From: Phycisphaerae bacterium
Lineage (GTDB): Bacteria; Planctomycetota; Phycisphaerae; UBA1845
Length of the DNA stretch: 64,000 nucleotides
NCBI GenBank assembly: GCA_022072505.1
Contig: JAJVHU010000037.1
Span: 1-64,000, forward strand
Direction: 5' to 3'
The notes beneath the pieces are model-generated. The model saw only the letters and a program-made list of their open reading frames with translations, searched no databases and was not told the origin of the DNA. The translations under genes and the position numbers were made by a program. Shown here piece by piece: positions 1 to 64,000 of the stretch; position 1 is the first letter of the stretch, and each line of letters starts with the position of its first letter.

Positions 1-198
1 AGGACGTTCTCCGAGTACGCCGCGAAAGCGAGCCGCCGAATCGTCTGGCACGAACGCTCCCGCCGCGGAACTGCAAGGAGTTTATCGGAAACCTCGCGGC
101 CGGTCAAGGAGAATCGGTCTGGATTCGAAGTGGTTGCCCTGGAGGTGGGTTGGGCCGAATCGTCCTTTTCGATTCCGCGGCGCACCACGAGACAAGCG

Positions 199-590
199 TT
201 CGCGCGGGCTGAAGCGCTGTTCATCACAACCGGGAGACGCGCCATCGGGCAACGAGGGTTCGCGCGGGCTGAAGCCGTGGGGAGGCGGGGGTTCGCGCGG
301 GCTGAAGCCGTGGGGAGGCGGAGGTTCGCGCGGGCTGAAGCCGTGGGGAGGCGGAGGTTCGCGCGGGCTGAAGCCGTGGGGAGGCGGAGGTTCGCGCGGG
401 CTGAAGCCGTGGGGAGGCGGAGGTTCGCGCGGGCTGAAGCCGTGGGGAGGCGGGGGTTCGCGCGGGCTGAAGCCGTGGGGAGGCGGGGGTTCGCGCGGGC
501 TGAAGCCGTGGGGAGGCGGAGGTTCGCGCGGGCTGAAGCCGTGGGGAGGCGGAGGTTCGCGCGGGCTGAAGCCCGCGGCTCGGGGGTGCG
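199..590. repeat. 33-bp tandem repeat array (unit ~ttcgcgcgggctgaagccgtggggaggcggagg), 10 regular copies plus a divergent upstream copy
   Basis: Read directly: 'ttcgcgcgggctgaag' recurs every 33 bp from 259 to 556; the last copy is a full palindrome cgcgggctgaagcccgcg. Confidence 0.95.
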
Positions 591-623
591 GGTTTGTTGA
601 GGGGCGGATAAGCTGGGCGGCGC

Positions 624-2330
624 ATGATTCAGCGGTGGCAGGCTTGGATGATCGGGGGCGCGGCGGCGGCGTTCATCGGGGCGTTTCTTCTGTGGCCGGT
701 GGCGACGACGGTGCAGGGCGGGCTGTTCCTGAACGGGGAGTTCAGCCTCGCGTATCTGCTGGCGGTTTTTCGGAATCCGGTTTACGTCGAAGGGCTCCTC
801 AACGCTTTCGTCATCGCGGTTTCGACGACGGTTCTGACCACGGTGATCGCCGTCCCGCTGTCGGTCATTTCGGTGCGGTGCAATTTTCCGCTCAAGGGAT
901 TGTTCTCGGCGGCGGTGCTGGTGCCGATGATCCTGCCGCCTTTCGTGGGGGCGATCGGGATGCGGCAGATCCTCGGTCCTTACGGAGTGCTGAACGCGGC
1001 GCTGATGAAGCTCGGGGTGCTGGAGGACGGCGCGTGGATCGACTGGATCGGCCAGAGCCGGTTGCTGGGCGTGATTCTGCTTGAGGCGCTGTATCTGTAT
1101 CCGATCCTGTATCTGAACGCGACGGCGGCGCTGGCGAACGTGGATCCGGCGATGGAGGAGGCCGCGGAGAACCTCGGCTGCACGGGTCTGCGGCGGTTCA
1201 TGCGAATCACGCTTCCGCTGATGATGCCGGGGCTTTTCGCGGGCGGGACGATCGTGTTCATCTGGAGTTTCACGGAGCTGGGGACGCCGCTGATGTTCGA
1301 CTTCACGCGCGTCACCAGCGTGCAGATCTTCGACGGGATCAAGGACATCGGGGCGGACAACCCGTTTCCGTATGCGCTGGTCATCGTCATGCTGGCGTTC
1401 TCGGTGCTGGCGTACGCGCTGGGAAAACGACTTTTCGGGCGGCAGAGCTACGCGATGATGGCGAAGGCGACGGCGGCGTCCGCGGTACGGGAGCTGCGCG
1501 GGTGGCGCGCGGCGCTGGCGATGACGCCTTTCGTGCTGGTCACGGGGCTGGCGATCCTGCCGCACATGGGCGTCGTCCTGACGAGCGTGAGCCGGGACTG
1601 GTACCGGACGGTGCTTCCCGCCGGCGTCACGCTCGGGCATTACACGACCGCGCTGGGACACTCGATGACCCTGCCGAGCATCGCCAACAGCCTGCACTAC
1701 GCGGGGCTGGCGATGATCGTGGACGTCTTCGTCGGCGTGGGCATCGCGTGGGTGGTGGTGCGGTCGAAGCTGCGATGGCGCGGGGCGCTGGACGCGCTGG
1801 CGATGCTGCCGCTGGCGGTGCCGGGGATGGTGGTGGCGTTCGGATATCTGACGCTGACCCAGGAGGGCGGGGGGCTTTCGTTTCTGGTGGGCGATCCGAA
1901 GAACCCGGATCCGATGCTCATTCTCGTGATTGCGTACGCCGTGCGGCGGCTGCCTTACGTGGTGCGTTCGACCGTCGCGGGGTTGCAGCAGACGTCGGTG
2001 GCGCTGGAGGAGGCCGCGGCAAATCTCGGATGTCCTCCGCTGCGGACGATCCGTCGGGTGACGCTGCCGCTGATCGCGGCGAACGTTCTGGCGGGGGCGC
2101 TGCTGACGTTCAGCTTCGCGATGCTGGAGGTGAGCGACTCGCTGATGCTTGCGCAGAAGACGGAGGACTACCCGATCACGAAAGCGATCTTCGTGCTGTT
2201 TCAACTGCTCGGCGAGGGAAAGTACGTCGCGTCTTCGCTCGGGGTCTGGGCGATGGCGTTCCTGACGATGACGATCCTCGCCGTGTCGTTGCTGCTGGGG
2301 CGGAAGATGGGGGCGATCTTCAGGGTGTGA
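624..2330 (+). CDS. ABC transporter permease, two fused BPD_transp_1 domains (iron/thiamine FbpB/ThiP-like)
   Basis: 568 aa hydrophobic protein with two EEAAxxLGC-type EAA loops (EEAAENLGCTGLRRF..., EEAAANLGCPPLRTI...). Confidence 0.9.
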   Translation: MIQRWQAWMIGGAAAAFIGAFLLWPVATTVQGGLFLNGEFSLAYLLAVFRNPVYVEGLLNAFVIAVSTTVLTTVIAVPLSVISVRCNFPLKGLFSAAVLVPMILPPFVGAIGMRQILGPYGVLNAALMKLGVLEDGAWIDWIGQSRLLGVILLEALYLYPILYLNATAALANVDPAMEEAAENLGCTGLRRFMRITLPLMMPGLFAGGTIVFIWSFTELGTPLMFDFTRVTSVQIFDGIKDIGADNPFPYALVIVMLAFSVLAYALGKRLFGRQSYAMMAKATAASAVRELRGWRAALAMTPFVLVTGLAILPHMGVVLTSVSRDWYRTVLPAGVTLGHYTTALGHSMTLPSIANSLHYAGLAMIVDVFVGVGIAWVVVRSKLRWRGALDALAMLPLAVPGMVVAFGYLTLTQEGGGLSFLVGDPKNPDPMLILVIAYAVRRLPYVVRSTVAGLQQTSVALEEAAANLGCPPLRTIRRVTLPLIAANVLAGALLTFSFAMLEVSDSLMLAQKTEDYPITKAIFVLFQLLGEGKYVASSLGVWAMAFLTMTILAVSLLLGRKMGAIFRV

Positions 2331-2343
2331 CGGTCCGCCGCGC

Positions 2344-2904
2344 ATGCTCCACGCCGTGCTCATCATGATTCCGGACAACGACCGGTCCTTGCCCGGTCGT
2401 GAGCGGATGCGCCGTCAGCGGGAGGCCGCGGCGAAAGCCCTGGATGAGTCTGCGAGGTTGTCCGGCTTGCCGATCCTCTCCTGGGATCGCGACGCCGCCG
2501 GGGTTCCGGTGTTCGAGCGCGGCGTGTGCTGGTCCCTGTCGCACAAAACGTCGGTCGCCGCCGGCGTGGTCGCGACGACGCCGGTCGGGATCGATGTGGA
2601 AGTCATCGAGCCGCGCAACCCGGCGTTGTGGGAATACGTCGCCTCGGCTCAGGAACAAACCCTCCTTACCGACGGGGACTGGCCGACGTTCTTCCGCCTC
2701 TGGACGGCAAAGGAAGCGGTGCTGAAGGCGAACCGTGTCGGGTTGTCAAAGCTGGATGTCTGTCGCCTGGTCGCCGCGCCGACGCCTTCCTGCGCCGCGC
2801 TGGCCTTTGAACAGTCGCCCTGGTCGGTCACGTTCCTCGCTTCTGAGCGGATTCTCACTGCCGTCGCGCACAAAGGCGCTGAGGTGGCGTGGCATCGGGC
2901 GTAG
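2344..2904 (+). CDS. 4'-phosphopantetheinyl transferase superfamily protein
   Basis: WSLSHK, GIDVEVIEPR and FFRLWTAKEAVLKA motifs of PPTases. Confidence 0.88.
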   Translation: MLHAVLIMIPDNDRSLPGRERMRRQREAAAKALDESARLSGLPILSWDRDAAGVPVFERGVCWSLSHKTSVAAGVVATTPVGIDVEVIEPRNPALWEYVASAQEQTLLTDGDWPTFFRLWTAKEAVLKANRVGLSKLDVCRLVAAPTPSCAALAFEQSPWSVTFLASERILTAVAHKGAEVAWHRA

Positions 2905-3378
2905 GTTAGGAAGTCGCCCCCCTCGCCGGATGTGACCAGATTCGCAGCGGACGGCGAAATGCGAGCCTGCCCACGGACGGACCTCCGCGACGGGCGAACT
3001 CACGGTTGAAACGCCCCGAAATCCTCGAGGAACGTCGTCTTTCCGAGATCGCATCGCCTTCGGCACGGCAATTGCCCGAATACGCGCAACCCCCTTGTCC
3101 TGGGGTCCGCCGACGTTTCGTCGCCAGAGCGGGAACTGGTGCGGTGGCGACGACGAAGGCGGAAAGCAGAAGGAAAAGGGGACGTGGGCCGACGGGACAT
3201 TACGCACTCTCGACTTACCACCGGGCAAGGTCGCACGGCGCAATCAACAGGATCGTCGAACGCGCCGAAGCTCGAACCCAATCAGCTCATTTCAAAACGA
3301 AACCGGGGCGAGCCCGTTTCTTTTCCTGTCGGTGGCGTCTTGCAATGCACCCGACGGATACAGGCAAGGAGCAGAAGG

Positions 3379-5001
3379 ATGAACGTCGGATCAAACTTGA
3401 AGCTGGTTTATGTGTTGGGGGCGGGATTGTTGCTTGCAGGTCCGCGCGCGGACGCCGCGGTTCCGCAGGAGTGGACGCGACGCCTGCCTTCGGGCAGCAC
3501 GATGTATTCAGGCCTGACGGGGATGATCGTGGATGCGGCGGGCAACTCCTTCGTCGTGGGCAACGCAGGCTCGTCGGGCAACGTCGACATCCTCGCGGCC
3601 AGGTACGCCGCGGACGGAACGCTGGTGTGGTCGCAAACCTGGGACGGCGTGGAGCGCTGGCATGACACGGTCAGCGACGTGGCCCTCGGACCGGACGGCA
3701 GCGTCTACGCGGTCGGCTCGACGCCGGACCGGAATCGTTACGCGGACCTGCTCGTGCTCAAGTTCAACGCCGCGGACGGCGCGCTGATCTGGTCGAGGAC
3801 GTTCAGCGGCGGTCCCGGCATCTCGGATGCGGCGCTGGTCGTCACGACCGACGCCGAAGGCAACGTCTACGCCGGCGGTCACACCGTCGGCGACGGCGCC
3901 GACTGCCTCATCGTCAAGTTTGACGCTGACGGCGTCTTTCAGTGGTCGCAGACCTGGGACGGGCCGGCCTCCGCGCCGTATTCGCAGGAGGCCGTGCGCG
4001 ACCTGCTCATCGCGCCTGACGGCAATCTCGTCATGCTCACGGACGGCGTGATGGCGACGCTGCACCCCGACTACGTGGTCATCAAGTACGACGCCGCCGA
4101 CGGCGGCATGATCTGGTCGCGCAACTGGGGCGTCAGCGGCGGCGACTATCCCGTGGACATGGAGATCGACGCCGCAGGGGACCTCTACGTCACCGGCGAC
4201 GCGCTGAACAACGGAAGCGTCGAATACGGAACGATCAAGCTCCGCGGCGACGACGGCGCGCTGATGTGGGGGGAGTACGACGCCGCGGGGTTCCGCGAGG
4301 CCGCCTACGCCCTGGCGCTCGACGACGACGGGGGCGTGTACGTCACCGGCTGGAGCGACCCGCACGGCGACCAGAGCAAGTTCATGCACAACATCTTCAC
4401 GGTGAAGCGAGACGCGGCGACCGGCGCGCTGTTGTGGACGCATGAATACGGCGAGGCATGCCTGTGGTGTTACGACGCGGGCGGCGACCTCGTGATCGAC
4501 GACAGCGGGCACGTCTTCGTCGGCGGCGTAACAAGCTCTCCTCCGTATTCCTCCGACCAGATCCTTCTCGTGCTGGACGCCGGCACGGGTGTCGAGCTGG
4601 ACCGCGGCATCGTCTTCACGACGGGAAGCGAGTCCGCCGGCGTAAGCTTCGCCCGTCTCGACCGCGCGCAGAACCTCTACCTCGGCGGAAGCATCACCAA
4701 CTACGACACCGGCGCGGTGGACGTTCATGTGGTCAAGTACGCCTCGATGAGCGACGGCGTGGATTGCGCTGCGGTCCGCAAGCTCACCGCGAAGTGCCGC
4801 GATGGCAAGTTCACCGCGAAGGTCGTGTCCTCGCTGCCCGAAGGCACGGAGCTGACGCTGGCGCGCAACGGCGGCGACGAGAAGACGGTCACGATCAACG
4901 CCCGCGGCAAGGGCAAGGCGAAGTGGAACGGGCAATCCGGATCGCAACAGATCGTCATCGTGGAGTGTCCGACGGTCACCGCCGGCGCAGAGTGCGGATG
5001 A
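3379..5001 (+). CDS. Secreted SBBP/delta-60-like beta-propeller protein with C-terminal four-Cys module (copy 1, ~4762-4998)
   Basis: ATG after aaggagcagaagg; signal peptide MNVGSNLKLVYVLGAGLLLAGPRADA; repeated 'GNVYAGG..', 'GDLYVTG..' propeller repeats; C-term DCAAVRKLTAKCRDGKFTAKVVSSLPEGTELTLARNGGDEKTVTINARGKGKAKW. Confidence 0.85.
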   Translation: MNVGSNLKLVYVLGAGLLLAGPRADAAVPQEWTRRLPSGSTMYSGLTGMIVDAAGNSFVVGNAGSSGNVDILAARYAADGTLVWSQTWDGVERWHDTVSDVALGPDGSVYAVGSTPDRNRYADLLVLKFNAADGALIWSRTFSGGPGISDAALVVTTDAEGNVYAGGHTVGDGADCLIVKFDADGVFQWSQTWDGPASAPYSQEAVRDLLIAPDGNLVMLTDGVMATLHPDYVVIKYDAADGGMIWSRNWGVSGGDYPVDMEIDAAGDLYVTGDALNNGSVEYGTIKLRGDDGALMWGEYDAAGFREAAYALALDDDGGVYVTGWSDPHGDQSKFMHNIFTVKRDAATGALLWTHEYGEACLWCYDAGGDLVIDDSGHVFVGGVTSSPPYSSDQILLVLDAGTGVELDRGIVFTTGSESAGVSFARLDRAQNLYLGGSITNYDTGAVDVHVVKYASMSDGVDCAAVRKLTAKCRDGKFTAKVVSSLPEGTELTLARNGGDEKTVTINARGKGKAKWNGQSGSQQIVIVECPTVTAGAECG

Positions 5002-5128
5002 GGAACAACGCGCGGACGCGGCGATGCGTCGGTGCATCGTTCGGTCCGCCGGAGTCGAGGCCTGCGGCAAGCGGTCGTCGGGCATCGAGGGGCAGCCTGG
5101 CAGCCTGATTGAAAAGGGGGACGAGATC

Positions 5129-6529
5129 ATGAGAAAAAAACAATACGCCTTGATCGGGTCGATCGGAGTTCTTCTATCGAGCGTCGCCGGCGCGGCGCCG
5201 CCCTGCGGGGAGTGGACGATCCACCCGACGCAGGATCCCGGCTCGGAGACCAACCTTCTCGTCGACGTCGCGTTCCGCACGCCTGCGGACGGACTGACGG
5301 TCGGCAACTGGACCGGCGACGGGTTGTCGCGCGTTCCGATGGCGCAGCGGTGGGACGGCGCCGACTGGAGCATCGTCGCGCTGCCGGATTTTTCATCGTT
5401 CGGCACGCAGCCGGCCGTCGAGGGCGTCGGCCGGGTCGGCGACAGCCTGTGGATCGCGGGCTACGTCACGACGGGGTATCCGACGAACAACCTGCCGGTG
5501 ATGGCCCGTTGGCGCGACGGATCGTGGGACCGGGTCTCGACGGCCACGCTGCGCAAGCAGAACACCTATCCCTTCGCCGATCGCGGCGGATTCGGATGGG
5601 ATGTCGCGGGCGTCTCGGACGACGACTTGTGGGTTGTGGGAACGGCCGTCGGATACGGTGACGGGCAGACCTCATCCGTTGCCCTCGCCCTGCATTACGA
5701 CGGATCCGGCTGGGAGGACGTCGAAGTCCCTTATGTGGGCAATCGGTCCAACCGGTTTTACGCCCTCTCCGTCAGCGCCTCGGACAATGTCTGGGCCGTG
5801 GGGGAGTGGCGCAACATCGGCGGACCCTTTCAGGCCTACATCGGGCGGTGGGACGGATCCCGGTGGGAAATCATTCCGAATCCCGGCGAAGGTCCGTGGA
5901 CCGGCGATGCCGAGGCGGTCATGGCGTTCGCCCCCGACGATGTCTGGGTCAGCGGTTTCTTCAACAACAGCGCCGACACGTTGATCCACTGGGACGGTTC
6001 GGACTGGACCGTGGTGGATTCCGGCGCGCCGGGCGTCTTCGCCGCGTTCGCGGCCACCGGACCGGACGACCTCTGGGCTTCCTCGCCGATGGATGCGACG
6101 TTCTACCACTACGACGGCGTGCAGTGGTCCCCTGCCGGCGGACTGCCGATCCCGGATTCGCAATACATCCTGCGCGGCTGGGGGATGGACGCCCTCGGAA
6201 CGTGCAGCGTCTGGTCGGTCGGCGGGTGGTCGGACGGCGTCGTGCAGTACGCGCTGGCGGAGCAACTGTCGGGCGGGGGCGCCGTGGACTGCGGCGCGGT
6301 CCGCAAGTTCAACGCGAAATGCCGCGATGGGAAGCTGACGGCCAAGGTTGTCTCATCTCTTGCGGAAGGCACGGAGCTGACGCTTGCGCGCAACGGCGGC
6401 GACCCGAAGACGGTGACGATCAACGCCCGCGGCAAGGGCAAGGCGAAGTGGAACGGGCAGTCGGGGGCACAGGACGTCTGCGTCGTTGAATGTCCGGAAA
6501 CACCCTGTGCGACAGCGGATTGCGGGTAG
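5129..6529 (+). CDS. Secreted propeller-like protein with C-terminal four-Cys module (copy 2, ~6287-6526)
   Basis: Signal peptide MRKKQYALIGSIGVLLSSVAGA; repeated 'DDLWVVG', 'DNVWAVG', 'DDVWVSG' blocks; shared C-terminal module. Confidence 0.85.
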   Translation: MRKKQYALIGSIGVLLSSVAGAAPPCGEWTIHPTQDPGSETNLLVDVAFRTPADGLTVGNWTGDGLSRVPMAQRWDGADWSIVALPDFSSFGTQPAVEGVGRVGDSLWIAGYVTTGYPTNNLPVMARWRDGSWDRVSTATLRKQNTYPFADRGGFGWDVAGVSDDDLWVVGTAVGYGDGQTSSVALALHYDGSGWEDVEVPYVGNRSNRFYALSVSASDNVWAVGEWRNIGGPFQAYIGRWDGSRWEIIPNPGEGPWTGDAEAVMAFAPDDVWVSGFFNNSADTLIHWDGSDWTVVDSGAPGVFAAFAATGPDDLWASSPMDATFYHYDGVQWSPAGGLPIPDSQYILRGWGMDALGTCSVWSVGGWSDGVVQYALAEQLSGGGAVDCGAVRKFNAKCRDGKLTAKVVSSLAEGTELTLARNGGDPKTVTINARGKGKAKWNGQSGAQDVCVVECPETPCATADCG

Positions 6530-6588
6530 GAGCCGCAACTCCTGGCGCCTGGACACGGCATGAATCGGATGGGGAAAGGAGACAAGTC

Positions 6589-8460
6589 ATGAGATGGATA
6601 TGGGCAACCCTGGCGATCACAGCGCTCATCGGTCGGGCCGCAAGCGCCCAAGTGATTACGGTGACCACGTCCGCGGACGTGGTCGATTTCCAAGGCGCTC
6701 AGCAGGTCGGCGATCTGCCCGGACCCGATGGCAAGGTCTCTCTGGCTGAGGCGGGGTTGGCCTCCGACAACACGCCCGGCGTTCAGACGATCGGTTTCGC
6801 CGTCCCGCAGGGCGAGTGGGAATACCAGTGGTTGTTTCCGGGTCGTGTCGTATTGCGCCCGTTTCTTGGGTTTCGCGTCTTTGACACGGCCGTCCTGGAC
6901 GCGACCACGCAGACGGAATTCACCGGAGACACGTATTCCGATGGAGGGGAAGTCGTCATCTGGGCGGAGACCTACCTGATCGACAACATCGGGGGCGAGA
7001 TGCGCGGTTTCGACAACACGAGCATCAACCTCAGCGGCGGAACGGGCAACATCATTCAATCGAACAGCGCCAGCAACATCACCGTCTATGATTCGTCCTT
7101 CAACCTCATCGGCGGCACGCATCCGGGAGAGGGGAACACCGGAGGCACGATCAAAATCGACCGCGCCTCGCATAATGTCGTTGTGGGCAACACCTTCAGC
7201 CGCGTGCGGATTCTCGGGTGGTTGGGGGGCGGTCAGCCCGCGGTCGGGAACCGCGTCGGCGGGTCTTCGCCCGATGAGCGGAACTACATCACCGGTTACG
7301 GAACCTTCAACGGAGAGGGCTGCCCGGGCGGAACGACCGTCCAGATCTTCGACAGTCTGGACACGATCATCGAGGGCAACTGGATCGGCACAACCCCCGA
7401 CGGAATGCGTCAGGGGAACAACGCCTCGGTCGTCGGCGTCGGGTTTGAGGGCGAGAACCACGGGGCGATGATCCTGAACAACCGCATCGCCGGAATCCTC
7501 GCCCGAGGATACGACCACTGCCGCAACTATGTCGCCGGTTATGCGATCGCCCTCTACGGCGCCGGGGGGGATTTCGTGATTCAGGGCAACAGCATCGGAT
7601 TGAACGCCCTCGGCGAGCCGGTGCTCGGCAGCGTCACCGGCATTGCGAGCTTTGATTATTACCTCGGTCCGGTCCGGGACATTCTCATCGGCGGACCCGG
7701 CCCCGGCGAAGGCAATGAGATCGCCGGCCACCTCGCCAGCGGCATTGAGATCGTCAACCCCCTGGCGGGAATCCGCATCTCCGGCAACTCACTTCATCAC
7801 AACAGCAGTCTGGGGATAGACCTTGTTCCCGCGAGCTTCGAGCGCGGCGTCACCCCGAACGACCCCATGGACGGTGATTCCGGAGGAAACGGGCTGCAGA
7901 ACTTTCCCGTCCTGAGCGAAGCCGTCCGCCGAGAATCCTCCGTGCGCGTGATCGGCGCGTTCAACAGTCGGTCCGAACGCTCGTACACGCTCGAGTTTTT
8001 TGCCGGCGCGGAATGCGACGCGACCGGCTACGGGGAAGGCGACCGGTTCCTGGGGGCGGTTCAGGTCGTCACGGATGTCGCGGGCGATGCTTTGTTCGAC
8101 GCCGTCGTCCCCGGCGACGTCGTAGTCGGCGAATTCCTGACGGCGACGGCCACGGACAACGCGAGCGGAGAGACGTCGGAATTCTCCGCATGTATTGAAA
8201 TCGCCGGCAGCGCCATCGATTGCGGCGCGATCCGGAAGTTCACCGCGAAATGCCGCGACGGGACGCTGACGGCGAAGGTCGTGTCCTCCCTGCCGGAAGG
8301 CACGGAGCTGACGCTTGCGCGCAACGGCGGCGACCCGAAGACGGTGACGATCAACGCCCGCGGCAAGGGCAAGGCGAAGTGGAACGGGCAGTCGGGCGCG
8401 CAGGCGCTTCGCATCGAGGAGTGCCCCGAGGTTCCCGAAGCATCAACGACCTGTCCGTAG
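6589..8460 (+). CDS. Secreted right-handed beta-helix-like protein with C-terminal four-Cys module (copy 3, ~8218-8457)
   Basis: Signal peptide MRWIWATLAITALIGRAASA; CSLREA-like N-terminus (ITVTTSADVVD...VSLAEA); beta-helix-type repeats (NIIQSNS, VVVGNTFS, IEGNWIGT); shared C-terminal module. Confidence 0.83.
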   Translation: MRWIWATLAITALIGRAASAQVITVTTSADVVDFQGAQQVGDLPGPDGKVSLAEAGLASDNTPGVQTIGFAVPQGEWEYQWLFPGRVVLRPFLGFRVFDTAVLDATTQTEFTGDTYSDGGEVVIWAETYLIDNIGGEMRGFDNTSINLSGGTGNIIQSNSASNITVYDSSFNLIGGTHPGEGNTGGTIKIDRASHNVVVGNTFSRVRILGWLGGGQPAVGNRVGGSSPDERNYITGYGTFNGEGCPGGTTVQIFDSLDTIIEGNWIGTTPDGMRQGNNASVVGVGFEGENHGAMILNNRIAGILARGYDHCRNYVAGYAIALYGAGGDFVIQGNSIGLNALGEPVLGSVTGIASFDYYLGPVRDILIGGPGPGEGNEIAGHLASGIEIVNPLAGIRISGNSLHHNSSLGIDLVPASFERGVTPNDPMDGDSGGNGLQNFPVLSEAVRRESSVRVIGAFNSRSERSYTLEFFAGAECDATGYGEGDRFLGAVQVVTDVAGDALFDAVVPGDVVVGEFLTATATDNASGETSEFSACIEIAGSAIDCGAIRKFTAKCRDGTLTAKVVSSLPEGTELTLARNGGDPKTVTINARGKGKAKWNGQSGAQALRIEECPEVPEASTTCP

Positions 8461-8528
8461 AGGGCAGGCCAGGGCATAACCGGAACGCGGCGTCGCCCGT
8501 AACGGCGGCGTTGCAAGGAGGACTGGGC

Positions 8529-9776
8529 ATGAGCATTCGAATCAAACTGATCGGCGTTGTGCTTTGCATCGCGGCTCGGGCGGGAGCCGATGTTCCCACG
8601 TATCGGGTCGACTACCTGGGCGACGGTTGGACGGGAACGGGGATCAATCGCCACGGCGACGTGTGCGGGAGCATGTCGCCGGACGGCACGGCGCTGCTGG
8701 CGGGAGTCTCGAAGGGAGGAGCGCCCTTTGAGTTCCTTCCGCTGCCCGAAGGCATGCAGAGTTCCCGGGCGCATGATATCAATGATGAGGGCGTCATCGT
8801 CGGAGCGGTCTGCCCGGACCAGTACGTGATTACCGCGCCGACGGCGGCCGTCTGGCGGCCGACCCCGGAGGGATACGAGGTCGAGGTTCTCGAACCGCTG
8901 CCGGGCGATCCCTTCTGCGCCGCTTACGCCGTCAACAACGTCGGAGACCTCATCGGCGCCTCGGGGTTCTGGGGCTGGAACCTGTCCACCGGCGTGCAGT
9001 TCACCGGCGAGGGCACGGTGCGGCTGCCGGAGGGAATGCTCAGCGGAGACATCAATGACGAGCGGATGATCATCTCCAACAATCGCCTGCTCGATCTGGA
9101 CACGGGTGAACTGACGGTCTACGACCTGCCCGAGGGCAACTGGCAGGGCTTTGTCGCCGCGGCGCTGAACAACAACAACGACTTCTGCGGATACCTCCTC
9201 GGGTATTCCGGTTGCAGCACGTTTCCGATGCGCTATCGCCAGGGCGTCGGCTGGGAATTCCTCGGCGGATGTGCAACCACCACCAGCGCGACCGCGATCA
9301 ACGACCGCGGCGACGCCCTGAGTTATTACTACTACACCGCATCAGGTGTGACCTTTGTACCGGAGGGCTACTTCGGGCTGGGCGAACTGATCGACGGATC
9401 GCAGGGCGAATACTACGTCCAGTGGGGCGGCGCCAACGGCATCAACAACAACCGCCAGATCGTCGCCGCGGCGCGCAACGGCTTCAACGGTCCGATCGGG
9501 GCGATCCTCATGAGCCCGATCAACGCCGGTCCGGACTGCGGCGCGGTCCGCAAGTTCACCGCGAAATGCCGCGACGGGAAGCTGACGGCGAAGGTCGTGT
9601 CCTCGCTGCCGGAAGGCACGGAGCTGACGCTTACGCGCAACGGCGGCGATGAGCAGACGGTGACGATCAACGCCCGAGGCAAGGGCAAGGCGAAGTGGAC
9701 GGGGCAGACGGGCGCCCAGCAGGTTTGCATCGAGGAGTGTCCGGAGTCGCCCTGCACATCGGCGGACTGTTCATGA
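8529..9776 (+). CDS. Secreted HAF-repeat-like protein with C-terminal four-Cys module (copy 4, ~9534-9773)
   Basis: RBS aaggagg before ATG; signal peptide; HAF-like motifs (GINRHGDVCG, DINDEGVIVG, AVNNVGDLIG, GINNNRQIV); shared C-terminal module. Confidence 0.83.
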   Translation: MSIRIKLIGVVLCIAARAGADVPTYRVDYLGDGWTGTGINRHGDVCGSMSPDGTALLAGVSKGGAPFEFLPLPEGMQSSRAHDINDEGVIVGAVCPDQYVITAPTAAVWRPTPEGYEVEVLEPLPGDPFCAAYAVNNVGDLIGASGFWGWNLSTGVQFTGEGTVRLPEGMLSGDINDERMIISNNRLLDLDTGELTVYDLPEGNWQGFVAAALNNNNDFCGYLLGYSGCSTFPMRYRQGVGWEFLGGCATTTSATAINDRGDALSYYYYTASGVTFVPEGYFGLGELIDGSQGEYYVQWGGANGINNNRQIVAAARNGFNGPIGAILMSPINAGPDCGAVRKFTAKCRDGKLTAKVVSSLPEGTELTLTRNGGDEQTVTINARGKGKAKWTGQTGAQQVCIEECPESPCTSADCS

Positions 9777-9857
9777 CGAAGTCGAAGGGCGCTGACGGAA
9801 CTGGAAGCGGCGGAACGGATGGATCGCGATCAAGACATTCAATCGGAGATAAACGCA

Positions 9858-11309
9858 ATGCGGCGCAAGTGGGAAAAAGCGGGTTTCGGGGTGTTCGGGT
9901 TCCTCGTGCTGTCGGCGCCGGTGGCGCGGGCGCAGGAACTGCTCTGGGTTCATGACGTCGGCGGATCGTATCCCGACGGAGCCTTCGCGTTGGACGCCGC
10001 GGCGGACGGCGGTTTCATCGCCGTCGGATTCACCGGGTCGTTCGCCACCAGCGGGGTGAATGACGTGTATGTGGTCAAAACCGACGCGATGGGGCAGGTT
10101 CAGTGGACGCAGGTGATCGGCGGACTGCCGAACCGCAGCGAGTACGGCCGGGCGGTGCGCCAGTTGCCGGACGGGGGTTACGTGATCGCCGGGTATTATG
10201 AGGTGACGCCGCAGATTCATGACGCGATGGTGATCCGCCTCGATCCGTCGGGAAATGTGGTGTGGCTGCGGACCTACGACTCCGGTTTCGGGACCGACGA
10301 TCGCGCGCATTGCGTCACGCCCACGTCGGACGGCGGGTTTCTCGTCGGCGGACAAGCGCATCTCCAGGAGACCGAATTCTGGAATTACGACATGTACGTC
10401 TTCAAGATCGACGGGAACGGCGTGCTTCAGTGGCGCCGGTTCTTCGATTACGCGCAGGGGTATTACGACAACGCGGACATCGCCTTCGAGGTGATCGAGG
10501 TCTCGACGGGCGGCTATCTCGTCGCGGGCTGGACGCACAGCGCGGGCTGGGACGGGTGGGTGCTGCGTCTGGACGACGCGGGGAATCGGCTCTGGGATCG
10601 CGCCTACGGCGAGGCGTACTCCGACGAGATTCTCTCCGCGCAGGAAGTCTCGACGGGCGGCTTCATTTTCTCAGGCGTGAACGCGTCGGACAACGGCGAC
10701 ACCGACTTCTGGTTGTTCCGCACGGACGAGACCGGCGACGTGCTCTGGGACAAAAAGTGGGGCAAGAACACCGGATTCCAGTGTGAAGATCAGGCCAACG
10801 AGGTGCGTGAGTTGCCCGACGGCGGGTTCATCGCCGCGGGACAGACGTCGTCGTACGGCGCGGGGGGCTGGGACCAGTACTTTGTCCGCACGGATGCCGA
10901 AGGCAATACTTTGTGGACGCGCGTCTACGGAGGCGCCTCGGATGACCGCGCATTCGCCGTCGTTCCCGCGCCGGGCGGGGTGGTCGCCGCGGGGTGGGCC
11001 TACTCCTTCGGCAACGGGCACGGCGACGTCCACCTTCTGAAGCTCGCCGATCCTTTCGGCGGACCCGATTGCGACGCGGTCCGGAAGTTCAAGACCGCCT
11101 GCCGCGACGCCCGACTGACCGCCAAAGTCGCTTCGTCGCTGCCTGAGGGAACGGAGCTGACGCTGGTCCGCAACGGGAGCGACGCACGCACTCTCGTGAT
11201 CAACGCCCGAGGGAAAGGCAAAGTCAAGTGGGTCGGGTACACCGGCGTGCAGGAGGTCTGCGTCGTGGAATGTCCGGAGGTGGCGTGCAGCGCCGCGGAT
11301 TGCATGTAA
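9858..11309 (+). CDS. Secreted delta-60-like propeller protein with C-terminal four-Cys module (copy 5, ~11067-11306)
   Basis: Signal peptide MRRKWEKAGFGVFGFLVLSAPVARA; repeats 'ADGGFIAVGFT', 'PDGGYVIAGYY', 'SDGGFLVGGQ', 'PDGGFIAAGQT'; shared C-terminal module. Confidence 0.85.
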   Translation: MRRKWEKAGFGVFGFLVLSAPVARAQELLWVHDVGGSYPDGAFALDAAADGGFIAVGFTGSFATSGVNDVYVVKTDAMGQVQWTQVIGGLPNRSEYGRAVRQLPDGGYVIAGYYEVTPQIHDAMVIRLDPSGNVVWLRTYDSGFGTDDRAHCVTPTSDGGFLVGGQAHLQETEFWNYDMYVFKIDGNGVLQWRRFFDYAQGYYDNADIAFEVIEVSTGGYLVAGWTHSAGWDGWVLRLDDAGNRLWDRAYGEAYSDEILSAQEVSTGGFIFSGVNASDNGDTDFWLFRTDETGDVLWDKKWGKNTGFQCEDQANEVRELPDGGFIAAGQTSSYGAGGWDQYFVRTDAEGNTLWTRVYGGASDDRAFAVVPAPGGVVAAGWAYSFGNGHGDVHLLKLADPFGGPDCDAVRKFKTACRDARLTAKVASSLPEGTELTLVRNGSDARTLVINARGKGKVKWVGYTGVQEVCVVECPEVACSAADCM

Positions 11310-11612
11310 AGGGTGCGGATCAACGTCACGTCCGGTCTCCAGCGCGATCCGCCTGCGCAAGGACAAGCGGCTCCTTCCCGGCGCGATCCGGGGAGAATGA
11401 GACAAGGATATCGTGAGTCAATGATGTTGCAGCGGGCGGCGCACGCAGGGAAGCGACCTTGCGTCCTGACGATCGCGCCCCGGCTGCAACGGGTTTGAGA
11501 AACGCCGTGCGTGCGGCGGGTCGGGTTCATGACGGCGGCGCATCGGGAGGGGCGAGGCGGGACGGGGCGCCCGCACTCCGATCCCGGATGATGCGGCCCC
11601 GAAGGAGAGATC

Positions 11613-13322
11613 ATGATGCTTCGTTTCAGATTAGACGCAGGAATTCTCGCACTGGCGGTGGCGGCGGTGGCGGCGAGCGCTCAGCCGGTCATTCATTCGA
11701 TCAACCGTGACACGCTGCCGCGCAGCGGAAGGCTGGCGATCACCGGCTCAGGGTTCGGGACGCGCAGCGATGTCAACCGCGTCGACGTGGACGGCGCGAC
11801 CGCGTGGTTCACCACGTGGACGGACACGCGCATCGTCGCCTACGTCCCGGAGGCGTCGGACCTGGGACCGGCGGAGGTCAGGGTCATCGTCAACGGACAG
11901 GAGAGCAACGCCGCGTCCTTCACCGTGACCGCCCGGCAGGGCGACGGGCGCGTCCGGTGGACGTTCGAGGCCGACACCGACAACCTCTGGTTCCGCCCGG
12001 CGCTCGCCCCCGACGGCACACTTTATCTGCACAGTTCGCAAGGGTTTGTGTACGCGCTCGCGCCCGACGGCGCGCTGAAGTGGACGCAGAAGGTCAACTG
12101 GTATCCCTACGCGCCGCCCGCCGCCGGTCCGGACGGCACGGTCTACGTCGGCAGCATCTGGAGCGCCTTCGCCATCTCGGCGGCGGGACAGATCCTCTGG
12201 CAGTTTGACGACCCGGAGGCGCAGGCCGTGCAGATCGTCCCCTCGCCGGGACCGGACGGACATCTTTACGGCGTGTTCGAGCCTGGCGACCCCGGCCTGG
12301 GCGCTTACTCGCTGACTTCGGGCGGGCAGTTCCGCTGGAACAATATTGGCAGCCCCAGGATGCACGAGCACGGCGGAGACGGCGCCGACATGGTCTTCGG
12401 ACCTTCGCGATCCGGCGGTCCTGTCGATCAGCTCTACATCGGCATGGACCTCCGCGGCAACAACCACTTGTACGCTTTCTCCCTCGACGGGCAGCAGCGC
12501 TGGGCGATCCCCGTCGGCCCCAACAATGCGGGCGCGCAGCCCGTCATCGGGCGGGACGGTTCGGTGTACACGCCGGACTTCATCGCCTCGGGTTACGGCT
12601 GGGTCATCCGCGGGTTCGATCCGTCGGACGGGTCCGACCGGCTCTTCTATGACGGCGATTTCATCAGCGGCGTCAGCCGCTTGAGCATCGGTCCGGATGA
12701 CACCTTGTATTATGTCGCGGACCTCGGCTACCTCGAGGCGCTGAATCCGCACACGGGCGATCTGCGATGGAGCAACTTTACCGGCCACGTGCTCAGCGCG
12801 CCCGAGGTCAGCCCCGACGGCCGCGTCATCCTCACGTCCGGCACGACCACCTACGGCAGCGCCGGTTTCGTCAAGGCGTATGACGCGGCGACGGGCGCGG
12901 AATTGTGGCATCTGCCTCTGCCCGGCGACGATTACCCGGCGCCGCGCTGGCTGGGCACGCACTTCCCGCGCATGACGCCCGACTCCCGAACCGCTTATGT
13001 CAGTACGTTGGCACTTTCAGCGGGCGATCAGGATCCTCACTCCTTCCTTTACGCCCTGGACATCGCGGACGATTCCGGCATGAACTGCGACGCCATCCGA
13101 AAGTTCAAGACCGCATGCCGCAACGGCAAACTCACGGGAAAGGTCGTCTCCAGCCTGCCCGAGGGCACGGTGTTGACGGTGACCCGCAACGGCGGCGACG
13201 CGAAGACGCTGACGATCAACGCCCGAGGCAGGGGCAAGGTGAAGTGGACGGGACAATCGGGCGCGCAGGAACTCCGCATTATCGAGTGCCCGCAGCAGTT
13301 CGAGCAGACGAATTGTTCCTGA
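11613..13322 (+). CDS. Secreted IPT/TIG + PQQ-like beta-propeller protein with C-terminal four-Cys module (copy 6, ~13083-13319)
   Basis: IPT-like N-term (PVIHSINRDTLPRSGRLAITGSGFG); PQQ-like repeats (PDGTLYLHSSQGFVYALAPDGALKW); shared C-terminal module. Confidence 0.85.
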   Translation: MMLRFRLDAGILALAVAAVAASAQPVIHSINRDTLPRSGRLAITGSGFGTRSDVNRVDVDGATAWFTTWTDTRIVAYVPEASDLGPAEVRVIVNGQESNAASFTVTARQGDGRVRWTFEADTDNLWFRPALAPDGTLYLHSSQGFVYALAPDGALKWTQKVNWYPYAPPAAGPDGTVYVGSIWSAFAISAAGQILWQFDDPEAQAVQIVPSPGPDGHLYGVFEPGDPGLGAYSLTSGGQFRWNNIGSPRMHEHGGDGADMVFGPSRSGGPVDQLYIGMDLRGNNHLYAFSLDGQQRWAIPVGPNNAGAQPVIGRDGSVYTPDFIASGYGWVIRGFDPSDGSDRLFYDGDFISGVSRLSIGPDDTLYYVADLGYLEALNPHTGDLRWSNFTGHVLSAPEVSPDGRVILTSGTTTYGSAGFVKAYDAATGAELWHLPLPGDDYPAPRWLGTHFPRMTPDSRTAYVSTLALSAGDQDPHSFLYALDIADDSGMNCDAIRKFKTACRNGKLTGKVVSSLPEGTVLTVTRNGGDAKTLTINARGRGKVKWTGQSGAQELRIIECPQQFEQTNCS

Positions 13323-13372
13323 GTCAGACCGCGCTGCTCCGTGAGCAACGCCGCGCACCGCGTTGAGGGAAT

Positions 13373-13402
13373 CCGCGCGCCGTAGGGGGCTACGGCGCGC
13401 GG
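13373..13402. other. Perfect 13-bp inverted repeat (hairpin) with GGGG loop
   Basis: ccgcgcgccgtag-gggg-ctacggcgcgcgg read directly, ~50 bp after the stop of 11613..13322; no U-tract, so terminator role uncertain. Confidence 0.8.
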
Positions 13403-13727
13403 CCGCAACGAATCCGGCTGCCCCCCGTGTCAAACCCGAATTGAGCCTCCCCGTGAATCGGCCTTGGGCGCGATTCTGCGCTATCGCGCGGTATGAATCG
13501 TGCAGCCTGTTTTGGTCGTAAAGCCTGCCCTTCGGATGGTTCGTGTGTCACAGGTCATCCCTTGGACCGTGGTCGCCGACCGTCTCGCCTCCGGATCCGG
13601 TACGTCACCCGCTCCCGCGGACTGATGGATGACCCTCCGCCGAACCACGCAAATAAGGGCGCAACCTTGATAACGCGGCGACGGGTCGCGGAAGGGTCGC
13701 GCCGTGATGCAGTGAAAGGTACGGATC

Positions 13728-14912
13728 ATGAAGCCGAACAGGATTCTTCGGAAGGCGGTCCTTGCTTGGGTCGCAGGCACTGGGGGGGGGTGGGCCTTCG
13801 CCCCGCCCGTTGTCAACGTTCCGGACCCCCTCAGTCGAGGAGAGTATGAGATCATCGCGCAGAACGACCTCGGGATGCACTGCATGAACGAGGACTTCTC
13901 GGAGCTGGTGATCCTGCCCCCGTATAACACCGTCCGCGCGCAGGTCATTCAGCGCCGACGCGAGCCGGATATCGTCACCGACGGGTTGACCCTCCGTTAC
14001 GGGTTTCCGTCGAACACCCGTTCAGCGGACAAGACGAATTTCTGGAAGTACTGCCCCCAGATCTTCGGCGTGACGCTGCCTCCCAACGTCGGGCTGACCG
14101 GACACGGCATGACCGGAACGCTGGACGCCCTGCCCCGGGAAGGGGTCTGGGAAGTGTCGGGCATTCCGATCACGCCTTTTGACGATCGCGGTCGCCTTCA
14201 GCCTTATCCGCTCATAACGATCATCGCGCTGAAGGATGGAGCGGAGATCGCGAGAACGCAGACGGTCGTTCCGGTGTCGCAGGAAATCACCTGCAATCTC
14301 TGCCACGTCACGCCGGGCGTTTCCACCGCGACCGACATCCTCCGCGACCACGACCGCCTGCACGGCACGACGCTCGAACAAAGCAAGCCCGTGCTCTGCG
14401 CCGCCTGTCACGCGGACCCGGCGCTGGGCGCGGAAGGCAACCCCGAGCTGCCGATGCTGTCCCACGCCATGCATGGCGCTCACGCGGCGCGGATGGATCA
14501 GAGCGGACTGGACAACGTCTGCTACGCCTGCCACCCCGGCATCCGCACGCAATGCCAGCGCGACGTTCACATGGCCGGCGAGGTTGAGTGCATCGACTGC
14601 CACGGCGACATGGCCGAGGTCGCCAGGCCTTCGCGCATGCCGTGGCTTCAGGAACCGAGTTGCGGATCGTGTCACGCGCGGACCGGGTTTGAGTTTGAGG
14701 AGCCCGGCAAGCTCTTCAGACATTCCCGCGGACACGGCGGCGTCGCCTGCCTGACGTGCCACGGCTCGCCCCACGCCATCACGCCGACGCTGACGGCGGT
14801 GGACAATGCGCAGTCGATGCGCGTACAGGGACGACCGGGCACGATCAACGATTGCCTTGTCTGTCACACCCGGCAACCGGAAGACAATTTCAGGCATCGG
14901 TTATTCAACTGA
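13728..14912 (+). CDS. Multiheme cytochrome c, 7 CxxCH motifs, exported
   Basis: CNLCH, CAACH, CYACH, CIDCH, CGSCH, CLTCH, CLVCH; N-terminal hydrophobic leader; motif QNDLGMHCMNEDFSELVILPPYN. Confidence 0.9.
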   Translation: MKPNRILRKAVLAWVAGTGGGWAFAPPVVNVPDPLSRGEYEIIAQNDLGMHCMNEDFSELVILPPYNTVRAQVIQRRREPDIVTDGLTLRYGFPSNTRSADKTNFWKYCPQIFGVTLPPNVGLTGHGMTGTLDALPREGVWEVSGIPITPFDDRGRLQPYPLITIIALKDGAEIARTQTVVPVSQEITCNLCHVTPGVSTATDILRDHDRLHGTTLEQSKPVLCAACHADPALGAEGNPELPMLSHAMHGAHAARMDQSGLDNVCYACHPGIRTQCQRDVHMAGEVECIDCHGDMAEVARPSRMPWLQEPSCGSCHARTGFEFEEPGKLFRHSRGHGGVACLTCHGSPHAITPTLTAVDNAQSMRVQGRPGTINDCLVCHTRQPEDNFRHRLFN

Positions 14913-14979
14913 GATCACGCGACCGCTCGCCGGACGCGCGACCGTCGCCCCCCTTTCCGGCCAGATCAGGAGATCGAAC

Positions 14980-16245
14980 ATGAATACTCGGGAAAAAAAG
15001 TGGATTTCGGCGGCAGTCGCGGGCGTCTCCGCGATGATGACCGCATCAACCCCGGCCGACGTGTTGTATCGAATCACGGACCTTGGAACCCTCGGCACGT
15101 CCCCGAGCCGGGCGTGGGGGATCGACGAAGTCGGCCGCATCGTCGGCGAATCTTCCGTGCGGCTTGATGAGGAGCACTTGCACGGATTCCTCTGGAACGG
15201 CGCGATCGTGGACCTCGGCGCGCAACCCGGGTGGCCGCACAGCATCGCCTTCGCCCTCAACAAGGCGGGACAGGTCGTCGGCCCCTCGTTCCGGCTGGGG
15301 GATATGAACGACGCCGCCACCCGGTGGGCGGAAGGTGTGATCGAACCGCTGGGAGCGTTTACGCCGCGCGCCTTGAATTCGGACTGTGTCGTCGCCGGGG
15401 TGCGCTACGTAGACGACGGCGCCGGGCTTTGGATGGAGCAGGCCGTCCGCTGGGAAAACGGCGCCCTGACGCCGCTCCCCACGCTGGGAGGGCAAAATGC
15501 CTGGGCGGCCGCGATCAACGACGCCGGCTGGGTCGTAGGCGCGTCGCAGATGCCGGATGAGGCGACGGTTCGCGCCGCCTTGTGGCTCGACAACGCGGTG
15601 TTCGACCTGGGCACGCTGGGCGGCGATTCGAGCCAGGCGCTCGCGGTCAACGCGTCGGGGTACGTGGTCGGGTGGTCGGACGCCGCCGACGGAACCCAGC
15701 ACGCTTTTCTCTTCGAGGTTGATTCCGGCGGAAACGTGACCGCGCGACGGGATCTGGGCGAACTGGGCGGCGGGACAAGTTATGCCTTCTCCCTGAATGC
15801 ATCCGGCGACGTGGTCGGAAGCTCCGACGACGCGGCGTTTCTCTGGACGATGGGAGAAATGATTGATCTGAACACACGCATTGATCCGCTTTCCGGGTGG
15901 ACCTTGAAAGACGCCGTCGCCATCAATGACGCCGGGCAGATCGCAGGTCGCGGAACCGTCGAGGGCGAATTCCACGCCTACCTGCTGACGCCCGGCGACT
16001 CCGTGGATTGCACCCGCATCCGCAAGCTCACCGCCCGCTGCGTGGACGGGAAGCTGACGGCGAAGGTTGTCTCCAGCCTGCCCGAAGGCACGGTGTTGAC
16101 GTTGACCCGCAACGGCGGCGACGCGAAGACCCTGACGATCAACGCCCGCGGCAGGGGCAAGGTGAAGTGGACGAAGCAATCAGGCTCCCAGATGGTCCGC
16201 GTCGTCGAATGTCCGGAGACCGCGACTCCCGTGAGTTGCCTCTGA
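14980..16245 (+). CDS. Secreted HAF-repeat-like protein with C-terminal four-Cys module (copy 7, ~16006-16242)
   Basis: HAF-type repeats (LGTLG...AWGIDEVGRIVGES, AINDAGWVVGAS, DLGTLGGDSSQALAVNASGYVVGWS); shared C-terminal module. Confidence 0.85.
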   Translation: MNTREKKWISAAVAGVSAMMTASTPADVLYRITDLGTLGTSPSRAWGIDEVGRIVGESSVRLDEEHLHGFLWNGAIVDLGAQPGWPHSIAFALNKAGQVVGPSFRLGDMNDAATRWAEGVIEPLGAFTPRALNSDCVVAGVRYVDDGAGLWMEQAVRWENGALTPLPTLGGQNAWAAAINDAGWVVGASQMPDEATVRAALWLDNAVFDLGTLGGDSSQALAVNASGYVVGWSDAADGTQHAFLFEVDSGGNVTARRDLGELGGGTSYAFSLNASGDVVGSSDDAAFLWTMGEMIDLNTRIDPLSGWTLKDAVAINDAGQIAGRGTVEGEFHAYLLTPGDSVDCTRIRKLTARCVDGKLTAKVVSSLPEGTVLTLTRNGGDAKTLTINARGRGKVKWTKQSGSQMVRVVECPETATPVSCL

Positions 16246-16301
16246 TCGACCCTGGGTTGACGCGGGTTGCACATCGGGTGATCCACGAGAGGATCGCGCG
16301 G

Positions 16302-18107
16302 TCAATGCCGGAAGTGGCGCGTACCCGTGAAGATCATCGCCGCGCCGCGCTCGTCGCACGCGGCGATGACCTCGGCGTCGCGCTTGCTGCCGCCGGGCTG
16401 AATGATCGCGGTGACGCCGGCGTCCATCAGGAGGTCCGGACCGTCGCGGAACGGGAAAAACGCATCCGACGCGGCGACGAGGTGGGGCGGCTCTGCGAGC
16501 CGCCCATCCGAGCCGCGGGCTTCAGCCTGCGCGAACGGCCCGCGCGTCCCAGATGCCGCGGGTTCCTGTGCTCCCGTGCGTTCGTGATTTCGTTCCTCTG
16601 TGCCTTTGTCCCTTTGTCCCTTTGTCCCTCCCTCCAGATGTCCGTTCTCCCGCGCCAGCCACACCGCGATCCGGCAGGACATCACCCGCGACATCTGCCC
16701 CGCGCCGTTGCCGATGAGCATTCCGTCACGCACGAGGCTGATGGCGTTGGACTTCGTATGCTTGGCGATCAGCCACGCCAACCTCAGATCCGACATTTCA
16801 GATTCCGTCGGCGCCCGCTTCGTCACGACTTTCCACCGTTCCTCGTTGAGGCCGACCAGGTCCGGCGTCTGCACCAACATCCCGCCGGTGATCGAGCGGT
16901 ATTCGAGACCGGCCGGATCGGGCGCCGCGTTCATGTCGCCGACGACGAGGAGTCGCACCCTGGCTCCCCACGGTTTGCGTGTGCGAATCACCTGAACCGC
17001 GTCGTCCGTGAAGCCCGGAGCGACCCAGACTTCCAGGAAAAACCCGCCCGGTGCATTCGATGCCCCGGACTCCTTGAGAGGCTTGCCGAACCGATCGAAA
17101 GTCTCCATCACGGCGGCGGCGAACTCGGCATCGACCTCAAAATTGACGGCAAGAATGCCGCCCATCGCGGCGTTGGGATCGCCCAGGTAGGCACGGCGGT
17201 AAACCTCAAGCTTCTCCCCTCCAACGCCGGCGCCGCAAGGATTGTTATGTTTGACGAACACACAGGCCGGCCGGCGGCCGGCTCTCGTCAATTCCGCGCA
17301 TAACCGCAGCGCAGCGTCGGCGTCGAGGTAGTTGTTGTACGAGAATTCAACACCGTCATTTAGAAGACAGTCGGCGACGGTCAGGTCGATCGGATGGCCG
17401 CGTTGCGAATCATGAAGCAACTCCGATGACTGGTGCGCGTTTTCTCCGTAACGCAGCGGGCCCCAGTCCAGTAAGCGCAGAAATCGAAACGTTGGCTTGC
17501 CATCCGGAGTATCCGCGGCACTGAGCCACGTCGTGATGGCGGCGTCGTATTCGCATGTCTGCATATAAGCGTTGTGAGCATAATCGCGCCGGATCTGCTC
17601 CCAGCCGAAATCACTCAGCTCATCTCCCCGCATCCACACCAGCAGAGCCTTAAAATCTTCCACGCAGCCAGGCACCAGCACATGCTTATGATTCTTCGCC
17701 GCCGCGCGGAGCAGCGCCACCCCCCCGATGTCGATCATCTCGATCGCCTGCTCGAACGTGCAGTTCGGGTCGGCCACGGTCTTCTCGAAGGGGTAGAGGT
17801 TGACCACCACCAGGTCGATCGGCTTGACGCCCATCGCCTCGAGCTGGCGCATGTGCTCGGGGTTGTCGCGGTCGGCGAGGATGCCGGCGAATATCTTCGG
17901 GTGCAGCGTCTTGACCCGGCCGTCGAGCATTTCCGGGAAGCCGGTAACGTCCTCGACGAGCGTGACGGGGATGCCGTTGTCCTTGAGCAGCTTCGCCGTC
18001 CCGCCGGTGGAGAGGATCTCGACGCCGAACTCCTCGTGCAGGGCACGGGCGAACTCGACGACTCCGGTCTTGTCATAAACGCTGATGAGCGCACGGCGGA
18101 TAGTCAT
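16302..18107 (-). CDS. purH: Bifunctional AICAR formyltransferase/IMP cyclohydrolase, carrying an in-frame insertion (~16487-16640)
   Basis: MTIRRALISVYDKTGVVEFARALHEEFGVEILSTGGTAKLL; DGRVKTLHPKIFAGILADR; KSNAISLVRDGMLIGNGAGQMSRV; ASDAFFPFRDG; TRHFRH end. Confidence 0.97.
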   Translation of the reverse strand: MTIRRALISVYDKTGVVEFARALHEEFGVEILSTGGTAKLLKDNGIPVTLVEDVTGFPEMLDGRVKTLHPKIFAGILADRDNPEHMRQLEAMGVKPIDLVVVNLYPFEKTVADPNCTFEQAIEMIDIGGVALLRAAAKNHKHVLVPGCVEDFKALLVWMRGDELSDFGWEQIRRDYAHNAYMQTCEYDAAITTWLSAADTPDGKPTFRFLRLLDWGPLRYGENAHQSSELLHDSQRGHPIDLTVADCLLNDGVEFSYNNYLDADAALRLCAELTRAGRRPACVFVKHNNPCGAGVGGEKLEVYRRAYLGDPNAAMGGILAVNFEVDAEFAAAVMETFDRFGKPLKESGASNAPGGFFLEVWVAPGFTDDAVQVIRTRKPWGARVRLLVVGDMNAAPDPAGLEYRSITGGMLVQTPDLVGLNEERWKVVTKRAPTESEMSDLRLAWLIAKHTKSNAISLVRDGMLIGNGAGQMSRVMSCRIAVWLARENGHLEGGTKGQRDKGTEERNHERTGAQEPAASGTRGPFAQAEARGSDGRLAEPPHLVAASDAFFPFRDGPDLLMDAGVTAIIQPGGSKRDAEVIAACDERGAAMIFTGTRHFRH

Positions 18108-18256
18108 GGTTGTTAACGATAAGGGGCCGTTTCAACACCGAGCCGCGCCCGTAAGGAAGCGTTCTTCCTTCACGCGGATCCGAAGGTTTTGAAACCGCGC
18201 ATTGCCTCTTAACCGATAGCCGGCGGCCGGCGATAGCCGACCGCTGACAGCCCTCA

Positions 18257-18641
18257 AAGCAGAACCGCGGAATCCTGACTCGAGCCGCGCGGCTTCAGCC
18301 CGCGCGAATCCTCGCGCGGGGTAAACCCCGCGGCTCAGCCCGCGAATCCTCGCGCGGGGTAAACCCCGCGGCTCAGCCCGCGCGAATCCTCGCGCGGGGT
18401 AAACCCCGCGGCTCAGCCCGCGCGAATCCTCGCGCGGGGTAAACCCCGCGGCTCAGCGCGCGAATCCTCGCGCGGGGTAAACCCCGCGGCTCAGCCCGCG
18501 CGAATCCTCGCGCGGGGTAAACCCCGCGGCTCAGCCCGCGCGAATCCTCGCGCGGGGTAAACCCCGCGGCTCAGCGCGCGAATCCTCGCGCGGGGTAAAC
18601 CCCGCGGCTCAGCGCGGGTCATTCATGCTGTGTTCCTGCTT
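18257..18641. repeat. 38-40 bp tandem repeat array (cgcgaatcctcgcgcggggtaaaccccgcggctcagccc) bounded by related inverted ends
   Basis: About 8 units read directly; left end aagcagaaccgcggaatcctgactc-gagccgcgcgg, right end ...ccgcggctcagcgcgggtcattcatgctgtgttcctgctt. Confidence 0.9.
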
Positions 18642-18721
18642 GGACGCTGTTGCAAAACCGAGCCGCGCCCGTCAGGAAGCGTTCTTTTTCCGCCCTGCCC
18701 CGGAGGTTTTGAAACAGCGTC

Positions 18722-19972
18722 TTAGTTGTCGCGCTCACTGCGAAACGGATCGCGCGACGACGCCTTCGGCGCGGGCGGAGGCGGGGGCGCGTCCTGCGCC
18801 GTGTTCGGCGCGCTTTCCAGCCGGTCCTGCGCGGCAAGCACCTGCTGACGGCGCAGGTACGGCGTCGTGTCCGGCCGGGCGCAGAAGACCCTCCCGTCCG
18901 CGGTCAGCGCGATGATCCGGTCGTCGCGCACGTTCGGCACGGTCCTCCCGATGCCCTCCGCCCCAAGGTCGCGGATCGTCTGTCCGGTCTCCCCGTCGAC
19001 CGCTTCGAGCGTTCCGCGATCCGTCAGCAGGACGACCTCGCCGGGGCGCATCGCCACGAACGCGACGGCGTCCGCGCGAACCCAGCGCTCGTCTCCGAGG
19101 TCCGCGTCGATCGCGGTCAGCCCCACCGTCGGCGCATACTGGTACACCGTGCTGCGGGTCACGACCGGCGGCGCAGTCAGCGGCCTCGGAAACCGGAACC
19201 GCCACTTCTGCGCCCCGGTGAAAGCGTCGAACTTGTAAAGCGAACGATCGAGGCTGGCGACGTAGACGCCGCCAACATCCACCCACGGATCCGCGACGAT
19301 TGCGTCCTCGGTCCGCGCCCGCCAGTTGTACGTCTTGTCGAACGCGACGAGGCTCATGATCAGCCCGCCCTGCGACGCGAAGATGATCCGGTCGCCGAAG
19401 AGCACGGGCGCCGCCCGGACCGGCCCGCCGGCCTCGACCTCCCACCGGTTCATCGGCCGCGCCCCGAACGGGTGATTCCAGGACAGACAATGCACCAGCC
19501 CGTCCGCCCCGCCGTAATACAGCCTGACGTCATCGCCGACCGCGCCGCTTCCGGGCGCGAAGTCCGGAACGAACTGCCGCAGCACGTCGCCGGTGTAACG
19601 ATCCAGAAGCACCGTCTTCGTCGTGGTCACGACGCACAGAGGCCCCGGTCCCGAGGCGGAATTCAGATGCGAAGGCCGGTAGATCGTGTACTCCGACCGG
19701 GTCATGTCCTTCATCCAGCGCAACAGGCCTTCCTCAGCCTGCACCGCGTAGAAATACCCTCGGGAGGAGGTGACATAGAGGTTCTCATCAACGAGCGTCG
19801 CCTCGCGGACGGTTTCGCCCTTTTCAAACGGCAGGTCCACCTCCCAGTACTTGAGATACCCCGCCGACGCCAGCGACGCCGCCGACATCGGCTCGCTCAC
19901 CCGCCGCGCCGACGCGCATCCGATCAGCCCCAGTCCCAGCCCGAGGACGCAAATGCTCTTGCAGATGTTCAA
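18722..19972 (-). CDS. PQQ-like beta-propeller lipoprotein (TTG start assumed)
   Basis: Leader LNICKSICVLGLGLGLIGCASA (lipobox); repeats such as GVYVASLDRSLYKFDAFTGAQKWRFRF; ggag upstream of TTG at 19972. The ORF is open to 20182. Confidence 0.8.
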   Translation of the reverse strand: MNICKSICVLGLGLGLIGCASARRVSEPMSAASLASAGYLKYWEVDLPFEKGETVREATLVDENLYVTSSRGYFYAVQAEEGLLRWMKDMTRSEYTIYRPSHLNSASGPGPLCVVTTTKTVLLDRYTGDVLRQFVPDFAPGSGAVGDDVRLYYGGADGLVHCLSWNHPFGARPMNRWEVEAGGPVRAAPVLFGDRIIFASQGGLIMSLVAFDKTYNWRARTEDAIVADPWVDVGGVYVASLDRSLYKFDAFTGAQKWRFRFPRPLTAPPVVTRSTVYQYAPTVGLTAIDADLGDERWVRADAVAFVAMRPGEVVLLTDRGTLEAVDGETGQTIRDLGAEGIGRTVPNVRDDRIIALTADGRVFCARPDTTPYLRRQQVLAAQDRLESAPNTAQDAPPPPPAPKASSRDPFRSERDN

Positions 19973-20123
19973 CCGATTTCTCCTGCCCCGCCGCCTGCTG
20001 ATCGCTCGTCCCGACCCCGCGTCATCGCCGGGGTCGCCCCGCCCGCATGTATGAAACCGGGGCTTATTGGATGAAAAACCGTCGAGCGGGTCAAGACGCG
20101 GATTCCGCACCCGGCTCCTTTCA

Positions 20124-21137
20124 TCATCCCAGCAGCGACGGACGACGGTCCGCGGGATCAAACCGGCGGCGAAGTCCGTCACCGATCCCGCTCAGCGCCA
20201 GAAGCAGGGCGACCAGCGTCGCACAAGGAAAAGCCAGCAGCCACCAGTAACCGGAAAACGGATTGATCGCCGACACCCCGTCCGCCGCCAGCCTCCCCAG
20301 CGACGGCAGCGGAGGCTGCACCCCGATCCCCAGAAAGCTCAGAAACGCCTCCTGTAACACGGCCTGCGGGACGGTGAGCGTGGCGTACACGACGATCGGA
20401 CCGGCCAGCGGCGGCAGCAGGTGCTTCCTGAGAATCCACCACGGTCCGGCGCCCATCGCCCGCGCCGCCTGAACAAACCCCTCGTGCTTCAACGACAGCA
20501 CCTGCCCGCGCACCACCCGGGCCATCGTCAGCCACGCCACCGATCCGATCGCCAGAAAAAGGATCACAAAGTCGGCGTAACGGGTGCGCCCCCCGAGCAG
20601 CGCGGTCAGCGGACGGGTCAAGGCGACCTTCATCAGGATCACCAGCAGGATGTAGGGCAGCCCGTAAAGGACGTCGACGATCCGCATGAGGATTTGATCG
20701 ACCCGGCCGCCGCAAAGTCCGGCGACGGCGCCCCACGCCGTCCCGATCACGGTCGCCGTCCCCGTCGCCCCTGCCGCAATGAGCAGACTGACCAGCATCC
20801 CCAGCGCCAACCGGAAAAGCAGGCTGCGCCCCAGATCATCATGCCCCAGCAGCGAGCGGGATCCGGCGAGCGCCTGCGTCATACGGGGCGCACGGACCGC
20901 GACCGAGTCACCGCTCAGCTTCGTCAGGAAAATGTCCGCGTCGCCCGCGGGCCTCCACGACGGAGGATGCCGCACCGCCGAGTCGATCTCCTGCACGTCG
21001 TACCACGCCGCCGACCACGGCGACAGCGCCGCCGCCGCAAGCGCCATCAGTGCAAGCCCCGCGATCGCGGCGCGCCCGGAACCGGAAAGCCTCGATCGGC
21101 GGCGCTCAGACGTCGCATCCTTCAGCGACGCTTTCAT
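20124..21137 (-). CDS. Peptide/nickel-type ABC transporter permease (DppC/OppC family)
   Basis: LLGHDDLGRSLLFRLALG motif; EAA loop QAARAMGAGPWWILRKHLLPPLAGPI. Confidence 0.9.
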   Translation of the reverse strand: MKASLKDATSERRRSRLSGSGRAAIAGLALMALAAAALSPWSAAWYDVQEIDSAVRHPPSWRPAGDADIFLTKLSGDSVAVRAPRMTQALAGSRSLLGHDDLGRSLLFRLALGMLVSLLIAAGATGTATVIGTAWGAVAGLCGGRVDQILMRIVDVLYGLPYILLVILMKVALTRPLTALLGGRTRYADFVILFLAIGSVAWLTMARVVRGQVLSLKHEGFVQAARAMGAGPWWILRKHLLPPLAGPIVVYATLTVPQAVLQEAFLSFLGIGVQPPLPSLGRLAADGVSAINPFSGYWWLLAFPCATLVALLLALSGIGDGLRRRFDPADRRPSLLG

Positions 21138-22057
21138 GCCGCTGCCTCGCCGCGGACGCGCGGGTCGATCCACGCATGAACCAGATCCACCGCGAGATTG
21201 AACGCGATCACCAGCGCGGAGTAGACGGTGACGCAGGCGATCAGGAGCCCCGCGTCACGGTTCAGCGCCGCGTTGACGAAATGCTGCCCCATCCCCGGCA
21301 CGCTGAACACCTTCTCGACGACGAACGACCCGGTCAGCGCCTGCGCCGTGGCCGGACCGAGGTAAGACAGCACCGGCATGAACGCCACCGGAAACGCATG
21401 ACCCCAGAGCACCCGCCGATCCGGTATCCCGCGAGCAAGCGCCGTGCGGATGAAGTCCTGCCGCAGCGCCTCCTCCATCCCCACGCGGGTCAGGCGAGCG
21501 ATGTACGCCGCAAAGGGCAGCGCCAGCGTGATCGTCGGAAGCGGCAGGGCGGACAGCGCCCCCCACCCCCCCACCGGCGCGATCTTCAGCCAGACTCCGA
21601 AGCAAAGCAGCAGGCACGCGCCCGTGATGAACGTCGGCACGCACGTTCCCAGCAGCGCCAGCGCCGTCGCCGCCGCGCCCGCCGCCCCTCGCCGCGCCGC
21701 CGACCACGCCCCCAGCGGAACCCCGATCAGCACCGCCGTCAGCATCGCCGAAAACCCCAGCAGCGCCGACACCGGCAGCGCCTGCGCCAGGATCTCGTTG
21801 CAGCTCCAGTCCGGGTATTGAAACGTCGGTCCGAAGTCGAGACGCACCAGCCCGGAAAGAAGCTGGAGGAAGTACCGCCCGTTGTGATCCACGTCGTAGC
21901 GCGCCCGCAACGCGGCCTCGATCTCGGGCGCGAGCCGTCGCTCCGAGGACTGCAACGGGTTCCCCGGAACGCTCACCGTCATCAGGAACGTGACCGCGTA
22001 AACGCACGCCAGCGTCAGCGCCCCCAGCCCCACGCGCCGCACGACGTAACGGATCAT
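21134..22057 (-). CDS. Peptide-type ABC transporter permease (DppB/OppB family)
   Basis: MIRYVVRRVGLGALTLACVYAVTFLM; DFIRTALARGIPDRRVLWGHAFPVAFMPVL; ATGA-type overlap with neighbours. Confidence 0.92.
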   Translation of the reverse strand: MIRYVVRRVGLGALTLACVYAVTFLMTVSVPGNPLQSSERRLAPEIEAALRARYDVDHNGRYFLQLLSGLVRLDFGPTFQYPDWSCNEILAQALPVSALLGFSAMLTAVLIGVPLGAWSAARRGAAGAAATALALLGTCVPTFITGACLLLCFGVWLKIAPVGGWGALSALPLPTITLALPFAAYIARLTRVGMEEALRQDFIRTALARGIPDRRVLWGHAFPVAFMPVLSYLGPATAQALTGSFVVEKVFSVPGMGQHFVNAALNRDAGLLIACVTVYSALVIAFNLAVDLVHAWIDPRVRGEAAA

Positions 22058-23988
22058 CGCGCCACCGTCACGCCTGAAAAGGGAAACCACAACCGGGAGT
22101 TCGGATGCAGACCCTCGACCTCCCCGCGCACCGCGATGACGCTCGTGTAATGAAATACGGGAAGGATCGCCGCGTCGCGCATGACCGCCGTCGCCTCCGC
22201 CTCCCGCAGCAGCCGCATCCGCGCCTCCGGACCGTCGGCCGTCGCCGCACGCGCCAGCAGCGCGTCGAACGCGGCCGAAGCGTATCCGCTGTCGTTGTTG
22301 CCGTTGCCGGCCGCCAGAACGTCGAGAAACGTCGTCGGATCGTTGTAATCCGCATACCAGTTGGCCTGCGAAATCATGAAGCGTCGCCGCGCCTTGTCCT
22401 CCGCGAACGCCTTGCTCTCCTTCCCCCGAAGCTCGACGCGCACCCCCAGGTGAGTCTCCCACTGCCGGGCGATCGCCTGCCCGACGACCGGGTGCGCGCC
22501 GCTCGTGTTGAACAAGACATCGATCACCGGCAGGCCGCGCCCCTGCGGATGCCCCGCCTCGCCCAGCAGCCTCCGCCCCGCCTCGGGATCAAAAGGCATG
22601 CCTTCCGGAGTGTCATATCCCGGCAGGGTTTCCGGGGGAATGAACGTCGCCGCCGGTCGGTCGCCGCGCTGCAGAACGCGCCGCGCGATCGCCTCCCGGT
22701 CCAGCGCCAGGCTGAACGCCCGGCGCACGCGCGGATCAACAAAAGGGTTCGGACGCCCGTCCACTTCGACGTCGGCGCAGTTGAAGTTGAAGAAGTACGT
22801 CGCGGCCAGCGGCGTCAGTTTGAAATCCGGACGTGCTCCGCTCTCCGCAAGCCGGAAGATCGCGTGATCGTAACTGACTTCGACCGTCGGGATGAAGTCC
22901 ACGTCACCGGCTTCGTACGCCAGCAGCGCGGAATTCGCATCCGCGAACACGACGGCCTCGACGCTGCGGCAGCCGATCCGGGAGGCGTCGCGGTGATGCG
23001 GGTTCACCTCCAGCCGGACGGATCGCTTGAAGCGCCACTCAACCAGGCGGTAGGGTCCGTTGGTGACCGGCCGCGCCGCGCCGTCGGGCGCCGTGACGGG
23101 GCGCGTCCAGCGTGAGTCGTACGCCACCAGCCCCTCGCGCGTCAGCGGCGCGCCGCGCCAGCGCTCCCGGTGCTCGTCAACACTCGGGTGCATCGGCGCG
23201 AGGACCGGAAACGCCGCCAGATCCGCGAAGAAAGGGCAGGGCTTGCGGAAACGCACGATCAACGTCCGGTCGTCCGCCGCCTCCAGCCCGACCTTCGCAA
23301 ACCCGGCTTCCAGCTCTGCGGCGTGAGCCTCGAACACCCGGCGATGCAACTCGCCCCACGGCAGCGCCGCACGCGCCATCCGCGATCCGGAAAACGCTTC
23401 CGGTTCGGCGACGTTCCCCGTCGCCTCGGCGTACGCGCGGCGCACGATCTCGGCGCACTCCGCCGTCGCCAGAACCAGCGCCTGCCCGTCGTCGATCGAC
23501 CAGCCTTCGGCCAACCGCGACAGCGCCGTCAGCACCCCGACCCCCTCGCCGCGCCACGAGACGTACTCCGCCGCGCCCTCCACGTAATCCGTGACGAAGA
23601 AGGCGTAATCCGCCGCCGTTCCCGGTTCGATCAGGCGCCGCCACCCGCGCACGAAATCCGCCGCCGTCACCGGCGTCCCGTCCGACCACCGCCCGTCATC
23701 TCGCAGCCGGAAAGTCCACGTCAGCCCGTCGGCGGAAACCTCTGGTGGAAACTCGGCGGCGGCGCTTGCCGGTTTAAGCGTGCGCGGATCACACGCGCAA
23801 AGCGTCTCCCAGAGGTTCAGCGCCAGCCGCAGATCCTGCGTCCAGCTCATGCGCGCCGGATCCAGCGTGTGAACATCCGAGGAATTGACGTAACGAAGAT
23901 CGGGGCGCGGACGCGGCGAGGCCCGCCTTCCGGCTAAGTAAACACCCGCCAGCAGCGAGATCAGCAAAACGATGACGGCACGAAGCAT
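22054..23988 (-). CDS. Peptide ABC transporter substrate-binding protein (SBP_bac_5/OppA family); a TTG start at 24009 is possible
   Basis: LDPARMSWTQDLRLALNLWETLCACDPRTL; GLTWTFRLRDDGRWSDGTPVTAADFVRGWRR; RAFSLALDREAIARRVL. Confidence 0.92.
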   Translation of the reverse strand: MLRAVIVLLISLLAGVYLAGRRASPRPRPDLRYVNSSDVHTLDPARMSWTQDLRLALNLWETLCACDPRTLKPASAAAEFPPEVSADGLTWTFRLRDDGRWSDGTPVTAADFVRGWRRLIEPGTAADYAFFVTDYVEGAAEYVSWRGEGVGVLTALSRLAEGWSIDDGQALVLATAECAEIVRRAYAEATGNVAEPEAFSGSRMARAALPWGELHRRVFEAHAAELEAGFAKVGLEAADDRTLIVRFRKPCPFFADLAAFPVLAPMHPSVDEHRERWRGAPLTREGLVAYDSRWTRPVTAPDGAARPVTNGPYRLVEWRFKRSVRLEVNPHHRDASRIGCRSVEAVVFADANSALLAYEAGDVDFIPTVEVSYDHAIFRLAESGARPDFKLTPLAATYFFNFNCADVEVDGRPNPFVDPRVRRAFSLALDREAIARRVLQRGDRPAATFIPPETLPGYDTPEGMPFDPEAGRRLLGEAGHPQGRGLPVIDVLFNTSGAHPVVGQAIARQWETHLGVRVELRGKESKAFAEDKARRRFMISQANWYADYNDPTTFLDVLAAGNGNNDSGYASAAFDALLARAATADGPEARMRLLREAEATAVMRDAAILPVFHYTSVIAVRGEVEGLHPNSRLWFPFSGVTVAR

Positions 23989-24014
23989 CAGCGCCAAGTG
24001 AAACCGCAAAAGGC

Positions 24015-24492
24015 CCCAACCGAGCCGCGTGGCTTCAGCCCGCGCGAAGCCCCAACCGAGCCGCGTGGCTTCAGCCCGCGCGAAGCCTCAACCCGAGCCG
24101 CGTGGCTTCAGCCCGCGCGAAGCCTCAACCCGAGCCGCGTGGCTTCAGCCCGCGCGAAGCCTCAACCCGAGCCGCGGGGCTTCACCCCGCGCGAAGCCTC
24201 GACCCGAGCCGCGTGGCTTCAGCCCGCGCGAAGCCTCAACCCGAGCCGCGCGGCTTCAGCCCGCGCGAAGCCTCAACCCGAGCCGCGTGGCTTCAGCCCG
24301 CGCGAAGCCTCAACCCGAGCCGCGTGGCTTCAGCCCGCGCGAAGCCTCAACCCGAGCCGCGTGGCTTCAGCCCGCGCGAAGCATCAACCCGAGCCGCGTG
24401 GCTTCAGCCCGCGCGAAGCCTCAACCCGAGCCGCGTGGCTTCAGCCCGCGCGAAGCCTCAACCCGAACCGCGTGGCTTCAGCCCGCGCGACG
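24015..24492. repeat. 37-bp tandem repeat array (gagccgcgtggcttcagcccgcgcgaagcctcaaccc), ~13 units
   Basis: Read directly. The 37-bp period explains why conceptual ORFs over it cycle EPRGFSPREAS/TRAAWLQPARSLN/PSRVASARAKPQ in every frame. Confidence 0.95.
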
Positions 24493-24621
24493 CTTCAAGC
24501 AGGGCGAACTCACCCGCTCGGCGCCGGCCCTTCAATCTGCGCGTCCACCCTGGCGGAACAGTCCAGGTGAACCCCACCGCCGGCGGCCTCCAGGACTCGC
24601 AATCCGGTCCGATCGCCCGCG

Positions 24622-25731
24622 TCACGGCGCACCCGGGTCGACGCGCCACGGGTCGCCGTTCAGCACGCCCTGCCGGTCCGACGAGCCGTACCAGGCGATC
24701 CCCGCCTCAAGCACTTTCTGGCGCACGTCCTCGGCTTTCTCATCGATCGCCTTGCGCACCTGTCCGTTCTGCTGTGTCAGGCGCGTCAGAAGCGCTTCGG
24801 TCTGCGAAAGCGTCTGCTCAAGGTTCCACTCCTCCTCGAACGTCCGCTCCCCGGGCGCCGCGTACTGCGCCGCCGCAAAACGCATCAGAACCGCCAGCCG
24901 CCGGACGATCGCCTCGCCTTGCTGAGGGTTAAGACGCTCCGCCTCGCTTTGCAGGTAATTCAACGCGACGATGTAATCCGTCCCGACGGCGGCGGACTCC
25001 TTCCGCAAGGCTTCAAGCCGCGCGTCCAGCGCCGCCATCAGCGCGTCGAACACCGCCGCAACCTGTCCCGGCGCGGCCAGCGCGTGAAGCAGTCGCGCCC
25101 GCGTCGGTTCATTCTGCTCCGCAACCGCGGCCGTGCGCAGCGCCGTGACCACCTCCGGGAACTGGTTCGCCGCGACGATCTCCGCCTGCAAGGCCCGCAA
25201 CAGCACCGCGCATTCAAACCGGACGTTCGCCAGTTTCGACCTCAACCCCGCCTGAAGAGCCGGAACCGTCTCCAGCCTCGTCGCAATCCCCAGCGCCCCG
25301 GACAGATTCATCCCTTCAAGCAGCGTCAGATCCCCCGCGGGAAGACGCTCCGTCGCCAGCGCGACAAGCTGCGCCGTCAGTGCGTTGCGGAAGGCGTCTT
25401 TGTTCGACTCATCCTGAAACTCGGCTCGGATCCGCCCCAGAAACGCCTTGTAACCCTGGCTGACCAGCGCCATGTAACCGGAATCCTCCGGTTTATACTC
25501 GCCAAGAAAGGCCGCCGACCACGCCAGCTCGGCCAGGATCAGCTCCCGGATCGTCTGCGGGTCGGTGGATTGCAGCGCGTCGAGGGCGTGCATCGCCTTC
25601 ACCTGCTCGCGCAGCGTCTTAAGCCGATCCGGAACCGCCGGTTCGCCGACGCCCTGCGCCAGCACGACCGCGGACGGGGCCACCCCCCACAACACGACCC
25701 CTGCGATCCACGGCGCCCTGCAACCGCGCAT
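24622..25731 (-). CDS. Secreted helical (HEAT-like?) protein of unknown function
   Basis: Signal-like N-term MRGCRAPWIAGVVLWGVAPSAVVLAQ then alpha-helical sequence; no motif I can name. Confidence 0.7.
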   Translation of the reverse strand: MRGCRAPWIAGVVLWGVAPSAVVLAQGVGEPAVPDRLKTLREQVKAMHALDALQSTDPQTIRELILAELAWSAAFLGEYKPEDSGYMALVSQGYKAFLGRIRAEFQDESNKDAFRNALTAQLVALATERLPAGDLTLLEGMNLSGALGIATRLETVPALQAGLRSKLANVRFECAVLLRALQAEIVAANQFPEVVTALRTAAVAEQNEPTRARLLHALAAPGQVAAVFDALMAALDARLEALRKESAAVGTDYIVALNYLQSEAERLNPQQGEAIVRRLAVLMRFAAAQYAAPGERTFEEEWNLEQTLSQTEALLTRLTQQNGQVRKAIDEKAEDVRQKVLEAGIAWYGSSDRQGVLNGDPWRVDPGAP

Positions 25732-26023
25732 TCACGTCCTCCAACACCAGCCTGAACGCCTCGACGGCCCGTCCACCCACCCGAATCCGCGCTCGGTACG
25801 ACGCCCCGACTCGGTACGACGCCCCGAAAGGAATCCAAGACCCGCAAGGCTCGTCATCTAAGCGTAGCCCCAGACCCTACACCTCGTCATCGCCTCGTGT
25901 CAAGAAACCGCTTCTTGACCCGCGCATGCCGTGGAAACGCCTCCGTCGGAACACGAACTCCGTAGCGGCGCGACGCACATAACTCTCGCATCGCCCATCA
26001 CTTGCCCCCCGCCGCCCGCGGCC

Positions 26024-26504
26024 AAGCAAAACCGCAGAATCCTTGCCCGAGCCGCGTGGCCTCAGCCCGCGCGAAGCCTCAACCCGAGCCGCGTGGCTTC
26101 AGCCCGCGCGAAGCATCGACCCGAGCCGCGTGGCTTCAGCCCGCGCGAAGCATCGACCCGAGCCGCGTGGCTTCAGCCCGCGCGAAGCATCGACCCGAGC
26201 CGCGTGGCTTCAGCCCGCGCGAAGCATCAACCCGAGCCGCGTGGCTTCAGCCCGCGCGAAGCCTCGACCCGAGCCGCGTGGCTTCAGCCCGCGCGAAGCC
26301 TCGACCCGAACCGCGTGGCTTCAGCCCGCGCGAAGCCTCAACCCGAGTCGCGTGGCTTCAGCCCGCGCGAAGCCTCAACCCGAGCCGCGTGGCTTCAGCC
26401 CGCGCGAAGCCTCAACCCGAGCCGCGTGGCTTCAGCCCGCGCGAAGCCTCGCGCGGGGTAAACCCCGCGGCTCAGCGCGGATCAGTCATTCCGCGTTCCT
26501 GCTT
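26024..26504. repeat. 37-bp tandem repeat array, ~11-12 units, with ends shared with the array at 18257-18641
   Basis: Left end aagcaaaaccgcagaatccttgcccgagccgcg; right end cgcggggtaaaccccgcggctcagcgcggatcagtcattccgcgttcctgctt. Confidence 0.93.
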
Positions 26505-26513
26505 AGCAGCCGC

Positions 26514-27386
26514 CTACTCCTCAAGCTCCGCAAACGCATCCGCCAGGTACGCAATGACGTCCTCCGCCGTCATCGACACCACCCCGAGATCCTGCGCCGC
26601 GAAATCCCCCGCCAGACCGTGTACATGCACCGCGAGGATCGACGCCTCCAGCACGGGCATCCCCTGACCGATCAGCGCCGCGATCATGCCCGTCAGGACA
26701 TCCCCCGTCCCCGCCGTCGCCAGCCCGGAATTGCCGGTCTGGTTGACGTACATGCGTTCGCCGTCCGTGACCACCGTGTGTCGCCCCTTCAGGACGATCA
26801 CCGCCCCGAACGCCTCGTGCAAATCCAGGGCCGCCTTCTGCCGGGCAAGCGAATCCGATCCGATCGCACCGGTCCCGAGCAGTCGCCGCGCCTCCCCGGG
26901 GTGCGGCGTCAGGACGATCCGACCTGCATCCTGGAGCTGCGTACGTCCGTGTTCCGCAAGCCGGTTCAATCCGTCCGCATCCAGCACAACCGGAACGCGA
27001 CAGCTCTGCACGAACTCGAGCACCGCGGACGAGGACAACGAGTCGCCCAGCCCCGGCCCCAACGCCACGACATCGGCCTCAAAACGATCGCAGATCGTCC
27101 TCAGCTCTTTTGCGCAATCCCCCGACCCGGTCGGCAGCGTCTGCGTCGTCGCCATCGGAACCAGCGTCATCACGACCGGTTTCACCCCCTCGGGCGCAAC
27201 CACCCGCACCAGCCCCGCCCCGCAACGGAACGCCGCCCGAGCCGCCAGCGCCGGCGCCCCGGACATGCTCACCAGACCGTCGCAACCGCCGATGATCAGG
27301 ACGCGCCCGACGTCGCCCTTATGCGCGTCGTCCGCCCGCGCGGGCAGGGCCGCGACTTCCTGCGTTATGACCGGCTTCAATGCCAT
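26514..27386 (-). CDS. nnrD: ADP/ATP-dependent NAD(P)H-hydrate dehydratase (YjeF C-terminal family)
   Basis: HKGDVGRVLIIGGCDGLVSMSGAPALAARAAFRCGAGLVRV; LTPHPGEARRLLG; NSGLATAGTGDVLTGMIAALIGQG. Confidence 0.95.
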   Translation of the reverse strand: MALKPVITQEVAALPARADDAHKGDVGRVLIIGGCDGLVSMSGAPALAARAAFRCGAGLVRVVAPEGVKPVVMTLVPMATTQTLPTGSGDCAKELRTICDRFEADVVALGPGLGDSLSSSAVLEFVQSCRVPVVLDADGLNRLAEHGRTQLQDAGRIVLTPHPGEARRLLGTGAIGSDSLARQKAALDLHEAFGAVIVLKGRHTVVTDGERMYVNQTGNSGLATAGTGDVLTGMIAALIGQGMPVLEASILAVHVHGLAGDFAAQDLGVVSMTAEDVIAYLADAFAELEE

Positions 27387-27579
27387 CGTTCCTGCACGAA
27401 GCGAAAAAACGAACGTCCCCTGCTTGCGTCTCCCGCGTGGATTCTAGCCGCCGCCCTCGCGTTTGCACGACGCAAGGTGGCCCGCCGCCGCCGGGATGGT
27501 ATAACGCAAAAGCGGTCGACGCGGCGACGCGGAGGCGCTGAAGTCTCCTGGACCGCGAACTTCGCAGGATGAACCGGAC

Positions 27580-28542
27580 ATGTCGGCGACGTTGATCACG
27601 GGGGGGGCGGGCTTCATCGGATCAAACCTCGTCGATCGGTTCGTTCGTGAAGGACGCCGCGCCGTCGTCGTGGACAACTTCGACTCGTTCTACGATCCCG
27701 CCCGCAAGCGGCTTAATCTTTCCGGCTCGCTCCAGTCTCCCCTCGTCACCCTGGTCGAAGCCGACATCCGCGACGCGCAGGCGATGCAGGCGCTCTTTGA
27801 GAACCACCGCTTTGACACCGTCGTGCATCTGGCGGCCCGCGCCGGCGTCCGCCCCTCCATCCAGGATCCCCTCCTTTACGCGGAGGTGAATGTCAGCGGA
27901 ACGGTCGTTCTCCTCGACAGCGCGCGGCGGTTCGGCTGCCGACGCTTCATCTTCGCCTCCAGCTCGAGCGTTTACGGCAACAACCGCAAAGTCCCCTTCA
28001 GCGAGTCCGACCCCGTCGATCATCCGATCTCGCCTTACGCCGCGACGAAAAAGGCCGGCGAACTGGTCTGTCATGCCTTCCACCACCTGTATCAACTGCC
28101 CGTCACCTGCCTTCGCTTTTTCACCGTGTTCGGTCCGCGTTGCCGGCCGGACCTGGCGATCGCCAAGTTCACGTCGCTGATCGACCGGGGGGAAACCGTG
28201 CCGATGTTCGGCGACGGGTCGATGCGCCGCGATTTCACCCACATCGACGACATCCTCGACGGCCTGATGCGGGCGATCGACCGCTGCGCGGGATTTCACA
28301 TTTACAATCTCGGCGAGTCCCGCCCGATCGAACTGCGCCGCATGATCGACGTGATCGCCGAAACCGTCGGCAAGCCCGCCCGGATCGAGCGCCACCCGCA
28401 ACCCCCGGGCGACGTCGACGTCACTTACGCGGACGTATCCCGCGCCGAGGCCGAACTCGGGTACAAACCGCGCGTCAGGTTCGAGGACGGCATCGCCGAC
28501 TACGTCGCCTGGCGCCGATCGTCGCAAGGCCAAGATCGCTGA
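27580..28542 (+). CDS. NAD-dependent epimerase/dehydratase (UDP-glucuronate 4-epimerase-like)
   Basis: TGGAGFIGSNLVDRFVREG; SSSVYGNN; YAATKKAGE (YxxxK). Confidence 0.93.
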   Translation: MSATLITGGAGFIGSNLVDRFVREGRRAVVVDNFDSFYDPARKRLNLSGSLQSPLVTLVEADIRDAQAMQALFENHRFDTVVHLAARAGVRPSIQDPLLYAEVNVSGTVVLLDSARRFGCRRFIFASSSSVYGNNRKVPFSESDPVDHPISPYAATKKAGELVCHAFHHLYQLPVTCLRFFTVFGPRCRPDLAIAKFTSLIDRGETVPMFGDGSMRRDFTHIDDILDGLMRAIDRCAGFHIYNLGESRPIELRRMIDVIAETVGKPARIERHPQPPGDVDVTYADVSRAEAELGYKPRVRFEDGIADYVAWRRSSQGQDR

Positions 28543-28562
28543 CCGACGAGGAATGATTCCGC

Positions 28563-29567
28563 TCACAAGGCAACGGCGGCCGGTCGCCGGCGAAGGCTCA
28601 GCAGCGCCGCCTGAACGCAGCGCGCCAGGACGCGCGCGTCCGCGCGCCGGTGCAGACTGCGCGCCCACTCCAGCGCCGCGACCCGGTATGCGCCGCGCGC
28701 GTACGCGGACATCGCCAGATCGCTGCGGACGCCGGCAAGACGGCGACGGATTTCGGAACGCGTCTTCCGGTCCGCGTCCGCAAACCGCCGCAGCATCTCC
28801 TCCAGAAGATCCGCCAGGTTCAAAAGATTCTCCGACTTCGACGTGCGCGACGCGCTGCCCGCGACGTGATGATGCAGGCACAGCGGCTCATCCACGTATC
28901 CCGCTCGCGCCCGGCGGGCGACTTCGAGATAAAAAAGCCACTCCTCCGCGTAACGGTGCGCCGTCGAGAAACGAAGGTCGTCCGCCAGCACTTCCCGCCG
29001 AACCATCCCGACGATCGTCGCGATGAAATACTGCCGTGCGAGGTGGCGGAAAAGGTCCGGACCGCACACGCGCAGTCCCGGGGCGATCTCCTGCGACGGA
29101 GCCCGCCGCGCTTCGGGCGCAAGCTCGTCGAACACGCTTTCGTGCCGTCGCCCCTCGATATCGACGAAGGCGTAGTCGCCGAAAACCAGCCCCAGCTCCG
29201 GCCGCAACCGGAACAGCGTCGCCTGACGCTCGAGCTTCCGAGGAAGGTATTCGTCGTCCGCGTCCAGAAACGCGACGAAACTTCCGCGCGACTCGTCGAT
29301 CCCCCGGTTCCGCCCTCCCGACGCGCCCGTGTTCTCCTGCTCGATCAGCCGAAGTCGCCCGGGGTTCCGCATCCGGCGCCGCATCGCCCCGACGATCTCG
29401 ACCGCGGCGTCGCGCTCCAGCGTTCCCGCGCCGGATTGCTCGACGACAATCAACTCCCACCCGGTGAACGTCTGCGCCAGGACCGAGTCGATGCAGCGGG
29501 CAAGCGTCTGCGACGCGCGGTAGGCCGGAACGATCACGCTGACGAGCGGGTCCGACGGCATGTGCAA
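28563..29567 (-). CDS. Glycosyltransferase family 2
   Basis: PLVSVIVPAYRASQTLARCIDSVLAQTFTGWELIVVE; NTGASGGRNRGIDESRGSFVAFLDADDEYLP. Confidence 0.92.
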   Translation of the reverse strand: MHMPSDPLVSVIVPAYRASQTLARCIDSVLAQTFTGWELIVVEQSGAGTLERDAAVEIVGAMRRRMRNPGRLRLIEQENTGASGGRNRGIDESRGSFVAFLDADDEYLPRKLERQATLFRLRPELGLVFGDYAFVDIEGRRHESVFDELAPEARRAPSQEIAPGLRVCGPDLFRHLARQYFIATIVGMVRREVLADDLRFSTAHRYAEEWLFYLEVARRARAGYVDEPLCLHHHVAGSASRTSKSENLLNLADLLEEMLRRFADADRKTRSEIRRRLAGVRSDLAMSAYARGAYRVAALEWARSLHRRADARVLARCVQAALLSLRRRPAAVAL

Positions 29568-29683
29568 CTCCCGCCGCGCGACGCGGCGTCATCAGATCAT
29601 CGGCGAGGCTCCGCCCGACCTTGAAGGGGCGCGCCCCGGCCGCATCCGTCCGCCTCCGTCACGACCCGCACTCCCCCGGCGGA

Positions 29684-30499
29684 TCACGTCAAAAGCACGT
29701 CCGCCGCGCCGTGGATCATCCGTCCCGCGACGTAAATCAGGAGCATCACAAAACCGATCGCCAGCTTTCGCCTCGGCAACCGATGCACGAGCGACGCCCC
29801 GCAAAGACTGCCCGCCATCGCCGTCGGGATCAGCAGCCCCGCCAGCAGAAAAGGCGACCTCGCGTGCGCCGCGCCGTCCGTGAGCACCGCCCAGTTCTTG
29901 ACCGCCGCCCCGACAAGGCTCGTCGCCGCGATCGTCGCCGACGAGTTCGCGATCGCCGTCGTCAGCTTCATCCCGAGAAACCGCCGCTGCATCGGCACCG
30001 CCACCACGCCGCCCCCGACCCCCAGCATCCCCCCGATCACGCCCGTCGGAACCGCCACGAATACCGCGCGCGGCCACGTCAACGCCGACGACGACTCGCC
30101 CCCGGCGCCGGATCCGGCGGACCGCACAAGCCGCGACGCCTCGACCCCCGCGCACGCCAGCACGAACGTCCCGAAGAGCAGGCGCAACACCGCCTCGCCC
30201 TCGCCCTTGAAATATGCCAGTTCGCTCAGCAGCACCCCGATAATCATGGCTCCCAGCGCCGGAGGAATCAGCCGCGAGATGACCTCCCGATCGATCGCGC
30301 CCGCTCGAACATGCTGCCGAACCGCCGGCACAACGAGGAAGAAATTCACGATCATCGCCGCAGCCTGGTACAGGTGCTGATCCGGTCCGAGCAGCCACGT
30401 CATCGCCGGGATCATGACGATGCTTCCGCCGATCCCGAACAACCCTCCCGCCACCCCGGCGACCAGCCCCACCCCCAGGAGTACGATCGCTTCGTTCAC
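29684..30499 (-). CDS. Sulfite exporter TauE/SafE family membrane protein
   Basis: LVAGVAGGLFGIGGSIVMIPAM and VPTGVIGGMLGVGGGVVAVPMQ duplicated signatures. Confidence 0.9.
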   Translation of the reverse strand: MNEAIVLLGVGLVAGVAGGLFGIGGSIVMIPAMTWLLGPDQHLYQAAAMIVNFFLVVPAVRQHVRAGAIDREVISRLIPPALGAMIIGVLLSELAYFKGEGEAVLRLLFGTFVLACAGVEASRLVRSAGSGAGGESSSALTWPRAVFVAVPTGVIGGMLGVGGGVVAVPMQRRFLGMKLTTAIANSSATIAATSLVGAAVKNWAVLTDGAAHARSPFLLAGLLIPTAMAGSLCGASLVHRLPRRKLAIGFVMLLIYVAGRMIHGAADVLLT

Positions 30500-30571
30500 G
30501 TTACGCCTTCGCCCCGCGTCCGCCCGGAATCCGTGACCCTCAAGCCTCGCGCACGGGGCGCCGGCGGAGGG

Positions 30572-33511
30572 TCACTCCACCTGAAGCGCCTCCAGAACGT
30601 TGTCCTTCGCCGCCGTCCGGGCGGGCTGGATCGCCGCGCACACGCAGACCGACAACGTCACCACCACCGCCTTGACGATCGTCCCCCACGGGATGATCCA
30701 CGGAACCTCGACCCCGGCCACCGACAGCGAAATCGCGTTGGCGAACCGCGCCAGCGCAAAACCCAGCCCCACGCCCGTCACCGAACCGAGAAGCCCCAGC
30801 GTCACCGCCTCGCTGAACACGAGTCGCAGCGTCTGCGATCGGGTCATCCCCACCGCCCGAAGCATCGCGATCGCCTTCGCCCGCATCCGCACGCGCACCA
30901 TCATCAGGTTCGCGATCCCCAGCGACGCCACCGCCAGCGCGAACGTCGGCGCCCACGTGATCAGCGTCACGCCCCGCCGCAGGTCTCGCTCCAGCATCTC
31001 ACGCATCCGCGAGATCGACCCGACGATCGCGTCCGGACGCTCCAGCGTGTACGCGATGTTCATCAGAACCAGCCGCTCGCGGAACGCCTTCCACCGCTCC
31101 TGCGGAAGCGTGTTCTCCCACCGCCGGCAGATGTACCCGAACGCCCGACGGAAACGCTCCAGCGACGGAACCGCGTCCGCGGGAGGCATCCCCTCGGCGG
31201 ACGACGCCCACGCGAGAACCTCGTCCTCGAACCCCGACCACTCCTCGCGGATTTCCGGCAGCCGCGGCAGCCACGCCAGCGCAAGACGCGCGACCTCACG
31301 CGGCGAAGACTCCGACGGCGGATCATCCGCCGCGAAAAGATCGGGAACCTCCGAAGGCCCGAGGCGGAAGTTGCACATCATCATCGCCACGCGGTCCACG
31401 CCGAAGTGTTTGACCAGATCCTCCCGCGTGCCCAACACCGCGCTCGCCGCGGCGAACTGCATGTAATTCTCCGCCCCGAAAAAATTGATCGCCAGATCCA
31501 GCGCCGGCGACTGCACCACGTCCGCCACCTCAAACTCGTGCGAGACGTCGTTGATCGTCACGCGGACCCGGTCGCCCTTGCGGATACCTTTCGACCGGGC
31601 GGTCTGCGGCGGCACGAGCACGTACCCGCCCTGGTGCATCAGCGACCGGATTTCCTCCGTGTCGCTTTCCGCAAAACCCAGCTTCGCCAGATCCAGAAAC
31701 GTGTCCACGTCGCCCGCGACGTAGACCGGGCGCGTCAGCTTGTCGAAAATCGCCGTCAGCAACGGGTTCTGCCGCGATCCGTCCGCCCGCACCGGCTCGA
31801 TCGTGCAGTCCACGTCCGTCGTCACCGTCATCTTCCCGACGCCGGGCAGACGCGACGCCGCCTCCACCGCCGAATACGGCACATGATCGTACGTCCAGAC
31901 AAAAGCCTCCGGCAGACGGCTCGGAAAATCCCAGAACACGAGGATCCCCTGCGACCGCACCGCCGTGAACACGATCAGCGACAACCCCGCCATCAGAACC
32001 CAGCACACGCACGCCGAAAGCCACGGCGACTTGCCCACCTGGTCCCGCGCCAACGCCGGACGCAGCAGCAGCAGCCCGCCCCCGATCGCCGCAAACGCCG
32101 ACCCCAGCACCGACACCACCGCCGGCGCCGTCAGCACGAACCCGATCACCAGCGTCAGCATCCCCGCGAAAATCCCCGGACCACGCGTCCAGTGCGCCGG
32201 GTTCATCCCGCCGTGCGTAAGAAACTCGTGAACCGCGATCAGCGTCGCCCCCGCGCCGAACGTCGCCCACAACAGCCGCCGCGACGCCGGACGCGCCTCA
32301 GGCGTCGCCGCCCGCATCGGCGACACCGAGCACACCTGCATCATCAGGATCGTCTGACTCAACGCCCAGACAATCCCGGCCGCCGTCATCGCAATCCGCA
32401 CGCCCCACGCCGAAAGCGGAACCTCCCACCCCGCCGCTTCGTTTCCCTCGAACTTGACTTCAACCGCCAGCAGCAGCCCGAGACGCACCAGCCCCCACCC
32501 CAGCGGCAGACCCAGCAGCGCCCCCAGCACCGTCGGCGGCGTCGTCTGCACCGCCACCAGCCCCGCGATCTGGGCACGCGTGAACCCGACGCAGCGCATC
32601 ACCCCCAGCAGGCGGCTCTGCTTGTACAACGCCGCGCTCGTCGTTGTCAGCATGATGAAGAACGCCGCAAGCAGCGTCACCGACGCCGCCAGCACGACGA
32701 TCAACCGTGTGATCCGCTCCGCCTCGTCCAACTGCGCCAGGCGCGTCGCCGCGGAGTGAACCTCATAAGGCTGAATCTCGCGCCGGATCAACTCGCGCAA
32801 CGACGCCTCGGTCCGCCGCAGACCCTCCTGCGAGGGATCGCCCACGCGGATCTCGATCACCGTCGCCTGCCCAGGCTGACGCTTCAGCGCCTGAAGATCG
32901 GTGATGTGAACGTAGACGATCGGATGCTGAAATTCGGCGACGCGCCGACTCTCGATCAAACCCGTGATCGTAAAAGGCGTGGACGGCGCCGTGTCATACG
33001 GCGCAAGCTCGACCGTATCCCCCAGCGCAAACCCCAGCTCATCCGCGAGGGGTTTCTCCATCACCAGCGCCCCGCGCTCGTCCGCCCGCGGGAGCCGGCC
33101 CGTCAAACCCGACGGTGTCCAGAACGGTCCGATCGTCGCCGGATCGATCCCGATGATCTCGATCCAGTTGACGCGGTGATCCGGACCGGCCTCCTCCTGC
33201 GCCTTCGGAAGCACGACGACGCGCCGGATCAGCTTCGCCGTCACCTCCCGGACGCCGTCAATCCGCGCCGCTTTCTCGGCGAACGCGGCTTCGAGTTGCC
33301 CCCAGTGCGCTCCAGGCGGCGCAATGCTCAGGTGAGACTCTCCCAGCCAGCGCGTCACCACCTCCCGGCGGATCATCGTCAGCGCGGATTCGTAGAACGA
33401 CGTGATCGCCAGCACGATCGCCACGCCCAGCGCCATCACCACCACCGTGGCGACCGCCGGACCCCGGTCAACCGACCAGTTCCGCGTACCGAGCTGCCAC
33501 CAGTGACGCAT
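30572..33511 (-). CDS. Large ABC transporter permease with two FtsX/MacB-type domains
   Basis: Start MRHWWQLGTRNWSVDRGPAVATVVVMALG; QSRLLGVMRCVGFTRAQIAGLVAVQT and MRAKAIAMLRAVGMTRSQTLRLVFSEA FtsX signatures; follows a LolD-like ATPase. Confidence 0.9.
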   Translation of the reverse strand: MRHWWQLGTRNWSVDRGPAVATVVVMALGVAIVLAITSFYESALTMIRREVVTRWLGESHLSIAPPGAHWGQLEAAFAEKAARIDGVREVTAKLIRRVVVLPKAQEEAGPDHRVNWIEIIGIDPATIGPFWTPSGLTGRLPRADERGALVMEKPLADELGFALGDTVELAPYDTAPSTPFTITGLIESRRVAEFQHPIVYVHITDLQALKRQPGQATVIEIRVGDPSQEGLRRTEASLRELIRREIQPYEVHSAATRLAQLDEAERITRLIVVLAASVTLLAAFFIMLTTTSAALYKQSRLLGVMRCVGFTRAQIAGLVAVQTTPPTVLGALLGLPLGWGLVRLGLLLAVEVKFEGNEAAGWEVPLSAWGVRIAMTAAGIVWALSQTILMMQVCSVSPMRAATPEARPASRRLLWATFGAGATLIAVHEFLTHGGMNPAHWTRGPGIFAGMLTLVIGFVLTAPAVVSVLGSAFAAIGGGLLLLRPALARDQVGKSPWLSACVCWVLMAGLSLIVFTAVRSQGILVFWDFPSRLPEAFVWTYDHVPYSAVEAASRLPGVGKMTVTTDVDCTIEPVRADGSRQNPLLTAIFDKLTRPVYVAGDVDTFLDLAKLGFAESDTEEIRSLMHQGGYVLVPPQTARSKGIRKGDRVRVTINDVSHEFEVADVVQSPALDLAINFFGAENYMQFAAASAVLGTREDLVKHFGVDRVAMMMCNFRLGPSEVPDLFAADDPPSESSPREVARLALAWLPRLPEIREEWSGFEDEVLAWASSAEGMPPADAVPSLERFRRAFGYICRRWENTLPQERWKAFRERLVLMNIAYTLERPDAIVGSISRMREMLERDLRRGVTLITWAPTFALAVASLGIANLMMVRVRMRAKAIAMLRAVGMTRSQTLRLVFSEAVTLGLLGSVTGVGLGFALARFANAISLSVAGVEVPWIIPWGTIVKAVVVTLSVCVCAAIQPARTAAKDNVLEALQVE

Positions 33512-34208
33512 GCTCCTCTCCGCCCGGCGAAAACTCGCCCGCCACGCGACCGTCCCGCAACACGACGACCCGGTCGGCGAACGCCGCACCCCGCGCCTCA
33601 TGCGTCACCGCGACCACCGTCGCCCCGTCCTCCCGCGCCAGCGACGCCAGCAGCCGCCAGATCTGCTCGCCGTGCTTCGAGTCCAGGTTCCCTGTCGGCT
33701 CATCCGCCAGCAGGATCGCCGGGTTCATCATCAGCGCCCGCGCCACCGCCACCCGCTGCTGTTCTCCGCCCGACATCGCTTGCGGCCGGTGCGATAACCG
33801 TCCGGATAGCCCCACCCGGTCCAGCAGCGAACGCGCCCGTTCCGCGCAATCCTGTCCGTTGACGCCCTCCAGCATCCGTGGGAGCGTCACGTTCTCCAGC
33901 GCCGTCAACGTCGGCAGCAGGTTGTACGACTGAAACACCATCCCGATCCGACGGCGACGAAAAAGCGTGCGCTCACGATCGGGCATCCGCGCAAGATCCG
34001 CCCCGTCGATCAGAATCTCCCCGGACGTCGGCCGGTCCAGTCCGCCCATCAGGTGCAGCAGCGTGCTCTTGCCGGACCCGCTCGAACCCATCACCGCCGC
34101 GAATTCGCCTCGGTTTACGATCAGGCTCACGCCGTCCAGCGCGGTCACGGCCGCTTCCCCGGTTTTGAACCGTTTTTGAACATCCTTGACCTGAACGACC
34201 GCGCTCAT
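33468..34208 (-). CDS. ABC transporter ATP-binding protein (LolD/MacB family)
   Basis: Walker A GSSGSGKST, SGGEQQRVAVARAL, Walker B ILLADEPTGNLD. Confidence 0.95.
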   Translation of the reverse strand: MSAVVQVKDVQKRFKTGEAAVTALDGVSLIVNRGEFAAVMGSSGSGKSTLLHLMGGLDRPTSGEILIDGADLARMPDRERTLFRRRRIGMVFQSYNLLPTLTALENVTLPRMLEGVNGQDCAERARSLLDRVGLSGRLSHRPQAMSGGEQQRVAVARALMMNPAILLADEPTGNLDSKHGEQIWRLLASLAREDGATVVAVTHEARGAAFADRVVVLRDGRVAGEFSPGGEEHASLVAARYAELVG

Positions 34209-34266
34209 GGCCTGCCATCCTACCGACGGACCCGCATCCCAACTACGCGCAACGCATCCGCGCGAC

Positions 34267-34303
34267 AAAAAGGGACGGCGCGCTCCACCGAGCACGCCGT
34301 CCC
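34267..34303 (-). terminator. Rho-independent terminator (minus strand)
   Basis: 9-bp perfect stem gggacggcg...cgccgtccc with aaaaa (TTTTT on the minus strand) directly 3', downstream of 34376..34705. Confidence 0.75.
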
Positions 34304-34375
34304 TGAGGATTCCCCGTCGACGAAGGATTCCTTCGTCAGGAGTTGTCTGTTTCTCGCAAAGACTCCGCCCGAGCG

Positions 34376-34705
34376 TTACGCCGGCGGCGCCGTGTTCAGT
34401 TTCTCCGGCGCAGGCTGATTGCGACCGCGCGTCGGCGCGCGTTCCTCACCCTCTTCCTGCCGAGTTGGCGCCGGTTCGTCCGGAGACCGCTCTCGCTGGG
34501 CTTCCCGGTCCGGAGCGCGACCCGCCGGCTTAGCGGGTTCAGGCTCCGGCGCAGCCGTCTCGACCACCGGCGTTTCCTGAACCGGCTCCTCGTCTTCGCC
34601 GCTGTTCATCCACCAGATGCCGGCGATCGCCAGCACCAGTACCCCGAGAACCGCTCCCATCACGGTGTTCTTATTGCCCCCGCTTGAGCCGCCCTTTGCT
34701 GCCAC
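34376..34705 (-). CDS. Small single-TM, Pro/Glu-rich protein of unknown function
   Basis: MAAKGGSSGGNKNTVMGAVLGVLVLAIAGIWWMNSGEDEEP...; followed by a terminator on the same strand. Confidence 0.7.
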   Translation of the reverse strand: MAAKGGSSGGNKNTVMGAVLGVLVLAIAGIWWMNSGEDEEPVQETPVVETAAPEPEPAKPAGRAPDREAQRERSPDEPAPTRQEEGEERAPTRGRNQPAPEKLNTAPPA

Positions 34706-34928
34706 GGTGGTTTCTCCTCATACCTGCGCCAGCCGCCCCTCACATGCGCGGAACATCCGCGTCGTTTCCCGGCCGACGATATTGCCCTGATTATCCCTTC
34801 AAGGTTCGACGGGTCAATCAACCGCCCCCGTCAGACCCGCAAGCCGACTCTCCTTAGACGCGCAACCCCGCCCCAGGTTCGCGCCAACCCCCGACCTCGT
34901 TTCCGCGACGGAACAACCCGCAGCCCAG

Positions 34929-35951
34929 CTAGGGTTCCCCTGCCCCCGACAGCATCCCTGCCTCATCCGTCACCAACCCTTGCCCTTGATACTTCGCGAT
35001 CAGTTGTCGGATCCGGGGCTGATTCGAATCCAGCTCCAGCGACCGGTGCCAGTGTTCGACCGCACGCTCCTTCATTTCTACGCTTGTAGAATCACTCAGG
35101 TATCTCAGCATGAAGATCGAACCCAACCCCGCGTGACACCGCGGCCGTTTCGGATCCTCAATCAGAGCCTTCTGATAAGCCTCCAGCGCCAGGTCGTAAT
35201 CCTTCCGCAGGAAGTGACAATACCCCAGCGCCTCCAGCGCCTCGGCGTATTCAAGATCAATACGAACCGCCTGCTCCAGCGACTCCCGGGCCAGCAGCAG
35301 CCGATCCTGCTTGAGATAGGCGTTCGCCAGGTTGACCAGAACCCGTGGCTGGTTGGCGTCTCGCTCCAGCGCATCCTTGTACGCTCGGATCGCCTCGTAG
35401 TACTTCCCCTGCGCCGCGCACGCAACGCCGAGATTGACCAGCGCGAACGGCGCATCCGGCTGGAGTTCGACCGCCTTGCGGAAGGCAACTTCAGCTTGCG
35501 CGTAGTCCCCCAGCTCCTGATAACAGACTCCGAGGTTGACCCGTGCCTCGGCATTGCCGGGACGCAACTCGACGGCATGCATGTATGCCTTCGCAGCTTC
35601 TGCTAGCCGCTGAGTCCTGAAATAAAGGTGCGCAAGATCAAGCACGTCTTGAAATGAGAACGGATTCCGCCTTACCGCTTCGACGAATTGCTCGATCGCC
35701 CGGTCGTAGTCGCCCAGCTTTCGGTAGACGGTTCCCAGCCGCGAAAAAGGGGTCGAAAGCTTTGGATCCCACGCTGACGCACGTTGAAATTCACGGATCG
35801 CGGCGTCGAGATTGTTGCGGGCAAGGTGTCGATCCCCCGACTCTACCAGGTTCTCCGCCGCAAGGCGGTTCACGGGTTGGCAAGAGGCGCAGTTCAGTCC
35901 TAGAATCGCCAGAGCCAGCCGGAAACAGTGAATTCGCGGCCTTTGTGTCAT
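34929..35951 (-). CDS. TPR-repeat protein, exported/lipoprotein-like
   Basis: MTQRPRIHCFRLALAILGLNCASC leader; multiple TPRs (EARVNLGVCYQELGDYAQAEVAFRKAVELQPD). Confidence 0.9.
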   Translation of the reverse strand: MTQRPRIHCFRLALAILGLNCASCQPVNRLAAENLVESGDRHLARNNLDAAIREFQRASAWDPKLSTPFSRLGTVYRKLGDYDRAIEQFVEAVRRNPFSFQDVLDLAHLYFRTQRLAEAAKAYMHAVELRPGNAEARVNLGVCYQELGDYAQAEVAFRKAVELQPDAPFALVNLGVACAAQGKYYEAIRAYKDALERDANQPRVLVNLANAYLKQDRLLLARESLEQAVRIDLEYAEALEALGYCHFLRKDYDLALEAYQKALIEDPKRPRCHAGLGSIFMLRYLSDSTSVEMKERAVEHWHRSLELDSNQPRIRQLIAKYQGQGLVTDEAGMLSGAGEP

Positions 35952-36099
35952 GTCGCTTACCTTTCCGCTGGTTCGGACATCCAAGACGTTCGGAAGATCC
36001 GTTCGCACTGGATATCGGACGAATAAACCTCCTGGGTTTGACCTGGGAGGGGGCGGCGGCTGCCGCCCCGGTCGTCCCTCCAAGTAAAGGGGAAACGCC

Positions 36100-36882
36100 G
36101 TGCCTTGCAAGCCGCTGGTCGCCGTGCCGGTCTACAACGAACAATCCAACGTCGGCGCCGTCCTGGACGCCGTCAGGCGTCATGTCCGCGACATCCTCGT
36201 CATCGACGACGGATCGACGGACGACACCCCTGCGCTTTTGCGCACCCTCGACGGTCCCCACATTGTCACTCACCCGGAAAACCGAGGCTACGGAGCGAGC
36301 CTCGCGACCGCATTCCGCTTTGCCGTCCGGCGAGGGCATGACTGGCTGATTACGCTGGATGCGGACGGTCAGCACGAGGCGGATCATATCCCGGAGTTTC
36401 TTGAGGCGGCGGCTTCGGGCGACGCCGACATCATCAGCGGAACGCGCTACGCGGACGGACATGACACGCCGCAGGCCCGTCCAACCGCGCCGCCCGAGCG
36501 CCGTCGCATCAACCGAAGCATCACGGCCCTGCTCAACCGGGAGCTGGGTCTGGCGCTGACGGACGCATTCTGCGGGTTCAAAGCCTACCGTGTCGCCGTC
36601 CTTCCGAATTTCAACGTCACCGTCCCCGGTTACGCGATGCCGATCCAGCTCTGGGTGCAGACCGCGCGCCTCGGGCTGCGCGTCCGCGAGATACCGGTCC
36701 AACTTCGCTATCTCGATCCGAACCGTCACTTCGGCGGTTTGCTGGATGATCCGGCCGCGCGTCTGAAGCATTACCTTGAGGTCTACCGCGCTGAGACCGG
36801 GCGTGCTTTGCTTCCTGCAACGCCGGTCCGCACGCCCGTCGAACCCTGCTCGTGCTGCGACGGAAGGAACGTCGCCTCATGA
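36100..36882 (+). CDS. Glycosyltransferase family 2 (DPM1-like)
   Basis: LVAVPVYNEQSNVGAVLDAVRRHVRDILVIDDGSTDDT; NRGYGASLATAFRFA; ITLDADGQHEAD. Confidence 0.92.
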   Translation: MPCKPLVAVPVYNEQSNVGAVLDAVRRHVRDILVIDDGSTDDTPALLRTLDGPHIVTHPENRGYGASLATAFRFAVRRGHDWLITLDADGQHEADHIPEFLEAAASGDADIISGTRYADGHDTPQARPTAPPERRRINRSITALLNRELGLALTDAFCGFKAYRVAVLPNFNVTVPGYAMPIQLWVQTARLGLRVREIPVQLRYLDPNRHFGGLLDDPAARLKHYLEVYRAETGRALLPATPVRTPVEPCSCCDGRNVAS

Positions 36883-38459
36883 TCGACTTCGCCCGCCTGA
36901 CGACGCCCGTCGGCGACGGCGACCTTCTCCTTGAACCGCCTCCGGCGCGCTGGTCTGAACTGTCCGCCGCGAACGCCGCGGCCCTCGCCGGCGCGCCGCC
37001 CGGGAGCCGTCCCGCGACGCTTGCAGAGCGTCGGCGACGCACGCGCGCGGCGCTGGGCTTCGATGACCGAACGCCCCTGATCGTCGTCGGACATCAGCCC
37101 GAGTTCATGCATGCCGGCGTATTTGTGAAAAATATCGCCGCGGCCTCTTTCGCGAGCGCCTGCGGCGGATCAGCACTGAATCTGGTGGTCGACAACGACG
37201 TGCCGCGCTCGCCGAACCTGCGCGTTCCCGTGTTCAACGAACCCTCGGTGGATCTCGTTGAGATTCCGGCGTTGCCCGTCCGCGCCGGGATTCCCTACGA
37301 GCACCTTGGCGGGGTTGCGTCGGATGCGTTGGCCCGGGTTGCCGACCGGACGCGCGATCTGCTCGCCGATGCCTGGGCGTCATCCTTGATGCCCGTCTTC
37401 TTCTCCGGCGCGACGGATCCCGGCGCCGACGCGGACTGGGTGGGCGCGCTTTCGGCAGGAAGGCGCAATGTTGAACGAAAACTCGGGATCGGGCTCCGCG
37501 ACCTGCGCGTCCGCGACCTTCCCTGGCACGACTTCGTCGGCGAAGTGTTGCGGCGCCGCGACGAGTTCGCGGGAGTACATAACGTCGCTCTCGCGGATTA
37601 CCGACGCACCCAGGGCGTGCGCGGCGGGAACCGGCCGATCCCGGACCTCACGCGCCGCGGCGATCTGATCGAAGTCCCCTTCTGGTTGACGCGACCCGGC
37701 GCAACTCGTCAACGTTGCTTCGCCCGGGAACGGGACAACCGCATCGAACTCGTCGCAGAGGACGACGCGCGCGTGGACGTGCCTCTCACAGCGCTGTCGC
37801 CCCCGTGCGACGCGCTGCCGCGGGTCTTCGCCGATGCCGGGTGGGCGATCCGCCCGCGGGCCCTGACCCTGACGATGTGGGCGCGGGTGTTCCTCGCCGA
37901 TGTGTTCATTCACGGCATCGGCGGGGCGAAATACGATCGGATCACCGATCAGATCATCCGGCGCTTTTTCGGCGTCGCGCCCCCCGCTTACCTCTGCGTC
38001 TCCGCGACGCTGAGACTGCCGATCTCCGGTCCGCCCCGCCCCACGTCAGGACTGAATACTCCCGTCTCGCATCCGCCCGTTCCGACCGTCCGCGAGCTTC
38101 GCTTCAACCCCCAGCGGCATATCCACCCGGATGCACAAACGTCGCCCCTTCTTCAGGCGCGCGCCGCCGCCATCGCCGACGCGGTCCGCCTCCGCTTCGA
38201 CCGTCCGCGCGATGCCCGCGCCCGAAGGGCGGTCTTCGATCACATTCGTCGCGCGAGCGAGGCCCTTCTTGCGTTGCGCCCGGATATCGTCGCCGCGGCG
38301 CGGGCGGCGGAAGCATCGAGTGCCGAATCCGCTCGCACGCGGGATATCCTCACGGATCGCGAGTATTTTTTCGCGCTCCACCCCCGCAGCCGGATCGAGG
38401 CGCTGGTCCGGCGCATTGACGCCCTCATCCGCGATCGCGCCGACGCGCTCGGCAATTGA
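36879..38459 (+). CDS. Conserved-looking protein of unknown function, translationally coupled to the GT2 (ATGA overlap); weak BshC-like resemblance
   Basis: MIDFARLTTPVGDGDLLLEPPP...LIVVGHQPEFMHAGVFVKNIAAASFA...; start overlaps the preceding stop. Confidence 0.8.
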   Translation: MIDFARLTTPVGDGDLLLEPPPARWSELSAANAAALAGAPPGSRPATLAERRRRTRAALGFDDRTPLIVVGHQPEFMHAGVFVKNIAAASFASACGGSALNLVVDNDVPRSPNLRVPVFNEPSVDLVEIPALPVRAGIPYEHLGGVASDALARVADRTRDLLADAWASSLMPVFFSGATDPGADADWVGALSAGRRNVERKLGIGLRDLRVRDLPWHDFVGEVLRRRDEFAGVHNVALADYRRTQGVRGGNRPIPDLTRRGDLIEVPFWLTRPGATRQRCFARERDNRIELVAEDDARVDVPLTALSPPCDALPRVFADAGWAIRPRALTLTMWARVFLADVFIHGIGGAKYDRITDQIIRRFFGVAPPAYLCVSATLRLPISGPPRPTSGLNTPVSHPPVPTVRELRFNPQRHIHPDAQTSPLLQARAAAIADAVRLRFDRPRDARARRAVFDHIRRASEALLALRPDIVAAARAAEASSAESARTRDILTDREYFFALHPRSRIEALVRRIDALIRDRADALGN

Positions 38460-38511
38460 CCTCGACGGCGCCGCGCCCTCCGGACGAACGCGCCGTCCCC
38501 TGACGCCGAAC

Positions 38512-39762
38512 TCAGGCGGCGCCGGCCTCCTCCGGCTTCGGGGGCACAAACGCACGCGCATAAGGCGAAAGCCGCGGCAGAAACCGGTACATGATGACAA
38601 GGTACGCCGCCCCGACGACCAGAATCAGCAGCCCGGTGAACTGCGAAATCGTCAGCCCGGCGGTGTCGCGCGGGTTGTCCGCACGGATGATCTCCTCCAT
38701 CACGCGGGCGACCGGATACATGACCAGCATCCACCCGAACACCGTCCCGTGCCGCCGCCGCAGATAAAAAATCGCGGACAACACCCCCGACAGGATCATC
38801 GCGTTGATCGCCGCATAAAGCTGAACCGGATGCACCGGGACGGACCGAAGCCCCGCCGCCAGTTCCGTCAGCTCCGTCAGCGAAGTCCGCGCCGCGTCCG
38901 CGGGGAATCCTTCCGCCACGGAGAACCGCTCAGGGTGCTCCCGCGAAGGCAGCATCTGCGCCCGACGAAGGACCACCGCTTCCTCCGGGGGACGGATTTT
39001 TTTCGCCTGCCCCACGAGTTGATCCCGGCGCTGCTTGAGCTTGCGGACGTCCTCCTCGCTCAGCTTATCATGTTCCGCCAGACGAAGCTGGGTGTCGATC
39101 GCACGCACCTCCTGCTCGATCGCGGTCCCCGCCGCGATGGCGCTTTGCAGCTTCTCCAGCGGAACCCGCAACGCCGCCGCCGGAACCAGCGTCGCCAGCG
39201 GCTGATCCTTCGCGGTCAGAACCAGCTCCGCCGGAACCGTCACCTGTCGCTGGTCCCACTGATGCACGAACGCCGGGCTCCCGTAAGGGAACCGCACGGC
39301 CCACGCCTCATCGCAGGGCGCGCCGAAGCAGCAGCCGTTCAGGAAGCATCCGACCCGCCCGAACGCCAGCCCCCACATCAGCCCCGGCGCGAGAATATCC
39401 AGATAAACGCGGATCGACTCCTTTTTCCACCACAGATACGCCGTCACCGCGGGCACCGCGCCGATCACCGAGCCGAGGAACTCGAACCCGCCCTGGCTGA
39501 TGTCGAGGATCGCCGCGATCTGGTTCGCCGACCCGGCGAACTGCGACTCCCAGTAATGAATGACGTAGAACACCCGCGACCCGAGCAGCCCCGCGACCAG
39601 TCCGACGAACGAGATGTTCAACACAAGGTCCGGATCGGCTTTGACCCTTGCCGCCCGGCGCATCGCAAACCACGCCGCGGTCAGAAAGCCCAGCATCACG
39701 CAGAAACCGTAGCTCTTGACGCTGTATTGAACGCCCGGAATCGTGAAAAGTTCTGGATGCAC
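38512..39762 (-). CDS. lgt: Prolipoprotein diacylglyceryl transferase with large internal insertion
   Basis: YSVKSYGFCVMLGFLTAAWFAMRRA; GLMWGLAFGRVGCFLNGCCFG; PVHPVQLYAAINAMIL; long charged segment before PVHPVQLY. Confidence 0.9.
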   Translation of the reverse strand: MHPELFTIPGVQYSVKSYGFCVMLGFLTAAWFAMRRAARVKADPDLVLNISFVGLVAGLLGSRVFYVIHYWESQFAGSANQIAAILDISQGGFEFLGSVIGAVPAVTAYLWWKKESIRVYLDILAPGLMWGLAFGRVGCFLNGCCFGAPCDEAWAVRFPYGSPAFVHQWDQRQVTVPAELVLTAKDQPLATLVPAAALRVPLEKLQSAIAAGTAIEQEVRAIDTQLRLAEHDKLSEEDVRKLKQRRDQLVGQAKKIRPPEEAVVLRRAQMLPSREHPERFSVAEGFPADAARTSLTELTELAAGLRSVPVHPVQLYAAINAMILSGVLSAIFYLRRRHGTVFGWMLVMYPVARVMEEIIRADNPRDTAGLTISQFTGLLILVVGAAYLVIMYRFLPRLSPYARAFVPPKPEEAGAA

Positions 39763-39772
39763 GGCAAACCCG

Positions 39773-39805
39773 AAAAAGAACCCTCGCGCCCGCCCGGCGC
39801 GAGGG
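39773..39805 (-). terminator. Probable Rho-independent terminator (minus strand)
   Basis: 10-bp stem ccctcgcgcc...ggcgcgaggg with gaaaaagaa on its left (minus-strand ttctttttc). Confidence 0.65.
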
Positions 39806-39858
39806 TGAGATCGTAAGTGAGAAGACGTTCGACGGCAACCGCGCGACGGGTTCGCCCT

Positions 39859-40143
39859 TCAATCCGCGACGAAGAACCGCGCCGACACGCCGGACGGTCC
39901 GACGCGCGCCCGCGCCTCGCGCCCGCAGCGCGGACACCGCCCGACGTACGCCGTCCCCTCGGGATTGCGGTACACGCGCTGGTAGACCCCGCAACAGTCA
40001 AACCGCACCCCGATCCACGGACAACCCGCCGGGGCGCCGGTCGGCGAAGACGCCTTCCGCGCGATATCCGCAGCCTCGGGAGCGTCGCTCGCGGACGCGC
40101 GAAGTCGTGAGACGTCGAGAATGTAATCCGGTTCCTGCGACAT
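39859..40143 (-). CDS. Small zinc-ribbon-like protein of unknown function (start uncertain)
   Basis: MSQEPDYILDVSRLRA...FDCCGVYQRVYRNPEGTAYVGRCPRCGREARARVG. Confidence 0.7.
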   Translation of the reverse strand: MSQEPDYILDVSRLRASASDAPEAADIARKASSPTGAPAGCPWIGVRFDCCGVYQRVYRNPEGTAYVGRCPRCGREARARVGPSGVSARFFVAD

Positions 40144-40199
40144 CAGTGTGTTGATCGGCTGACCCCCGAACCTCGCATGACCGGCCTTCGGTCCGGCGG

Positions 40200-40793
40200 T
40201 CAACCAACGCCCGGAAACGCCTCGATCGCCGTCGCCAGCGTCCGGGCGTGCGTCATCACGTGCTCCAGTTCGCTCGCCAGTCCGCTTCGACCCGCGCTGC
40301 CCGCCGGCAGCGACGGCAGGTTGACCCTCACGAAGTGCTCCGCCGCCCGCACCGAGGCGAACGCCAGAATGCCCGCCGCACCCAGGTCGCTGTGAAGATG
40401 TTTGTTTGATCGCGGCGCCAGCTCGTGCAGCAGCGCCAGCGCCGTCGAGGCCGCCGCGGCGATCTCCAGCGGAACGCTCGCCGCCGCCAGCGCCGCCGCC
40501 GCCAGCCCCACGCGAGCCCCGGCATCGTCTCGCATCCGCGATCGCGCCTCCGTCAGCGCCTGATACGCGGCGGCGTCCTCATCCGCCAACCGCCGCAGCA
40601 TCGCCCGGCAGTTCGCCAGCCCGCTCCGGACCTGCTCGATCTCGGACCGCGTCGTCGCGTCCGCGTCTTTCCGGATTGAATACGCCGCGACCATCTCGCC
40701 CAGCGCGCAGGCCATCGCCCCCGTCATCGCCGCCGCCGCGCCGCCGCCGGGCGTCGGCGTCTTCGCCGCCAGCGCGTCAAGAAAAGCGTCCAT
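40200..40793 (-). CDS. Cyclodeaminase/cyclohydrolase (formiminotransferase-cyclodeaminase C-terminal) family protein
   Basis: LAAKTPTPGGGAAAAMTGAMACALGEMVAAYS. Confidence 0.92.
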   Translation of the reverse strand: MDAFLDALAAKTPTPGGGAAAAMTGAMACALGEMVAAYSIRKDADATTRSEIEQVRSGLANCRAMLRRLADEDAAAYQALTEARSRMRDDAGARVGLAAAALAAASVPLEIAAAASTALALLHELAPRSNKHLHSDLGAAGILAFASVRAAEHFVRVNLPSLPAGSAGRSGLASELEHVMTHARTLATAIEAFPGVG

Positions 40794-40802
40794 CCCGACC
40801 CC

Positions 40803-42026
40803 TCAGTCCTTCGGATCGCACGTCGAGCAAGGCTCGCGCCCCGCCGCCTGAGCCTCCGCGGCACTGCCGAAGATCACCCGGTTGTCCGGCTTGATGTTCG
40901 TCGCCCAGCGACATCCGGGAACGTGAAACTTCGTCGAATTCTTGCTGCCGATGTACTGCGCCGCCGGTTTAGGTTCGGCGGACGCCGCGGGCTTGGCGCC
41001 TGGTTCCGGACGACCCTGCGGCCTCGACCCGGTCAGCGCCTCCGGACGCGGCGCAGCCGGCGACGCGCCGGCGACAACGTTCGGCCGCTCCATCCCTCTC
41101 GACGCCGCATACACCAGCAACCCGGCGCAGAAGCATGCCGACTCATCCAGCCGGGCGCGCACGATCGGCAGCGCGTCGTGATCCAGCTCCGCCAGAAACG
41201 TCTCGCGCACCGCGCAATACGACACCCCGTCGCGGATGTCCCACCGCGACAGCAACTCCCGATCCGCCTCCACCAGCGCGTCCAGCGCCGCCGATGCCGC
41301 CATCAACGAAGCAAACGACGCCTCGACCACGTCCTCGACCGCCGCACAATCCGTCCCGCTCTCCTCAAGATACGCCCCCAGCTCGCCTCGCCACCGAAGG
41401 ATCAGGCCGTCCTGCGCCCGCCCCCGAGCGTCCGCGTCCAGCATCCGCTCGGCGCTGTCCTGATCCTCGGGCAATACGAGTTGGGCCGCAGTCGGCCCTC
41501 GACGATGCGTCGTGGCGTTGAAAGGAAGTCCCGCGTCCACCGAGAGGTGCAAGACGACTCCGCTCAGTCGGGCGATCTCAGGCTCGTTACGCGCGCGGAT
41601 CGCCTCCACCAGCGCGTCGCACTGTTCCGCAAGCACCCACGGCAGCGCTCCGCCTTCCCGCTTCCCCCGGTCCGAAAGCAGTTTGCTCGCCTTGCTCCGC
41701 TCCCGCGGGAAATCCAGCGCCGCCCGCAACCGAGCGGCCGGCGACGCCGACTCCGCCGCCACGTCAAGCATCAGGTAGTGACTGTCCGCACGCGCCAAGA
41801 CCGGCGACCCGCCGAAGCGCCCGCTGCCCTGACCCGTCGCATGCGCCAGCAGCGACTCCCGATGCGGCAGGTAGACGGAGCGGAATTCGACGGGCAGCCG
41901 GGCCAGCGCCGCGTCGATCACGACTTCGTAAACGCCCGGAGGCTCGACGTCCGCGGCCCGAGCGCCGCCTGAAACCAACGCCGCCGTCAGCACCGCCGCC
42001 GTCACTCGACGACGTCGACCGCGCAA
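40803..42026 (-). CDS. Exported protein of unknown function with C-terminal Ada-like metal-binding module (TTG/GTG start)
   Basis: C-term YIGSKNSTKFHVPGCRWATNIKPDNRVIFGSAAEAQAAGREPCSTC; leader RRRRVTAAVLTAALVSGGARA. The longer ORF upstream overlaps etfA and is spurious there. Confidence 0.72.
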   Translation of the reverse strand: MRGRRRRVTAAVLTAALVSGGARAADVEPPGVYEVVIDAALARLPVEFRSVYLPHRESLLAHATGQGSGRFGGSPVLARADSHYLMLDVAAESASPAARLRAALDFPRERSKASKLLSDRGKREGGALPWVLAEQCDALVEAIRARNEPEIARLSGVVLHLSVDAGLPFNATTHRRGPTAAQLVLPEDQDSAERMLDADARGRAQDGLILRWRGELGAYLEESGTDCAAVEDVVEASFASLMAASAALDALVEADRELLSRWDIRDGVSYCAVRETFLAELDHDALPIVRARLDESACFCAGLLVYAASRGMERPNVVAGASPAAPRPEALTGSRPQGRPEPGAKPAASAEPKPAAQYIGSKNSTKFHVPGCRWATNIKPDNRVIFGSAAEAQAAGREPCSTCDPKD

Positions 42027-42064
42027 GGAACCACGTGCGGAAAGGCGAGGCACGTCCGATCCTC

Positions 42065-43054
42065 CTAATGCGCCCGCAGCTTCCGGACCTCCTCCGTCAC
42101 CAGCGGAACCAGGGTGAACAAATCCGCGACGCAGCCGTACGTCGCCACCTTGAAGATCGGCGCTTCTTTCTTTGTATTGATCGCGACGATCACCTTGCTG
42201 CCGCGCATGCCCGCCAGGTGCTGAATCGCACCGTCGATCCCGCAGGCGAAGTAAAGCTTCGGGGTCACGACTTTCCCGGTCAGCCCCACCTGCCGCGAGT
42301 GCGGCTGATATCCCGCGTCGCACGCGGCGCGCGACGCCCCGACCGCCCCCTCCAGCGCCTGCGCGAGGGGAAAGATGACCTTCTGAAAGTTCTCCTCGCT
42401 CTTCAGCGATCGTCCGCCGGAGATCACCACGTCCGCCTCCGTCACGTCCTTGATCCCCGAACTCGTCGCGGTCACCGCCTTCACCGTCAACCGTCGATCC
42501 GCGTCCGACGGCGAATATGAAAGCTTCTGCACGGCCGCGCCGCCCCCGCCCGCCGCAGGCGCCGCGTACACGTTCGACCGGATCGTCAGCACGCGCAGAC
42601 GCGACCCGGACAAAACAAAAGTCGCCTGCAGCTTCCCCGCGTACATCGACTTCGACGCCAGCACGTCCTCGCCGCGCGCCGACGCCTCCGTGCAGTCGAT
42701 CGCCAGCGCTCCGCGCTTCCGCGCCGCCGTCCGCGACGCCCAGTCCCGCCCCATGAAGGTCGTCGGAAAAAGCACGACCCCCGCCGACGCCGCCTCGATC
42801 GCCGACGTGACCGCCGACGTGTACGCGCTCGCCCGGTAGTGCTTCAACTCGGGGTGCTCCACAACGTACACCTTCGAAGCTCCGTGCGCCCCGATCGACT
42901 CCGCCAGACCGGACACGGCGTCGCCCACAACGCACGCGACGACCTGTCCCCCGGTCGCCGATGCCAGCGCCCGCGCCGGCGTGAAAAGCTGATACGACGC
43001 GGGAAGGACTTTCCCCTCGCGTTGCTCAATTACGACGAGAATGTTGTTGCTCAT
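42065..43054 (-). CDS. etfA: Electron transfer flavoprotein subunit alpha
   Basis: ADVVISGGRSLKSEENF; GYQPHSRQVGLTGKVVTPKLYFACGIDGAIQHLAGMRGSKVIVAINTKKEAPIF. Confidence 0.96.
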   Translation of the reverse strand: MSNNILVVIEQREGKVLPASYQLFTPARALASATGGQVVACVVGDAVSGLAESIGAHGASKVYVVEHPELKHYRASAYTSAVTSAIEAASAGVVLFPTTFMGRDWASRTAARKRGALAIDCTEASARGEDVLASKSMYAGKLQATFVLSGSRLRVLTIRSNVYAAPAAGGGGAAVQKLSYSPSDADRRLTVKAVTATSSGIKDVTEADVVISGGRSLKSEENFQKVIFPLAQALEGAVGASRAACDAGYQPHSRQVGLTGKVVTPKLYFACGIDGAIQHLAGMRGSKVIVAINTKKEAPIFKVATYGCVADLFTLVPLVTEEVRKLRAH

Positions 43055-43126
43055 ATTAGTCGGTTGTGCCGCGACGGCAGCCGCCGCGAAAGCATATGAT
43101 CTATCAATCTGACCCTCTTCGGGAAG

Positions 43127-43615
43127 CTAGGTTCCATCGCCTTGACTTTGCGGCTGTCGCAACACAGCCTCACGCTCAAGCTGTTCGGCGGCAAGACCAA
43201 AGGCCCGGTACATATTGCGATTGCCTGTCCGATCGCGACACCACTTCACATAGAACGCAAGTCTTTTCCAGTAATAAGGCAGCAAAAAATCAAACGTCAT
43301 TCTAACGTATTCTCGACTCAGATACCCGGCTCGAAATGATGCGCCCAGCTCTTGAAACACGTTGGCAAAAAGTCGAATGTTTGCTTCAAGCTCACCATCT
43401 TCCCGAAGCCGGTTCAGTTTGCCGACCTCGTCGTCGGGCGGCTCGTTCAACCAACGATCGACAATGCGACGAACCTGAAACATCTGCGGACTGTTGAAGC
43501 GTTCCGCAAACTGAGCGGCGCGCACGATTCCGAAATGCCTCTTCGTCAAGAATAATCCAAGAAAAACCCCGAAAACTCCGACAATCTTGAGCATCCAGTC
43601 CAAAAAATCCACCAT
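43127..43615 (-). CDS. Single-TM protein of unknown function (DUF4760-like?) between etfB and etfA
   Basis: MVDFLDWMLKIVGVFGVFLGLFLTKRHFGIVRAAQFAERFNSPQMFQVRRIV...; region visibly less GC-rich than its flanks. Confidence 0.75.
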   Translation of the reverse strand: MVDFLDWMLKIVGVFGVFLGLFLTKRHFGIVRAAQFAERFNSPQMFQVRRIVDRWLNEPPDDEVGKLNRLREDGELEANIRLFANVFQELGASFRAGYLSREYVRMTFDFLLPYYWKRLAFYVKWCRDRTGNRNMYRAFGLAAEQLEREAVLRQPQSQGDGT

Positions 43616-43666
43616 GACGAAAGCAATTGTACCGGAAGCGTGTTCCAGAAACCAAACGGGCACGCG

Positions 43667-44458
43667 TTAAATGACCTTCGCCTCCTCGCGCAACAGCCGA
43701 ACCAGCTCGCGGGCCATCTCCGCCGGCTCGCCCTCGATGAACCGGCAGTCCGCCCGCGCCGGCGGCGGCGTCAGCGTCTCCACCACGGTTCCCGCCTCAG
43801 CCGCCGTCTCGCCGGGAAGGTCCGCCGACGTCAGCACCTTCAGTTCCTTCTTTTTCGCCTTCATCAGGTTCGGCAGCGACGGATACCGCGCTTCGACCAG
43901 CCCCTTCTCGATCGTCAGCAGCGCCGGAAGCGCCCCTTCGACGACCTCCTCCGCACCTTCGATCCGCCGCCGCGCCGTGAAACGCTTGCCCGCCTCGTCG
44001 AACTCCAGGCCTTGCACCGCGCCGACGTGCGGCAGGTCGAGGAACTCCGCCAGCGCCGGACCCACCGCCCCGGCGTCGAGATCGATGTTCTGCTTGCCGC
44101 AGACGATCAACTCGAACGACTCGCCCAGCTTCTTCACCGCCGCCGCAACCAGATGCGCGAAGAAAAGCTCGTTCGCGGACTCGAACTTCGGATCGCACAG
44201 ATGCACGGCCCGGTCCGCCCCGATCGCCAGCGCCGTGCGCAACGCCTCCGCCGCCTTGTCGCCCCCGACCGTGATCGCCACGATCTCGGAGACCGGCTTC
44301 CCTTTTTCACGAAGCTGAACCGCCAGTTCGACTCCGAACTCGTCAAACGGGTCCACCACCAGCTTCAGCCCCGCCGGATCGAGATCCTTCCCGTCCGCGC
44401 GGACACGCACCGCCGCGTTGGAATCCGGAACCTGCTTGATCACGCACAGAATCTTCAC
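43667..44458 (-). CDS. etfB: Electron transfer flavoprotein subunit beta
   Basis: MKILCVIKQVPDSNAAVRVRADGKDLDPAGLKLVVDPFDEFGVELAVQLREK; CGKQNIDLDAGAVGPALAEFLDLPHV. Confidence 0.96.
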   Translation of the reverse strand: MKILCVIKQVPDSNAAVRVRADGKDLDPAGLKLVVDPFDEFGVELAVQLREKGKPVSEIVAITVGGDKAAEALRTALAIGADRAVHLCDPKFESANELFFAHLVAAAVKKLGESFELIVCGKQNIDLDAGAVGPALAEFLDLPHVGAVQGLEFDEAGKRFTARRRIEGAEEVVEGALPALLTIEKGLVEARYPSLPNLMKAKKKELKVLTSADLPGETAAEAGTVVETLTPPPARADCRFIEGEPAEMARELVRLLREEAKVI

Positions 44459-44571
44459 GCCGACGCATCTCCTCCGGGTCGCCGCCGGACCCGATGCAAC
44501 GCGGGAGCGGATCGAATCCTACGCCCGACCCGCCCCCGATTCCACCTCACTTGATCCCGCTCTTTCAGAAG

Positions 44572-45462
44572 TTACGGGCAGGACGCCCCGGCCGACAGGT
44601 CGCACCCGTCCACCGTCACTTCGTGCGACCCGGAACCCGCCGGACACCACTTCGCCACCGCCTTTCCGTTGGCGTTCGTCGTCCGCGTCTGAGCCTCTCC
44701 CCCGTCAAGGCGGAAGATCGCGTCCGTGTTCGGGATCGCATTCTTCAGAATGCCTTTGACGTGGTTCCCGCAAGCCCGCGCCCGGCATCGCGCCTTGAGC
44801 TTCTCCCCGCCGTCGCACGGCGCGTCCACCGTCTCGCCCGACAGGTAGAACGCCCACTCATTGTCGGGTTGAAGGTTGAACACCTCCATCGTCACCCACT
44901 CTCCGCCGACCGTGCCGTCGCGGAACACGTCGAAGTTCCAGTACGCCCGCGACTCGTGGTTCGCCCAGCGCGTCGTCAGCAGGCTGTGCTTCCCCCCGCC
45001 GTTCGACAGCGTGATCAGGCTCCGCAGCGCCGCGAAATACCGCCCCGCCTCCAGCGTGACGTCGATGTCCATCGTGTTGCGGTACACGACCCCGAAGTTC
45101 GGATTGACGATCCCGCTGTCCTCGTGCGCCAGAGGCAGCGTGTGTCCCCCGGCGATCAACGCCCCCGGCGCGCCGTCTCCGCCGACCTCGTAAATGTACC
45201 AGTCTCCCCCGAGAATCTCCGCCTCGAAGTCCACGCTGTAAAACCCGATCTGCGTGATCCGCGTGCGCGACGTCAGCACGAAATCCTCCGCGGCGCAGCG
45301 GTACGAAATGAAGTCGTCATCCTCGGCCCGCGCCGCCGTCCAGGCGTCCTCCGACGTCTCAAGATCGTCCGGAAACACGTTGACGTTAACCCACGTAAAC
45401 TCCTCCGCCCGGACCGTGGCCGCGCCCAGCAATGCCAAAACGACCAGACCTCGCTTGAACAT
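44572..45462 (-). CDS. Secreted protein with divergent copy (8) of the four-Cys C-terminal module
   Basis: MFKRGLVVLALLGAATVRA signal; C-term CDGGEKLKARCRARACGNHVKGILKNAIPNTDAIFRLDGGEAQTRTTNANGKAVAKWCPAGSGSHEVTVDGCDLSAGASCP. Confidence 0.8.
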   Translation of the reverse strand: MFKRGLVVLALLGAATVRAEEFTWVNVNVFPDDLETSEDAWTAARAEDDDFISYRCAAEDFVLTSRTRITQIGFYSVDFEAEILGGDWYIYEVGGDGAPGALIAGGHTLPLAHEDSGIVNPNFGVVYRNTMDIDVTLEAGRYFAALRSLITLSNGGGKHSLLTTRWANHESRAYWNFDVFRDGTVGGEWVTMEVFNLQPDNEWAFYLSGETVDAPCDGGEKLKARCRARACGNHVKGILKNAIPNTDAIFRLDGGEAQTRTTNANGKAVAKWCPAGSGSHEVTVDGCDLSAGASCP

Positions 45463-45642
45463 GTTCCCTCCTCCAAGGCTGCCGTGTGATCCCTCTCATC
45501 CCACCGCGGGACGATCCGATTATAACGGATTGCGTTTGCGGGCGAAGTCCGATCCGGGGCCTTCGGAGTTCGCAGGCCAGACCGGTCCGGCGGAGGTCGG
45601 GGGGCTGCGATCCTGAATGACCCTCAGGGATTCCCCGCCGCC

Positions 45643-46887
45643 TTACCGGGCGTAGAACGAGTGATAGTGGTCGATGATCGGCGTGTCGGCGTTGAAAAGG
45701 TAGGCGATCAGGGCGGCTCGCATCCACATTCCGTTGCGGACCTGCTCCCAGTATTTCGCCTGCGGCAGGCTGTCCAGCCGGGGGTCGATCTCATGACGCC
45801 GCGGCAGCGGATGCATGATCGCCAGGTCCGGGCGGAACTGCCGCGCCAGATCCACCGTCAGGTGGAACCGGCCGTAGTCGATCGCCTTCGACTCCCCCGC
45901 CACGTCCCACTCATCCTGAAGCCGCGTCATGTACACCGCGTGACACTCGCCGATGACCGCGCGGAGATCATGATGCACCTCGTGCTCCACGCCGTAGCGG
46001 GAGACGTACTCGAGGATGTCCTCGCCGATCATCAGCTCCGGCGGGGCCACAAAGAGCATCCGCACCCCCGTGAAACGCGACAGAAGGTACGCCAGCGACC
46101 GCACCGTGCGCCCGCGCTTCAGGTCGCCGACGAACGCGATCGTCCGGCCTTGAAACGCGTCGCCCGGCAGCCGCGGCGGAGCCCCGCGCTCGCCCGCCGA
46201 CCGCGGCGCGAAGCATCGGTACAGCGTGTAAAGGTCCAGCAGCGCCTGCGTCGGGTGCTGATCCTTGCCGGAGCCGCCGTTGATGATCGGCAGCGTCCGC
46301 CGCATCCGGTTGAGCATCAGCGCCATCTCCTCGGCGAACCCCTCGACCGGGTGGCGCATGATGATCAGGTCGAAGTACTGGCTGAGCACCCGGACGGTGT
46401 CCTCTTCCGTCTCGCCCTTCACTTCCGACGACGTGCTCGGGTTGCGGACCTCGTTGTAAGGAATGCCCAGCACCTGGCACGCCGCCGAGAACGACAGGAA
46501 CGTCCGCGTCGACGGCTGGATGAAATACAGCATCGCCCGCTTGTGACTGAGGATCGTCCGAAGGAACTGCGCGCCTTCCCGGTCGTCGCTGATCCGCCTC
46601 ACCATCTCCGAAAGACGGCAAAGCTGCTCCAGCGTCTCCCGGTCGAACTGCTGGGAAAGAATGACGTGAAACGGGCGGTCGTTGCGGTTGAGCTGCGCCA
46701 CCCGCTGGCTGGTCAGGAGCTGAGCCGGTTCTTCTTCGATCGCTCCGAGCACGCCTTCAGTAGAACCCGCCGCCGCGATCTTGTCAATCCCCGCGTTTCC
46801 CGCGCCGCGCGGTCTCTCGGGGTAGACCGAGGCGATCCCTCTTTTCCCCGGACTGCCGCCTTGCCGAACCGCGCTCGTGCGACGCAA
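45643..46887 (-). CDS. pyrB: Aspartate carbamoyltransferase (start uncertain)
   Basis: PSTRTFLSFSAACQVLG; EVKGETEEDTVRVLSQYFDLIIMRHP; DQHPTQALLDLYTL; MHPLPRRHEIDP. Confidence 0.92.
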   Translation of the reverse strand: MRRTSAVRQGGSPGKRGIASVYPERPRGAGNAGIDKIAAAGSTEGVLGAIEEEPAQLLTSQRVAQLNRNDRPFHVILSQQFDRETLEQLCRLSEMVRRISDDREGAQFLRTILSHKRAMLYFIQPSTRTFLSFSAACQVLGIPYNEVRNPSTSSEVKGETEEDTVRVLSQYFDLIIMRHPVEGFAEEMALMLNRMRRTLPIINGGSGKDQHPTQALLDLYTLYRCFAPRSAGERGAPPRLPGDAFQGRTIAFVGDLKRGRTVRSLAYLLSRFTGVRMLFVAPPELMIGEDILEYVSRYGVEHEVHHDLRAVIGECHAVYMTRLQDEWDVAGESKAIDYGRFHLTVDLARQFRPDLAIMHPLPRRHEIDPRLDSLPQAKYWEQVRNGMWMRAALIAYLFNADTPIIDHYHSFYAR

Positions 46888-46914
46888 CCCCAGGTCGCGG
46901 GAACAACGCCGCGA

Positions 46915-47601
46915 TCACTCCTCGCGCTTGTGAATTGCGTGCCCGGTTTTCGGCGAACCGAACACCGGGGGATGGTCGCCTTGCGGTTTAACGACCGGGG
47001 TCACGCTGTTCCCGGCGTCAGCGGCCCCGGTTTCCGACGAAGCAGGCTCCGCAGACGTCCCCGCCAGAACCTCCGGCTCAGCCGACGCCGCCGGCGGCGC
47101 GTCAGGATCCGCCAGGAGGCCCTCGATCCTCGCCGGATCTCGCCGTGCGACGCGCTGATCCTCGCCGGCGCGCCACGCCTCGCCGAAAAACACGGCAAAC
47201 GTAAGCATCGCCGCGATCGCCGCCGCCCGGCTCGGCCAGCGCCAGCGCAGACGCCGCGCGCTTTCGTCCTCCAGCAGCACGTCGTCCACGCTCTCCGCCC
47301 CCGACGACGCCACCGACATCCTCGGCTCAGCACCCGCCCGAAGCGCCGAGAACGCCTGATAATCCGCCCGGTCCAGCAACGCGGGATCCAGGTCGCCCTC
47401 GCTGAATGCGCTCAGCCGCTCAACCGTGCCGCGCACACGCTCCGCCGCCTCACGGCACGACGGGCACCGCAGAAGGTGAAACCGCAGCCCCTGCGGAAGC
47501 GCCGTCCCGGCGACCTCATCCTCGTCATCCGTGAGGACGCTCAGAACCCAGCCGCGCTTCGGACAAAGATCGGTCGGCGGAAATGTTTCCTGGGGGTTCA
47601 T
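46915..47601 (-). CDS. ZAS-type transmembrane anti-sigma factor-like protein
   Basis: H-x3-C-x2-C (FHLLRCPSCREA), one TM segment, 4-nt overlap with the ECF sigma gene. Confidence 0.75.
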   Translation of the reverse strand: MNPQETFPPTDLCPKRGWVLSVLTDDEDEVAGTALPQGLRFHLLRCPSCREAAERVRGTVERLSAFSEGDLDPALLDRADYQAFSALRAGAEPRMSVASSGAESVDDVLLEDESARRLRWRWPSRAAAIAAMLTFAVFFGEAWRAGEDQRVARRDPARIEGLLADPDAPPAASAEPEVLAGTSAEPASSETGAADAGNSVTPVVKPQGDHPPVFGSPKTGHAIHKREE

Positions 47602-48230
47602 GACGTGGGTCTTTCTTCAAGCAGTTCCGCGAGGCGTACGACCGCCTGCCGGCGGTACACCCGCGCCGTGCCCGGTTCGATCCCCAGCACCTTGCTGACC
47701 TCCGCGTACGACATCCGCCCCAGATCCCGCAGAATCACCACGTTCTGAAGGTGCGGCGGCAACGCCTCGATCGCCTCCCGAAGCGCGTCATTCCGAACCT
47801 CCGCCACGCTCGGACCCCCCGCCTCCGCACGTTCCGCTCGATCATGCACGACGCGAAGCCAGTGATCCCGCCGGCGCGCCTTGCGCCGGATCATCTCGAT
47901 CGCGATGTTCGTCGCCGTCCGGTAGGCGAACGCTTTCGCGCTGCGCAACCCCTCGGGACGGGGCAGGTTCGCCAGTGAACACCAGCAATCCTGGTAGGCG
48001 TCAAGCACGTCCTGCTCGTCTCCGAGCAGTTTCCAGAGCATCCTGAGGATGATCGGACCGTCCGAGCAGATGATCTTCTCGATCCACGCAAAATCCGCCC
48101 GCCGCCGCACCGCACCAGGGGAACTGACCGCGCTTCGCAGCGCCGGAGCGGAAGTCGTTTCTTCCACCCGCCTTGGGATCGGTTGGCTAGCCGCAGCGCT
48201 CATCGAATCTTCAGGACGGGCGACAGACAT
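47598..48230 (-). CDS. RNA polymerase sigma factor, ECF family
   Basis: GDEQDVLDAYQDCWCSLANLPRPEGLRSAKAFAYRTATNIAIEMIRRKARR; LPPHLQNVVILRDLGRMSYAEVSKVLGIEPGTARVYRRQAVVRL. Confidence 0.93.
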   Translation of the reverse strand: MSVARPEDSMSAAASQPIPRRVEETTSAPALRSAVSSPGAVRRRADFAWIEKIICSDGPIILRMLWKLLGDEQDVLDAYQDCWCSLANLPRPEGLRSAKAFAYRTATNIAIEMIRRKARRRDHWLRVVHDRAERAEAGGPSVAEVRNDALREAIEALPPHLQNVVILRDLGRMSYAEVSKVLGIEPGTARVYRRQAVVRLAELLEERPTS

Positions 48231-48417
48231 GCCTGTTATTCTATCCCGGACGCCTGAGCAACGGTAACGTCCGGTCAAACCCGGGAATGCGGTTCCTCCG
48301 AGCAGGTGAAAAAGAGGGGATCGAGAAAGGCGACCCCGCCGGGGGTTCCCGGATCCCGCGACTGAAAGGCCCGGTCCGGAAGCCTCGAACCGGATCCCGG
48401 CCGCCCCCCCCCCGGCG

Positions 48418-49068
48418 CTACCGCATGACCCACTCTCGTTTGAGCCGGACCGGCGTCGCCTGAGGACGGGTCTGCTCATCCCCGGGCAGGCGGTAGGTGA
48501 CCGCCAGCGTTCGGCGCAGAAGGAAATACGTCGGATTGTCGTCCGACTCCGGCTTGTCCGGCGCGAAAGCCGGGTTCGTAACGCGCTTCAGTTCGCCAGA
48601 GAATCCCGAGGCGTAGATCACGAACTCGTTGGCCGCCGGGTCGAAATCCTCGAACACCGCCGCAGTCGTCCTTGAGTTGCTCTCCCCCTGGAGCAGCATT
48701 CCCGTCACCTTGGCCGGGGTGAAGAAAAACGGGTACTCCTTCTCATGCCGCCGGGCGATCGCGTCGTAGACCGCCGGGTGAATCCCGTCCCCGGCGACCA
48801 CGGTCTGCAAGGAGTCCGTCACCAGCGCGACGGACGGAAAAAACGGAATATCCTTTCCGGTATTGTTGGTCACCCGGTAGAGGAAGTACCAGTACGTCCG
48901 CGGCGCGCTCTCTCCCGGCAGAGTCACCGAGATCCGCTGAGGATCATGAAACGCGACATCGAGCTGCCACTTCGTTGAAACCGGCGCCGGCGTCGCCGTC
49001 GGTGAGCGATCCTCGACCGCTGCCGCCACCGTCAAGCTAAGGAGAATCCCGCACAACATGACCCTCAT
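48418..49068 (-). CDS. Exported protein of unknown function
   Basis: MRVMLCGILLSLTVAAAVEDRSPTATPAPVSTKWQLDVAFHDPQRISVTLPG... Confidence 0.75.
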   Translation of the reverse strand: MRVMLCGILLSLTVAAAVEDRSPTATPAPVSTKWQLDVAFHDPQRISVTLPGESAPRTYWYFLYRVTNNTGKDIPFFPSVALVTDSLQTVVAGDGIHPAVYDAIARRHEKEYPFFFTPAKVTGMLLQGESNSRTTAAVFEDFDPAANEFVIYASGFSGELKRVTNPAFAPDKPESDDNPTYFLLRRTLAVTYRLPGDEQTRPQATPVRLKREWVMR

Positions 49069-49780
49069 GCTAGTCGGGATCCCGGACCTGTCAAACCCCT
49101 CTGAGCCGGGCCGCAGGCGCCGGGCGCACCTCAGGAAACGGGTCAAAAAAGCCGCACCGGCAACGATCTGAGGGACAGACGCCTGCTGGTGGACACAGCG
49201 AACGCCTGAGCTTTCGTGCCGCAAGGCGTTCCCTCGACACAGCGTCGGTTAGATCGCGGCTTCTCAACCGTGCCGCGCCCGCCTCCGAGGTTCCGTCGTC
49301 TTCGGCGACCTCCACCCTCGGCCCCCCCCGCGCCCCGTCAGGCGGATTTCGTGAAGCGGGGCGCGACATCATCCACCGCGCCACGGCAACCGGACCGGGA
49401 TGCACCCGTTTGCGACTGTCGGCGCGTGTTTGCGACTGCCGGCGCGGGCAGCGGCGCAGATCGGCGCCTGCCGGTTGGAAAGAGAAAGCGGCAGCGCGGA
49501 CTTCACCGGCAACGGGGCGTTTTTGCGCACCGGCGGGTTCGTCGACCGGGCGGAATCCGGCGCGATGCTGGACAACGGACCCTCCTTCCGAAATATTAGG
49601 CGTGGGTCAAGGGGGTCTGAGGGTCTGGCGCGGAGAATCGTCCGCGCGGGACGGGCCGCCGGAACCGGTCTGAGAGGGGTTCCGGTTGAGGTGTGTTGCG
49701 GTGGGCGTCGTTTCTGACGCGTCCAGCCGGGCTGTCCGGTGCGGAGTTGAGGTTGAACGGAGCCTACGGAGGAAGCATCT

Positions 49781-50089
49781 GTGCAATTGACTGTAAAGAG
49801 CCGTCACGTGGAGGTTCCCGAGGAAATCCGCAAGTACGCGGAGACGAAGGCGTCGAAATTGCCGCGGTTCCTGGACCGCATTTCGGCGATTGAATTCGTG
49901 CTGGACCAGGAGTCGGATCTGTGGACGGCGGAATTGATCGTCAAGGTGGACCGGGCGAGCGACTTCGTGGCGAAGGAGACGGGGCCGGATCGTTACGCCC
50001 TGATTGATTCGATCGTGGAGAAGGTGGAGCGGCAACTGATCCGGCACAAGGAGAAGGTCAAGGACCACCACCCGCGCCAGAATCACTAG
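49781..50089 (+). CDS. hpf: Ribosome hibernation-promoting factor / RaiA family (GTG start)
   Basis: MQLTVKSRHVEVPEEIRKYAETKASKLPRFLDRI...AELIVKVDRASDFVAKETGPDRYALIDSIVEKVERQLIRHKEK. Confidence 0.93.
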   Translation: MQLTVKSRHVEVPEEIRKYAETKASKLPRFLDRISAIEFVLDQESDLWTAELIVKVDRASDFVAKETGPDRYALIDSIVEKVERQLIRHKEKVKDHHPRQNH

Positions 50090-50233
50090 CCGCCCGCTGA
50101 AAAAAGGGCTTCGTGTCCCTCCGGGTCGCGAATTTCACCGGGAAACATCGGCATCACAAAGCCGATCGCAATGTCTTCAACGGGCTGCTAGGCGTCTTGG
50201 GCGGCGTGTACGGCCCCGGGAGCTTGAAAGATC

Positions 50234-50701
50234 ATGAAACTGGCGGAGCTGGTGATCACGGATGCGGTGATTCCGGACCTGGAGTCGACGGACCGCATCG
50301 GGGTCATTCGAGAGTTGATCCACGCCTTGGCGAATCACGGCGTGTTCGACCCGGCGGACGAGCAGAAGGTGTTCGACAGCGCCGTGGCCCGGGAGAAGCA
50401 GGGAAGCACGGGATTCGGCAAGGGGGTCGCCGTTCCGCACGTGAAGCACGCGGCGGTGAAGAAGATGGCGGCGACGATCGGGCGTTCGAGCAAGGGGGTG
50501 GATTTCGCGGCGCTGGACCGGGCGCCGGTGTACACGGTCGTGCTTTTGTTAAGCCCCGCCTCCGAACCCGAGGGCCATCTTGCGGCGATGGAGCGCATCT
50601 TCCGTCACCTTCAGCGGGACAATTTCCGGCGTTTCCTGCGCCAGGCGGATACGAAAGAGGCGATCGGCGAGCTGATCGCCGAGGCGGATGAGACGACGTA
50701 G
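50234..50701 (+). CDS. ptsN: PTS EIIA-like protein (PtsN/fructose type)
   Basis: GKGVAVPHVKHAAVKKM (His site), REKQGSTGFG; lies between hpf and ptsH. Confidence 0.92.
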   Translation: MKLAELVITDAVIPDLESTDRIGVIRELIHALANHGVFDPADEQKVFDSAVAREKQGSTGFGKGVAVPHVKHAAVKKMAATIGRSSKGVDFAALDRAPVYTVVLLLSPASEPEGHLAAMERIFRHLQRDNFRRFLRQADTKEAIGELIAEADETT

Positions 50702-50767
50702 GGCGCACCGGCGCCGCGGCCCGGTCCCGCCGGCCCGGTCCGGGTTGGGGAGCATCCTCCCTCGGTC

Positions 50768-51061
50768 ATGAATTCCTCATGCTCATGCGAGGTCGAGGTG
50801 GTCAACGCTCAGGGGATGCATGCGCGCCCGGTGATGAAGTTCGTGGATCTGGCGTCGCAGTTCGAGTCCGAGGTCACGGTGCGGAACGTGTCGCGTCGGG
50901 GGGAGGATCTGGACGGGAAGAGCGCGATGCACCTGATGCTGCTGGACGCGGCGCAGGGGGCGAAGCTGCGGATCAGCGCGAGCGGCGCGGACGCGGGAGC
51001 GGCGGTGGAGGCGCTGGCGGCGCTGGTCCGCGACGGATTCGGAATGTCGGAAGGCGCGTAG
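50768..51061 (+). CDS. ptsH: Phosphocarrier protein HPr
   Basis: NAQGMHARPVMKFVDLASQF; GKSAMHLMLLDAAQG. Confidence 0.95.
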   Translation: MNSSCSCEVEVVNAQGMHARPVMKFVDLASQFESEVTVRNVSRRGEDLDGKSAMHLMLLDAAQGAKLRISASGADAGAAVEALAALVRDGFGMSEGA

Positions 51062-51073
51062 GCGGGAGCAGGG

Positions 51074-52816
51074 ATGGAGATCCTCAGGGGCATCGCGGTC
51101 GGACCGGGCATCGCCATCGGCGAGGCGGTGGTGCTGGACGCCGAGGATTTCCGGATTCCCTGCCGCAGCGTTGCGCGTGCCGCCGTCGAGCAGGAGCGCG
51201 AGAAGTTCCAGCAGGCGGTGGAGGGGTCGATCGGGGAGCTTGAGCGTCAGACGCAGTGGCTGCTGGGGAACCTCGGGCGCGAGGCGGCGAACGTGTTCGC
51301 GTGGCACATCGGCGTGTTGAAGGACGCGAAGCTCCAGCAGGGGATTCTAAGACACATTCAGGAGAAGGCGTACAGCGCCGCGTACGCGACGAGCACGGTG
51401 ATGCGGGAGTATCAGCGGCGGTTCCTGCAGATGTCGGACCCGCTGCTGGTGGAGCGGATCCGCGACGTGCGGGACATCGAGCGCCGGCTTCTGCGCAACA
51501 TCCTCGGGGACACGCGGGAGGATCTGGCGCATCTGACGAAACCGGCGGTGCTGATCGCGCACGACCTGACGCCGACGCAGACGGCGCAACTGGCGGACAC
51601 GCTGGTGACGGGGGTGGCGCTGGACGTGGGGGGCGCCACGTCGCACACGGCGATCCTGCTGCACTCGTGGGGTCGCCCGTCGGTCATCGGGCTTAACGAC
51701 GTCTCGACGCGCCTCAGCGGCGGAGACACGGTGATCATCGACGCGGTCAACCAGCTCGTCATCGCCAACCCGGACGAGACGACGCTTAACGAGTACCGCC
51801 GGCAGGAGTCGAATTACACGCGCCTCGCGGCTGAGCTGGACACGCTGCGTGACCTGCCCTCGATCACCCGCGACGGAGAGTCGGTCCACCTGCTGAGCAA
51901 CGTCGAGTTTCCTCATGAGGCGCGGACGAGCCTGGCGAAGGGGGCGGAAGGAGTGGGTCTGTTCCGGACCGAGTTTCTTTTTCTCCAGCCGAGCGGATTT
52001 CCGTCGGAGGAGGACCAGTACCGGGCGTACCTGGAGACGGTGCGGGCGATGCAGGGGCGTCCGGTGACGATCCGGACGTTCGACCTTGGGGCGGACAAGT
52101 ACACGCAGGAGAAGCGTTACGAGCACGAGCGGAACCCGATGCTGGGGCTGAGGTCGATCCGGTACAGCCTGGCCAACGTGGGGATGTTCAAGACGCAACT
52201 GCGGGCGATCCTGCGTGCGGCGGTGGAAGGCGAGGTGCGCCTCATGTTTCCGCTGCTGATGAGCCTGATGGAGTTCCGCCAGGCGAAAATGACGCTGCAC
52301 GACGCGATGGAGGATCTGGAGGAGGCGGGGATACCGTACCGGCGGGAACTGCCGGTCGGGATCATGCTGGAAACGCCGGCGGCGGCGATTCAGGTGAAGG
52401 AATTCTGCCGGGAAGTCGATTTTATCAGCATCGGGACGAACGACCTGCTTCAGTACCTGGTGGCGGTGGATCGGGGGAACGAGGAAGTCTCGCGTTTTTA
52501 CGACCCGTCGCACCCGGCTTTGCTCCGGACGCTGGCGGACGTGATGAGCGCCTGTACAAAAGCGGGTCGGGACTGTAGTCTTTGCGGCGAGATGGCGGGA
52601 AGTCCGCTTTATGCGTTGTTCCTGCTGGGGATCGGGCTGCGGAGTTTTTCGATGGCGCCCGCGAATATCCCTGAAATCAAGAAGTTGATCCGGCTGGCGA
52701 CGGTGGCGCAGGCGCGCCGCGTGGCCCGCAGAGCCTTGACATTCGAGACGGAGCGCCAGGTAACGAGTTACCTGCGCGAGGAAACAAGGAAACTTTTGCC
52801 AGAGGACCCGATTTAG
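51074..52816 (+). CDS. ptsI: Phosphoenolpyruvate-protein phosphotransferase (EI)
   Basis: GGATSHTAILLHSWGRPSVIG; EGVGLFRTEFLFL; RTFDLGADK; DFISIGTNDLLQYLVAVDRGNEEVS. Confidence 0.97.
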   Translation: MEILRGIAVGPGIAIGEAVVLDAEDFRIPCRSVARAAVEQEREKFQQAVEGSIGELERQTQWLLGNLGREAANVFAWHIGVLKDAKLQQGILRHIQEKAYSAAYATSTVMREYQRRFLQMSDPLLVERIRDVRDIERRLLRNILGDTREDLAHLTKPAVLIAHDLTPTQTAQLADTLVTGVALDVGGATSHTAILLHSWGRPSVIGLNDVSTRLSGGDTVIIDAVNQLVIANPDETTLNEYRRQESNYTRLAAELDTLRDLPSITRDGESVHLLSNVEFPHEARTSLAKGAEGVGLFRTEFLFLQPSGFPSEEDQYRAYLETVRAMQGRPVTIRTFDLGADKYTQEKRYEHERNPMLGLRSIRYSLANVGMFKTQLRAILRAAVEGEVRLMFPLLMSLMEFRQAKMTLHDAMEDLEEAGIPYRRELPVGIMLETPAAAIQVKEFCREVDFISIGTNDLLQYLVAVDRGNEEVSRFYDPSHPALLRTLADVMSACTKAGRDCSLCGEMAGSPLYALFLLGIGLRSFSMAPANIPEIKKLIRLATVAQARRVARRALTFETERQVTSYLREETRKLLPEDPI

Positions 52817-52823
52817 GGGAGAT

Positions 52824-53465
52824 GTGTCGGAAGCACGGGAGCGACATCGGTTGGCGTTGACGTTTCGGATCGACGGCGATGTCCGGTTCATCTCCCATCA
52901 CGACACTCTCCGCGTGTTTCGGCGGGCGTTTGCCCGAGCCGAACTGCCGATCCGCTTTACGGAAGGCTTTAATCCGCATCCGAAGCTAAGCCTGCCTCTT
53001 CCGCGGCCGGTCGGACTCGCCAGCGAGGCTGAAGTCCTGGTCGCGGAGATGGAGGAGGCGATCCCGCCGAACGAGGTGCTGGAGCGATTGTCGCGCCAGA
53101 TGCCCGGAGGGATCGAGTTGGCGGCGTGTCGCGCGCTGGGCGCCAAGGAGCGCCTGTCGCCGGAGACCGCCACGTACCGCTTCGACACGGGTGAGCCGAC
53201 CTCCGAGCTTGCAGAACGCATGACCCAGGTGCTCGCGGCAGAGACCTGGATCGTCGATCGCGTGGATCGTCAGTCCGGTCGGCGTCGTCCGATCGACGTG
53301 AGGCCGTTTGTGATTCGTCTGGAGCTTTGCTCCGGCGGCGTGGAGTTCACCCTCCGCGTCGGTGACGACGGATCGGCCCGTCCTTCCGAAATCGCAGCAA
53401 CACTCGGGTTCCACGCGGATGCGGTCTATCACCGCATGACGCGAGTGGAGGTGCGATGGCGCTGA
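52824..53465 (+). CDS. TIGR03936/DUF2344 family (radical-SAM-associated) protein (GTG start)
   Basis: FRIDGDVRFISHHDTLRVFRRAFARAELPIRFTEGFNPHPKLSLPLPRPVGLASEAE. Confidence 0.9.
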   Translation: MSEARERHRLALTFRIDGDVRFISHHDTLRVFRRAFARAELPIRFTEGFNPHPKLSLPLPRPVGLASEAEVLVAEMEEAIPPNEVLERLSRQMPGGIELAACRALGAKERLSPETATYRFDTGEPTSELAERMTQVLAAETWIVDRVDRQSGRRRPIDVRPFVIRLELCSGGVEFTLRVGDDGSARPSEIAATLGFHADAVYHRMTRVEVRWR

Positions 53466-56344
53466 CGAAACTGACCGAGGAACGCACGGAACCCGCCCCG
53501 ACGACTACGGCGGGGCAACTCAACACAACGGACGAAAAGCCCGCGAAGACCGCCGCACGGCGCTCCCGCTCCGGAAGGCGAACCGCGAAGACCGAGCCGA
53601 AGACCGGCGCGGCGGCGGTCCCGAGCGACGGCGGAAACGAACCTGCGGCGTCCGATCCGGCGCCGAAGCGAGGGGTTCGCCGCCGTGGGGGATCCCGGCG
53701 CGACAAGGCTGAAAAGCCGGTCGAGGGCGGCGATCCGGCAGGCCACGCTTCAACGACCGCGCCGTCGCGGGCCACGGAAACCTTGACGCCACCCGCGGCA
53801 GCCGTCGCGCGGCCTGCGTTCGGCGCGCCGCTCGGACCGCCGTATCTTTCGGAGTCCTTCGATTTCGGCGCCGGACTCTTTGACGATGAGCCTCGTCCGG
53901 TTCCCGCGCCGCCGCAGCCGGCGCCTGTGCGAGCGCCCGCGCCGCATCCGCCCGCCGCGCCGCGCATCCGCCCGGCGCCCGAGCCTGTCGCGACGACTTC
54001 GGGTTCAGCCGCAGGCGGCGGTGATGCGAAAAACGAGGCGTCGGAGCAGCGCAGCAAACCGCGGCGGCGGCGCCTCGGACGAGGGCGTCGCGAGAATGAA
54101 GCCGTCAGCGATGAGCGTCACTCGGACGCGCCGCCGGGACAGAGTCGGCGGTCGGACGTCGCGGCTGACGAGCGACGCGCCGCCCGACCGGAGGCTCGCC
54201 GCGACGTTCGTGGCGACGAGCCCGCGGAACCGGGCGTCTTTGAACCCGCCGATGACGTTCCGGATTGGGTGGAGGAGGGCGCATTCGAGCCTGAATCGGA
54301 ATCCGGAGAGGACCGCGCGTGGCGCGACGATGAAGAGGAGGTGGCGGGCGCTTCCCGGTCCGAGCAGGCGACTCCCTCGACGGAGGACGAGGCCGCAGGC
54401 CGCCGCCGCCGTCGCCGTCGCGGCGGTCGTCGCCGTCGCGGACGCGGGGACGAATCCGGAGGGGAGGAGCAGGCGCCTCGTCGCGAGCCGGCGTCGCCGG
54501 TCGCGGAGCGAACGAGGGAAGCGGCTGATGACGAGGAAGGCGCGGACTTCGACGACTTCGAGGCGGGCGCCTCGGCGGATGCGGACGAGGACATCCCGAT
54601 CGCGTCCGAACCGGCGGGCGCCGGCGAGCGCGAACTGCTGATCAACATCGCGGAATCCGAGGAATGCCGGATCGCGGTGCTGCACCGCGGACGGCTCGAG
54701 GAGATCTTCATCGAGCGTCAAAGCGCGCAGTCGCACGTCGGCAACGTGTACAAGGCGAAAGTCACGAACGTCGAGCCGAGCATTCAGGCCGCCTTCGTGG
54801 ATTTCGGACTGCCGAAGAACGGATTCCTGCACATCTCCGACGTGCATAAGAAGTACTTCCCCGGAAGCGACAAGTCGAACGAGGACGTGGGGAGGAAGAT
54901 CGCGAAGCGCGATCGCCCGCTGATCCAGCGCTGCCTGCGCCGCGGGCAGGAAATCATGGTGCAGGTCATCAAGGAGGGCGTCGGGACGAAGGGACCGACC
55001 GTGACGACGTACCTGTCCATCCCCGGGCGGTTCCTGGTGATGATGCCCGGGATGGGCAAGCTGGGCGTCTCACGGAAGATCGAGGATGAAGACCTGCGTC
55101 GCCAGATGCGCCACGTCCTGGGGGAGCTGACGCTGCCCGACGGCGTCGGGTTCATCCTCCGCACGGCCGGGATGGGGCAGACGAAGCGAGAGCTTCAGCG
55201 GGATCTGAACTACCTGACGCGCCTCTGGAAGAAGCTGTGCGAGCGCGAGGAGAACCTGCCCGCGCCAGCCGAGTTGTACCGCGAGCAGGATCTGGTCATC
55301 CGCACGATGCGAGACGTGTACTCGTCGGATTTCAAGCGCGTCGTCGTCGATGACGCGGAGACCGCCCGGCGCATCCGCGACTTCCTGCGGATCGCGATGC
55401 CCCGCGCCCAGCAGCGGATCGAGCTTCACGCCGATCACGAGCCGATGTTCCACCGCTTCGGAATCGAGCGGGAGCTGGCGCTGCTCAACTCGCGGCGCGT
55501 GCCGCTGCCGTCCGGCGGATCGATCGTCATCGACACCGGCGAGGCGATGACCACGATCGACGTCAACAGCGGAAAGTTCCGCCGACCGGACAACGCGGAG
55601 GAGACGGCGCTGGCGATCAACCTCGAAGCCGCCGACGAGATCACGCGGCAACTGCGCCTCCGCGACATCGGCGGGATCATCGTCTGCGACTTCATCGACA
55701 TGGTGCAGCTCTCGAACCGCCGCAAGGTCGTCAACGCGATGCGCGAAGGTCTGCGCAAACACAAGGAACGCGCCCGCGTGCTGAACATGAGCCCCTTCGG
55801 ACTGGTCGAGATCACGCGCCAGCGGCAGCGGCACTCGTACGCCCGAAGCCTGTACTCGCACTGTCCGGTCTGCGACTCGACCGGCTGGGTCAAAACGCCC
55901 GAGTCCGTCGCGCTCGACGTGATCCGCATCCTGCGCTACCTGATCGCTCAGCCCCAGGTGCATCGGATCCGCTGTCACGTGTCGGCGGGGGTGGCGCTGG
56001 CGGTCCTCAACCGGAAGCGCGCGGAACTGAGCCGCCTCGAGGGCGACACGGGCAAGTCGATCGAGATCTTCGCCGAGGACGGGCTTTTCGGCGAGCAGAT
56101 GCGCGTCGAGTGCGAGGATGTCCGGGGCGTGGCGCTCAACCTGCCGAGCCTGCCGGATGCGCCGTCGGTCCGGGCGGAGAACGAACGTCGCAACGGACCG
56201 GGGCGTCATCATCAACCCGAGCGCGAACCTGCCGCCGCGGTCGAGGCGGCGACGGAATCCGGATCCGGAGAATCCGCGGGACGCGACGGTCGACCTCGCC
56301 GCAGGCGTCGTGGCGGGCGCGGACGCAACCGCAACCGGGATTAA
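53456..56344 (+). CDS. Ribonuclease E/G with ~390-residue low-complexity N-terminal extension
   Basis: ERELLINIAESEECRIAVLHRGRLEEIFIERQSAQSHVGNVYKAKVTNVEPSIQAAFVDFG; TMTTIDVNSGKF; GGIIVCDFIDM; CPVCDSTGWV Zn-link. Confidence 0.93.
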   Translation: MALTKLTEERTEPAPTTTAGQLNTTDEKPAKTAARRSRSGRRTAKTEPKTGAAAVPSDGGNEPAASDPAPKRGVRRRGGSRRDKAEKPVEGGDPAGHASTTAPSRATETLTPPAAAVARPAFGAPLGPPYLSESFDFGAGLFDDEPRPVPAPPQPAPVRAPAPHPPAAPRIRPAPEPVATTSGSAAGGGDAKNEASEQRSKPRRRRLGRGRRENEAVSDERHSDAPPGQSRRSDVAADERRAARPEARRDVRGDEPAEPGVFEPADDVPDWVEEGAFEPESESGEDRAWRDDEEEVAGASRSEQATPSTEDEAAGRRRRRRRGGRRRRGRGDESGGEEQAPRREPASPVAERTREAADDEEGADFDDFEAGASADADEDIPIASEPAGAGERELLINIAESEECRIAVLHRGRLEEIFIERQSAQSHVGNVYKAKVTNVEPSIQAAFVDFGLPKNGFLHISDVHKKYFPGSDKSNEDVGRKIAKRDRPLIQRCLRRGQEIMVQVIKEGVGTKGPTVTTYLSIPGRFLVMMPGMGKLGVSRKIEDEDLRRQMRHVLGELTLPDGVGFILRTAGMGQTKRELQRDLNYLTRLWKKLCEREENLPAPAELYREQDLVIRTMRDVYSSDFKRVVVDDAETARRIRDFLRIAMPRAQQRIELHADHEPMFHRFGIERELALLNSRRVPLPSGGSIVIDTGEAMTTIDVNSGKFRRPDNAEETALAINLEAADEITRQLRLRDIGGIIVCDFIDMVQLSNRRKVVNAMREGLRKHKERARVLNMSPFGLVEITRQRQRHSYARSLYSHCPVCDSTGWVKTPESVALDVIRILRYLIAQPQVHRIRCHVSAGVALAVLNRKRAELSRLEGDTGKSIEIFAEDGLFGEQMRVECEDVRGVALNLPSLPDAPSVRAENERRNGPGRHHQPEREPAAAVEAATESGSGESAGRDGRPRRRRRGGRGRNRNRD

Positions 56345-56429
56345 GCGGACGGATAAGACGGACCGACGTTGACGTTCGGCTCGGATTGCCGAAGGCGCCG
56401 GGGCTGCGCCGAGGGCGCTCGGTTGCGGT

Positions 56430-57734
56430 TCAGGAGTCGAAGCGGCGGACGATGACGGCGTCGTTCTGTCCGCCGAATCCGAAGCTGTTGGACATCGCGG
56501 TGCGCACCGGGTGCGGTCGCGCGGCGTTGGGCACGTAGTCCAGCTCGCAGAAGGGGTCGGGCGTCTCGTAGTTGATCGTCGGCGGGACGACGCCGTCGCG
56601 GATCGCCAGGATGCAGGTGATCAGCTCGACGACCCCCGCCGCCGCAATCAGGTGTCCGAGCATGCTCTTCACGCTCGATATCGGGACGCGCGGGGCGCGA
56701 GCGCCGAAAAGCCTGCGGATCGCCAGCGTCTCGATCTTGTCGTTCTCCTGCGTGCCCGTGCCGTGCGCGGAGATGTAGTCGATGTCGTCGATCGTCAGCC
56801 CCGCGGTCTCGAGCGCCATCCGCATCGCCGCGATCGCGCCGCGGCCTTCCTCGTGAATATCCGTGATGCGGAAGGCGTCGGCGGTGGATCCGAACCCGAC
56901 GATCTCCGCGTAGATCTTCGCCCCGCGCGACCGCGCGTGCTCCAGTTCCTCAAGCACGATCATGCCCGCGCCCTCGCCGAGGACGAAACCGTCGCGGTTG
57001 CGGTCAAACGGGCGGGAGGCGCGCGGCGGATCCTCATTGTGCGTGGACAGCGCCGTCAGGCGGTTGAACCCGGTGACGCCGAGGGGGTGGATCATGCTGT
57101 GCGTGCCGCCGGAGATGACCGCGTCCGCGTCGCCGTGACGGATCATGTGCATCGCCTCGCCGATCGCCTGCGTGCTGGCGGCGCAGGCGGTCAGCGTGTT
57201 GAGGCTCGGACCCTGGACGTTGAAGTGAACCGCCAGGTGGCTCGCCGCCAGATTCGGATCCTGCTCGAGTTCGTTGACCGCGTTGAGCCGCTGAAGCGCG
57301 CGGTGCGCCCAGCGGATCGTGTCCAGCGGGATGGCGCGACCGTCGTCCTCCCGGCATCCGGCGATCGCCGCTTCGGCGAAGGCGTCAAAGTCGATCGGAC
57401 CTTCTCCGCCGCCCAGATAAATGCCGATCCGCGCCGGGTCCGCGGGAGGGGTTCGGACGAAACCCGCGTCCTTCCACGCGATGTGTGCCGCCGCCAGCGC
57501 GAACTGCGTATTGCGGCTCGCACCTGCGTGCGCCTCCGCCGCGGGACCGAGGAAATCCGCCAGCCGGAAGCCTTTCACCTGCGCGGCGAAGGTCGTCGGA
57601 TAAGCGGCGGCGTCAAAAAGCTCGTTCCGGCTGACGCCGCTTTCCCCGCGCAGGAGGCGCTTCCAGACCGTCTCGATCTCGTGCCCGAGCGGCGTTACCC
57701 ACCCCAGCCCCGTGATGACCACCCGGCGCGACAT
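56430..57734 (-). CDS. Beta-ketoacyl-ACP synthase (FabF-like), intact triad
   Basis: TACAAST (Cys), AHGTGTQEND (His), SVKSMLGHLIAAAG (Lys/His). Confidence 0.93.
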   Translation of the reverse strand: MSRRVVITGLGWVTPLGHEIETVWKRLLRGESGVSRNELFDAAAYPTTFAAQVKGFRLADFLGPAAEAHAGASRNTQFALAAAHIAWKDAGFVRTPPADPARIGIYLGGGEGPIDFDAFAEAAIAGCREDDGRAIPLDTIRWAHRALQRLNAVNELEQDPNLAASHLAVHFNVQGPSLNTLTACAASTQAIGEAMHMIRHGDADAVISGGTHSMIHPLGVTGFNRLTALSTHNEDPPRASRPFDRNRDGFVLGEGAGMIVLEELEHARSRGAKIYAEIVGFGSTADAFRITDIHEEGRGAIAAMRMALETAGLTIDDIDYISAHGTGTQENDKIETLAIRRLFGARAPRVPISSVKSMLGHLIAAAGVVELITCILAIRDGVVPPTINYETPDPFCELDYVPNAARPHPVRTAMSNSFGFGGQNDAVIVRRFDS

Positions 57735-57737
57735 GCG

Positions 57738-59075
57738 TTATTCCTGAATCCGGCGCACGACCAGCGCCGCCACCTGAGAACCCGCCAGCGCATACGTGAC
57801 GCTGACCAAGACGTTCAACCGCGCATCCGCCGGATCGCTCGAGGCGAAGCGAAACCCCGGCGGCGACGCGGCGTTCAACGAGGGCGGAACCGTCCGATGA
57901 TGCAGCGCCAGGACGCCGGTGGCGAGGTCGATCGCGCCCGAGCCCGCCCCGTTGTTCCCCAGCGATCCCTTCACGCAGACCGCCCAGGGTTTTCTGGCGG
58001 AGTCGCCCAGCACCGCGTTCCAACCGGCAAGCTCTGACGCGTCGTACGCCGGGATTCCCGCGCCGAAGGGGACGACCAGGTCCACATCGTCCGGTCGCAC
58101 TGACGCCTCCTTCATGGCCGCGCGCACCGCGAGTTCGACGGGCCGGCCCGTCGGATCCGGACGCGACCAGCTGTGGGCGTTGCTGGCCGCGCCGAAACCC
58201 ACGATTTCACCGTAAATCCTCGCTCCGCGACGATGCGCGTGCTCCAGCGCCTCCAGCACGATCAAACCGCCGCCTTCCGCCGCAACGGTTCCCGCCGCGT
58301 CTTCGCTGAAGGGACGGCAGGCGCGGGACGGATCGGGGTTCGACTCCGTGTTCAGCTTGCCCAGCAGCAGCGGACGAGTCAGCGCCATCGGGTTCACCTT
58401 GCTCTCCGCGCCGCCGCAGATGCACAGATCCGCCGACCCGCGCGCGATCGTCCGGTAGGCCTCGCCGATCGCCAGGTGGCTCGACGCCTCGCCGCAGGTG
58501 ATCGTGTTTGAATTCGCCTGAGCGTCATGCACGATCGTCACGTGGCAGGCGAGCATGTTCGGGAGGAACTTCAGCAGCCACAGCGGCGTCAGGTTCTCCA
58601 TCCCGGCCGACCCCCACAACCGGTGGCTGAACCGGCCGGCGTCGTCCACCGCGGTGTTCAAGGCGCCGGCGAGCTCCGCCAGATCGGCGCACACCAGACC
58701 CGCGCCGATGTTCGCGCCGAACCGCGCCGCATCCACGTTGGGCGGTCCGGGCGACTCCCCGCGTCCGATCAGACACGCCGTCACCAGCCCCGCGTCCTTC
58801 ACCGCGTGATACGCGCAGACGACCGCGATCTGCGTGTCCCGCGACATGACCTTCGCCGCTTTGCGGTAGGACTTCGGGATGGCGTCGTTCAACGAGAACT
58901 CGGGGAGTTCCGCCGCGATCCGGCAGGGAAGACCGTCCGCATTGAACGAGCGCACCGGTCCGACGCCGCAGCGCCGCGCCAGCAGCGCCTCCCAGTACGA
59001 CTCCGCGCCGATGCCGATCGGCGTCGCCACGCCCAGCCCGGTGATCACGACACGCCGCGGCGCCATCATGCGCAT
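57738..59075 (-). CDS. Ketosynthase-fold protein lacking canonical catalytic residues (CLF/KS-beta-like)
   Basis: KS fold motifs retained (ITGLGVATPIG; RPFSEDAAGTVAAEGGGLIVLEALEHAHRRGARIYGEIVGFG) but TACxxS is ITCGEAS, HGTGT is FGAGI and KSxxGHxxAA is KGSLGNNGAG. Confidence 0.85.
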   Translation of the reverse strand: MRMMAPRRVVITGLGVATPIGIGAESYWEALLARRCGVGPVRSFNADGLPCRIAAELPEFSLNDAIPKSYRKAAKVMSRDTQIAVVCAYHAVKDAGLVTACLIGRGESPGPPNVDAARFGANIGAGLVCADLAELAGALNTAVDDAGRFSHRLWGSAGMENLTPLWLLKFLPNMLACHVTIVHDAQANSNTITCGEASSHLAIGEAYRTIARGSADLCICGGAESKVNPMALTRPLLLGKLNTESNPDPSRACRPFSEDAAGTVAAEGGGLIVLEALEHAHRRGARIYGEIVGFGAASNAHSWSRPDPTGRPVELAVRAAMKEASVRPDDVDLVVPFGAGIPAYDASELAGWNAVLGDSARKPWAVCVKGSLGNNGAGSGAIDLATGVLALHHRTVPPSLNAASPPGFRFASSDPADARLNVLVSVTYALAGSQVAALVVRRIQE

Positions 59076-59578
59076 CCTCCGCGCAACGCGCCTCCGGTCG
59101 GCTGGACCGCGCCGTCCGCCGGCTGAAAGGAACGCAGCAGCGTCATGAACGATTCCGTGAACACGAAGTTATGCCTCGGCAATCCGGCGACCTGCGCCGC
59201 CCCGACGTGCGAGAACATCAGGTCGACCCGCCCGATCTCCTCTCCGTTGCGGCGCACGACGCCGCGCGTCGTCGCGCCGTGATCCTCCAGCGTCTCGATC
59301 GTCGCCTCGTACGCCAACGCGTCTCCGGGGACGGCGTAGTCGTCGAACGACGCCGCACGGATTTTCGCCAGAATCACGTTCTCGCGGAAGTCCCGCGCCT
59401 CCCCGACCAGGATGCCCGCCGTCTGCGCCATCCCCTCAATGACCAGCGACGCGGGCATGATCGGAAATCCCGGAAGGTGATCGTGCAGGTGCTCCTCGGC
59501 GCGCGTCACGTTCTTGACCGCCACGGCGCGGCGTCCCCGCTCGAACTCGACGAACTTGTCGATCCAGATCCAGCGCAT
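59066..59578 (-). CDS. Hotdog-fold 3-hydroxyacyl-ACP dehydratase (FabZ/FabA-like)
   Basis: HLHDHLPGFPIMPASLVIEGMAQTAGIL; overlaps the start of the next gene. Confidence 0.85.
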   Translation of the reverse strand: MRWIWIDKFVEFERGRRAVAVKNVTRAEEHLHDHLPGFPIMPASLVIEGMAQTAGILVGEARDFRENVILAKIRAASFDDYAVPGDALAYEATIETLEDHGATTRGVVRRNGEEIGRVDLMFSHVGAAQVAGLPRHNFVFTESFMTLLRSFQPADGAVQPTGGALRGGCA

Positions 59579-59690
59579 GAAAAACCCGTCGGGACGCGCC
59601 TCCGACCGGATCGGGCGAACCGCCGCTTCCGGTCCCTGTCACAATGTGGCGCGTCCCCTGCCGTCGCCGCGACGCGGCTCAGGCGGGGGC

Positions 59691-60086
59691 TTACGCCGCA
59701 CGGAGCTTCTGCTCGACGTAATTGACGATCGCATCCACCGTGAAAAGATCGCGGATGCGCTCGACCTGAGGATCTTTCTCGAAGTCGGACAGATCCGCAT
59801 GCGGCATCGCGGAGCGCAGCTTGCTGATCCCTTCGTCGGTCATCTTTCCGTTGTCGACGTAGTCCGGGTTGCTGAGCACTTCTTCGGGAAACAACTCCGA
59901 GCGGTTCACCTTGATTCCGAACGCCTTCTCCAGCCGGAACACGATGTCGAGGAAGTCAATGCTTTCAGCGCCCAGATCGCCCTGAAGCGTGGCCTCGGGC
60001 GTGACCTCCTCGCTGTCGACGCCCAGCGCGTCCACCAGCACGTCACGGACCCTGGAAAGCACTTCGTCGCGCGTCGCCGTTGTCAC
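59691..60086 (-). CDS. Acyl carrier protein, atypically long (131 aa)
   Basis: LQGDLGAESIDFLDIVFRLEKAFGIKVNRSELFPEEVL...; Ser in GAESID is the likely 4'-PP site. Confidence 0.88.
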   Translation of the reverse strand: MTTATRDEVLSRVRDVLVDALGVDSEEVTPEATLQGDLGAESIDFLDIVFRLEKAFGIKVNRSELFPEEVLSNPDYVDNGKMTDEGISKLRSAMPHADLSDFEKDPQVERIRDLFTVDAIVNYVEQKLRAA

Positions 60087-60194
60087 TTCGTCACCTCCGT
60101 CAGAACCGATCCGGACGACATCAGAACCCCCCGGCCCGCCCGCGGAATGCGTCTCGCCGGAGAAAGCGCTTCCCCGGTCCGCAGCCGAACCCCC

Positions 60195-60662
60195 TCAGAA
60201 CTGAAGCGCCCGAAACCGCTCGCGCATCACCGAAACAATATGCCGATCCGCGTCTTCGTACCCCGGTCCCCTGGCCGCCGCCATCGAGTGAGACAGAACG
60301 AACCGGCCTCGGACGACTTCCTTTCCGCCGCAGGCGCCGGCCCCGGAAAATTCGCTCTCCGCGCCCTCCAGCCGCCGGACCTGCACATCCACCTCAAGCA
60401 CGTCGCCGGGGCGGACGAAGCTCTTATATGTAATGTTCTTCGCCTCTTTGAGCAACACAAGGCTCGGGGCGAATTCCAGCGACGACCGCACCAGCCACGC
60501 GGCGGCCTCCACCATCGCCTCCAGCATGAACACCCCCGGCAGCACCGCGAACGTCGGGAAGTGATCCGCGAGGTACTCCTCAGCCGCGGACACCGCTTTC
60601 ACCGCGCGCAGTCGCGCGCCGGGTTGCACTTCGACGATCCGATCCAGAAGCGCAAAACGCAT
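60195..60662 (-). CDS. Second hotdog-fold dehydratase/thioesterase-like protein (FabZ-like)
   Basis: MRFALLDRIVEVQPGARLRAVKAVSAAEEYLADHFPTFAVLPGVFMLEAMVEAAAWLV. Confidence 0.83.
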   Translation of the reverse strand: MRFALLDRIVEVQPGARLRAVKAVSAAEEYLADHFPTFAVLPGVFMLEAMVEAAAWLVRSSLEFAPSLVLLKEAKNITYKSFVRPGDVLEVDVQVRRLEGAESEFSGAGACGGKEVVRGRFVLSHSMAAARGPGYEDADRHIVSVMRERFRALQF

Positions 60663-60673
60663 GTCCCGATCCG

Positions 60674-62233
60674 TCAGCCGCGCCCAAGACCGCCGCCCAT
60701 CCAGTCCCAGTCCGAACTCAGCCCGCCGCGCCGCGGACGATCTTTCCGCTCCGCCCGACGACCGGACGCCGCCGCCGCCTCGATCGCTTCCGGTCCCGCG
60801 CCGTGCGCCGGTTTCAGCGACAGCGCAATCCGTCGCTTCGGCCCGTCCACGCTGAGCACCCGGGCGTCCACCTCCTGCCCCACCTTCACCACTTCGTCGC
60901 ACGTCCGCACACGCTTGTCCGAAAGCTCGGAGATATGAATCATCCCTTCCACGCCGGGCGCGACCGCCACGAACACGCCGAACGTCTCCAGCCGCGACAC
61001 CGTCCCCTTCACCGTCATCCCCGGCGCATAACTCTCGATCACCCCCGCCCACGGATCCGGACGCGCCTGCTTCATCGACAGCGCCATCCGCCGCTTCCCC
61101 GGCTCCAGCCGCAGCACGGTCACGTCCACTTCGTCCCCCACCTTGACCGCGTCCGCCACCGAACTGATCCTCGACCAGCTCATCTCGCTGATCGGGATAA
61201 GCCCTTCAACCCCCTCCTCGACTTCCGCGAATGCTCCGAAGTCCGCGACCCGAAGCACCTTCGCCCGCAGCGACATGCCTTCCTGAAGGCGGGTCTCGAT
61301 CCCCGTCCACGGATCCGGTCGCGCCTGCTTCAGACCTAGTGAAATCCGGTCCCGCTCTCGGTCGATCTTCAGGATCTTGACCTCGACCTCCTGCCCGACG
61401 TCCACGATGTCCGTGACTTTCGCCACCGGACGCCAGCTCAGATCGCTGATGTGGATCAGCCCTTCCGCCCCGCCGAGATCCACGAAGGCCCCGAAGTCCG
61501 TGACGTTGCGCACGCGCCCCGTGCGCACCTGCCCGATCTCAAGCTCCGTCAGCAGCACCGCCTTCTTCTCGGCGGCCTCCTTCTCCAGAACGCGCCGCCG
61601 GCTCAGCAGCAGGTTCTTCCCGCGGCGGTCCACCTCGGTCACCTCGCAACGCACCACTTCGCCGATCAGAACCGAGATGTCCTTCATGAAATGAAGGTCA
61701 ACCTGAGAGGCCGGGAGAAACGCCCGGATGCCCTGAACATCCACCTCCAGCCCGCCCTTGTTCAGACCGGTGACCCGGCCCTCCACCGTCATTCCGCGGT
61801 CCAGATTCAGCCACGTCGCCCGCTGAACCGCCCCCTTGCGGCTGCAAGTCCACAACCCTTGCTGCTCGTCGTGGCGATCGACGACGACGTCCACCCGGCG
61901 GCCCGCGCTTAAGTCCTCATTCTTCCCGAAGTGATTCCGCGGAACGACGCCCTGATCCTTCACTCCGAAATCCAGAAAAACGTCCTCGCCGCGCGTCGCA
62001 ACGACCGTTCCGGTGACTTCGGCGCCCTTCTCCAGCCGCCGGACCGTCACCGGCGCGTTCAATCCGCCGCTAAGCTCATCCAGGTCTTCAAACGTCATGT
62101 GCGCCATCGCGTCCGCCACCTCGCGGTCGATCTCCGCTTGCGAGGAACCCGGATCCGGAACGGACGGCTCAGACGCATGCACCCCCGCGGATCCTGGCAC
62201 GCTGGAGGGTGTTCCCGGTTGTTCGTTCATCAT
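60674..62233 (-). CDS. rpsA: 30S ribosomal protein S1 / multi-S1-domain protein
   Basis: Repeated S1 motifs: GRVRNVTDFGAFVDLGGAEGLIHISDLSW, AKVLRVADFGAFAEVEEGVEGLIPISEMSW, GTVSRLETFGVFVAVAPGVEGMIHISELS. Confidence 0.93.
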   Translation of the reverse strand: MMNEQPGTPSSVPGSAGVHASEPSVPDPGSSQAEIDREVADAMAHMTFEDLDELSGGLNAPVTVRRLEKGAEVTGTVVATRGEDVFLDFGVKDQGVVPRNHFGKNEDLSAGRRVDVVVDRHDEQQGLWTCSRKGAVQRATWLNLDRGMTVEGRVTGLNKGGLEVDVQGIRAFLPASQVDLHFMKDISVLIGEVVRCEVTEVDRRGKNLLLSRRRVLEKEAAEKKAVLLTELEIGQVRTGRVRNVTDFGAFVDLGGAEGLIHISDLSWRPVAKVTDIVDVGQEVEVKILKIDRERDRISLGLKQARPDPWTGIETRLQEGMSLRAKVLRVADFGAFAEVEEGVEGLIPISEMSWSRISSVADAVKVGDEVDVTVLRLEPGKRRMALSMKQARPDPWAGVIESYAPGMTVKGTVSRLETFGVFVAVAPGVEGMIHISELSDKRVRTCDEVVKVGQEVDARVLSVDGPKRRIALSLKPAHGAGPEAIEAAAASGRRAERKDRPRRGGLSSDWDWMGGGLGRG

Positions 62234-62409
62234 GTCAGGCCTTTGTCAAGCAAGCAGCACACCCGCCGAGCCGGGTGTGAAGTTCGTGTGACGCATTGCG
62301 ATTGTTATCCCCGAAACAGATGCGGTTTTTACAAACCCCGGCGCCGCAAGTCAAGGTTTGAGGCGGGTTCGGCCGGGGTTGCGAAAAACCCCGTTCAAGG
62401 GAGGCTTCT

Positions 62410-63273
62410 TCATTGCGGACTGTTGATCCAGCCGTAGGGGCGGAACGTCCCGGAGCGCAGTTCAAGCCGGAACCACTGATCGTCGAGCCCCTTGACGTAA
62501 ACGTCGTTCGCCTCGAAATCCGCCGCCTCCCGCGTCACGTATTTTCCGCCCATCGGAGGCACAAAAAGATCGGCCCGCCCGTCCGTGAAGGCGACGTTGG
62601 CCCCTTTTGCGTGGCGCGTCTCAAGCTGATCCTGATTGCTCCACATCCCGTCGGTGGCGTTCTCGTTCCACCACCGCGTGCTCTCCTCGACCATCGCGAT
62701 CATCCCGTCGAACCTGCGCACCGGCACGTCCGCCGGAAGGATCGTCGGCGGCATGATGTTGACGGCGTAACGCTGCGGTTCGGAAAGATACGCCATCGTT
62801 TTCGGATTGCTCAGGCGTCCGCCCTGGAGGTTCATGACGAAGGTGTAATCAAAGTCCAGCGGCGCGTCCTTGTCGAACATGTTGTTGCCGGTGTCCCGGT
62901 CGGACGACCGCCGAAGGTTCGCGGGACACTCCGCGATCTCATCCACCTGGCTGACGTAGTCGTACAACAATCCGGGGCGCGGTCCGTCCGGTCCGGGGAG
63001 CCTCGCCCACGCCCCCCCGTATTGCGGCCAGCGCGTCACGTCCTCCGCGTTGACCGGCCAGACCTGATCGTCAAAATCCTGAGCATACAACATGAGGGCG
63101 TACGCGACTTGGCGGACATTCGATCGACAGGCGACGTTCTTCGCCGAGTCGCGGGCGCGCTTCAGCGACGGAATCAGAATGCTGATGAGCAGCGCGATGA
63201 TCGCGATCACGACGAGCAACTCGATCAGCGTGAACGCCGGTCCTCGCCCAGGTTGGCGGACTCGATTGCGCAT
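62410..63273 (-). CDS. Prepilin-type N-terminal cleavage/methylation protein with H-X9-DG motif (DUF1559-like)
   Basis: AFTLIELLVVIAIIALLISILIPSLKRARDSAK; HAKGANVAFTDG fits H-X9-DG. Confidence 0.92.
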   Translation of the reverse strand: MRNRVRQPGRGPAFTLIELLVVIAIIALLISILIPSLKRARDSAKNVACRSNVRQVAYALMLYAQDFDDQVWPVNAEDVTRWPQYGGAWARLPGPDGPRPGLLYDYVSQVDEIAECPANLRRSSDRDTGNNMFDKDAPLDFDYTFVMNLQGGRLSNPKTMAYLSEPQRYAVNIMPPTILPADVPVRRFDGMIAMVEESTRWWNENATDGMWSNQDQLETRHAKGANVAFTDGRADLFVPPMGGKYVTREAADFEANDVYVKGLDDQWFRLELRSGTFRPYGWINSPQ

Positions 63274-63408
63274 GCATGATTATTACCGCGCGCTCGCCCG
63301 GACGACAAGAGAATTCGGGCGCCTTCGGGTTGATTCCGATCCGGGTGGGGGGATGATGTCGAAATGTGGACCTTGGCGGGGGCTTCGCATCACGGGACGC
63401 ATGAAAGC

Positions 63409-64000
63409 ATGAAGCGTGGCATCGGTGCTGGGGGGCTGGCGGCGCTGGGCGGATGCGCCTGGTGGGCGGGATGTGCGGCCCCTGCCGCCGTGAACGTCAT
63501 GCCTGTCCGGTTGCAGAAACTCAGTCCTGCTTCCCCTCTCCTGCACGAGTACCGCCCCACCGCCTGCTACGCCTGGGGGAACGACGCCGGTGAATTATGC
63601 GTCGCAATGACCGTCCGCAAACGCGCGTTCCGCACGCCCTTCGACCAGGAGGAGTTCCACCTGTCGCTGGTTCTCGGTCCGCCCCCGGCCGGAGAGGGGC
63701 GGACCTACGTCGTGACGGAGCAGACCGTCCGCGCCCGGACCCGCGACGGCCTGACGCATACCCGTTTTGCATCCCTGGAAGGCGTCGCCCTCGCCTGGAA
63801 GGACGGTCGAGGCGGTCTTGCGGGGCGTTTTCAGTTCCGCGGAATCGAGCAGTCTTACCTCGTCGTGATGGGCTGGACGAACACCCGCCAGATCCTCTGC
63901 GTCGGAGAATTCAAGGCCCGCTGGGATCGGGGGCGCGGCGAACCGATCCTAAGACATACGGAGAAGGACGGGATGGCGCGCGATCAGAACCCGCGTTCCC
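63409..64000 (+). CDS. Exported/lipoprotein-like protein, truncated by the window's right edge
   Basis: Manual translation: MKRGIGAGGLAALGGCAWWAGCAAPAAVNVMPVRLQKLSPASPLLHEYRPTACYAWGNDAGELCVAMTVRKRAFR..., open to 64000; absent from the ORF track because no stop is reached. Confidence 0.65.
   Translation, partial: MKRGIGAGGLAALGGCAWWAGCAAPAAVNVMPVRLQKLSPASPLLHEYRPTACYAWGNDAGELCVAMTVRKRAFRTPFDQEEFHLSLVLGPPPAGEGRTYVVTEQTVRARTRDGLTHTRFASLEGVALAWKDGRGGLAGRFQFRGIEQSYLVVMGWTNTRQILCVGEFKARWDRGRGEPILRHTEKDGMARDQNPRS

Follow-up and report, generated by a model that had tools for sequence, protein, structure and literature searches.

Positions 3379 to 16245 of the window, by which we mean the whole 64,000-nucleotide stretch of DNA analysed, hold seven co-oriented open reading frames. 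Each encodes a signal peptide followed by an N-terminal region of its own and, running up to the stop codon, a C-terminal module. All lie on the + strand. Between signal peptide and module, g1 (3379–5001) encodes an SBBP/delta-60-type beta-propeller, g2 (5129–6529) a propeller-like domain, g3 (6589–8460) a beta-helix-like domain and g4 (8529–9776) a weakly matching HAF-like/DUF3466-like domain; g5 (9819–11309) carries a delta-60 repeat propeller, g6 (11613–13322) an IPT/TIG domain and a PQQ/BamB-type propeller, and g7 (14980–16245) HAF repeats, its orthologues in relatives having other C-terminal tails. A preliminary description, made from the DNA letters alone, had named a fold for each N-terminal region and called these folds unrelated. 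Family support was good for g1 (SBBP), g5 (delta-60), g6 (IPT/TIG and PQQ) and g7 (HAF, E = 7e-35) but weak for g2, g3 and g4. BLASTP among the seven N-terminal regions detected no mutual similarity apart from the SBBP part of g1 and the delta-60 part of g5, which are 25% identical; the N-terminal parts are unrelated except for this pair. The genes had also been called tandem; they are co-oriented but not contiguous, as copies 6 and 7 are separated by a multihaem cytochrome gene (13728–14912, +) that lacks the module. Its product is a secreted multihaem c-type cytochrome of the Cytochrome_C7/DmsE-like kind.

Open reading frames and alignment bore out the shared module of about 79 residues, which measures 79–80 aa throughout the array. 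It spans 4762–5001 in g1 (79 aa; Cys at 2, 12, 69 and 78; ending in ECG), 6287–6529 in g2, 8218–8460 in g3, 9534–9776 in g4, 11067–11309 in g5, 13083–13322 in g6 and 16006–16245 in g7, all on the + strand. The copies of g6 and g7 have 79 aa, and those of g2, g4 and g5 have 80 aa and six Cys, that is, an extra Cys pair; the g3 copy is closest to modules of SBBP genes in relatives. Thirty-five of 80 alignment columns are invariant, among them the four Cys that had been proposed as conserved, and pairwise identity ranges from 61 to 82% for protein and from 65 to 85% for DNA. The module had further been called basic, which holds in a mild form (11–14 K+R versus 6–10 D+E). An eighth, divergent module gene lies at 44575–45462 (−; stop codon 44572–44574) and encodes a signal peptide, an unassigned domain and a module ending in SCP. 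This eighth copy (44575–44823, −) is ~29% identical to copies 1–7 and retains the four core Cys.

The module is found far beyond the array. In the window genome (G000), a Phycisphaerae-type MAG of 4.67 Mb, a profile built from the seven array copies gave 92 matches at E ≤ 1, and a 37-member profile, applied at E ≤ 1e-3, raised the number to at least 128 copies, with 150 of 242 candidates scored; if the gene number is estimated at four thousand, at least 128 module proteins correspond to ~3% of the genes. Module E-values were about 1e-26 to 2e-30; the profile of the array itself gave 1e-44 to 1e-48. Because at least 128 copies with such E-values occur genome-wide, a chance origin of the likeness is excluded, and the genome-wide distribution likewise rules out tandem duplication local to the window as the origin of the module. 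One module subtype, DTFTVTLSDG...NSRGKGKAKFNNRPAGDSG...WGCGA...YxCP, is present in four loci on contigs C40, C22 and C20 (L049, L050, L053 and L058), often repeated with near-identical sequence, which suggests recent local amplification.

Placement at the C-terminus, which the preliminary description had expected to be strict, was seen in 118 of the 126 copies of the window genome examined in sequence context. Of these 118 terminal modules, 96 have the last Cys in penultimate position and 113 have it no further than two residues from the end. An exact Cys-Pro end occurs in 68 of 117 proteins and a Pro end in 84 of 117, against a background of 5% Pro in the partner part, and Pro-ending members form the majority in 16 of 29 clusters obtained at 45% identity. 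The eight mid-protein copies belong mostly to proteins that additionally end in a module, such as the HAF-module-HAF-module arrangement of L044 and L071 and the three consecutive modules of L216. The clear exception is L066 (FG-GAP-module-WD40), in which an internal module occurs without a terminal one.

The sequences support the view that the module partners are diverse and would be exported by Sec via their signal peptides. In a simple test, 79 of 103 module proteins showed a signal-peptide-like segment beginning with Met; a control stretch taken from these proteins did so in 15 of 103. Several of the 24 misses either run past the fetched stretch or have non-ATG starts. The partner domains among 62 full-length proteins include kelch (in 13), BNR, FG-GAP, WD40, HAF, SBBP/delta-60, PQQ, cupredoxin/halocyanin, choice-of-anchor J and V, a single Ser/Thr kinase and autotransporter-type repeats. 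The diversity of N-terminal partners noted within the array extends genome-wide to many unrelated exported proteins. The module is more positive than the partner part in 104 of 110 proteins. The eukaryotic-like Ser/Thr kinase (L043:1489–3270, contig C5 of the window genome) carries its module beyond a predicted transmembrane helix, presumably outside the cytoplasm. Another locus (L045:3306–3620, −) encodes a 99-aa protein that comprises nothing but a signal peptide and a single module; it lies next to a second module gene, and module-bearing frames of similar length (105–120 aa) are present in the congeners G001, G002 and G003.

AlphaFold2 was supplied with 27 sequences, drawn both from the window and from genomes of relatives. 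Copy 4 was confidently predicted as an all-beta, seven-strand Ig-like sandwich (mean pLDDT 90.4), and the same seven-strand fold was predicted for copy 8, at 29% identity (mean pLDDT 88.7). Core Cys 1 and 3 co-occur (p = 3e-4, from an alignment-based count), and the optional extra pair is complete in 18 copies, half present in 2 and missing from 95 (p = 4e-19). Because these Cys pairs covary, the pattern argues for disulfides in the module, including an optional third one. A beta-strand closing with Cys-Pro or Cys-x forms the end of the module, which has no PEP or IPTL motif and no hydrophobic helix.

Sequence searches of Pfam, NCBIfam and the PDB yielded nothing convincing for the module, and none of these three collections has a family that covers it. 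Matches to FliMN_C, AP2-mu and NDP-kinase-regulator families were at chance level, and PDB matches labelled 'Bagel' or 'Cell surface protein' indicate just generic beta sheets. Foldseek against the PDB returned 1826 matches with E-values reaching 10; none had E ≤ 0.001, and they reveal no fold homologue other than generic Ig-like domains. Of 37 copies, 12 matched Big_3_5 (PF16640) weakly, the best with E = 6e-5, a result compatible with a remote descent from bacterial Ig-like domains. The earlier statement that the module is not PEP-CTERM, LPxTG, a T9SS-type C-terminal domain (CTD) or dockerin agrees with the sequence tests: the modules did not match TIGR02595 (PEP-CTERM), PF00404 (dockerin) was not among the Pfam families listed in the module search, the combination of LPxTG, transmembrane helix and basic tail was absent from 118 terminal module sequences, and neither the 7 nor the 37 modules matched a CTD profile in NCBIfam at E ≤ 10 or among the Pfam families listed, leaving an assignment to the T9SS CTDs unsupported. 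We found no published description of the module in the open-licence literature.

We then considered the distribution of the module among relatives. Named genomes that carry it are BroJett003, MAG_25, SJ659 and SURF_32, which are Phycisphaerae/Phycisphaerales-type or Planctomycetota MAGs; judged by their identical open-frame lengths, they probably correspond to G001, G003, G002 and G031, respectively. G001 has 76 copies, and G000, G002, G003 and G031 have at least 92 each; 31 other genomes of the family have 0–2 copies each, and other families of the order have none, save one genome with 2. At a threshold of 1e-6, any match at all was found in 7 of 298 genomes of the class and 1 of 392 of the phylum, samples in which fewer candidates were scored per genome, such that singletons could escape but expansions could not. 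Massive expansion of the module is restricted to one genus and one sister genus among the genomes sampled.

Comparison of orthologous N-domains showed which tails the module has as counterparts. The HAF N-domain of g7 has orthologues in many relatives, and it is joined to the module in module-rich genomes only (G000, G002, G003 and G031). Its next-closest orthologues, at 44–49% identity (G054, G048 and G053), end in dockerin-like tails. Other HAF orthologues end in PEP-CTERM (G040, G057, G009 and G021), in dockerin-like tails or in CG-x-G/transmembrane/Arg tails. In profile checks, the tails of G040 and G057 scored above the PEP-CTERM cut-off and those of G048 and G027 at or above the dockerin cut-off; the dockerin-like tails of G054 and G053 score below it. 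Choice-of-anchor V proteins carry the module in the genus and, elsewhere, IPTL/XrtH-like tails (sub-threshold) or dockerin (above cut-off), with fused cytochrome domains defining a third class. In related genera, PEP-CTERM, IPTL-like, CG-x-G/transmembrane/Arg and dockerin tails evidently fill the slot that the module occupies here. The C-G-x-G, transmembrane and Arg-rich tail, seen on HAF-type proteins of several sister genera (L115, L120, L122, L124 and L133), has no clear NCBIfam CTERM match and is possibly another undescribed sorting tail.

Known tails are also scarcer where the module abounds. Module-rich genomes have 5–7 PEP-CTERM matches versus a median of 17 in the remaining family (Mann–Whitney p = 5e-4; per Mb, 5e-5; phylogeny ignored) and 5–21 dockerin matches versus a median of 41 (p = 1e-3, phylogeny ignored); this contrast, drawn from MAGs, represents at most one or two independent evolutionary events. 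Exosortase is retained in two copies in G000 and in the other module-rich genomes, which rules out the module as a substitute for a lost exosortase.

Matched genes in the syntenic arrays of related genomes have N-domains that are, for the most part, 72–91% identical to their counterparts in the window, but the modules do not track these N-domains. The module of g3, the beta-helix gene, is ~90% identical in DNA to those of SBBP genes in BroJett003 and MAG_25 (L088/L089) and less like those of its own N-domain orthologues; the module of the HAF gene in BroJett003 clusters with those of the delta-60 type (support 93), and the g6 module is nearer to that of g7 than to those of the PQQ orthologues of g6. 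These comparisons make it clear that modules have been swapped between adjacent genes, the N-domains remaining orthologous. The modules are therefore interchangeable between partners, as a common address tag predicts.

We infer that the module is probably a lineage-specific C-terminal sorting or attachment domain that places or holds exported proteins at the cell surface. In the proposed course of events, Sec would export the proteins through their signal peptides, a step that the sequences support, and the last ~80 residues are predicted to fold into a compact Ig-like beta-sandwich with two, sometimes three, disulfides. The folded module ends almost exactly at Cys or Cys-Pro. Its basic RGKxKxK strand, its fixed Cys-Pro end or both may be recognised by an envelope component, for which an envelope receptor, a translocon or an anionic surface polymer are candidates, and this partner would deliver the proteins to the cell surface or hold them there. 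The preliminary description had proposed a surface-sorting, anchoring or matrix-binding tag; terminal placement, diverse exported partners, the lack of a match to any known family, the Ig fold, tail replacement and the scarcity of the replaced tails speak in part for such a tag, with anchoring as one putative role. The eight internal copies count against the tag reading, and so do the kinase and the protein made up of signal peptide and module, since a pure sorting signal requires neither of the latter two, and Ig-like domains are frequently plain binding or spacer domains. More tentatively, the module might be the address label of an undescribed Phycisphaerae-type sorting or secretion/attachment system with a dedicated translocon, sortase or receptor, which would have largely displaced the PEP-CTERM/exosortase and dockerin routes.

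A possible but doubtful alternative is that the module serves adhesion or matrix binding in general, much like a dockerin or CBM. Its bearers would then be exported in the ordinary way, with no part for the module in this step, and the module would bind them non-covalently to anionic exopolysaccharide, LPS or a scaffold protein. A positive module on acidic partners with a conserved lysine-rich strand (RGKxKxK), the Ig-like fold with its weak Big_3_5 similarity, the presence of dockerin-like tails, themselves an attachment domain, in the nearest HAF orthologues, and the existence of a stand-alone module protein would all suit such a domain, which nevertheless leaves the last Cys/Pro at the exact C-terminus and the rarity of internal copies unexplained. 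The 65–85% DNA identity of the copies, the clear module swaps between neighbours and the compact, disulfide-stapled fold could instead reflect a cap that is selfish or merely neutral: a recombinogenic 3′ cassette that gene conversion and domain shuffling would have spread because it caps or stabilises beta-rich secreted proteins, with no common destination. We regard this as unlikely: copies at about 25–30% identity retain the four Cys and often the terminal Cys-Pro, so the constraint on the module is old, and a neutral cap would not predict the module in the slot of known sorting tails on orthologues. The module resembles the RgpB CTD (PMC4804311) in size, in its place at the C-terminus and in its seven-stranded Ig-like fold, which raises the case for a divergent type IX secretion CTD, with a bona fide T9SS in these planctomycetes. 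However, neither NCBIfam at E ≤ 10 nor the Pfam families listed gave a CTD-model match (TIGR04183, PF18962 or PF13585), and SprA_N was matched in 0 of 60 relatives, with control genomes likewise giving no match. Four conserved Cys are not known as a hallmark of T9SS CTDs, and we consider this origin very improbable.

Returning to a sorting or attachment domain, comparison with known systems yields partial likenesses. The CTD of RgpB is a seven-stranded Ig-like C-terminal T9SS export signal (PMC4804311). T9SS CTDs and the module are both ~80-residue C-terminal Ig-like sandwiches with a constrained extreme C-terminus on many unrelated Sec-exported proteins, but they do not match in sequence, and the module has four core Cys, a frequent terminal Cys-Pro and a planctomycete host. 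The PEP-CTERM/exosortase system (TIGR02595/TIGR02602), present in the same clade, likewise tags diverse signal-peptide proteins at their C-termini, and either tag occurs on HAF N-domains; unlike PEP-CTERM, the module is folded, soluble and Cys-rich, without a transmembrane helix or PEP motif, and the exosortases of module-rich genomes show no link to it. Type I dockerin (PF00404), another attachment domain placed at the C-terminus, is carried by the nearest HAF orthologues and, in relatives, by choice-of-anchor V proteins, and is scarcer where the module is abundant. It is a calcium-binding two-helix repeat, which the all-beta, disulfide-bonded module lacks. Big_3_5 (PF16640) is a probable distant fold relative that shares the hairpin pattern xNGKAxx...GxHTV, although the similarity appears to lie beneath family-level membership; Big_3_5 domains are usually internal tandem repeats without four Cys or a fixed C-terminus. 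On our best reading, the module would act like a T9SS CTD or dockerin while being unrelated in sequence to both.

Protein placement on the unusual planctomycete envelope is poorly understood so far. One tag on at least 128 proteins, confined to a small clade and apparently displacing known tags, provides a clean phylogenetic contrast. Comparison of module-rich and module-poor sister genera should expose the cognate machinery, much as phylogenetic profiling led from the PEP-CTERM tag to exosortase (PMC1569441). Set beside the T9SS CTD, the module suggests that Ig-like C-terminal sorting domains arose more than once.

Elsewhere in the window, a 33-bp repeat, GGTTCGCGCGGGCTGAAGCCGTGGGGAGGCGGA, occupies positions 257–573 in 9.6 copies that are 98% identical. 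The repeat array lies directly upstream of an ABC-permease gene (624–2330), and its frames read as RGLKPWGGGGS or GFARAEAVGRR repeats.
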